From a virus: a DNA stretch of 31,955 bases. A program made the position numbers and the translations under genes. Shown here one piece after another: positions 1-31,955 of the stretch. The first letter of the stretch is position 1, and every line of letters begins with the position of its first letter. The DNA lies in the IMG/VR virus record IMGVR_UViG_3300007735_000612, positions 1 to 31,955 of that record; one strand, written 5' to 3'. The notes beneath the pieces were generated by a model. The model was not told the origin of the DNA and did no database searches. It was given only the letters and a program-made list of their open reading frames with translations.

Positions 1-127
1 CGGTACTCCAATTGATGTGGCTGCGCTCAAGGCGCAGATGATGGAAGACTTTAAGAAGGACAAAATTAGGAAATCTATCGACCAGATAGAACTGATGGCT
101 GAAATCTATGGCACTGGCATTGGCGAA
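1..127. repeat. Terminal overlap, left copy (circular contig)
   Basis: These 127 bases are repeated at 31829-31955. The only difference seen is at base 19 (G here, T at 31847), which changes GTG to GTT, both valine. The overlap indicates a circularly closing assembly rather than a biological repeat inside one gene, because joining the copies restores a single uninterrupted portal frame. Confidence 0.93.
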
Positions 128-1720
128 ATTGTTGTCAGCATGGAGAAGGAGTTCATTCCGTCCACTAAGCCGATTCCAGGTCAACCAGGGCAAGCTGCCA
201 TTGGTGTTATCGAAAAAGAGCGTGTTGGCATAAAGATTGTTCCCGTCAACCCCAAGAACTTCTTGTTCGACCCGAATGGCACATCAGTCGATGACTGCAT
301 GGGCGTGGCTATTGAGAAGTATGTATCCATACACAAAATCGTGCGTGGCATTGAACGTGACATCTACCGCAAGGTAAACATCACGCCGACCTACGATGAT
401 ACAGACCTTGAGCCCACTCAAGAGGTTGTGCAGTTCCAAGATGAAAAAGTGGTGCTATTGACCTACTACGGTCTAGTTCCGCGAGAGTACCTAAAGAAGG
501 TGAACGAGGAAGTTGAAGTCCTGTTCCCTGAAGACTCTGTTGCCGAAGAATACCAAGACATGGTAGAGGCAATCGTAGTCATTGCGAACAATGGCCTGCT
601 GCTCAAAGCAGAAGAAAACCCGTACATGATGAAAGACCGTCCTGTCTTGGCTTACCAAGATGACACGGTTCCGAATCGTCTGCTGGGTCGTGGAACTGTA
701 GAAAAAGCATTCAATATGCAGAAAGCTATTGATGCTCAGGTTCGCAGCCACTTAGACTCGCTGGCACTGACCACATCACCCATGATTGCGGTGGATGCTA
801 CCCGCTTGCCTCGTGGAGCCAAGTTTGAAGTCAAGCCTGGAAAGGCTTTCCTGACAAACGGCAATCCATCAGAGATTTTGATGCCGTTCAAGTTTGGCAA
901 TACGGATGGCAACAACCTAACTACTGCCAAAGACTTTGAGCGTATGCTGCTGCAAAGCACTGGGACGCTGGATTCGCAAGGCATGGTGTCCAATGGTGCG
1001 CGTGACATGGGCCAAGGCGGTATGTCGATGGCTGTTGCGTCCATCATCAAGCGGTACAAGCGCACTTTGGTGAACTTCCAAGAGGATTTCCTCATCCCGT
1101 TCATCAACAAGGCGGCTTTCCGCTTCATGCAGTTTGACCCAGAGCGCTATCCATCTGTTGACATGAACTTTGTGCCTACTGCTACGCTTGGCATCATTGC
1201 CCGTGAGCATGAACAGCAACAGTTCATTGGTCTATTGCAGACTCTTGGCCCGAATACACCTGTTCTACCGTTGATTCTTAAAGGAATTCTGAGCAATTCC
1301 AGCCTGACCAACCGCTATGAACTGATTGCTGCACTTGAGCAAATGAGCCAAGCTGACCCACAGGCACAGCAAATGGAGCAAATGAAGACGCAACTGGCTC
1401 TTCAGGCTGCTCAGGCACAGATTGCGGTCAATACTACCCAAGCAGAGCAGAATCGTGCAGAGGCTAACAAGCTCAATACCGAAGCCCAACTTATGCCGCA
1501 GGAATTGCAAGCAAAAGCACTAGCTGCTGCGACCAAGAACCTTCCTCAGCAGTCTGATGCTAACCAAGTTGAGTTTGATAAGCGTGTCAAAATTGCTGAA
1601 TTGATGCTTAAAGAGGCCGACATCAAGAACAAGTCCAAGATTGTTGAGTTGCAGATGCAGGATAAAAGCTCAAAAATGGAGCAAGACTTCCTGAACCGCA
1701 TCACTACGGAAATGCAGTAA
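1..1720 (+). CDS. Portal protein (C-terminal part; gene spans the contig ends)
   Basis: This is the 3' part of the portal gene. The 5' part lies at 31518-31955, and after removing the 127-base terminal overlap the two join into one 676-residue frame. The portal forms the ring at the capsid vertex through which DNA is packaged and ejected. The call rests on its position just after terminase, its length, and the long Gln/Ala-rich coiled coil in the last third (about bases 1340-1560) that is usual in portals of short-tailed phages. A GTG at 17 could be mistaken for a start, but the frame is open to the window edge and the other copy of this region has GTT there. The stop overlaps the next start (TAATG). 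Family assignment is by overall resemblance and context; no catalytic motif is expected. Confidence 0.88.
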   Translation, partial: GTPIDVAALKAQMMEDFKKDKIRKSIDQIELMAEIYGTGIGEIVVSMEKEFIPSTKPIPGQPGQAAIGVIEKERVGIKIVPVNPKNFLFDPNGTSVDDCMGVAIEKYVSIHKIVRGIERDIYRKVNITPTYDDTDLEPTQEVVQFQDEKVVLLTYYGLVPREYLKKVNEEVEVLFPEDSVAEEYQDMVEAIVVIANNGLLLKAEENPYMMKDRPVLAYQDDTVPNRLLGRGTVEKAFNMQKAIDAQVRSHLDSLALTTSPMIAVDATRLPRGAKFEVKPGKAFLTNGNPSEILMPFKFGNTDGNNLTTAKDFERMLLQSTGTLDSQGMVSNGARDMGQGGMSMAVASIIKRYKRTLVNFQEDFLIPFINKAAFRFMQFDPERYPSVDMNFVPTATLGIIAREHEQQQFIGLLQTLGPNTPVLPLILKGILSNSSLTNRYELIAALEQMSQADPQAQQMEQMKTQLALQAAQAQIAVNTTQAEQNRAEANKLNTEAQLMPQELQAKALAAATKNLPQQSDANQVEFDKRVKIAELMLKEADIKNKSKIVELQMQDKSSKMEQDFLNRITTEMQ

Positions 1721-2493
1721 TGAATATTCTTGATGCAGTAAGCAAGATGTCTGCTGAAGAGCAGATAGCAATGGCTGTTGCCATACAAAAAGCTGCTTCT
1801 GACAAACTTCAGCAAAATCGCAGTGAAACACTTGGAAAAAGCGTAGAAGTTGTTGTTCAGGGCTTGAAAAAAATCAAATCTGACCTTGAGGTTCGTTTTG
1901 ACGAGCTAAACAACGTCATGCAGACCAAGGTTAGTGCCATTGCCAAAGGCAGAGATGGCGAACCAGGGCGTGATGGTAAAGATGGGCAAGATGGACGCAT
2001 CGGTGTTGACGGGATGCCAGGCCAACCAGGAGTTGATGGTAAAGATGGCGAAGACGGTGAAGATGGCGTAAGTGTTGTCAATGCTTTTGTTGACTTTGAC
2101 GGCGGCTTGACCATCGTTCTTAGTGACGGGCGTGAAATTAATGCTGGTGAAGTCATCCCGATGGATGTTGCAGAGAAAATTAAGGTCATCACCAATGGTG
2201 GTGGCACTTCTCAGTCAGTCCTTGACTCTATTGCCAGCCTGCAAACGCAAATAGATACCTTAATCCCTAGTCAAACTGGCAATAATGGCAAATATCTAAC
2301 GACAAACGGAACAGCGACTTCATGGGCATCTATCTCTGCTGGAAGCGCATCTAGCCTTGTAACAACAAATTTTACAATTGAAGAATCTGGTGGGAAATTG
2401 GTGTTTAAGTATGGTGCTACTACAATAGCGTCTATGTCATCCACTGGAGTCATCACTTCTGTTACAAATATCGTATCGAATGGGACACCTTAA
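1720..2493 (+). CDS. Collagen-like phage appendage protein
   Basis: This is a 257-residue virion appendage candidate. Residues 1-76 are helical and charged. Residues 77-115 form 13 uninterrupted Gly-X-Y triplets rich in Asp and Lys (GRD, GEP, GKD and similar), a collagen-like triple helix. A beta-rich C-terminal part follows. The end of the protein (KLVFKYGATTIASMSSTG) resembles the end of the fibre-like protein at 11298. Collagen triplets in phages commonly form trimeric stalks of fibres, so host contact is the likely role, but this is inference. The start overlaps the portal stop (TAATG). The position between portal and scaffold is unusual for a tail fibre and also allows a head-fibre role. 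Confidence 0.75.
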   Translation: MNILDAVSKMSAEEQIAMAVAIQKAASDKLQQNRSETLGKSVEVVVQGLKKIKSDLEVRFDELNNVMQTKVSAIAKGRDGEPGRDGKDGQDGRIGVDGMPGQPGVDGKDGEDGEDGVSVVNAFVDFDGGLTIVLSDGREINAGEVIPMDVAEKIKVITNGGGTSQSVLDSIASLQTQIDTLIPSQTGNNGKYLTTNGTATSWASISAGSASSLVTTNFTIEESGGKLVFKYGATTIASMSSTGVITSVTNIVSNGTP

Positions 2494-2504
2494 TAGGAAT
2501 AATC

Positions 2505-3023
2505 ATGGCAACTACAGTAACACTAAAACCGAATGCGGTTGACCTCTCTGGCTCTACATCAGGCACTACTACATTGCAGGCTACTGCGGTGGCTGGCACT
2601 ACAACCGTAACGCTGCCTGCTGCTACAGACACTCTGGTTGGCAAGGCGACTACCGATACGCTAACAAACAAAACGCTGACAAACCCAACTGTCACCAACT
2701 ATGTTGAGACTGTCCAGGCGATTGGAACAGTTGGTGCATCCAGCACATTGGCGCTAACAAATGGTACGGTGTTGACCGCAACATTGACAGCATCTACTGC
2801 CTGTACATTCACAATGCCTACGGCAACGGCTGGAAAATCTTTTGTCTTGTTGCTTAAACAAGCAGCGGCAACAGGCAACGGAACAGCAACATTTACAAGT
2901 GTGAAATGGGGAACTGCTGGAGCACCAACAATCACAGCAACTGCTGGCAAGATGGACATTCTTACCTTTATTGCTGATGGTACAAATTGGTATGGCTCTG
3001 CTGTACAAGGGTACACACCATAA
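2505..3023 (+). CDS. Fibre-like structural protein
   Basis: This 172-residue protein is dominated by Thr, Ala, Val and Gly with almost no charged residues after the N-terminus. The stretch TLPAATDTLVGKATTDTLTN is a motif often seen in phage tail-fibre or appendage proteins of aquatic phages. A beta-sandwich follows, ending in a WYGSAVQGY-type segment. The ribosome site AGGAA sits 6-7 bases before the ATG. It lies among the collagen-like and glycine-rich genes, so the three probably build one appendage. No enzymatic motif is seen. Confidence 0.65.
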   Translation: MATTVTLKPNAVDLSGSTSGTTTLQATAVAGTTTVTLPAATDTLVGKATTDTLTNKTLTNPTVTNYVETVQAIGTVGASSTLALTNGTVLTATLTASTACTFTMPTATAGKSFVLLLKQAAATGNGTATFTSVKWGTAGAPTITATAGKMDILTFIADGTNWYGSAVQGYTP

Positions 3024-3895
3024 TGTTTGCCGCTAAAAACTTTTTTTTGGCTGGAAAACAGCCTTACCTTGGGCCAGCAACCGTTGATTATTTAGTGGTT
3101 GCTGGCGGTGGTGGCGGTGGTTCCGGAGAAAGTGCAAGGGCTGGCGGTGGCGGTGGTGCTGGTGGTTTTCTTACTGCTTCTTCATTTGCAGTTACTGGAG
3201 GGGTTGGCGTTACTGTAACGATTGGTGCTGGTGGTACTGGTGCGGTTGATATAACTTCTAACTCCAATACAAACGGTTCAAATTCTGTATTTAGCTCAAT
3301 CACTTCAACAGGTGGTGGTCGAGGTGGAACAACTGGCACAAACGCTGGGCAAAATGGTGGCTCTGGTGGTGGTGGAACTGCTGGTTCTGCTGCTGGAACA
3401 GGAACAAGCGGTCAAGGAAATGCGGGTGGCGTTGGTCAACCATCAGGAACTTCTTACGGTGGCGGTGGCGGTGGCGCAAGTGCGGCAGGCACAAATGGCT
3501 CAAACGCAGTAGGTGGCACAGGTGGCGCTGGAACTGCCAATTCCTATAGTGGCAGTAGTGTCACCTATGCTGGTGGTGGTGGAGGTGGTTTAGAAGGCGC
3601 TGGAACGCAAGGCGCTGGTGGCGCTGGAGGTGGTGGAACAGGAAATAATGGTACTGGCACAAATGGCACAAATGGAACTACCAATCTTGGTGGAGGTGGC
3701 GGCGGTGCTGGAAAAGGAACTGGCGGCGCATCAATTACTGCTGGCAATGGCGGTTCTGGAATTGTGATTATTCGTTATACAGACACTTTTGCAGACATTA
3801 CAAGTATTGGAGCAGGACTCACTTACACAAAAACAACAACTGGCGGTTACAAGATTTATTCTTTCACCGCTGGAACTGACACGGTGACTTTCTAA
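3023..3895 (+). CDS. Glycine-rich appendage protein
   Basis: This is a 290-residue protein of which about two thirds is glycine-rich low-complexity sequence with runs of 4-6 Gly, ending in a conserved-looking SGIVIIRY plus a short beta domain. The N-terminus (VDYLVVAGGGGGG) is the typical entry of the phage glycine-rich domain found in receptor-binding tips. The start at 3023 uses TAATG overlap with the previous stop; an in-frame upstream start at 2987 lies inside the previous gene and is less likely. Poly-Gly-II-like packing of such repeats is known in receptor-binding adhesins. The repeats are built from GGTGGC-type codons and could vary by slippage. Confidence 0.72.
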   Translation: MFAAKNFFLAGKQPYLGPATVDYLVVAGGGGGGSGESARAGGGGGAGGFLTASSFAVTGGVGVTVTIGAGGTGAVDITSNSNTNGSNSVFSSITSTGGGRGGTTGTNAGQNGGSGGGGTAGSAAGTGTSGQGNAGGVGQPSGTSYGGGGGGASAAGTNGSNAVGGTGGAGTANSYSGSSVTYAGGGGGGLEGAGTQGAGGAGGGGTGNNGTGTNGTNGTTNLGGGGGGAGKGTGGASITAGNGGSGIVIIRYTDTFADITSIGAGLTYTKTTTGGYKIYSFTAGTDTVTF

Positions 3896-4239
3896 TGGCA
3901 CACTACGCTTTTTTAAACGAAAACAATGTTGTCACCGAGGTAATCGTTGGCAAAGATGAGACTGATTTGTCCCATGATTGGGAACAGTATTATGGGGAAA
4001 TTCGTAATCAAGTTTGCAAACGCACTTCTTACAATGGCAATATTCGCAAGAACTACGCTGGTATCGGATTCACTTACGATGAAGGCCGCAATGCTTTTAC
4101 CCCACCACAGCCATTTCCAAGCTGGACGCTGGTAGAAGACAATTGTCAGTGGGACGCACCAGTTGCAATGCCTACTGATGGCAAGCTGTATTCATGGAAT
4201 GAAGCGACACTATCCTGGATAGAAAGCGCAGGAATGTAA
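3895..4239 (+). CDS. Conserved phage protein following fibre genes
   Basis: This 114-residue protein begins MAHYAFLNENNVVTEVIVG and has several tryptophans and a PSWTLVEDNCQWDAP-type segment. Proteins of this pattern are common directly downstream of fibre genes in cyanophages and other aquatic phages, where they are listed as unknown or fibre-associated. Its start overlaps the glycine-rich gene's stop by one base (TAATG), so the two are probably co-translated. A chaperone or small tip-subunit role is possible but unproven. Confidence 0.65.
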   Translation: MAHYAFLNENNVVTEVIVGKDETDLSHDWEQYYGEIRNQVCKRTSYNGNIRKNYAGIGFTYDEGRNAFTPPQPFPSWTLVEDNCQWDAPVAMPTDGKLYSWNEATLSWIESAGM

Positions 4240-4240
4240 G

Positions 4241-4480
4241 TTGACTCCTGAACTACAGAAATATTATGAAGACAGGTTCAATCTGTTCTCAATGGATGGT
4301 TGGAAAGACTTGATTGAAGATATTGATAAAATTATTGCTTCGATAAACAACATTGCAACAGTTTCTGACGAAAAAGACCTACAATTCAAAAAAGGTGAGC
4401 TTTCAATTCTTACTTGGCTGAAAACCTTGAAAGAGGCCAGTGAGACTGCATACGAGGAATTGAATGAAAAGAATGTATGA
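4241..4480 (+). CDS. Small acidic helical protein of the head region
   Basis: This is a 79-residue protein starting at TTG (4241), one base after the preceding stop, with AGGAA about 7 bases upstream. It reads MTPELQKYYEDRFNLFSMDG and is predicted mostly helical. Similar small proteins occur beside scaffold and capsid genes in aquatic podovirus-like genomes; the function is unknown to me. Its end overlaps the next gene by 17 bases. Confidence 0.6.
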   Translation: MTPELQKYYEDRFNLFSMDGWKDLIEDIDKIIASINNIATVSDEKDLQFKKGELSILTWLKTLKEASETAYEELNEKNV

Positions 4481-4697
4481 TTACGCCTGCAAATGCGGGC
4501 AAAAGTTTGAGAAATTTACCACTTATGAGATGGTAAATGTCCAATGTGAGTGTGGTGAACTAGCTGTTCGCGCACTCTCTGCTCCAGCGTTTAGGTTGGA
4601 AGGATGGTCTGGAAGTTTCCCCTCTGCATATGGGAGATTTCCTAAAAGCCACACTGACAAGCTAAAATCTGAGCGCAAAGCTAACGCACAAACATGA
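4464..4697 (+). CDS. Small zinc-ribbon protein (FmdB-like)
   Basis: This 77-residue protein has an N-terminal zinc ribbon: CKCG at residues 9-12 and CECG near 28-31 in a YDYAC...VQCECGE context resembling the FmdB regulatory domain. The C-terminal half is basic, with a WSGSFPSAYG segment seen in related phage proteins. The start at 4464 has GAGGA about 6 bases upstream; a second ATG at 4473 is possible. It lies just before scaffold and capsid genes. The role is unknown; nucleic-acid or protein binding is likely. Confidence 0.65.
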   Translation: MKRMYDYACKCGQKFEKFTTYEMVNVQCECGELAVRALSAPAFRLEGWSGSFPSAYGRFPKSHTDKLKSERKANAQT

Positions 4698-4750
4698 AAG
4701 TGTCGCGTTAATCTCCTACAACCGAAAGTACGGCAGGAAAAGGAAACGAT

Positions 4751-5491
4751 ATGTTGATTGACAAAGAAGATGAGACGCTTGGCGAGTTAGAAGTTGAAGA
4801 GACTAAGCAACAGGCCCATGAACTTCCTGATAAATACAGGGACAAAAGTTTAGAGGACATTGTGAGAATGCACCAGGAAGCTGAAAGGCTCATTGGCAAG
4901 CAGGCACAAGAAGTTGGCGAAGTACGGAAACTTGCAGACGAGCTAATTAAGCAGAACCTTTCTTCTAAGCAGCAATATGTCAAAGAGGATGAGCCAGAAG
5001 TAGATTTCTTTGAGAATCCACAGAAGGCAGTTCAGAGGACGATTGATAGCCATCCTGATGTGGTAGCTGCTCGACAAGCAGGTATCGAATTCAAGAAGGC
5101 TCAGATTCAGCAGAAGCTGGCGCAGGCACACCCTGATTTTGTGCAAGTTGCACAAGACCAGAACTTTGTGAATTGGGTGAAATCTTCACCTGTTCGCTTA
5201 GGGTTGTATGCGAGAGCAGATGGTGAATTTGATTTTGATTCGGCTAACGAACTGATTTCTACCTATAAAGAATTGCGTGGCGTGAAGACTAAGCAAGCCG
5301 AACAAGCTGGTCAAACAGCTAGGGCTACTAGCATGAGAGCCGCAGCAGTCGATACAGGTGGAACTGGAGAGAGTTCAAAGAAGGTTTACCGAAGGGCTGA
5401 CCTTATTCGGCTGAAAATGACCGACTCGGCTAGATACGATGCCTTGAGTGATGAAATCATGCAGGCATACGCAGAAGGTCGCGTCAAGTAA
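4751..5491 (+). CDS. Capsid scaffolding protein
   Basis: This 246-residue, highly charged protein is predicted to be largely helical and coiled coil, with acidic segments early (EDETLGELEVEETK) and a basic C-terminus (YRRADLIRLKMTD...EGRVK). Its place directly before the major capsid gene and its composition fit a scaffold that guides procapsid assembly and then leaves. The region around residues 110-190 (AHPDFVQVAQDQNFVNWV) is a segment shared by scaffolds of podovirus-like phages. The ATG has an AGGAAA site about 7 bases upstream. No protease is encoded nearby. Confidence 0.8.
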   Translation: MLIDKEDETLGELEVEETKQQAHELPDKYRDKSLEDIVRMHQEAERLIGKQAQEVGEVRKLADELIKQNLSSKQQYVKEDEPEVDFFENPQKAVQRTIDSHPDVVAARQAGIEFKKAQIQQKLAQAHPDFVQVAQDQNFVNWVKSSPVRLGLYARADGEFDFDSANELISTYKELRGVKTKQAEQAGQTARATSMRAAAVDTGGTGESSKKVYRRADLIRLKMTDSARYDALSDEIMQAYAEGRVK

Positions 5492-5517
5492 CTAACTTTT
5501 GATTTTGGAGTATTAAC

Positions 5518-6495
5518 ATGGCATTTCCTACCCCTGCGGTTACCACCACTACGGCGGCAACCTTTATCCCTGAAATTTGGTCTGATGAAATCGTTGCGGC
5601 CTACAAGAAAAATCTTGTTCTGGCTAATCTGGTTACGAAGATGAATTTCAAAGGCAAGAAAGGTGACACCGTTCACATTCCTGCGCCTTATCGTGGCACT
5701 GCCTCTGCTAAAGCAGCAAGCACAGCCGTTACCCTGATTGCAGCTACTGAGACTACCGTTGACGTTTCCATCAACAAGCACTATGAATATAGTCGCTTGA
5801 TTGAGGACATCGTTGAAGCACAAGCTCTGAATAGCCTGCGCTCGTTCTATACCTCTGATGCTGGTTATGCCTTGGCGAAACAAATTGATAGCGATTTGGT
5901 TCAGCTTGGTCGTAACTTCAACGGCGGTACTGCTGCAAGCGCTCGTTACACTGCTGCTTACATTGGTGGTGATGGCACTACCACTTTTGACTACTCTGCC
6001 AATACCAACACTGGTAACGCCTCTGCTTTGACTGATGTGGCTATTCGCCGCACCATCCAGCGCCTGGACGATAACGATGTTCCTATGGACGGACGTTTCT
6101 TCATCATTCCTCCTTCTAGCCGCAATACGTTGATGGGCCTTGCCCGTTACACTGAGCAGGCTTTTGTTGGCAATGGTGATGCAATCCGTAATGGCGAAAT
6201 TGGTCAACTGTACGGCATGGCTGTCTTTGCTACCAGCAACGCTGACTCTGCATCTGCTACCGCTGCGTTCCCCGCAAGCGGAACTGCAATTGCCCGTGTC
6301 TGCTTGATGGGTCACAAAGACGCTTTGGTCTTGGTTGAGCAAGTTGGTGTTCGCACTCAGACTCAGTACAAGCAAGAGTATCTTGCTACGTTGCTGACCG
6401 CCGATACTCTGTACGGCGTGAAATCTCTGCGTGATAGCTCCACCGCTGGCGAACCCAATTCGTCCGCAGCATTCGCCCTGGTCGTACCAAGCTAA
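5518..6495 (+). CDS. Major capsid protein
   Basis: This 325-residue protein builds the capsid shell. The N-terminus (TTAATFIPEIWSDEIVAAYK...LVLANLVTKMNFKGKKGDTVHIP) is characteristic of major capsid proteins from podovirus-like aquatic phages. The body is Ala/Thr-rich with a DDNDVPMDGRFFIIPPSSRN segment typical of the HK97-fold P-domain in this group. The HK97 fold is inferred. It follows the scaffold by 26 bases with a GGAG site 8 bases before ATG, and is followed at once by a strong terminator, consistent with high expression. Confidence 0.9.
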   Translation: MAFPTPAVTTTTAATFIPEIWSDEIVAAYKKNLVLANLVTKMNFKGKKGDTVHIPAPYRGTASAKAASTAVTLIAATETTVDVSINKHYEYSRLIEDIVEAQALNSLRSFYTSDAGYALAKQIDSDLVQLGRNFNGGTAASARYTAAYIGGDGTTTFDYSANTNTGNASALTDVAIRRTIQRLDDNDVPMDGRFFIIPPSSRNTLMGLARYTEQAFVGNGDAIRNGEIGQLYGMAVFATSNADSASATAAFPASGTAIARVCLMGHKDALVLVEQVGVRTQTQYKQEYLATLLTADTLYGVKSLRDSSTAGEPNSSAAFALVVPS

Positions 6496-6499
6496 TGGC

Positions 6500-6534
6500 A
6501 ATCCCCCTGCCTAACGGTGGGGGGTTCTTTTTTT
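6500..6534 (+). terminator. Rho-independent terminator after the capsid gene
   Basis: AATCCCCC at 6500-6507 pairs with GGGGGGTT at 6519-6526 (one T-G wobble), and an inner CC/GG pair can extend the stem. The run TTCTTTTTTT follows to 6534. It lies 5 bases after the capsid stop and just ahead of the next gene's AGGAG site, so read-through is required for the downstream late genes. Confidence 0.87.
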
Positions 6535-6546
6535 AGGAGTACAAAT

Positions 6547-6870
6547 ATGGCTGCTGCTACCGCTGTTGTTTCCCGCCGTGGAAATGACCAATTTCGTGGT
6601 ATTTTTTCTGACACTTGGGCTGTTACAGGCACATTAGATTCTGCATCTGTCTCAACAGGAAGTGCTGGAACTGATACCGTAACCGTTCCAGGAGTTGTTC
6701 TTGGCGATATGGTTCTTGGTATGTCTGTTGCTGTAAGCGAAGCTGGCATTGTGCGCCGTGCTTATGTTTCTGCTGCTAATACCGTGACCATTGCTACCAC
6801 CAACACAACTGGTGGTTCTGTAGACCTTGCATCAACTACCGTTGATTTGGTTATTGCACGGATGCTGTAA
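6547..6870 (+). CDS. Small head protein, possible capsid decoration
   Basis: This 107-residue protein is beta-rich with few charges after residue 20. It carries a GNDQFRGIFSDTWAVTGTLDS segment and ends with repeated Thr/Val strands. Small beta-rich proteins directly after the capsid gene are often decoration or cement proteins; this is inference from position and composition. The ATG at 6547 has AGGAG 7 bases upstream; in-frame codons from 6517 lie inside the terminator and are not part of the gene. It is bracketed by hairpins on both sides. Confidence 0.68.
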   Translation: MAAATAVVSRRGNDQFRGIFSDTWAVTGTLDSASVSTGSAGTDTVTVPGVVLGDMVLGMSVAVSEAGIVRRAYVSAANTVTIATTNTTGGSVDLASTTVDLVIARML

Positions 6871-6902
6871 AGAGAGGGGGGCTTGCTCCCCTTTCTTGTT
6901 TT
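6871..6902 (+). terminator. Second hairpin with T-rich tail
   Basis: AGAGAGGGG pairs imperfectly with CCCCTTTCTT around a GGCTTGCT loop, and TTGTTTT follows. It sits right after the stop of the small head protein and before the next AAGGA ribosome site. With the hairpin at 6500 it would isolate a single-gene transcript segment or process the mRNA. Confidence 0.55.
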
Positions 6903-6912
6903 AAGGATTTTT

Positions 6913-7092
6913 ATGGCTCAGTTCAAGTGTTTGGTAAGTGGTAATTTTGTCAACTTCAATACGCAATACGACATTGAAGTTATGATGAAGCATCCTGAAT
7001 ACGAACTGGTTAAAGAAGAGTCCTCAAAACAAGAAGATGTTAAAAAATCTGTAGGCCGTCCTAAAAAGGTGCAAGAGCATGACCGAGATTAG
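6913..7092 (+). CDS. Small conserved protein with basic tail
   Basis: This 59-residue protein, MAQFKCLVSGNFVNFNTQYD at the start, has a C-terminal SVGRPKK segment that looks like an AT-hook-type basic motif (GRPKK). Similar short proteins sit behind capsid genes in related phages. AAGGA lies about 8 bases before the ATG; the frame is open upstream to 6883, but that stretch is the hairpin. It overlaps the next gene by 14 bases. Function unknown. Confidence 0.6.
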   Translation: MAQFKCLVSGNFVNFNTQYDIEVMMKHPEYELVKEESSKQEDVKKSVGRPKKVQEHDRD

Positions 7093-7282
7093 TCCAAGAG
7101 AATTTGGTAAGCTAGAAGCTCAAGTAGAGGCTCTACAGGAGCAAGTATCTCAGTTATCTAAAGATGTGAAAACACTTCTTGAGATGGCGAACCAAAGCAA
7201 AGGTGGCCTCTGGGTCGGAATGTCAATAGCATCTGCTATCGGTGGTGCTATCACCTTCTTCGCCACTAAGATACTGCGATGA
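7079..7282 (+). CDS. Small membrane protein with coiled coil, holin-like topology
   Basis: This 67-residue protein has an N-terminal coiled coil (FGKLEAQVEALQEQVSQLSK) and one C-terminal membrane helix (about residues 44-66, GLWVGMSIASAIGG...) ending in LR. This topology resembles XhlA-type hemolysin or holin accessory proteins. It is far from the endolysin gene, so a second lysis factor or a head-associated membrane function are both possible. The start overlaps the preceding gene, and the stop overlaps the next start (ATGA). Confidence 0.6.
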   Translation: MTEISPREFGKLEAQVEALQEQVSQLSKDVKTLLEMANQSKGGLWVGMSIASAIGGAITFFATKILR

Positions 7283-7686
7283 AAGAAGGTCTACTCTCTG
7301 GCGTGACTTGCCCTGTTGCTACACAGGACATCTCTATTAACCTGAAAAACAGAAACCATGCCTTCAAAGAGTACGGCTATGGCCCTCCTAATCCCAATGA
7401 GGCAAATGATGCGTTTTGGCTAAAGAAAGCCAAGATGTATAACGCCCCTACTGCAACCATCAAAGGTATGCGTTGCGGCAACTGTGCTGCATTCATCCAG
7501 ACTCCCAAGATGATGGCTTGCATCACGCAAGGTCTTGAGAAGGATGAAGAAGGCTTGTCCTATGACCAGCAATTCATAAAAGCAGCAGACCTTGGATACT
7601 GCGATTTATTCCAATTCACTTGTGCAGCGGCCCGTACTTGTGATGCATGGAAATCTGGTGGGCCAATTACTAAGGACAGAACATGA
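7279..7686 (+). CDS. Cysteine-rich conserved phage protein
   Basis: This 135-residue protein has six cysteines in its second half at residues 66, 69, 81, 108, 115 and 121, in the pattern RCGNCAAF...C...GYCDLF...TCAAARTCDAW. The arrangement resembles high-potential iron-sulfur or zinc-binding modules. Proteins with the same YGYGPPNPNE and GNCAAFIQTPKM segments recur in aquatic phage genomes beside small head genes, without a known function. A metal cofactor is inferred from the cysteines. ATGA overlaps link it to both neighbours. Confidence 0.65.
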   Translation: MKEGLLSGVTCPVATQDISINLKNRNHAFKEYGYGPPNPNEANDAFWLKKAKMYNAPTATIKGMRCGNCAAFIQTPKMMACITQGLEKDEEGLSYDQQFIKAADLGYCDLFQFTCAAARTCDAWKSGGPITKDRT

Positions 7687-7847
7687 TGTACGGAAAATCA
7701 GCTAAACCAGCAGCAAAATCTGCTCCTAAGAAAAAGGCTATGCCACTGACCATCATGGTTGCAGTTGGTAAGCCTAAAATGTCTTTGCCTGTTCGCGGTC
7801 AGCGTACGGCTACTAACATGATGAAGAAATCAGGTCGAGGTAAATAA
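7683..7847 (+). CDS. Tiny lysine-rich protein 1
   Basis: This 54-residue protein starts MMYGKSAKP (7683 or 7686) and contains about 14 Lys/Arg and no Asp or Glu. It begins in ATGA overlap with the cysteine protein and ends in TAATG overlap with the next gene, so it sits inside a translationally coupled block. Such proteins could bind packaged DNA, but no family function is known to me. Confidence 0.62.
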   Translation: MMYGKSAKPAAKSAPKKKAMPLTIMVAVGKPKMSLPVRGQRTATNMMKKSGRGK

Positions 7848-8131
7848 TGGCATCTTTGGCAACACCCGTCACTCTTTTAAGCGCAGTAGGCGCTACTGGC
7901 GCATCTCCAGCAGTTCAAGTTGATGCTGGTAATCCCGCATTCTTGCAAGTTTCAGGCATTACATCAGCTACTGTTGCATTGCAAGGTAGTCTTGATGGCA
8001 CAAACTGGGCAACTATTGGAACAGCATTGACTGCTAACGGAATCGTTACTGTACAAAATGCTCCAACTTATTTGCGCGCAAATTGCACTGTTTATGTAAC
8101 AGGCACAATCACCGCCAAGATTCTGTACTAA
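7847..8131 (+). CDS. Small beta-rich structural protein
   Basis: This 94-residue Ala/Thr/Val-rich protein lacks charged clusters and carries a SLDGTNWATIGTALTANG segment typical of small virion beta-sandwich proteins. It is probably a head or head-tail component, inferred from composition and from neighbours. The start overlaps the previous stop (TAATG). Confidence 0.6.
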   Translation: MASLATPVTLLSAVGATGASPAVQVDAGNPAFLQVSGITSATVALQGSLDGTNWATIGTALTANGIVTVQNAPTYLRANCTVYVTGTITAKILY

Positions 8132-8140
8132 GGACTAGCT

Positions 8141-8314
8141 ATGAAAAAACCCACAATGGCCCAAAAAAAGGTCAGTAAGGTAATGAAAGAGTATGGCAAA
8201 GGTGAACTTCATTCTGGCTCTAAAAAAGGCCCATTGGTGAAGTCGCAGAAGCAGGCCATTGCCATTGCATTGTCTGAGGCTGGTAAATCTAAACCAATGA
8301 AGAAGATGAAATGA
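8141..8314 (+). CDS. Tiny lysine-rich protein 2 (DUF6496-like)
   Basis: This 57-residue protein, MKKPTMAQKKVSKVMKEYGK at the start, has a KSQKQAIAIALSEAGKSK segment that matches the pattern of the DUF6496 family found in many phages and environmental genomes. It is strongly basic. AGGA lies 7-8 bases upstream of the ATG. Function unknown; location in the head gene cluster and basicity suggest a DNA-associated virion component. Confidence 0.65.
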   Translation: MKKPTMAQKKVSKVMKEYGKGELHSGSKKGPLVKSQKQAIAIALSEAGKSKPMKKMK

Positions 8315-8469
8315 AAACTGGCCTATACAGTAATATTCACGCCAAACAAGCTAGGATAAAAGCTGGCTCTGGTGAAAAAATGAACAAGGTTGGGTCTAAG
8401 GCCGCACCTACTGCTGCTGATTTCAAGCAGGCAGCAAAGACTGCAAAGAAGGCAAAAAAGGTGAAATAG
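8311..8469 (+). CDS. Tiny lysine-rich protein 3
   Basis: This 52-residue protein contains IHAKQARIKAGSGEKM and a lysine-rich C-terminus (KTAKKAKKVK). It resembles small basic proteins that accompany DUF6496 and DUF6321 proteins in phage structural clusters. ATGA overlap with the previous gene; the stop directly abuts the next ATG. Function unknown. Confidence 0.62.
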   Translation: MKTGLYSNIHAKQARIKAGSGEKMNKVGSKAAPTAADFKQAAKTAKKAKKVK

Positions 8470-8769
8470 ATGAAATCTCCAACTTGGCAAACAAAAGCTG
8501 GTCAAAATCCAAAAGGCGGCTTGAATGCCAAGGGCAGAGCATCTTATAATGCCGAAACTGGCGGCAATTTGAAAGCACCAGTAAAGTCAGGTGACAACCC
8601 TCGACGGGCCTCCTTTTTAGCACGGATGGGCAATATGCCAGGGCCGGAGCAAAAAGATGGTAAACCAACCCGTCTACTGCTCTCGCTTGAAGCGTGGGGC
8701 GCGTCCTCCAAGGAAGATGCCAAGGCTAAGGCCAAGGCAATTACTCGCAGGAACAAGGTCAAAAAATGA
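8470..8769 (+). CDS. Basic protein (DUF6321-like)
   Basis: This 99-residue protein has the segments WQTKAGQNPKGGLNAKGRAS and GGNLKAPVKSGDNPRRASFL, which fit the DUF6321 pattern seen in phages and prophages. The C-terminal third is a Lys/Ala helix (KEDAKAKAKAITRRNKVKK). It is the largest of four adjacent basic proteins. A DNA-binding or virion role is likely but not shown. ATGA overlap with the next gene. Confidence 0.68.
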   Translation: MKSPTWQTKAGQNPKGGLNAKGRASYNAETGGNLKAPVKSGDNPRRASFLARMGNMPGPEQKDGKPTRLLLSLEAWGASSKEDAKAKAKAITRRNKVKK

Positions 8770-9098
8770 GAGCATTGTCAGTTGGCGCAAATCTCACAGC
8801 AAATACGCTAACAACCCTGTATACAGTACCTAAAGGGTACTATGCAAGGGTGGTATTGCTGCGGGCAGTCAATACAGGCTCACAAAAGCACATTTCTTTT
8901 GATTGGGTTGACACCTCTGCATCTACTACATATTCGCTTGTATATCAAACAGCTTTGACCACAAAAACCACCCAAGATTGGGGTGGGACATCGTACTTTG
9001 TGATGGAGGAAGGTGACATACTAAAAGCAACATCTGAAAGTGCATCCACTTTTTCCGTTGTAGTTACCATTGAAGAAGAAGGATTAACACGCACATGA
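8766..9098 (+). CDS. Small structural protein before the head-tail adaptor
   Basis: This 110-residue beta-rich protein begins MRALSVGANLTANTLTTLYT and has a PKGYYARVVLLRAVNTGS segment typical of small head or neck proteins in this phage group. It overlaps both neighbours by ATGA. It could be a head-closure or decoration subunit; assignment is from position only. Confidence 0.58.
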   Translation: MRALSVGANLTANTLTTLYTVPKGYYARVVLLRAVNTGSQKHISFDWVDTSASTTYSLVYQTALTTKTTQDWGGTSYFVMEEGDILKATSESASTFSVVVTIEEEGLTRT

Positions 9099-9745
9099 CT
9101 TACCTAGAACTCGTCAATGATGTCCTTATTCGGTTACGTGAGGCTACAGTTACAACTGTTTCTGAGACAACCTATTCAACTCTAATTGGCAAATTTGTCA
9201 ACGATGCAAAACGCCAAGTAGAAGACGCATTTCCTTGGAACATTCTTAGCAAAGACATCACTGTAACCACTGCTGCTGGAACTTACAAATATTCGCTAGT
9301 GGGTGCTGGACAGAAGTTTCAGGTCTTGGATGCCATCAACTCTACATCTAATATTCCGCTGGAGAATATCAGTTTTGTGCAGATGAATCGCTACCAGAAC
9401 TATGCAATTGTTCCAGCATCGACCATTCCAAATCAATACGTCTTTGATGGTGTGGATACAAACTACGATGCAAAAGTGACTCTGTATCCTCGTCCAGATG
9501 GCGTTTACAGCCTTCTTTTTTCGTTGGCAGTGCCACAGGCCGCTTTGTCATCTGATAGCACCGTATGCCTTGTTCCTGATGTGCTGGTGGCACAAAATGC
9601 TTATTCCCGTGCATTAGTTGAGCGTGGTGAAGATGGCTCCATGAATTCTTCTGAAGCCTTCCTGCTGTACAAGTCAATGCTCTCTGATTACATTGCACTG
9701 GAAGGCACTCGCTTCCCTGATTACGATGGATTTGTAGCAACATGA
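9095..9745 (+). CDS. Head-tail adaptor protein
   Basis: This 216-residue protein begins MTYLELVNDVLIRLREATV, the usual opening of adaptor proteins (the P22 gp4 / T7 gp11 functional class) that bind the portal ring. It continues with FVNDAKRQVEDAFPWNIL and ends with a helical ALVERGEDGS...SMLSDYIALEG tail that is also conserved in the class. It precedes the large tail/stabiliser gene with a 4-base overlap, matching the gene order in podovirus-like phages. Confidence 0.78.
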   Translation: MTYLELVNDVLIRLREATVTTVSETTYSTLIGKFVNDAKRQVEDAFPWNILSKDITVTTAAGTYKYSLVGAGQKFQVLDAINSTSNIPLENISFVQMNRYQNYAIVPASTIPNQYVFDGVDTNYDAKVTLYPRPDGVYSLLFSLAVPQAALSSDSTVCLVPDVLVAQNAYSRALVERGEDGSMNSSEAFLLYKSMLSDYIALEGTRFPDYDGFVAT

Positions 9746-11301
9746 GCCAAGCACTACAGTCCTATAGCGTATCAGCGCCTGGGTTCTATGGGTTAAACAC
9801 CCAAGATTCCCCGTTGGACTTGGCTTCAGGTTTTGCGTCTATTGCTACCAATGCAATCATTGACCAGTACGGACGCATTGGCTCCCGCAAAGGTTACTCT
9901 AAGGTAAACCCATCTACTGGGGCGCTTGGCTCTAACAATGTTGGCGTAATCCATGAACTGGTTCAATCTGATGGAACTTTGACCATCCTGTTTGCTGGAA
10001 ATGCAAAGTTGTTCAAACTTGGAACTGCCAATGCTGTTACCCAGCTTACCTATGGGGGGGGAGGGTCTGCTCCAACAATCACGGCAAATGATTGGCAGAT
10101 ATGCTCTCTCAATGGCATTGCTTACTTCTTCCAAACTGGTCACGACCCACTCATTTATGACCCTGCTGTTAGCACTACCACCTATCGCAGAGTAAGTGAA
10201 AAGTCTGGCTATACAGGCACTGTGCCATTGGCAAACATTGGAATCTCTGCCTTTGGTCGTATCTGGGTAGCAAGCACTACCACTGATAACACAACTATCA
10301 CTTTCTCTGACCTGCTTGCTGGTCATGTGTGGAGTGGGGGAACTTCAGGAACATTGGATGTAAGCCGTGTTTGGCCTAACGGAGCAGACCAGATTGTTGG
10401 CCTAGCTTCACATAATGGATTCCTGTTCATATTTGGTAAGCGTCAAATCCTTGTTTATGCCAATGCCACTACGCCTGCAACAATGAGTCTTAGTGACTCT
10501 ATTTCCAGCGTTGGATGCCTTGGGCGTGACACCATCCACACTACAGGTAGCGACATCGTTTTCCTGTCAAACAGTGGAGTGCGCTCACTACTGCGTACCA
10601 TTCAAGAGAAGTCTGCGCCGTTGCGTGACCTATCCAAGAACGTCCGTAATGACTTGATGGCATCTTTGTCCTCAGAAACGCTTGCTAACTGCAAAGCTGT
10701 CTATTCTGAAATCAATGGTTTCTATTTGCTCACTCTGCCAATTGCCAGCCAAGTCTATGTTTTTGATACCAAAGCACAGCTTCAAGATGGGTCTGCACGG
10801 GTAACAATATGGGACTCTCTTAATCCAACTTGTTTGCTATCTCGCCGTAATGGTGACCTGCTCATAGGCAAGTCTGGTTACATTGGCAAGTACGACACCT
10901 ATCTTGATGACGCATCTACTTACAGGCTGCAATATTTTACCAATTACGCTGACTTGGGCGACATTGGCATCACATCCATTCTTAAGAAAATTGTTGTAAC
11001 CGTTATTGGTGGCTCAAGCCAAGACTTTATTGTGAAGTGGGGATTTGACTTTACGGGTCAGTATTACTCGCAGGTGCTGTCAATTCCAACATCAACTGTC
11101 TCTGAATATGGAATTGCTGAATACGGTGCGAATGGAGTGCCTGTTGCCTATTATTCAAGCGGAGTTCAGCTACAGCTTTTGATTGGTCAAGCAACTGGTT
11201 CTGGCAAGGCTGTGCAGACGGGTTACGAAACAGAGATTACTGGTTTTCCAGTTAGCATTCAGAAAATTGAGATTCAAGCCAAACGAGGAAAACTTGTATG
11301 A
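9742..11301 (+). CDS. Tail hub / packaged-DNA stabilisation protein (P22 gp10 class)
   Basis: This 519-residue protein opens with SVSAPGFYGLNTQDSPLDLA and IIDQYGRIGSRKGYSK, the typical N-terminus of the large neck or tail-tube protein of short-tailed phages. The body is a series of beta-strand repeats resembling propeller blades (GRIWVASTTTDNTTITFSDL, FLFIFGKRQILVY, GDLLIGKSGYIGKYD). It probably seals the portal-adaptor complex. The gene contains a run of eight G at 10054-10061 coding Gly-Gly-Gly. Four-base overlaps connect it to both neighbours. Confidence 0.78.
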   Translation: MSQALQSYSVSAPGFYGLNTQDSPLDLASGFASIATNAIIDQYGRIGSRKGYSKVNPSTGALGSNNVGVIHELVQSDGTLTILFAGNAKLFKLGTANAVTQLTYGGGGSAPTITANDWQICSLNGIAYFFQTGHDPLIYDPAVSTTTYRRVSEKSGYTGTVPLANIGISAFGRIWVASTTTDNTTITFSDLLAGHVWSGGTSGTLDVSRVWPNGADQIVGLASHNGFLFIFGKRQILVYANATTPATMSLSDSISSVGCLGRDTIHTTGSDIVFLSNSGVRSLLRTIQEKSAPLRDLSKNVRNDLMASLSSETLANCKAVYSEINGFYLLTLPIASQVYVFDTKAQLQDGSARVTIWDSLNPTCLLSRRNGDLLIGKSGYIGKYDTYLDDASTYRLQYFTNYADLGDIGITSILKKIVVTVIGGSSQDFIVKWGFDFTGQYYSQVLSIPTSTVSEYGIAEYGANGVPVAYYSSGVQLQLLIGQATGSGKAVQTGYETEITGFPVSIQKIEIQAKRGKLV

Positions 11302-11573
11302 GCAACTACACCAAAACTACCAACTTTGCGGCTAAAGACGCGCTGGCTCCAGGCAATTCATCCAAGATTGTCAAAGGCACAGAGATTGACACTGAGTTCA
11401 ACAACATCTCAACTGCTATTGCTACAAAAGCTAATGGCACATTGACCGATTTTGCACTTGTTGAAGTCAGTGGAGTTCTGTACTTTCAAGCTAGTGGAAC
11501 CAGTGTGGCAAAGCTAGATTCAAGCGGAAACTTCACTGTCATTGGCAATGTGGTTGGCGCTGGAACGATGTAA
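11298..11573 (+). CDS. Fibre-like tail protein
   Basis: This 91-residue protein opens with NYTKTTNFAAKDALAPGN and KIVKGTEIDTEFNNI, an N-terminal motif widespread in tail fibres of aquatic phages, where it usually attaches the fibre to the virion. The second half ends with a VLYFQASGTSVAKLDSSGNF repeat also seen, in diverged form, at the end of the collagen-like protein. Here the anchor is short and lacks a long receptor domain, so the fibre may be built from several gene products. Confidence 0.68.
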   Translation: MSNYTKTTNFAAKDALAPGNSSKIVKGTEIDTEFNNISTAIATKANGTLTDFALVEVSGVLYFQASGTSVAKLDSSGNFTVIGNVVGAGTM

Positions 11574-11583
11574 AGGTTAAGAA

Positions 11584-11982
11584 GTGGCTCGTGAAAAAGA
11601 ACTCGCAATTATTGCTGGCGACTATGCCAAGAATCATCGTGGTCGTGAGTACAGTCTTGAGTCAGTGAAAGACACGTTTTTGGAGTACGTCAAGCAAGGT
11701 ATGAAGTACCTGTTGACAAAAAATACAATAATTCTCTACTCTGAAAATAGAGATAAAACAGTAGAATTCCATGCAATAAATGCAGGAAATAAGCAGGACT
11801 TAGTGACTGCTGTGAATAACTTGCTTGCAAAAGCAAAGGTAAAGTTTGATAAAGCGGTGACCTACTATGACAATCCTGCTATCAATGACTTGGCTAATCT
11901 AGGAATAGTCAAAGGCACTGTTAAAAAGATAGACGGTGGCCTTGATAGGACTTACGAAATGTCTTTTGATTTAAGGGGTTAA
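11584..11982 (+). CDS. Conserved tail-region protein
   Basis: This 132-residue protein starts at GTG (11584), with an AAGGTTAAGAA purine stretch upstream. It has an alpha/beta pattern (YSLESVKDTFLEYVKQGMKY, AVTYYDNPAINDLANLG) seen in proteins located between the hub and ejection genes in related podovirus-like genomes. Some annotations call the class acetyltransferase-like, but I see no acetyl-CoA motif and leave the function open. It is directly followed by the first ejection-protein gene. Confidence 0.6.
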   Translation: MAREKELAIIAGDYAKNHRGREYSLESVKDTFLEYVKQGMKYLLTKNTIILYSENRDKTVEFHAINAGNKQDLVTAVNNLLAKAKVKFDKAVTYYDNPAINDLANLGIVKGTVKKIDGGLDRTYEMSFDLRG

Positions 11983-11984
11983 TC

Positions 11985-13646
11985 ATGGGATGGGTATCAC
12001 AAGCAACTGAGAAGGTAAGCAATGCCGCTACACAGGTATTGCAGCCTGTTGAGCAAGCAATTTCTCAGGGGGTTACTGACCTTGGCAGAACCATTGCAGA
12101 CAGTCCCGCATTGGAAACGGCAATTACTGCTATTGCAGCAGCATATGGAGTTCCTCCCGCTGCAACGGCATCATTCCTTGCTGCAAACAAGACATCTCAA
12201 ACTGGCGGTAACTTAGAAAAAGGTCTGGAGACACTTGTTTTATCTTACGGGGCAGGTAAGTTGCTTACCATCCCAGCAATTGAACTATCCTCTCCTTCTG
12301 CAATTGAGCAAAGTGTTGCTGCAGCACAAGCAGCAGCACCATCAGTTCAAGCATCAACAGGTGGTCTTTTGACACCTACTGGCGCTCCTTCTATTCTGAC
12401 AGCAGGTTCTGCTCCTGGTTCATTAGCAGCAACTACTGCGGGAGAAGCTGGGGTATCTTATTTGGCCGCTCCATCTGCTGAAGTTCTGGCAAATGCTGGT
12501 GTTTTAGGCACAGGTGGAATTGCTCCTTCCGTTCTTACAACTGGTTCTGCTCCTGGCGCAGCCGCATCAACTGGCATGGAATATTTGGCACAACCTTCTG
12601 CAAATGTTTTGGCAGATGCATCAACAGGTGGAGGTTTGCTTTCTTCTGCGTCAAACTTTTTGTCTGGACTTTTACCAAGCGGCTCTAGTTTAGCTGCATA
12701 CGGCCCTTCTCTAGTAACTGGTGGCTTGAACTTGCTTGGCGCTTCCAATACAGCAGAGAAAGCAAGAGAAGCTGCACAAACTCAAGCTGCTGCACAAGTT
12801 GAGGCTGCTCGTATCGCAGCAGAGGCGGCTAAGTTCCGTCCTGTTGGCGTTACTACTCGTTTTGGAACATCACAGTTCACCACTGATGCACAAGGCAATG
12901 TCATTGGTGCTGGATATGCTGCAAGCCCTGAAATCAAAGCCTATCAAGACCGATTGAGCGCACTTGCTGCATCTGGTCTAACTGGCGCTGAAGGTGCTGC
13001 TGCTGCGTATGCTCCACTTACTACTGGCGCACAAAGTCTGTTCAATCTTGGACAAGGTTACATTCAGGAAACTCCTGAGCAACAAGCTGCTGCCTACATT
13101 GCAAAACAGCAGGCATTGCTTGCTCCTGGACAAGAGCAGCAACTTGCTCAATTGCAGAACAAGCTGCTAGCACAAGGTCGTGGTGGTCTGTCTGTTGCCC
13201 AAGGTGGCAATCTTGCTGCTACTAGCCCTGAACTTGCTGCTTACTACAACGCATTAGCTCAAAGCAATCTGCAACTTGCCGCACAAGGTCAACAGGCTGG
13301 TCAACAGCAAGCTCAATTTGGCGCAGGACTGCTTGGCGCTGGTAGCGACTTAATGGGCAAATACTATGGTGGACAGACTGCTGCGTATGCTCCGTTTGCT
13401 ACTGCTATAGACACAACTACTGGACTAGAAAACCTTGCACAACAGCCAATGACGCTGGGTACGCAAATCGGAGCCAGAACTACTGCATCTGCCGCCCAAG
13501 CTGGGCAATTGCTTTCGCAAGGAATGCTACAGAGCGCAGCTACACAAGCTCCTGCTAATGCCTTTAGCTACAGTGGCAATCTGTTTAGTCAAGCTGCAAA
13601 TAATCCACAGTTGCAGGCAGCTATTCTCAAGGCTTTTTCGACTTAA
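11985..13646 (+). CDS. Putative ejection / internal virion protein 1
   Basis: This 553-residue protein is rich in Ala, Gln, Ser and Gly with long helical stretches. The first 100 residues contain hydrophobic helices (SPALETAITAIAAAYGVPPA). Two imperfect repeats, LTAGSAPGS...SYLAAPSAEVLA and LTTGSAPGA...EYLAQPSANVLA, lie around bases 12396-12615. The Gln-rich C-terminal part fits proteins expelled with DNA through the cell envelope. The class is inferred from composition and from three large adjacent genes after the tail hub. An AAGGGG site precedes the ATG at 11985. Confidence 0.68.
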   Translation: MGWVSQATEKVSNAATQVLQPVEQAISQGVTDLGRTIADSPALETAITAIAAAYGVPPAATASFLAANKTSQTGGNLEKGLETLVLSYGAGKLLTIPAIELSSPSAIEQSVAAAQAAAPSVQASTGGLLTPTGAPSILTAGSAPGSLAATTAGEAGVSYLAAPSAEVLANAGVLGTGGIAPSVLTTGSAPGAAASTGMEYLAQPSANVLADASTGGGLLSSASNFLSGLLPSGSSLAAYGPSLVTGGLNLLGASNTAEKAREAAQTQAAAQVEAARIAAEAAKFRPVGVTTRFGTSQFTTDAQGNVIGAGYAASPEIKAYQDRLSALAASGLTGAEGAAAAYAPLTTGAQSLFNLGQGYIQETPEQQAAAYIAKQQALLAPGQEQQLAQLQNKLLAQGRGGLSVAQGGNLAATSPELAAYYNALAQSNLQLAAQGQQAGQQQAQFGAGLLGAGSDLMGKYYGGQTAAYAPFATAIDTTTGLENLAQQPMTLGTQIGARTTASAAQAGQLLSQGMLQSAATQAPANAFSYSGNLFSQAANNPQLQAAILKAFST

Positions 13647-13665
13647 CCCAACATAGGAAATAATC

Positions 13666-15489
13666 ATGGCAGACGATATTGTTGGCGGTCTATTCGGGGT
13701 AAATCCCGAAATGTATCAGCAGCAACAGCAGCAGCAGGTTTTTAACCGTGCAGTTGCGTTGCAAAACCTTAACCCTTTCCAGCAGGCTTCTGTAGGTGTT
13801 CAGCAAGCTGGCTATAACCTTGCTGGAGCGCTTGGTGGAGCAATGGGTGGAGTAGACCCTCAGTTACAGCGTATTAGCGCTTTGAACGCTATTTCCAAGC
13901 AGATTGACCAGAGCAATCCTGAATCTATGCTGCAAGGTGCAAAGTTGCTTGCTGATGCAGGATTCACGCAAGAAGCACTTGGATTAGCTAATTACGCTCG
14001 TAAGGCAAATAGTGAACTTGCCCTGGCTCAACAGCGCATGAAAGAAGGTCGTGCTGCCGCTATCCCTAAAGAAGTTCAGATTGCAGAATACGTTTCTACA
14101 GTCAAAACCCAACTTGGGCAGCTTCAAGCAATGGAGCAAACCCCTGAAGTTGTCAATGCAATCAATATTTTGCAGAGTCGTTTGGATGCTTTGCCACAGC
14201 CAAAAGAAGCTGCACAAAATGCAGACATTGTTAAGGCCCAAAGAGCCGCACAAATTGTCAACCAACTTGCCACATTGCGAGGACTCCCAGAGGGTCAGCA
14301 AAGTCCACAAGCAATTCGTGCTTTAGAGACTGAACTTGCTATTTTGAACCCCACTAAAGAAACTGCACAAAATGCAAAAATTGCAGAAGCTCAACGAGCA
14401 GCGCAAATTGTCAATCAACTTGCAACTCTAAGAGGATTGCCTGAAGCGCAGCAAAGTCCAGATGCTATTCGTGCATTGGAAGCTGAACTTGCTGTTTTGA
14501 GTCCAACTAAAACAGAAAAAGAAAATGCCGATGTCGTAAAAGCACAAAGAATCGGTGAGCTTGTTGGTCAAATTGATGTATTGAAATCTTTACCTGAAGC
14601 ACAACAAAACCCAGCACTAATTAGACAGTTGGATGCTCAACTTGCATCTTTGAGTGGTGGCAGCAATAAAGTCAGTAACTTCGCTCAACAATTGATAGAC
14701 AGAGGATTTAAACCTGGCTCTAAAGAATTTAATGACCGTATGGATTCATACATCACTAAAGAAACAACATTGCCAGAGAAGCCAGCAGAAAAAGCAAACA
14801 TTAAAGAAATTGGCGTATCTGCAAAAGGTGAAGCTGTTTATCTTGATGTTAACAATGATGAACAATTTATCTTTAAACTTGTGGATGGAAAAACTGTGCG
14901 AGAGCCATACGTAGGAAAGGTTGATACAACTAAATCATCTACCAAAATAGAAAATATTTTGCCTGGAGCAGAAAAACTTGTTGACATTCCTGCGTTTAGA
15001 AGCAGTGTGCAGCGAACAATTGAGCCTCAGTTAAAAATTATTGATGCTACCGATACTGCCTTGACGGCCATTGATGATTCAATCAAAAACAATAATTTTT
15101 CTTCGTTCAGGGCTGCTCAAACTCAGTTTGCAAGAGCAATTTCTGGTGGTGGAGACTTGAGTCAGAAAGAACTGCTTGCTGCTGGAGCAGACCCAGCAAT
15201 CTTGGGAGGTACAGCAGACTATCTATCAAAACTGGTTAGCGGAACTCCTACGCTTGATACACAAAATAGCATTAGAAAAACATTGATTGCTATCAGAAAA
15301 GTGTCGGTTGATAAAGCTCAAGCTGAAATCAAAGCGCAAAGAAGTATTGCTGATTTGCAAAAATACCCACCAGCAGCTTTGGACGCAGCACTTAACTTCC
15401 CGCAACTGAAGCCATATCAAGGCGGTGCAAAAGCATCTAAAACACTCACGACCAAAAGCGGTAAAACTGTAACAGTTACAGAGGAATAG
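13666..15489 (+). CDS. Putative ejection / internal virion protein 2 with 51-residue repeats
   Basis: This 607-residue protein starts with a Gln-rich leader and helical Ala-rich segments. Residues about 133-333 consist of four tandem helical repeats of exactly 51 residues. The middle two are near-identical (AQRAAQIVNQLATLRGLPE in both), and the first and last are diverged. The C-terminal part has a region (IEPQLKIIDATDTALTAIDD...) typical of phage internal proteins. An extended coiled coil that could form part of a trans-envelope channel is likely. The ATG follows an AGGAAATAATC leader. Confidence 0.7.
   Translation: MADDIVGGLFGVNPEMYQQQQQQQVFNRAVALQNLNPFQQASVGVQQAGYNLAGALGGAMGGVDPQLQRISALNAISKQIDQSNPESMLQGAKLLADAGFTQEALGLANYARKANSELALAQQRMKEGRAAAIPKEVQIAEYVSTVKTQLGQLQAMEQTPEVVNAINILQSRLDALPQPKEAAQNADIVKAQRAAQIVNQLATLRGLPEGQQSPQAIRALETELAILNPTKETAQNAKIAEAQRAAQIVNQLATLRGLPEAQQSPDAIRALEAELAVLSPTKTEKENADVVKAQRIGELVGQIDVLKSLPEAQQNPALIRQLDAQLASLSGGSNKVSNFAQQLIDRGFKPGSKEFNDRMDSYITKETTLPEKPAEKANIKEIGVSAKGEAVYLDVNNDEQFIFKLVDGKTVREPYVGKVDTTKSSTKIENILPGAEKLVDIPAFRSSVQRTIEPQLKIIDATDTALTAIDDSIKNNNFSSFRAAQTQFARAISGGGDLSQKELLAAGADPAILGGTADYLSKLVSGTPTLDTQNSIRKTLIAIRKVSVDKAQAEIKAQRSIADLQKYPPAALDAALNFPQLKPYQGGAKASKTLTTKSGKTVTVTEE
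14062..14664 (+). repeat. Four tandem coding repeats of 153 bp
   Basis: Units begin at 14062 (diverged), 14215, 14368 and 14521 (diverged, slightly short), a period of exactly 153 bases. The units at 14215 and 14368 share most of their protein sequence, but many codons differ silently, so the duplication is old enough for third-base drift and not an assembly artefact. Confidence 0.85.
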
Positions 15490-15492
15490 CAA

Positions 15493-18135
15493 ATGGCATT
15501 CAAATACGAAGTTGACGGCAAAACATTTAGAAGTGAAGTTGAGTTAACTCCTCAAGAAATTGAGGAATTGACTGCTTCCTTGGGTGCATCTCCTAAAAAA
15601 GAAGCTGGTTTCCTTGAGGCTATTCAGCGTGGATTGACATCGGCTGCATCTTTAATTTCTGCTGGGTCTGCTCAACAGACAGGAACATTTGGAGGTGCTT
15701 TTCCTGCACAGCCAGAAATGGAGCCAATAACACGGCAATCAATTCAGGCTGGAATGGGCGTTGATACAACAGCACCTTACCCTAAAGGATTTCGTGGCGC
15801 TGTGTTGTCTGGTGTTGAAGCTGCCGCATCTCCTGAGTCTTATTTGTTCCCTCCTCTAGCTGCGGTAAAACGCGCTCCTGTATTGGCGCAAACACTTTTA
15901 CGACCAGCGGAACAAGCTGTTGTTGGTACTGGCGCTGAAGGTGGAGGTCAAATAGGAGAGTATGCCGGTCAAAAATTTGATATGCCAATTTTAGGAAGAT
16001 TTATTGGCAGTCTTTTTGGTGGCGGTGGAACCTCATATGCTGCTGGGACAGCACTAAAAACAGCAGAATTTGGAATTGAAGTTGGCGGTAAAGCATGGAA
16101 CTTATCAAAATCTCAATGGGAAAAGGTCAAAGGAACAGTCCCAGAAGATGAGCTAATGAAAGATGTGGATAACCGCATAAGCAACATCTTTATTGCTGCT
16201 GGTGCTGCCGACCCCGATTACATGAAGAAGATTGTTGAGGCTGCTAGAGCGCAACAGAGCGTTTATCTGAAGGCTCCTGGCGGGACAGAAATGAAGATGC
16301 CTATAAGCTCCATGCTTGCTGACAATCCTGTTATCAACAACATCATTCAGTCGCTATCTTCCAAAGACCCAGTGTTTCGGGCGCAGTATGGCAAGCAGTT
16401 TGAAGATGCAAAACTTGCTTTGGCGCAAAACCAAAAACGCATCTTTGGCGACCCATCAAAAATTACAGCGGAAGTATCAGCAAAAGGTAAGTTGATTGAG
16501 CCTTTGGATTTGTCAAAACCGCAGCAAAGAAAAATTCGTTCAATTGACCAACAAATTGCAGACCTATCTGAAGACAGAACCCTTGACCCTACTGTGCTTG
16601 GGCAACGCATTTCTGCGCTGGTTGCACAAAAAGAAGATGATGCAAGAAAAGCGGTTGCTCCTCTGTACACAGAGGCTTTCAACATAGCAAAAAACAAAAG
16701 TCTAGAGTTGCCAGCAGCATCTGTAGATGATATTTATAACTTTGTGGCAGGAAGCCAAGCGTCTGATATTTTTAAGACTTTTCCGTCTATCTACAACCGT
16801 GTGCGCGTTAAGTTTAAGCCTGAAATAGTAGAGCCAAGCGCAATCTTGACTGCCGAAGGAAAGCCAGCAATTGAGGGAGGCAGGAAGTTTACTGCTGCTA
16901 CCATTGAAGACCTTGATTCTTTGAAAAGAGAAATCAACAAACAGCTTCGCAAAACAGATGACCCAGCAGACATTCGTCTTTTGACTGAGTTAAAACAGCG
17001 TGTTGGTGGACACATTGAAGGACTTGACCCAGATTTTGTAGCCGCATATCGCAATGCAGACAATGCGTATCTACAAAAAGTTGGCTTACCTTTTAATGCT
17101 GAAACTTTAAAAAGTGTTGACCGTAAGAAATTTGTTGAGCAAATTAGCCCCGCCATTATTGGCAACAAATCAAACGCAAGCGAATTTATCGCTGCTACTG
17201 GCCCAGATGGTCTGCAAATTGTTAAGGATGCGTTCTACGATAGCTTTAGCAAGGTGGCAATCAAGAATGATGCTATTGACCCAAAGGCAGCAAGAGCTTG
17301 GCTAAAAAAGAACAAAGGCGCTATCTCTATAGTCCCAGGTCTTGAGGATGAGTTAACCGCATCTGTGTCCAACATTGATGATTTGATTAGGCAAAAAAAC
17401 AGAGTCAATGCGGCATTTGAGAAAGTTGCTGGTGAACAAATCCTTGGCAAAGAAGGCATGGAAAGCCCTCAAAGGCTCATCTCCAAGATGTACAGCGACA
17501 TTGGATTCACCAACAAATTCATGTCGCAATATGGCGCTAACAAAGACGCTGTGAATGCTGCCCGTGCATTTTTGCTAGATGACATTGTTAACTCAGCAGA
17601 CCCAGTTGCTTTACTCAATGACAGGAACAAAGCCGCTGTTTTCAATCGTGTGTTTGGCCCTACTTACGCACAGAAAATCAAAGACTTTGGCATTGCGTCA
17701 GACCGATTGACAAAAGATTTGACCAATGTTCCTTTCAGGGTTGAGACTGTTCCGAAGACAAGAGTTGAAGAACTTACTGGAATTGCTCCAGAGCAAATCA
17801 TTTCTCGTATATACAATCCTGTGTCTGGGCCAATTTATGCCATCACATCTTTGTTTAGCAAGTATTGGGCAAAAACAGCATCTGGCGCAACAGAAGAAAA
17901 GCTAAAAGCATTGCTTCTGAACCCGTCTGACGCTGTGAAAGTTTTTGAATCTGTGCAGCCTAAAGTCAGTGGTTTTGATAAAACAAAAATTGATGATGCC
18001 ATTAGGATTGGTAAAAAATATGGCATCCAATGGGTGGCAGATGCTGTGAATGATTTGCAAACTGGTGCAGCAAGAGGTGTTTATCAAGGTGTAACTGCTC
18101 CTGCTCCTATTCCACAAGAAGTTGAGCAGCAGTAA
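15493..18135 (+). CDS. Putative ejection / internal virion protein 3 (large)
   Basis: This 880-residue protein is the largest gene product. It begins MAFKYEVDGKTFRSEVELTP, a short beta domain, then a Gly-rich hydrophobic region (residues about 100-190: SYLFPPLAAVKRAP, GRFIGSLFGGGGTSYAAG) that could insert in a membrane, then long helices to the end. This is the plan of large internal virion proteins of short-tailed phages. I see no clear lysozyme or transglycosylase motif. GAGGAATAGC precedes the ATG, and the stop overlaps the next start (TAATG). Confidence 0.68.
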   Translation: MAFKYEVDGKTFRSEVELTPQEIEELTASLGASPKKEAGFLEAIQRGLTSAASLISAGSAQQTGTFGGAFPAQPEMEPITRQSIQAGMGVDTTAPYPKGFRGAVLSGVEAAASPESYLFPPLAAVKRAPVLAQTLLRPAEQAVVGTGAEGGGQIGEYAGQKFDMPILGRFIGSLFGGGGTSYAAGTALKTAEFGIEVGGKAWNLSKSQWEKVKGTVPEDELMKDVDNRISNIFIAAGAADPDYMKKIVEAARAQQSVYLKAPGGTEMKMPISSMLADNPVINNIIQSLSSKDPVFRAQYGKQFEDAKLALAQNQKRIFGDPSKITAEVSAKGKLIEPLDLSKPQQRKIRSIDQQIADLSEDRTLDPTVLGQRISALVAQKEDDARKAVAPLYTEAFNIAKNKSLELPAASVDDIYNFVAGSQASDIFKTFPSIYNRVRVKFKPEIVEPSAILTAEGKPAIEGGRKFTAATIEDLDSLKREINKQLRKTDDPADIRLLTELKQRVGGHIEGLDPDFVAAYRNADNAYLQKVGLPFNAETLKSVDRKKFVEQISPAIIGNKSNASEFIAATGPDGLQIVKDAFYDSFSKVAIKNDAIDPKAARAWLKKNKGAISIVPGLEDELTASVSNIDDLIRQKNRVNAAFEKVAGEQILGKEGMESPQRLISKMYSDIGFTNKFMSQYGANKDAVNAARAFLLDDIVNSADPVALLNDRNKAAVFNRVFGPTYAQKIKDFGIASDRLTKDLTNVPFRVETVPKTRVEELTGIAPEQIISRIYNPVSGPIYAITSLFSKYWAKTASGATEEKLKALLLNPSDAVKVFESVQPKVSGFDKTKIDDAIRIGKKYGIQWVADAVNDLQTGAARGVYQGVTAPAPIPQEVEQQ

Positions 18136-18305
18136 TGTTTAATGCATTTTTAGCCTCTGCCGAAAGTCCTTGGCCTGGGACAGAGACTAAAACAGTGCTG
18201 GTTTGTCGTACTCCAAAGAAAGATGAGGACAAGATGCTTAGAGCAAATGAGTTTCTTGACAAAGATGGACGCATCTGCCGATGGGCAGTGGTGAATAAGA
18301 AATGA
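18135..18305 (+). CDS. Small protein upstream of lysis genes
   Basis: This 56-residue protein begins MFNAFLASAESPWPGTETKT and carries a VLVCRTPKKDEDKMLRANEF segment, ending CRWAVVNKK. It is bracketed by a TAATG overlap upstream and an ATGA overlap downstream, which supports that it is translated. No family recognised. It lies where lysis-region accessory proteins usually start. Confidence 0.55.
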   Translation: MFNAFLASAESPWPGTETKTVLVCRTPKKDEDKMLRANEFLDKDGRICRWAVVNKK

Positions 18306-18792
18306 TAGACCCATTCACGGCTTTCGCTATGGCACAAGCTGCCGTTTCTGGCATAAAAAAGCAGTTGCTCTTGGCAAAGACATCCACGGCCTCTATAAAG
18401 AATTCAGCAGTTTTTACCAAGCAGCGGATACAGTTCACCTAGCAAGCAGCAAGGCGCGGATTGCAAGCATAGGTAAAACAGATGCACAGATAAGCTCTCA
18501 GGCTCTCCAGATTGCACTTGCATCTAAGGCACTAAGAGAACATGAGAAAGAATTGAAGGATATTCTTTTCTACTCAGGCAATGCGCCAGTGTGGGAGGAA
18601 ATGATGGCAGAACGTACTAGGATGATTAAAGAGCGCAATACGATTGAAAGAGAAGAGTCAGAAAGAAAGCAGAAGGACAAGGAAGTGAAAGTAGCGATTA
18701 TCATGAACACACTCTGGATTTCAGGTGCGTCAGCTATCGTTGTTCCACTGGTTAGCATTACATTTCACATTATCACAAATAGGGGTTTTTGA
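18302..18792 (+). CDS. Membrane-anchored lysis-region protein, joined by a -1 frameshift
   Basis: Frame 0 from ATG 18302 gives 46 residues and stops at 18442. A second frame is open without its own start through to the stop at 18790-18792. Joining them by a -1 shift at A AAA AAG (18355-18361) gives a 163-residue protein whose junction, GIKK then AVALGKDIHGLYKEFSSF, continues one amphipathic helix. The opening MIDPFTAFAMAQAAVSGIKK plus AVALGKD and a C-terminal membrane helix (IIMNTLWISGASAIVVPLV) match a protein type seen in aquatic phages as one uninterrupted frame. Either ribosomes shift here or one A is missing from the assembly. It may act with the adjacent holin, as an anchored spanin-like or pinholin-like factor; the function is not known. 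Confidence 0.66.
18355..18361 (+). promoter_or_regulatory. Candidate -1 ribosomal frameshift site A AAA AAG
   Basis: The heptamer lies exactly in the X XXY YYZ phase of the upstream frame (ATA AAA AAG). It is the most efficient type of -1 slippery site in bacteria. The weak downstream pairings TTGC/GCAA and TCTT/AAGA could form a small hairpin 3-5 bases away, but no strong stimulator is visible. Confidence 0.5.
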
Positions 18793-19304
18793 TGATTCCA
18801 ATTCTTGGCGCATTGTTGGGTACGCTTGCTGAAAGCGGTCTTGGTCTTCTATCTTCTGCTATTCAGGCAAAAGGCAAGGAAGTTGTGGAGAACACATTGG
18901 GAGTCAAGATTCCCGATAATCCCACTCCTGCCGATGTTGAAAAACTGCGAGAGTTGCAGTACCGCCATGAAGAGCGCCTGATTGAACTTGGTATTGAAAA
19001 AGCCAAGATGGAATTGGCTGAGATGGAGATGTTTGCTAGGGCCGCTCAGTCTGATGCAGAGAACATCACAGACCGTTGGCAAGCGGATATGAACTCTGAC
19101 TCTTGGCTATCCAAGAACATACGCCCCATGAGCCTTATAGCCATCTTTATGGGGTACTTCCTATTTGCCATGATGTCTGCATATGGCCTCAATGCCAATG
19201 AGTCCTATGTGACCCTGCTTGGTAACTGGGGAATGCTCATCATGGGTGCATATTTTGGTGGGCGTACTGTGGAGAAGCTGGCAGAAATGCGGAGCAACAA
19301 GTGA
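18792..19304 (+). CDS. Holin, three transmembrane segments (GTA_holin_3TM type)
   Basis: This 170-residue protein has an N-terminal hydrophobic stretch (MIPILGALLGTLAESGLGLL), a charged helical middle (PADVEKLRELQYRHEERLIE...) and two C-terminal membrane helices separated by a short loop (MSLIAIFMGYFLFAMM and YVTLLGNWGMLIMGAYFGG). The order, length and the SWLSKNIRPMSLIAIF motif match the 3-TM holin superfamily. It would form membrane lesions that release the endolysin. ATG 18792 overlaps the preceding stop (TGATG); a TTG at 18789 is less likely. Confidence 0.83.
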   Translation: MIPILGALLGTLAESGLGLLSSAIQAKGKEVVENTLGVKIPDNPTPADVEKLRELQYRHEERLIELGIEKAKMELAEMEMFARAAQSDAENITDRWQADMNSDSWLSKNIRPMSLIAIFMGYFLFAMMSAYGLNANESYVTLLGNWGMLIMGAYFGGRTVEKLAEMRSNK

Positions 19305-19501
19305 ACATTTTCATCCCCGTTTTGTACATCTGCATGAACGGTCATTGTGAATTTTTTCAACAGCTTGCCCACTACACTGATAGGCAACAATGCATGGCAG
19401 TTGTGATGGCAAAGAAAGAGGAATTTATCAAGATGGGCGCAACGGTAGACGCAACTTGCATTGATTTAATTGTTCAAAAAAGGGGTTTTTATGAGTCTTA
19501 G
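19301..19501 (+). CDS. Small cysteine-containing protein of the lysis cassette
   Basis: This 66-residue protein starts at GTG 19301, overlapping the holin stop (GTGA). The first 11 residues are hydrophobic (MNIFIPVLYIC) followed by CMNG, and three more Cys-containing segments include ATCIDLIV. It may be an exported protein with disulfides. Similar ORFs sit between holin and endolysin in related phages; a spanin-like or inhibitor role is possible. It overlaps the endolysin gene by 11 bases. Confidence 0.58.
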   Translation: MNIFIPVLYICMNGHCEFFQQLAHYTDRQQCMAVVMAKKEEFIKMGATVDATCIDLIVQKRGFYES

Positions 19502-19829
19502 TCAAGAACAAGCTGCATTTCTTTTGGATATGTGCAAGCTAATTCAGTATGCCACTGAACAGGGTTTTATGGTCACTGGAGGCGAGTTAGCGCGTACACC
19601 TGAGCAGCAGGCTATCTACGTGAAAACAGGTCGCAGCAAGACCATGAATAGCATTCACTTGAAACGCTGTGCAATGGACTTAAACTTCTTCCGTGATGGA
19701 AAAATCATTTGGGACAAGGTTATTCTGGCTCCAGTTGGCGCGTACTGGGAAACCCTACATCCTAAAAATCGGTGGGGAGGAAACTTCAAGTCTCTGCTTG
19801 ATTGTCCCCACTTTGAGCGAAATGTTTGA
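19491..19829 (+). CDS. Endolysin, peptidase M15 family
   Basis: This 112-residue enzyme is expected to cut the peptide cross-bridges of host peptidoglycan. The M15 zinc site is visible: SIHLKRCAMDL (His56, Asp63 in the SxHxxxxAxD pattern) and CPHFE (His107). The NRWGGNFKSLLDCPHFE ending is typical of VanY/L-alanyl-D-glutamate peptidase-type endolysins. There is no signal peptide, so it depends on the holin. ATG 19491 follows AGGGG with good spacing; an in-frame TTG at 19470 lies in the preceding gene. It is the last gene of the late module, and its stop lies only 4 bases from the stop of the opposing leftward gene. Confidence 0.88.
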   Translation: MSLSQEQAAFLLDMCKLIQYATEQGFMVTGGELARTPEQQAIYVKTGRSKTMNSIHLKRCAMDLNFFRDGKIIWDKVILAPVGAYWETLHPKNRWGGNFKSLLDCPHFERNV

Positions 19830-19833
19830 TGGC

Positions 19834-20238
19834 TTAGGCTATCCCTAGCTTTCTCAAAGTTTCATAAGCCTTGCGTGGCCTAGACGCATTGGATGGTTTG
19901 TCTCTGATGCTTTCAGCGACTGACCACAGTGCTGCTGGATGCTCACCAACCCACGATACTATGTAAGCATCTGCCATCTTTGCCAGTTTCTTGCGTACAT
20001 CACCTACCGTTATCCCAACAATTTCAGCAATCTGATTTACAGATAACCCTGTTGGGAAACCTTTCAATAACTTGCGAATCTCAGCAGGTTTCCCGCTGGT
20101 CAGCACTACTACGCTTTCCATCGTGCTGAACTTATGATTGTTGGCGCATAGATACCTACGATATGTTTGATTGTCTGGCTTTTCTCTTGTTTCTAAGGTG
20201 CTTGCCCAGGCGTTGCAAGTCGTAATCGAACACCTCAT
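19834..20238 (-). CDS. Zinc-ribbon / winged-helix transcription regulator
   Basis: This 134-residue protein has two parts. Residues 1-40 form a zinc ribbon with Cys3, Cys8, Cys31 and His35 in the context YRRYLCANNHKFST, reminiscent of NrdR- and Ogr-type ribbons. Residues about 60-100 hold a helix-turn-helix (GLSVNQIAEIVGITVGDVRK) followed by a wing-like segment (AYIVSWVG). Only one CxxxxC pair plus C...H is present, so the ribbon is atypical. As the last gene of the leftward operon and next to the late module, it is a good candidate for the switch from early to late transcription. The role is inferred. Confidence 0.68.
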   Translation of the reverse strand: MRCSITTCNAWASTLETREKPDNQTYRRYLCANNHKFSTMESVVVLTSGKPAEIRKLLKGFPTGLSVNQIAEIVGITVGDVRKKLAKMADAYIVSWVGEHPAALWSVAESIRDKPSNASRPRKAYETLRKLGIA

Positions 20239-20240
20239 TC

Positions 20241-20471
20241 TTACTTTCCCATTTTTTTGATGTAAACAGAAAAGCTATCTTGCGTTGCTTTACCAAATGC
20301 GTTAATTTCACCAATACGCTCAATTGCCTCATCTAGTGCAGCATTCCAGCCCATATCGTAGTGCTTGCCTAGTGAATCATCAACAACATATTTGTCTCGC
20401 ATTGCATCTCGCTGTGCCTTGATGCACTCAGGGTAGTGGCAGTAATAGCTGCATGAGTGGACTTCATCCAT
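20241..20471 (-). CDS. Small conserved protein with Cys/His motif
   Basis: This 76-residue protein opens with MDEVHSCSYYCHYPECIKAQ, so it has His5, Cys7, Cys11 and Cys16 in a compact possible metal site, followed by KAQRDAMRDKY and a charged helix (DEAIERIGEI). This pattern is frequent in betaproteobacterial phages and prophages, with no assigned function. AGGAG stands about 9 bases before the ATG, and the start overlaps the upstream gene by 8 bases. Confidence 0.65.
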   Translation of the reverse strand: MDEVHSCSYYCHYPECIKAQRDAMRDKYVVDDSLGKHYDMGWNAALDEAIERIGEINAFGKATQDSFSVYIKKMGK

Positions 20472-21324
20472 TGTTCTTCTCCTGCAAAACTTTGCTTACA
20501 TATTTCACCACAGTCATTTCCTGTGAAGTGAATCCTAATGTTTCTTTTGCTGTCAACCCTACCCACTCGCGCTGTGGTGGGGTGGTGTAGAGGGGTATTT
20601 CAGTCCAAAGACCGCTGCCGCTTTCTGCCCAATTAGTCCTGTGGCGCAATAACACCGACCCTGAGTTATCTGCGGTGCATTGATACATCCACGCCATCGG
20701 CTCTTGCACTGGCAGGGGTGCTTCATTTACAAGAGTAACAATATTTTCTTTTACACTTTTTATAACCCAATTCCCTTTGGGCAACGGAAATTTAATAGTG
20801 TCCCAATTTTTGCTGTCGTTTGTGTCCGCAGTAAAAAAGTTATTGACAGATACACCGGCATTCATAAAACCTACAGGTAACTTGATTTCTAGCGACATCG
20901 GCTCCTGCACTGGCTGCACTGGCAGGGGTGGTGCGGTGTATAACTTGTCGCCTATCTTGATGCCTTTAGTTTTATCCCACGCAATACGGGGTCTGCCTTC
21001 ATGGTCAAACAAATAAACGTGCGCCACAGGCTCCTGCGCTGGCTGTGCTAAGGCTTCTTTGATGGCGGTGATGGCTTCGTGATAGCGTTCTACAATAGGG
21101 CAAGGCTCACTAAATTCGTGTCTATCTTTTTTTGCATGGTGAGCGCCACTGCAAACCCATTCAATGCTCACTAATTGCAACGCCTCAAGCGCCAGCTTCA
21201 ATACTTCACGCTCAGGCTTCTGCAATTTGTCCGCAGCCATCTTGCGTTTAGCTTGATAACCACCGCCCCAGCTACCCTGCCGCTTTTCCAGTTCATCAAA
21301 CGCTTCGTCTTCTGCATCTTTCAT
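20464..21324 (-). CDS. Modular Gln-Glu-Pro-linker protein of betaproteobacterial phages
   Basis: This is a 286-residue protein from ATG 21324, which overlaps the preceding stop as ATGA and has GGGG 9 bases upstream; an in-frame ATG at 21339 is less likely. The N-terminal helical part ends in AITAIKEALAQPAQEPVAHV. Then come modules separated by linkers of the form PPLPVQPVQEP and APLPVQEPMAWM, each with a short beta unit (GDKLYTAPP, IPLYTTPP). Such mosaics are typical of Burkholderiales phages and prophages. Function unknown; the repeats suggest recombination-driven module exchange. Confidence 0.68.
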   Translation of the reverse strand: MKDAEDEAFDELEKRQGSWGGGYQAKRKMAADKLQKPEREVLKLALEALQLVSIEWVCSGAHHAKKDRHEFSEPCPIVERYHEAITAIKEALAQPAQEPVAHVYLFDHEGRPRIAWDKTKGIKIGDKLYTAPPLPVQPVQEPMSLEIKLPVGFMNAGVSVNNFFTADTNDSKNWDTIKFPLPKGNWVIKSVKENIVTLVNEAPLPVQEPMAWMYQCTADNSGSVLLRHRTNWAESGSGLWTEIPLYTTPPQREWVGLTAKETLGFTSQEMTVVKYVSKVLQEKNNG

Positions 21325-21449
21325 ATCAGTAATCCCCATATAACAGCGACAACAGTAACGACAAGCACCAATATAAAAAATATCCCAATAGCGGTCTTCA
21401 CCATGTCAACAAAGAAATCACCGCCAGCGTCAGTATCGTCATCTTGCAT
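21321..21449 (-). CDS. Tiny membrane protein (42 aa)
   Basis: This 42-residue protein has an acidic N-terminus (MQDDDTDAGGDFF) and one strong membrane helix (IGIFFILVLVVTVVAVIWGLL). A clear AGGAG site lies 7-8 bases before the ATG, and the stop overlaps the next start as ATGA, so it is very probably translated. N-out or N-in orientation cannot be fixed. It could modify the host envelope or block superinfection; this is speculation. Confidence 0.62.
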   Translation of the reverse strand: MQDDDTDAGGDFFVDMVKTAIGIFFILVLVVTVVAVIWGLLI

Positions 21450-21451
21450 GG

Positions 21452-21643
21452 TCAGTCTCCTTTTAGTTCGCCTAAACGGTCACTCAATCGACTAATACGA
21501 GCATCGTGATACATCACCATATGCGAGGCATAGTCCAATGCTGTCTCTGCCTCTAGCTTTGAGCGTTGAGCCTCTATCAGTTCACGCGCTGCCAGTTCCA
21601 ATGGAGTTAGTGGAGTGAGTAATTGCTTGATAAATTGTTTCAT
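21452..21643 (-). CDS. Small helical protein
   Basis: This 63-residue protein, MKQFIKQLLTPLTPLELAAR at the start, is predicted to be one long helix or coiled coil (EAQRSKLEAETALDYASHM...RLSDRLGELKGD). Similar short proteins with TPLTPLELAARELIEA are common in early regions of betaproteobacterial phages. ATG 21643 has GGAG 9 bases upstream and overlaps the preceding stop (ATGA); an in-frame ATG farther upstream at 21682 falls inside the previous gene. Confidence 0.65.
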   Translation of the reverse strand: MKQFIKQLLTPLTPLELAARELIEAQRSKLEAETALDYASHMVMYHDARISRLSDRLGELKGD

Positions 21644-21777
21644 TTGCAATGCTCCGTTAAGAGTGCTGCCACAGTTCCGCACTTAGGTTCATAGCTTGTA
21701 TAGCCCATGTAAATCCCTACTGCAAGGATTACAGACACAAGGCCAACCAGGGCAAAAAAGTCTAGGATATATTTCAT
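21640..21777 (-). CDS. Tiny membrane protein (45 aa)
   Basis: This 45-residue protein has one N-terminal membrane helix (YILDFFALVGLVSVILAVGI) and a short tail with two cysteines (PKCGTVAALLTEHCK). AAGGA lies about 6 bases before the ATG, and both ends overlap neighbours as ATGA, supporting translation. The two-Cys tail may form a disulfide outside the membrane. No family recognised. Confidence 0.62.
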   Translation of the reverse strand: MKYILDFFALVGLVSVILAVGIYMGYTSYEPKCGTVAALLTEHCK

Positions 21778-22082
21778 GTTTCATCCTTCACAAACACACC
21801 ATTGGAAAGCAATGTGCCTTTGCGGTCTTTGATTTCATCGTAAGCCCATTCCATGCAGTCAACTAGGTTGATGTCCTGCAAGGCACAGTAAATAATGAGA
21901 CAAACCATCACATCACCTACGCCATCAGTAATCTTCCCAGGCTGCTTCTTGATAGTGGCATCTGCAAGCTCACCAAGCTCACTTACAGCCTTCAAAAGCT
22001 GAGTCTGAGGGGTGCTGTTAGGAATGATTTTCCTAGCCTCTGCCCAACGGATAATTTCAAGTTCAAGATATTGATAAGTCAT
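21774..22082 (-). CDS. MazG-like nucleotide pyrophosphohydrolase
   Basis: This 102-residue protein is expected to cleave nucleoside triphosphates or related nucleotides to monophosphate and pyrophosphate. The metal-binding helices of the MazG fold are visible: SELGELADA (ExxE) near residues 34-41 and DGVGDVMVCLIIYC near 53-66, followed by a third helix (LVDCMEWAYDEIKDRKG). Start 22082 has AGGA 7 bases upstream; the frame reaches 22136 with a less likely ATG. Phage MazG proteins may lower (p)ppGpp-type signals or cleanse the dNTP pool; which applies here is unknown. Confidence 0.76.
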   Translation of the reverse strand: MTYQYLELEIIRWAEARKIIPNSTPQTQLLKAVSELGELADATIKKQPGKITDGVGDVMVCLIIYCALQDINLVDCMEWAYDEIKDRKGTLLSNGVFVKDET

Positions 22083-22169
22083 AAAGTATCCTAAAAGGAG
22101 GGGTACTCGCTGCACTGACTGACCGCCGTTCCGCAATCCCTTGTATCAGCATCCGCTTTCCCCCGTAAA

Positions 22170-22418
22170 TCAAAATGGAATATCGTCGTCCATGTCCTTG
22201 GGAAAACCATCATCCTTTGGAAAGCCATCTTTGGCCTTTGGAGTGTTTAGGTATGCCCAACCATTCCAGCCGCCTTCAATCACAGGAATGGAGTCCAGCT
22301 TCAACTGCTTACCATTCTTTGTCTCAATGATTGAGCCAATTTTTTGGTAGTTGTTTTTCTCAATACCATCCTTGGTGTACTTACCGTTTACCACTGTCAC
22401 ATCGTATAGTTTTGCCAT
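22170..22418 (-). CDS. SSB-like protein with acidic interaction tip
   Basis: This 82-residue protein is one short beta barrel-like domain (AKLYDVTVVNGKYTKDGIEK...GSIIETKNGKQLKLDSIPV) followed by a linker with a repeated DGFPKD and a terminal DMDDDIPF. The last residues match the DDDIPF tip by which bacterial single-strand binding proteins recruit repair and replication proteins. The gene follows ERF directly, and its ribosome site overlaps the ERF stop. A role as the strand-binding partner of the recombinase is likely; canonical SSBs are about twice as long. Confidence 0.66.
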   Translation of the reverse strand: MAKLYDVTVVNGKYTKDGIEKNNYQKIGSIIETKNGKQLKLDSIPVIEGGWNGWAYLNTPKAKDGFPKDDGFPKDMDDDIPF

Positions 22419-22420
22419 TT

Positions 22421-23023
22421 TTAACCCTTTGAAAGTTCAGATTGTTTTTTGATTGCGCTACGGGTCTTGCTGTCAAGCATTCCCCAAAGTGCTACTTTTT
22501 CCTCAGCATCAACGATGCCTTGGTATTCACCAAGAGCGCCGACAACATCATCTGCTGCCATGCGGTCATTGATTGCTTGCGCCACCACAGCAAGCGTATT
22601 TGTTCGCCCTGGTGACACCAATTCAGTCTTAGCTGCTGCAATGCGAGGCGCACGGGATGCTGCATTGCCATCATCGTCTTCAGGAGCTATCCCACACGCT
22701 GCCATGAGGCTGTAGCGCCGTGCATAGGTCAATGCGCTGCCATACCCCTGCGGGTCTTGTTTACCCGCTGGAACGTGCAATTTGCCGCACTCCAATGTCT
22801 CGCCAGACTCATGGATAAAAACAGTCTCCACAGTCACGCCTGTGCTGTCCTCAGAGGTGCGTTGCACCAATGCAATCCCTGCGTTATTAAGGCTGTCAAT
22901 GACTGCTTCAATGCAGCCTGACAAGTCCACATACTTGCTGCGAAAGTGTGGGTTGGTCGATGTCTTTAGTGCAGGGCCAAAAGCCTTCTGTGCTTTGACC
23001 AATGCTGTTGCTATTTCTTTCAT
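22421..23023 (-). CDS. ERF-family single-strand annealing recombinase
   Basis: This 200-residue protein anneals complementary single strands during phage recombination and genome circularisation. The ERF core is visible: MKEIATALVKAQKAFGPALK, NPHFRSKYVDLSGCIEAVID, GIALVQ, HVPAGKQDPQGYGSALTYARR and YSLMAACGIAPEDDDGN. ATG 23023 has AAGGAAG 5 bases upstream and overlaps the previous stop (ATGA); in-frame codons up to 23065 are not needed. The C-terminal third is a variable helical region. The SSB-like gene lies directly downstream. Confidence 0.86.
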   Translation of the reverse strand: MKEIATALVKAQKAFGPALKTSTNPHFRSKYVDLSGCIEAVIDSLNNAGIALVQRTSEDSTGVTVETVFIHESGETLECGKLHVPAGKQDPQGYGSALTYARRYSLMAACGIAPEDDDGNAASRAPRIAAAKTELVSPGRTNTLAVVAQAINDRMAADDVVGALGEYQGIVDAEEKVALWGMLDSKTRSAIKKQSELSKG

Positions 23024-23193
23024 TTTTCTTCCTTGTAAATTTGGTTCAATTGCTCTTTGTGCCATTCGATACGTTCATCTTGGATTTCTATCCAGCGGCA
23101 AAGCTGCTTCACATAGATTTCCAAATAGAGGGTAGGGTTACCGCTGCTTTTGCAATATTCAATGATTTCTTTGGCGTTGAATGATGTGGTCAT
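23020..23193 (-). CDS. Small charged protein
   Basis: This 57-residue protein begins MTTSFNAKEIIEYCKSSGNP and is predicted helical (YLEIYVKQLCRWIEIQDERI, then EWHKEQLNQIYKEEK). It overlaps both neighbours by ATGA, so it is probably translated as part of the operon. No family recognised; it may assist ERF, its downstream neighbour. Confidence 0.62.
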   Translation of the reverse strand: MTTSFNAKEIIEYCKSSGNPTLYLEIYVKQLCRWIEIQDERIEWHKEQLNQIYKEEK

Positions 23194-23396
23194 TGTTTAC
23201 GCTCCCACAAGATTTCCTGCTGGAGCTTCTTTAGTTCGTCAGAGTTGTACTGAGCCTCATGGCACAAGCCACGGATGTGGGCTTGCAGAACTCCAACTTG
23301 GTAGGCCAGCCTGTCTGCTGGGTCTTTTGCACCGTAGCGTTGTGCCGCTTCTTCTGCGTCCGCAATAATGCGGTCAGCTTCGTTATTCGCAGTCAT
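23190..23396 (-). CDS. Small helical protein of betaproteobacterial phages
   Basis: This 68-residue protein begins MTANNEADRIIADAEEAAQR and has an ADRLAYQVGVLQAHIRGLC segment that recurs in small early ORFs of Burkholderiales phages. It is all helical and probably oligomeric. ATG 23396 has AAAGG about 8 bases upstream; the frame to 23477 has an earlier ATG inside the previous gene. Function unknown. Confidence 0.64.
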   Translation of the reverse strand: MTANNEADRIIADAEEAAQRYGAKDPADRLAYQVGVLQAHIRGLCHEAQYNSDELKKLQQEILWERKQ

Positions 23397-23604
23397 CTTC
23401 AAGCCTTTCGGAAATTTTGTTAGTGATGTGTTCACGGGTTGAGTCGCTAAGGTAGTCAATCCACTCAAGTCCTGCATGGCAGACAGAAAAGACCACCAAG
23501 GTGTTCATCTCTGTATCCCATTCGTATTCGACAGATAGCTCAGTTGGTTGCCCGTTGCCCAAACTATCCCAAGGGATGTAGCGGATTGTGGTGTGTACAG
23601 TCAT
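23383..23604 (-). CDS. Small early protein, unknown
   Basis: This 73-residue acidic protein has a beta-rich first half (HTTIRYIPWDSLGNGQPTEL, SVEYEWDTEM) and a helical end (DSTREHITNKISERLEDD). AAGGAG lies 9 bases before the ATG, which overlaps the preceding stop (ATGA); its own end overlaps the next gene by 14 bases. No family recognised. Confidence 0.62.
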   Translation of the reverse strand: MTVHTTIRYIPWDSLGNGQPTELSVEYEWDTEMNTLVVFSVCHAGLEWIDYLSDSTREHITNKISERLEDDCE

Positions 23605-23801
23605 TTGTCTGCTCCTTCGTACTCATCCAACTCGTTGTTCAGGATGTCTTCCTGGTCTTCAGGGTATAGGTCACCGAATGGAATGAAATGGTTCTCTTGG
23701 CAGCAGTGATATTTGCTTCCTTGCGGCTCATAGCAATAGCAGCAAAACGTAGTGCTTTCCAACTCTTTCCTGACTAGCTCTCTGAATGAAACGTGTGTCA
23801 T
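23601..23801 (-). CDS. Zinc-finger-like protein, first gene of the leftward operon
   Basis: This 66-residue protein carries a compact cysteine cluster (FCCYCYEPQGSKYHCCQENHF) with four clustered Cys/His pairs that could bind one or two zinc ions, flanked by charged helices. An AAAGG site sits 7 bases before ATG 23801. It is the promoter-proximal gene of the leftward operon, so it is made early; a host- or DNA-binding role is possible but unproven. Confidence 0.62.
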   Translation of the reverse strand: MTHVSFRELVRKELESTTFCCYCYEPQGSKYHCCQENHFIPFGDLYPEDQEDILNNELDEYEGADK

Positions 23802-23827
23802 AAAAAACCTTTCTGGTCAATAAATCC

Positions 23828-23849
23828 GCTTGCGGAGTGCTTGCGGTGA
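23828..23849. repeat. Tandem 11-bp repeat in the early leader
   Basis: GCTTGCGGAGT at 23828-23838 is followed directly by GCTTGCGGTGA at 23839-23849. The pair lies in the 5' leader of the leftward operon, about 27-48 bases before the first start codon, and could be an operator or RNA-protein site. Confidence 0.6.
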
Positions 23850-23915
23850 CGACATCTTATCGCAGCTTTCCAGCCTTTTTTGAACTATTTACTAGGGGTT
23901 TTCCCTAGTTTTTTT
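23850..23915 (-). promoter_or_regulatory. Shared regulatory module A (leftward operon promoter region)
   Basis: Read leftward, it contains ACTAGGG-AAAAC-CCCTAGT (a perfect 7-bp inverted repeat, 23891-23909), then seven bases, then TCAAAAAAGGCTG (23871-23883), then a TAAGAT that could be a -10 element. The same order recurs at 28639-28677. The first start codon is about 70 bases downstream. On the plus strand the palindrome is followed by seven T and would also look like a terminator, but no plus-strand gene ends here. Confidence 0.55.
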
Positions 23916-23948
23916 ATCCCAAAACCATGTTAGGCTCAGAGGATGACT

Positions 23949-24095
23949 ATGGATGAACTTGAACTACAGAGTGCAGAAATCTTGCTATGCCAAGCTATCG
24001 AATTGGCGGCTGAGTACAACATTGAAGATGACCTGGACGCTGCCACAATTGCCCTGTTGACCAGAGCACTTGAGCTTGCGAAAGAATCGGTGTAG
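23949..24095 (+). CDS. Small acidic protein, first gene of the rightward replication operon
   Basis: This 48-residue protein, MDELELQSAEILLCQAIELA at the start, is acidic and predicted to form two helices (LDAATIALLTRALELAKESV). GAGG stands 6 bases before ATG 23949; an in-frame ATG at 23943 directly abuts the same site and is less likely. No family recognised. Confidence 0.55.
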   Translation: MDELELQSAEILLCQAIELAAEYNIEDDLDAATIALLTRALELAKESV

Positions 24096-24199
24096 AATTT
24101 TGCGAAACCCGGCTAGATGCGAAGTCATGAGCGTATCGAAAAGCGAGCCTCCCCGCCTGCCGAAGTTTCCTTGTTAGTGGAGGCCAGTTGGAGATGCTT
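24096..24199 (+). promoter_or_regulatory. Structured 5' leader of the DUF1376 gene
   Basis: This 104-base untranslated segment between two genes can fold two ways. In one, GGCT (24111-24114) pairs with AGCC (24146-24149) and encloses a hairpin ATGCG/CGTAT (24117-24121 with 24132-24136). In the other, GCCTCC (24147-24152) pairs with GGAGGC (24179-24184) just before the ribosome site. The two use the same bases, so the folds exclude each other. Confidence 0.45.
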
Positions 24200-24916
24200 A
24201 TGCACTATTTCCAGTTCCACATTGGGGACTACAAAAGCCACACCCATCACTTAACAGTGATTGAAGACATTGCCTACAGGCGGCTTTTAGACCATTACTA
24301 CCTACACGAAGCGCCCATCAAACAGCGGGACATTGCCCGTCAGATTGGGATGCGCGACCATGAGCAGGAAGTCCTGAGCGTACTCAATGAGTTTTTTGTA
24401 AGCACAGAAAATGGCTTCATCAATGACCGCGCCGATAGAGCAATAGCCGAATATCACGGTAAAAAAGAACAAGCGTCGAAGGCTGGTAAAGCGTCCGCTG
24501 AACGCAGGAGCAACGCCCGTTCAACGGACGTTCAACCAACCATAAACCAAGAACCATTAACCACTAACCATAAACCAAAGAATACAAAGACAGTCGCCCC
24601 GCCATTCGGCGTGACGGATAGTGTTTGGCAAGATTGGTTGAAATTGAGGAAAGAAAAGAAAGCAGCAGTCACGCAGACCGCATTGGATGGAATAGAACGC
24701 GAAGCCAAGAAAGCAGGGGTCAGTCTGCAAACAGCATTGGAAACCTGTTGTGCAAGAGGCTGGACAGGATTTAAGGCCACATGGATGGAGGAAAAAATGA
24801 CTCCAGCACAGAAGGCGCAAAACAATATGCACCAGTTGACTCGCGGCCTATCAGCACCAAAGCCATTTTGGGCTAAACCAGTGGAGGTGGACAATGACCG
24901 ACTTTTGCAGTCCTGA
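24200..24916 (+). CDS. DUF1376 replication-initiation-like protein
   Basis: This 238-residue protein begins MHYFQFHIGDYKSHTHHLTV, followed by DIAYRRLLDHYYLHEAPI and RQIGMRDHEQEVLSVLNEFF, the DUF1376 pattern: a winged-helix-like module common in phage and prophage replication regions. A charged hinge rich in Asn/Lys and Pro (residues about 105-135) leads to a second helical part. GGAG lies 6 bases before ATG 24200; ATG 24194 and TTG 24188 are too close to that site. It probably binds the origin and helps load the host helicase; this function is inferred. Confidence 0.76.
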   Translation: MHYFQFHIGDYKSHTHHLTVIEDIAYRRLLDHYYLHEAPIKQRDIARQIGMRDHEQEVLSVLNEFFVSTENGFINDRADRAIAEYHGKKEQASKAGKASAERRSNARSTDVQPTINQEPLTTNHKPKNTKTVAPPFGVTDSVWQDWLKLRKEKKAAVTQTALDGIEREAKKAGVSLQTALETCCARGWTGFKATWMEEKMTPAQKAQNNMHQLTRGLSAPKPFWAKPVEVDNDRLLQS

Positions 24917-25244
24917 TTCAGGCTTTGATTACGTTTTTGCCCGACTGAACGCAATCTATGGCGCGACATTTCTCCGACATTGGGACGGAATAGACCCTGA
25001 GATGATTCGGCAGGAATGGATAAATCAGCTTGGCATCTATCTGACCTACCGACCACGCATGGACTATGCCATCAATTGTTGCGACCCTAATTTCCCGCCC
25101 AGTGCGTTGAAGTTTAAGGAATTGTGCGGCAATGGCCCATCAATCCCTCACCCGACAGCCATTGAAAACAAGCCAGCAACCAAGCCGATGCCGCCAGAGA
25201 TACGGGAGCAATTGGCTGCACTCAGAAAGAAAATGACAACATGA
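24894..25244 (+). CDS. Conserved partner of the DUF1376 protein
   Basis: This 116-residue protein contains FARLNAIYGATFLRHWDGID, GIYLTYRPRMDYAINC and a basic Pro-rich end (KPMPPEIREQLAALRKKM). The same arrangement directly after a DUF1376 gene is common in Burkholderiales phages. It overlaps that gene by 23 bases with a strong GGAGG site inside it. It may be a helicase loader or adaptor; that is a guess from linkage. Confidence 0.65.
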   Translation: MTDFCSPDSGFDYVFARLNAIYGATFLRHWDGIDPEMIRQEWINQLGIYLTYRPRMDYAINCCDPNFPPSALKFKELCGNGPSIPHPTAIENKPATKPMPPEIREQLAALRKKMTT

Positions 25245-26038
25245 GCGACCCATTCAAAATCACAGAACCAACCGTTATTTCATTTTCCGGTGGGCGAACA
25301 AGCGCTTATATGCTGTGGCGCGTACTGCAAAGCAATGGCGGGTTGCCACCAGAAGCTGTTGTCTGTTTTGCCAATACTGGCAAAGAGGATGAAGTGACAC
25401 TACGGTTTGTCCAGGATTGCAGCGACCAATGGAATGTGCCAATCACTTGGCTGGAGTTTAGGAAAGATGGATACGCTGTGGTGGATTACAAAACTGCCAG
25501 CAGGAATGGGGAGCCTTTTGAGGAACTGATAGAAAAAAAGAGCTATCTGCCAAATACGTTTGCCAGGTTTTGCACTTCAGAGCTAAAAATTGTCCCAATG
25601 AAAAAATACCTCAAGTCTTTGGGACATGAGGACATTGTGACTTTTGTAGGTATACGCGCAGATGAACCTAGGCGCGTTGCCAAGATGAAAACCAATGAGG
25701 ACATCAAGGAAACTCCATTGGCAACAGCAAACGTGACCGTTATAGAAGTTTTATCTTTTTGGGATAAGCAGCCATTTAACCTACAAACCATCACAGTCAA
25801 CGGGAATTCACTGTTAAGCAATTGTGATTTATGTTTTCTCAAGAAAGCAGACCATTTGCTAGGTCTTATCCAAGACAAGCCAGAACGCGCTGTCTGGTGG
25901 GCAAATATGGAAAATAAACTAGGCGCAAGATTTAATCAGGCGCACCCAAGTTATGTAGATATGTTGACCTACAACGAAAAACAACGCGATATGTTCGACC
26001 CTAACGAAGAAAGCATTTCTTGCTTTTGTGGGGATTGA
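25241..26038 (+). CDS. PAPS-reductase-like PP-loop protein
   Basis: This 265-residue protein carries the PP-loop ATP-pyrophosphatase motif SGGRTS (residues 16-21) in a phage-typical FSGGRTSAYMLW context, then CFANTGKEDEVTL, RFCTSELKIVPMKKYL and a FVGIRADEPRRVAKM segment. Two cysteine clusters in the C-terminal part (NCDLC and SCFCG) could ligate an iron-sulfur cluster or zinc. Family members reduce phosphoadenylyl sulfate or transfer sulfur to nucleic acids. In phages the substrate is mostly unknown; here it is followed by two nuclease-fold genes. ATGA overlap with the upstream gene. Confidence 0.77.
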   Translation: MSDPFKITEPTVISFSGGRTSAYMLWRVLQSNGGLPPEAVVCFANTGKEDEVTLRFVQDCSDQWNVPITWLEFRKDGYAVVDYKTASRNGEPFEELIEKKSYLPNTFARFCTSELKIVPMKKYLKSLGHEDIVTFVGIRADEPRRVAKMKTNEDIKETPLATANVTVIEVLSFWDKQPFNLQTITVNGNSLLSNCDLCFLKKADHLLGLIQDKPERAVWWANMENKLGARFNQAHPSYVDMLTYNEKQRDMFDPNEESISCFCGD

Positions 26039-26040
26039 CC

Positions 26041-26205
26041 ATGTTTGACGCTGAAGAAATCCGAAACAGAGTGTTTGCCGACATGGTACGACTGTGCAAA
26101 CTTGCCGCCTGGAAAGAATGGGCATGGACTGAAGTAAAGCGAATGGATGAAGATGATTTATTCAGGGGAATCAAAGCCCATGTTTTAGGGGAAATGAAAA
26201 AATGA
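26041..26205 (+). CDS. Small conserved phage protein
   Basis: This 54-residue protein, MFDAEEIRNRVFADMVRLCK at the start, continues WAWTEVKRMDEDDLFRGIKA. It is fully helical and resembles short proteins near replication genes in betaproteobacterial phages. It starts 2 bases after the PP-loop gene's stop with GGGGAT upstream, and ends in ATGA overlap with the nuclease gene. Function unknown. Confidence 0.62.
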   Translation: MFDAEEIRNRVFADMVRLCKLAAWKEWAWTEVKRMDEDDLFRGIKAHVLGEMKK

Positions 26206-26468
26206 GACGCGCAGCAAGGGTTGATTCTAATCAGGCCGATATTTGTGCCGCACTGCGAACCGCAGGGGCGACCGTATGGATAATTGGTTTACCTGTTGAC
26301 CTACTTGTCGGATACAAAAACCACACATTCTTGGTCGAAGTGAAAACCACCAGTAAGAAGCGTTTAACGACCCTGCAAGCCGATTTTTTTCAACATTGGA
26401 CAGGCGGCACACTGTGTAGGGTTGACAGCCCCCAAGCGGCCCTAGACATGATTCGGACAGCAGAATGA
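26202..26468 (+). CDS. VRR-NUC-type nuclease
   Basis: This 88-residue protein shows the minimal VRR-NUC fold of the PD-(D/E)XK superfamily: GLPVDLLVG with Asp33, then TFLVEVK with Glu46 and Lys48, and a downstream LTTLQADFFQHW helix with the conserved Gln. An extra Val separates the Pro and Asp of the usual PD motif. Such stand-alone domains act as structure-specific or Holliday-junction-type nucleases. ATGA overlaps on both sides tie it to its neighbours. Confidence 0.8.
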   Translation: MRRAARVDSNQADICAALRTAGATVWIIGLPVDLLVGYKNHTFLVEVKTTSKKRLTTLQADFFQHWTGGTLCRVDSPQAALDMIRTAE

Positions 26469-26833
26469 GAACAATGCGGAGCGCAAGTGCGGCCCATGTT
26501 GATTTTGGCGAGTTTGCGGGAATGGTCGAATCAAACCCAAAACTGCTGCCATGCGACATAGATATGATTATCGAGCGCAAGGGTAAGTTTTTTGTTGGCG
26601 AATGGAAGCGCCAGGGCGAGAACCTAAGCCAAGGGCAAGAGATACTATTGAAAACACTTGCTAAACAATCACAATTTACAGTTTGCGTGATAATTGGAAA
26701 CACTGATAATGAGACTATTGTTAACTCAGTATTATGTATAAGTAAATCAGGCGAGTATAAGAAAATAGGCGCATCATTTGATGATTTAAAAGTGTTTATA
26801 AACCAATGGTACGAATGGGCAGACAATGGTTAG
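26465..26833 (+). CDS. Second PD-(D/E)XK nuclease-fold protein
   Basis: This 122-residue protein shows LPCDIDMIIERKG (Asp31, Asp33), KFFVGEWKR (Glu46, Lys48) and a following Gln helix (ENLSQGQEILLKTL), the order expected for the PD-(D/E)XK fold. It then has a core beta strand (FTVCVIIGN). A second Met at residue 4 (26474) is an alternative start. It overlaps both the VRR-NUC gene and the next gene. It is not obviously a copy of its neighbour; the two may be separate enzymes. Confidence 0.64.
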   Translation: MRTMRSASAAHVDFGEFAGMVESNPKLLPCDIDMIIERKGKFFVGEWKRQGENLSQGQEILLKTLAKQSQFTVCVIIGNTDNETIVNSVLCISKSGEYKKIGASFDDLKVFINQWYEWADNG

Positions 26834-27044
26834 ACCAACAGAACCCAGCGCGACTAATTTTCTCCGCAAACTTAAAACAGAAGAGAAAATGATTTTGCTA
26901 GCGGCTGGCAATGGATGTACGACAAGGGGTTTCAATAATTGCCTGGATGCCATGCAGGTACTGTGGAACCTGGGCTATCGCCCAGACGCTGATTTGACCG
27001 AATGGCTGGCAATGGTACAGGCAGACGAAAAAAACGGCGCATAG
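26826..27044 (+). CDS. Small protein ending the replication operon
   Basis: This 72-residue protein begins MVRPTEPSATNFLRKLKTEE and has a helical region with two Cys (NGCTTRGFNNCLDAMQVLWN) and a YRPDADLTEWLAMV tail. It overlaps the previous gene by 8 bases. No family recognised; it could assist the preceding nucleases. Confidence 0.6.
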   Translation: MVRPTEPSATNFLRKLKTEEKMILLAAGNGCTTRGFNNCLDAMQVLWNLGYRPDADLTEWLAMVQADEKNGA

Positions 27045-27070
27045 GACGTTCTGATGCGTTTGGTGGGCAT

Positions 27071-27092
27071 TAAAAAAGGCCCCGAAGGGCCT
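27071..27092 (-). terminator. Rho-independent terminator of the leftward Gp88 operon
   Basis: On the minus strand it reads AGGCCC-TTCG-GGGCCT followed by six T: a perfect 6-bp stem with a stable UUCG loop. It lies about 60 bases after the stop of the last gene of the 28572-27153 operon. On the plus strand no T-run follows, so it acts mainly leftward, but the hairpin also lies just behind the rightward operon. Confidence 0.87.
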
Positions 27093-27152
27093 GATTGATG
27101 TTGATGGGTTACTTTTTGAGTAGTCGCAGCAATGTTGCGAGAATGGCATATA

Positions 27153-27356
27153 TCATTCTTCGCCCTCTTCGCCAGATAGTGCGATATAGATACCAGCGAT
27201 TAACTCTAATCCTTGCTCACGGGTTAATATAGCCCTCGCATGGCCGCCGTGTACGTTTATATTTAACCATAGGGCATTGTCGAATCTATCAGTAGAAACG
27301 GTACATTCATTCGCGCATTCTATGCGGGTTTCATAGTCGAATGATTCGGTTTTCAT
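27153..27356 (-). CDS. Small protein, last gene of the short leftward operon
   Basis: This 67-residue protein starts MKTESFDYETRIECANECTV and ends in an acidic GEEGEE; the middle has HGGHARAILTREQGLELIAG. An in-frame Met farther upstream is possible, but the start here shares its context (MKT after a GAAACC leader) with the neighbour at 27639. No family recognised. Confidence 0.58.
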   Translation of the reverse strand: MKTESFDYETRIECANECTVSTDRFDNALWLNINVHGGHARAILTREQGLELIAGIYIALSGEEGEE

Positions 27357-27441
27357 GGTTTCATATTCCAAAAGTAGATTATAAACGGTGCGCCAATAGT
27401 TGCTGAGATAATCAGGCACTGAGAAAATTGTAATAGGGTTT

Positions 27442-27639
27442 TCATAATTGATTTACCAGTGTGTGTGCGTATTCGGTAGCAGATACGCATTTATTGAAAA
27501 TACGCTGCGATATCACAGCATCGGCTTCGGTATCTATAAACATTACCCTGTACGTACCTATAGGTGTGCCTGATACTTTTACGTACAGCTCAGGGTAATT
27601 GGCGCATGGGCGAGCCCATATCATGGTATCGGTTTTCAT
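27442..27639 (-). CDS. Small beta-rich protein
   Basis: This 65-residue protein starts MKTDTMIWARPCANYPELYV. It continues with a beta-rich GTYRVMFIDTEADAV segment and a short helix. AAGGGGA lies about 5 bases before the ATG. It shares its first codons and leader with the next gene downstream, hinting at a duplicated leader. No family recognised. Confidence 0.6.
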   Translation of the reverse strand: MKTDTMIWARPCANYPELYVKVSGTPIGTYRVMFIDTEADAVISQRIFNKCVSATEYAHTLVNQL

Positions 27640-27648
27640 GGTTTCCCC

Positions 27649-28299
27649 TTAAATAGACATTAAACGGATTACTTTAGCCATTTTTACGCCATGAGCTGGA
27701 TAGCAGATTAATTCAATATCTTTATTCCAGCATGCGCGACATCCGGAACACTTGCCTTCATGTTCATAGGCGCGACATAACGAAGCCCCAGGCGCATCCG
27801 TATAGGTGGCAGCATCTGGCCCGATAACGCTACCATGAAGCCCTGGCGTATAGCTACCGTCTACAGAATCGGCAGAGAAACGTACGGAGACATTGTCCAG
27901 CTCGCGCATAGCATCGAATACCATGCGGAATTTTGGGAATTTATGCATGCGCGTGGGCAACCAGTGTTTGCACCAAGGCGTACGCTGCATAACGTCTAGG
28001 ATTTTCTCTGCCAGGGCTAGGTTATAAACGTCACCCGAATCGAACCAGCGAAAATAGCGGTCTCTCTCTAACTCTGTCACCATTTCATCGGCCCATTCCT
28101 GGCGCTGCCAATCCTCACGATTCGCTAGTCTAGGCGCGCGGACATTAGGGTAATTGTAGTTGCCTGTGGTTGCATAGCATCCCCTGCATGCAGGAACCAG
28201 TACACCAGGGCTTTCTATGCTGCCAGGGCAAGTATCTATAGCCTGCAACGACCACGACCGGATGCCGTCTAGTTTTGATGTAACGCTAATTTTTAACAT
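27649..28299 (-). CDS. Gp88-like cysteine protein
   Basis: This 216-residue protein has a cysteine set (Cys24, Cys38, Cys41 in the ACRGCYA context, then CRAYEHEGKCSGCRACW near the C-terminus) and conserved aromatic blocks (WLPTRMHKFPKF, RFSADSVDGSYTPG). The layout matches the phage gene-product-88 family, possibly metal- or iron-sulfur-binding, of unknown activity. AGGAGATACC precedes the ATG. It is the main gene of the short leftward operon. Confidence 0.72.
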   Translation of the reverse strand: MLKISVTSKLDGIRSWSLQAIDTCPGSIESPGVLVPACRGCYATTGNYNYPNVRAPRLANREDWQRQEWADEMVTELERDRYFRWFDSGDVYNLALAEKILDVMQRTPWCKHWLPTRMHKFPKFRMVFDAMRELDNVSVRFSADSVDGSYTPGLHGSVIGPDAATYTDAPGASLCRAYEHEGKCSGCRACWNKDIELICYPAHGVKMAKVIRLMSI

Positions 28300-28309
28300 G
28301 GTATCTCCT

Positions 28310-28325
28310 AAAAACCCCGAAGGGC
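28310..28325 (-). promoter_or_regulatory. Small hairpin with T-run before the Gp88-like gene
   Basis: On the minus strand CCC-TTCG-GGG is followed by five T, and the ribosome site AGGAG follows at once. The stem is only three base pairs, so it is weak as a terminator but could be a leader hairpin or attenuator. Confidence 0.42.
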
Positions 28326-28383
28326 ATAACGGCTGCGGTAGTGCAAGCCCCTAAACCCTGGCACGCAGGGCTTAGAGAATACG

Positions 28384-28572
28384 CTAACTAATCCATTCGG
28401 CGTGTGATACCAGCCCGTATGCCATGCCAAATGCCAGAATGTCATTCTGCGAACGTGTGGTGCGTGCGCTGCGATACAGTGCGGAGACGGCGCGAGCTGC
28501 GGTATCAACCATGCCCGCATTGATGTAGCGCACTGCATTGATTAATTCGCGGGTTTCTGATTGTGTAGCCAT
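28384..28572 (-). CDS. Small helical protein, first gene of the short leftward operon
   Basis: This 62-residue protein begins MATQSETRELINAVRYINAG and is all-helical (AARAVSALYRSARTTRSQND...AFGMAYGLVS). AAAGG lies 7 bases before the ATG. It is the promoter-proximal gene behind regulatory module B. No family recognised. Confidence 0.63.
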   Translation of the reverse strand: MATQSETRELINAVRYINAGMVDTAARAVSALYRSARTTRSQNDILAFGMAYGLVSHAEWIS

Positions 28573-28588
28573 GATTTTCCTTTAGTCT

Positions 28589-28604
28589 AAAAACCCTTTC
28601 GGGC
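28589..28604 (-). promoter_or_regulatory. Small hairpin with T-run before the first leftward gene
   Basis: On the minus strand CCC-GAAA-GGG is followed by TTTTT and soon by AAAGG and the ATG at 28572. It has the same form as the hairpin at 28310-28325, suggesting a repeated leader element. Confidence 0.42.
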
Positions 28605-28638
28605 GGTACATGCATCGGTGTGCATGCATAGAATTCTA

Positions 28639-28677
28639 CAGGCTTTTTTGATGTCAGATACTAGGGCAAACCCTAAT
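28639..28677 (-). promoter_or_regulatory. Shared regulatory module B
   Basis: Read leftward, an ATTAGGG/CCCTAGT imperfect inverted repeat (28660-28677) is followed after eight bases by TCAAAAAAGCCTG (28639-28651); a CTGACA -35-like hexamer lies between. The block ends 67 bases before the first start codon of the short leftward operon. It matches module A in order and in most bases of the conserved blocks. Confidence 0.55.
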
Positions 28678-28680
28678 AAA

Positions 28681-28694
28681 ACCCTAATGGGTTT
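28681..28694. repeat. Inverted repeat beside module B
   Basis: ACCC-TAAT-GGGT sits at the core, and the flanking AA and TT extend the arms to AAACCC/GGGTTT (28679-28694). It also repeats the CCCTAAT element of module B, so it could be a second operator half-site for the same protein. Confidence 0.5.
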
Positions 28695-28720
28695 ATATAC
28701 AGTTAATTAATAACCTAATA

Positions 28721-28771
28721 ATAGTTGGCTATCAATAGTGGCAGAGTGATAGTTGAAGGCTATCGATAGGG
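28721..28771. repeat. Two related ATAGTTG-CTATCRATAG units
   Basis: ATAGTTGGCTATCAATAG at 28721-28738 and ATAGTTGAAGGCTATCGATAG at 28749-28769 are near-copies; each contains a 10-bp palindrome CTATCRATAG. The palindromes start 31 bp apart, about three helical turns. Likely binding sites for a regulator or initiator. Confidence 0.6.
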
Positions 28772-28816
28772 AAACTCAATCGAATCCTGGCGTCTGATAG
28801 TGTTTGTCAATGTAGT

Positions 28817-28862
28817 GCCAGATGGAGCCAGTGCATGGAGCCAGATAGGGCCAGTTAGGTAT
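28817..28862. repeat. GCCAG array, spacing 10-13-10
   Basis: GCCAG begins at 28817, 28827, 28840 and 28850. The two pairs form a 23-bp direct repeat (GCCAGATGGAGCCAG and GCCAGATAGGGCCAG at its core). Confidence 0.6.
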
Positions 28863-28892
28863 GGCGATAAAGGTGCACCCCTAATTCATCCA

Positions 28893-28939
28893 TTGTGATT
28901 TAGTCCCATCCCATCTTAAATCCAGGCTTGTGATTTAGT
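28893..28939. repeat. Direct repeat TTGTGATTTAGT
   Basis: The 12-mer occurs at 28893-28904 and 28928-28939, starts 35 bp apart, with no gene in between. Confidence 0.6.
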
Positions 28940-28950
28940 GTGACCATGCA

Positions 28951-29021
28951 ACAATGCTTGCCTTTAGTTAGTACAGCGTACGAACAATGCACTTAGTTAG
29001 TGCAATGCCCGAACAATGCCT
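28951..29021. repeat. 29-bp iteron pair upstream of terminase
   Basis: Units 28964-28992 and 28993-29021 share TTAGTTAGT at the front and CGAACAATGC near the end; an extra ACAATGC lies at 28951. Within them, GTAC-AGC-GTAC (28971-28981) and TGCAC-TTAGTTA-GTGCA (28988-29004) are inverted repeats. Confidence 0.65.
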
Positions 29022-29022
29022 G

Positions 29023-29065
29023 GGTGTGAGTGAGTGATAGGGGGGGGAGGGGTACGGTGTGAGTG
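29023..29065. repeat. GGTGTGAGTG pair flanking a G-run
   Basis: GGTGTGAGTG occurs at 29023-29032 and 29056-29065, bracketing GGGGGGGGAGGGG (29040-29052). The G-run could fold into a G-quadruplex or be part of the packaging signal. Confidence 0.55.
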
Positions 29066-29394
29066 TGAGAAATTGATGGAGCCTCCTCCTCACCGAAAAA
29101 GCTAAATCTGCTTTTACACAAACTCACGCTTGCTCTGAGAAGAAAGAAGTCAATCTTGATTACTGATATGCAAGCGAACTATGGCATCCACGGGGGGGGA
29201 ATCTCATTAGAGATGCAGCACCTTGTTTATCTAAGCTGACCTTGTTAGGCTCTACCTGTTGCACCCGTTCGCTCTTAGCTACTAGAATTGCTGATAGACT
29301 CGCTACGTTTATCTGGGTTGGTAAGCTGCCTGCCTTCCCAAGGGCTGGATGATGGCCCCGATTCATTATGGCACATGTCTCCGAAAGGGTAAAG

Positions 29395-29715
29395 ATGAGA
29401 AAGATGACTCTAGAGAGGTTCGCTAAGAATCCTCCTGCGGTGCTGCCTAAGACAGAATCACAGCGCATTAAAGAGCTAAAGGACATGATGATTAGTGCGT
29501 CTGGCAAGGATGTTGTTAGCAAGGTCATTGAGATTGCTCTTAACGATGAACATCCTGGTCAGGTCACTGCTCTCAAGATGTGTATGGATAGGGCGCTGCC
29601 TGTGTCTATGTTTGAGAAAGACAAGGGCGCTAGGTCTGCTGTGACTATCAACATCACTGGCATTGGTGACGCTCCTATTGTCAACCGTGTTGGTGAGGAA
29701 GTTATCGATGTCTGA
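29395..29715 (+). CDS. Terminase small subunit
   Basis: This 106-residue protein recognises the packaging site and regulates the large subunit. It starts at 29395 (AAAGGG 5 bases upstream); an in-frame ATG at 29368 has no ribosome site. The sequence has a helical core (SQRIKELKDMMISASGKDVV, SKVIEIALNDEHPGQVTALK) and a MCMDRALPVSMFEK segment usual in small terminases of this group, with a beta-strand tail (AVTINITGIGDAPI) for oligomerisation. It overlaps the large subunit by 8 bases. No DNA-binding HTH is clear by eye. Confidence 0.78.
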   Translation: MRKMTLERFAKNPPAVLPKTESQRIKELKDMMISASGKDVVSKVIEIALNDEHPGQVTALKMCMDRALPVSMFEKDKGARSAVTINITGIGDAPIVNRVGEEVIDV

Positions 29716-30970
29716 CCTTAACTTTAGTCTGTTACCTTGGCAGCGCGAGGTCTTTACTGACAAGTCACGGTTTAAGGTTGTTGCTGCTGGCAGGCGGTGT
29801 GGGAAGTCTCGCTTGGCAGCTACTGCACTCATCATTGAGGCTCTACAATGTCCTGCGGGTTCAGCAGTCCTGTATGTGGCTCCAACGCAGGGACAGGCTC
29901 GTCAGATTATCTGGGATGTGTTGATGGAGATTGGCAGGGAAGTCATTGCTAACTCCCATGTGAACAACATGGACATCACCATGATAAACGGAGCCAAGAT
30001 TTACGTCCGTGGCGCTGATAGACCCGATACGCTGCGTGGCGTGAGCTTGACTTACGCTGTGCTTGACGAGGTTGCGGACATCAAGCCCGAAGCCTGGGAG
30101 CAAGTTATCCGTGCTTCTCTGTCTGACAAGAAGGGTCGCGCTATCTTCATTGGCACTCCCAAGGGACGCAACTGGTTCTATGACCTGTTCAAGCTGGGCC
30201 AGAAAGAAGAGGATAATGATTGGAAGTCTTGGCACTTCACCACCAAAGACAATCCGCTGATTGACCCTGATGAGATTGAGTCTGCCAAGAAAACGCTGAG
30301 TACCTTTGCTTTCAAGCAGGAGTACCTAGCTTCCTTTGATAACGCTGGTAGCGATACCTTTAGAGATGAATGGATAAAGTATGGCATTGAACCTGAACAC
30401 GGTAGTTACTTCATTGCAATCGACTTGGCTGGCTTTGAAGAAGTGGCTAAACAAGCTGCTAACGCGAAAAAACGACTAGATGAGACTGCAATTTGCATCG
30501 TAAAGGTCACAGAAGACGGAAAATGGTTCGTCAAGGAGATTGAGCATGGGCGGTGGGACATCCGTGAGACTGCTGCCAAAATCGTGATGAAGATGCGGGA
30601 TTACCGCCCAATTAGTGTTGGAATTGAGCGAGGAGCGCTAAAAAACGCTGTTTTGCCGTATCTGTCGGATTTGATGCGGAAAAATAATGTATATTCCCAC
30701 ATAGTTGACCTGACCCACGGCAATCGGAAAAAGACGGACAGAATTATCTGGAGTCTCCAAGGACGTTTTGAACATGGGCGCATCATCCTGAATAAGGAAA
30801 AGGATTGGGATGTCTTCATCGACCAACTCTTGATGTTCCCAGCGCAAGGCGTACATGATGACTTGCCAGATAGTCTTGCATACATTGACCAACTAGCCGT
30901 AACATCCTACTATGAGCAGGATGAAGACGATGAAGAGTGGCAACCGATGGACATTGTGAGTGGCATTTAG
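29708..30970 (+). CDS. Terminase large subunit
   Basis: This 420-residue packaging motor hydrolyses ATP to drive DNA into the capsid and cuts the concatemer. Visible are Walker A AGRRCGKS (27-34), the adenine-side VLYVAPTQGQAR, Walker B YAVLDE (116-121), coupling motif IFIGTPKGRN (near 146-155), and a nuclease domain beginning IAIDLAGFE (Asp near 239) with GIERGAL and a late DDLPDSLAY acidic pair. Length and motifs fit the Terminase_6-type ATPase/RNase H-fold nuclease. ATG 29708 lies within the small subunit's last codons. Confidence 0.92.
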   Translation: MSDLNFSLLPWQREVFTDKSRFKVVAAGRRCGKSRLAATALIIEALQCPAGSAVLYVAPTQGQARQIIWDVLMEIGREVIANSHVNNMDITMINGAKIYVRGADRPDTLRGVSLTYAVLDEVADIKPEAWEQVIRASLSDKKGRAIFIGTPKGRNWFYDLFKLGQKEEDNDWKSWHFTTKDNPLIDPDEIESAKKTLSTFAFKQEYLASFDNAGSDTFRDEWIKYGIEPEHGSYFIAIDLAGFEEVAKQAANAKKRLDETAICIVKVTEDGKWFVKEIEHGRWDIRETAAKIVMKMRDYRPISVGIERGALKNAVLPYLSDLMRKNNVYSHIVDLTHGNRKKTDRIIWSLQGRFEHGRIILNKEKDWDVFIDQLLMFPAQGVHDDLPDSLAYIDQLAVTSYYEQDEDDEEWQPMDIVSGI

Positions 30971-30983
30971 AACAGGATAGGAA

Positions 30984-31517
30984 ATGACAGCCGAGCCTTC
31001 TAAAACTTGTAAAAGCTGCGCTGAGGCAAAGCCGCTTTCGCTTTTTCATAAGCACAAGTTTATGGCAGACGGTCGTTTAAATTGGTGCAAAGTTTGTCAT
31101 CAAAAAAAATGCGATGCTTATCGTATAGCAAATCCTGATTCTAGAAAAAAAGAGAGAGATAGTCTGCGCGAAAAGTATGGGCGCATGACAATGCAACAAT
31201 ACATTGAAAAAAGACAATTAAATGCAAAAGGTGCAAAGATTTCAAAATGTATATATTCTCAAAAAAGAAGGCTAAAAACAGACCATGCAAAGCTGTCTGA
31301 TTTTGATATTTTTGTAATTGAAGAAGCATATCGCCTTGCCAAAATGCGAAAAGCAATTACAAATTTTGATTGGCATGTTGACCACATTGTTCCTTTGCAT
31401 CACAAGGGAGCCTGTGGATTGCATAACGCTTACAATCTTCAAGTAGTGCCAGCTAAATGGAATTTAGCTAAAAGACATAGCAATATGGATAGCTACTTTG
31501 TTATTTCGGGAATATAG
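30984..31517 (+). CDS. HNH endonuclease with N-terminal zinc ribbon
   Basis: This 177-residue protein has a zinc ribbon (CKSC at 9-12 and CKVC at 35-38) and a C-terminal HNH site: WHVDHIVPL (His131, Asp133, His134), GLHNAYNLQVVPAKWN with the central Asn, and NLAKRH. Its DNA is visibly richer in A and T than terminase and portal on both sides, which hints at later insertion. It may be a free-standing homing endonuclease or a packaging-linked HNH. It ends directly against the portal ATG with no gap. Confidence 0.8.
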   Translation: MTAEPSKTCKSCAEAKPLSLFHKHKFMADGRLNWCKVCHQKKCDAYRIANPDSRKKERDSLREKYGRMTMQQYIEKRQLNAKGAKISKCIYSQKRRLKTDHAKLSDFDIFVIEEAYRLAKMRKAITNFDWHVDHIVPLHHKGACGLHNAYNLQVVPAKWNLAKRHSNMDSYFVISGI

Positions 31518-31955
31518 ATGGCAAAACTTGACCAAAACGATTTCGATAAGCCGACTCCAGAAGACAAGGAGTTAGTCGCTTTTGTCACCGACCACTGTGA
31601 CCGCTGGCGCGACTATCGTAATACCAACTTCCTTGATGACTACCTAGAGTACGAGCGTATCTTCCGTGGCGAATGGGCCGCTGAAGACAAGACCCGTGAG
31701 TCTGAGCGTAGCCGCATCGTAACTCCTGCTACCCAGCAGGCAGTTGAGACACGCCATGCAGAAATCATGGAAGCCATCTTTGGTCAAGGCGAGTTCTTCG
31801 ACATTGAGGATGACATCAAGGATGTGAACGGTACTCCAATTGATGTTGCTGCGCTCAAGGCGCAGATGATGGAAGACTTTAAGAAGGACAAAATTAGGAA
31901 ATCTATCGACCAGATAGAACTGATGGCTGAAATCTATGGCACTGGCATTGGCGAA
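31518..31955 (+). CDS. Portal protein (N-terminal part)
   Basis: This 5' part of the portal gene starts with ATG directly after the HNH stop and has 146 codons in the window. It continues in the same frame as bases 128-1720 once the overlap is collapsed, giving 676 residues. The start MAKLDQNDFDKPTPEDKELV and a following DYLEYERIFRGEWAAEDKTR and RSRIVTPATQQAVETRHAEI are typical of portals of podovirus-like phages. No gap separates it from the HNH gene, whose end supplies the leader. Confidence 0.88.
   Translation, partial: MAKLDQNDFDKPTPEDKELVAFVTDHCDRWRDYRNTNFLDDYLEYERIFRGEWAAEDKTRESERSRIVTPATQQAVETRHAEIMEAIFGQGEFFDIEDDIKDVNGTPIDVAALKAQMMEDFKKDKIRKSIDQIELMAEIYGTGIGE
31829..31955. repeat. 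Terminal overlap, right copy
   Basis: This is the second copy of bases 1-127, with T at 31847 where the left copy has G at 19. Both read valine in the portal frame. Confidence 0.93.

Follow-up and report, generated by a model that had tools for sequence, protein, structure and literature searches.

Most known phage frameshifts lie in tail-chaperone or capsid genes. In prfB, the gene of release factor 2, a +1 shift follows a short leader peptide, and the full protein is made only after the shift. Among the genes of tailed phages, the tail assembly chaperone G/GT has a conserved programmed frameshift that gives two products (PMC5009743). The signals of E. coli dnaX and of the IS3/IS911 type have the same A_AAA_AAG heptamer as the locus described here, a spacer of 5–8 nt and a downstream stem (PMC4066793). 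This heptamer is among the three most efficient motifs in E. coli, a ranking that may not be that of the host of the present phage, and stimulators generally begin 5–8 nt downstream of the slippery site (PMC4066793).

The split gene and its slippery heptamer

The window, that is, the whole stretch of DNA analysed, comprises the 31,955 bases of a linear virus contig from IMG/VR. The features around the split gene are collected in Table 1; the gene order is a 56-aa ORF, for which family searches gave no match, the candidate frameshift gene with its shift at codon 20, a holin and an M15 endolysin. An earlier note on this DNA had described a 46-codon frame and a startless 3′ frame that join only by a −1 shift, and the coordinates agree: the frame that starts at ATG 18302 is closed by its TAG, and the −1 frame is open through the heptamer to the stop TGA 18790–18792, its earliest ATG, GTG or TTG past the heptamer being TTG 18553, 64 codons downstream. 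A −1 slip joins the two into a 163-aa protein that matches phrog_32327 over residues 1–139 (E 1.9e-12), across the junction and over most of its length. The location beside the holin also stands, since the gene is directly upstream of it and the −1-frame stop overlaps the holin start. Elsewhere in the window, positions 1720–2493 encode a protein with a collagen-like Gly-X-Y stretch (GRDGEPGRDGKDGQDGR...), and the ORF at 25241–26038 resembles, by eye only, a PAPS-reductase-type protein with the motif SFSGGRTSAYM.

Table 1. Features at and around the candidate frameshift site (positions in the window)
Feature	Position	Strand	Evidence or remark
Upstream 56-aa ORF	18135..18305	+	stop overlaps the ATG of the candidate frameshift gene as ATGA
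0-frame ORF, 46 aa	18302..18442	+	first 20 codons common to the frameshift product
Slippery heptamer A_AAA_AAG, phased on ATA AAA AAG	18355..18361	+	identical in 107/107 distinct relatives listed
−1-frame coding part of the 163-aa transframe protein	18361..18792	+	purifying selection in the −1 frame
Spacer, 5 nt, heptamer to stem-loop	18362..18366	+	
5′ arm of predicted stimulatory stem-loop	18367..18381	+	pairing, RNAalifold, covariation
3′ arm of predicted stimulatory stem-loop	18410..18425	+	18422 unpaired; covarying pair 18369/18423
0-frame TAG stop	18440..18442	+	kept in 94/94 relatives despite Leu/Val/Ile changes of the overlapping −1-frame codon 47
Holin Shine-Dalgarno-like AGGGG	18781..18785	+	within the end of the −1 frame
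Holin	18792..19304	+	phrog_3427; weak GTA_holin_3TM; ATG overlaps the −1-frame stop, TGATG 18790–18794
Endolysin, Peptidase_M15_4	19491..19829	+	family match

Codons 18 to 20 read ATA AAA AAG (18353–18361) with an A run of exactly six (18355–18360), and the frame junction carries the phased slippery heptamer that the X_XXZ_ZZN class of −1 frameshifts requires. Since AAAAAAG turns up 16 times on the window's + strand, the motif is weak evidence by itself, and conservation decides. When relatives were searched for with the joined protein, the split together with ATAAAAAAGC was kept in 79 of the 80 closest IMG/VR relatives (the best 80 of 465 candidates, from about 50 metagenome datasets by hand count), the exception being contig L002. 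A pattern search of the site that permitted ATA, ATC or ATT, AAA or AAG, and any third base in the preceding Gly codon gave at least 107 distinct site sequences; every one listed is ATA AAA AAG, and the Gly codon appears in all four forms. The pattern fixed the G of AAG, yet the −1-frame Ala codon needs that G anyway; the search was informative at the third bases of ATA and AAA, which it left free. In 94 distinct DNA copies, translation through the shift yields the same protein apart from a few substitutions, and the DNA differs mostly at third positions. The invariance of the heptamer and of its phase in these related sequences is far beyond what chance would produce, and the phased A AAA AAG described in the earlier note is thus a conserved element. 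An upstream Shine-Dalgarno stimulator is not conserved, SD-like motifs being found in 39 of 83 relatives.

Synonymous constraint and the downstream stem-loop

Third-position changes were counted at degenerate codons on a tree built with FastTree from 83 distinct complete genes. The mean is 11.5 changes per codon overall, and there are none at codons 18, 19 and 20; the heptamer codons are conserved beyond amino-acid constraint. The means by zone are 15.2 for codons 2–17, 6.3 for codons 21–42, 6.8 for codons 43–54 and 13.0 for codons 55–163. The reduction in codons 21–42 relative to codons 55–163 (Mann-Whitney P = 2e-6), which persists for codons 21–54 when only fourfold-degenerate residues are compared (P = 4e-4), shows that the zone after the heptamer is under extra constraint. 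On the same tree, both of the parts that the shift joins remain under purifying selection.

A stem of up to 15 pairs is predicted to begin 5 nt past the heptamer. Across 51 distinct rows, 96% of its cells are paired, against 33–57% when the 3′ arm is slid, and RNAalifold independently recovers most of it. The pair formed by the third bases of codons 23 and 41 (18369/18423) is U-A in 26 rows and C-G in 25, never mixed; its five double changes fall on five branches of the tree and rank first among 9,870 third-position pairs. This is the only stem pair that varies on both sides, and recombination of a block could mimic its covariation; however, the intervening third positions (codons 27, 31, 32 and 39) changed 10–15 times each, unlinked to the pair. 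Folding energy was unremarkable against synonymous-codon shuffles (z of +0.2 for the window, −2.0 to +0.9 for relatives), and the 5′ arm differs in five divergent copies, only one of which folds in the same place. The predicted stem would supply a stimulatory structure at the usual distance, though its folding energy alone is ordinary; a stem-loop after the heptamer is backed by the covarying pair and by the halving of synonymous change.

Is the 0-frame stop itself selected? Codon 47 of the −1 frame, which overlaps it, is NTA in 94 of 94 copies, encoding Leu, Val or Ile with seven changes of its first base; elsewhere in the gene A-ending codons for these residues amount to only 14–18%. This is suggestive of a selected stop but not proof, because third-position changes are likewise zero at three other degenerate codons (36, 118 and 155). 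The 0-frame product has 46 aa in 68 of the 94 distinct relatives and 21 aa in the other 26, where an earlier TAG precedes the later one, which is present there too. The 0-frame stop is thus kept whereas the short product varies in length, and a functional protein of 46 aa is unlikely to be what is conserved.

Alternative readings and the origin of the split

The split arose within the phage group of the window, as indicated by relatives at 61–66% identity that are continuous. These homologues, several of them on contigs of more than 100 kb, were found with DNA patterns describing the continuous form, and they read ATH AAR AAR GCN or similar at the site; more distant homologues in the cultured phages HMO-2011, CRP-345 and Limnohabitans DC31 are continuous as well. 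Most simply, the split would have originated when the A run changed by one base. No relatives were found in bacterial genome contigs, and searches with the capsid and terminase gave distant phages only. On contig L094 (positions 1561–2819), two family members of 162 and 256 aa lie in tandem with a one-base overlap.

The continuous relatives are also what a lost base would predict, whether by sequencing or assembly error or by a recent inactivating deletion in the A run. The same run of six in at least 107 distinct sequences from about 50 datasets, however, rules this explanation out for practical purposes, and purifying selection persists on either side of the junction. The addition of one A by a slipping RNA polymerase would restore the frame and yield the same protein, and here the argument turns on the form of the signal: no copy departs from exactly six A or has a longer run, the run falls on the phased heptamer and is followed by a conserved stem at ribosomal spacing, and efficient transcriptional slippage is not known for A runs this short. 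We therefore regard transcriptional slippage as very improbable. A 0-frame mini-protein followed by a separate 3′ gene would find a start in TTG 18553, which could open a 79-aa ORF. Yet −1-frame codons 21–84, which precede this TTG, show the same degree of conservation as the remaining codons and match the continuous homologues, and the TTG itself (codon 85) changes 15 times at its first position and 7 times at its third on the tree; two genes are accordingly rejected.

The mechanism at this locus is very probably programmed −1 ribosomal frameshifting of the type known from dnaX and IS3, and its position so near the start of the gene resembles that in prfB. The frame is split at an invariant heptamer, both joined frames are under coding constraint, and synonymous change is reduced over a stem with a covarying pair. 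From these sequence features we infer that the slippage is ribosomal, and its efficiency would likewise have to be deduced. The programmed shift put forward in the earlier note is well supported by the conserved heptamer, by selection on both parts and by the 18369/18423 pair, and the alignment of homologues suggested there gave a kept slippery site in all but one of the closest 80 relatives, and continuous frames in relatives at 61–66% identity. We propose that translation would begin at ATG 18302 and proceed as far as codon 20, where, with lysyl-tRNAs on AAA and AAG, a fraction of the ribosomes would slip back one base on A_AAA_AAG, helped by the stem-loop 5 nt downstream. Those that shift would make the 163-aa protein, with an N-terminal helix, further helices and a coiled coil, and a C-terminal membrane segment, and perhaps would also feed the overlapping holin start; for those that do not, translation would end after 46 codons, or after 21 in some relatives, with a short peptide as the product.

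Two contigs inside the group of the window depart from this arrangement. L002 (2988-3477) and L256 (210-699), from different datasets, have ATC AAA AAG GCC in one frame, and an extra T near the start makes ATG ATT GAT CCT TTT CGT enter a 42-aa dead end. Two routes would lead out of it: a +1 shift at TTT_CGT, with MIDPF-VAFALAQ as the resulting sequence, which matches relatives, or a TTG start; a pattern search for this arrangement found only these two contigs. The +1 site of influenza PA-X, UCC_UUU_CGU, is similar in that CCT_TTT_CGT is likewise phased with the frame opening in the +1 direction; the present case differs in consisting of two contigs known from sequence, in having the TTG start as an alternative and in being absent from the window. 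CGU is not rare in E. coli (PMC3498833).

The product, the holin and known systems

The product is predicted to be an all-helical protein with a C-terminal membrane segment. An AlphaFold model of the continuous homologue L088 (mean pLDDT 77.9) is entirely helical, with helices at 4–24, 28–58, 63–91 and 95–161, and a hydrophobic C-terminal segment follows a charged stretch. Structure searches with this model, like the profile searches, gave uncharacterised phage proteins only, with nothing significant in the PDB, and no informative match to a known lysis protein, spanin or holin, was obtained in Pfam, NCBIfam, PHROGs, PDB or BFVD. Members of the family that occur in larger phages adjoin a DNA polymerase and a RecA/UvsX-like gene (named by eye from translations), away from lysis genes.

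A link between the frameshift gene and holin expression is possible, given the position of the gene and its overlap with the holin start. TRATG (TGATG or TAATG) joins the −1-frame stop to that start in most of 90 copies, with AGGGG upstream, and the overlap persists even if one type of holin, MIPIL... or MEWLK..., replaces the other. The earlier note saw a possible timing device in a short and a long product made in a fixed ratio; the variable length of the short product and the occurrence of the family away from lysis genes do not favour this idea. It is tempting to propose, as a role added to the frameshift, a lysis timer in which ribosomes that have shifted terminate at TRATG and then re-initiate at the holin, the efficiency of the shift setting the holin level. 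However, the holin has its own AGGGG site and the family occurs outside lysis cassettes in the larger phages, and we consider this role unlikely. Less likely again is an extension of it to L002 and L256, in which codon-20 shift efficiency would tune the downstream holin through the stop-start overlap and these contigs, as a sister lineage that lost the −1 site, would use +1 CCU_UUU_CGU in the same gene, so that selection would keep frameshift dependence itself. Our own reading of the programmed −1 frameshift is that it would keep the amount of membrane protein low and in a set proportion to initiation.

A literature search, with subscription journals largely outside its reach, gave no report of such a frameshift in a holin-adjacent membrane gene; a candidate frameshift in Pseudomonas phage Fc02, a suggestion only and with a different motif, was set aside. 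Here a well-conserved frameshift lies in a membrane-protein gene that neighbours the lysis cassette, and almost all of the protein is encoded past the shift. Since automatic annotation splits or misses the gene, its protein is easily overlooked in more than 100 viral contigs. It is also a clear case of a continuous gene that turned frameshift-dependent and stayed so, and the purpose of early shifts becomes a testable question.

The mechanism is a known one, in a new gene and at an unusual position. The hypothetical proteins of phrog_32327 and of the HMO-2011 type belong to the same family over most of their length, but those members are single-frame. In contrast to dnaX and IS911, this is a phage gene without a conserved upstream Shine-Dalgarno stimulator, and the shift occurs at codon 20 of 163. 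It differs from the tail chaperone G/GT in not being a tail gene, in shifting near the start rather than the end, and in that the 0-frame product is a stub of 21–46 aa. The likeness to prfB lies in the very early shift and in a full-length product that likewise requires it, although here the shift is −1 and not +1, there is no stop codon at the shift site and no autoregulation is known.
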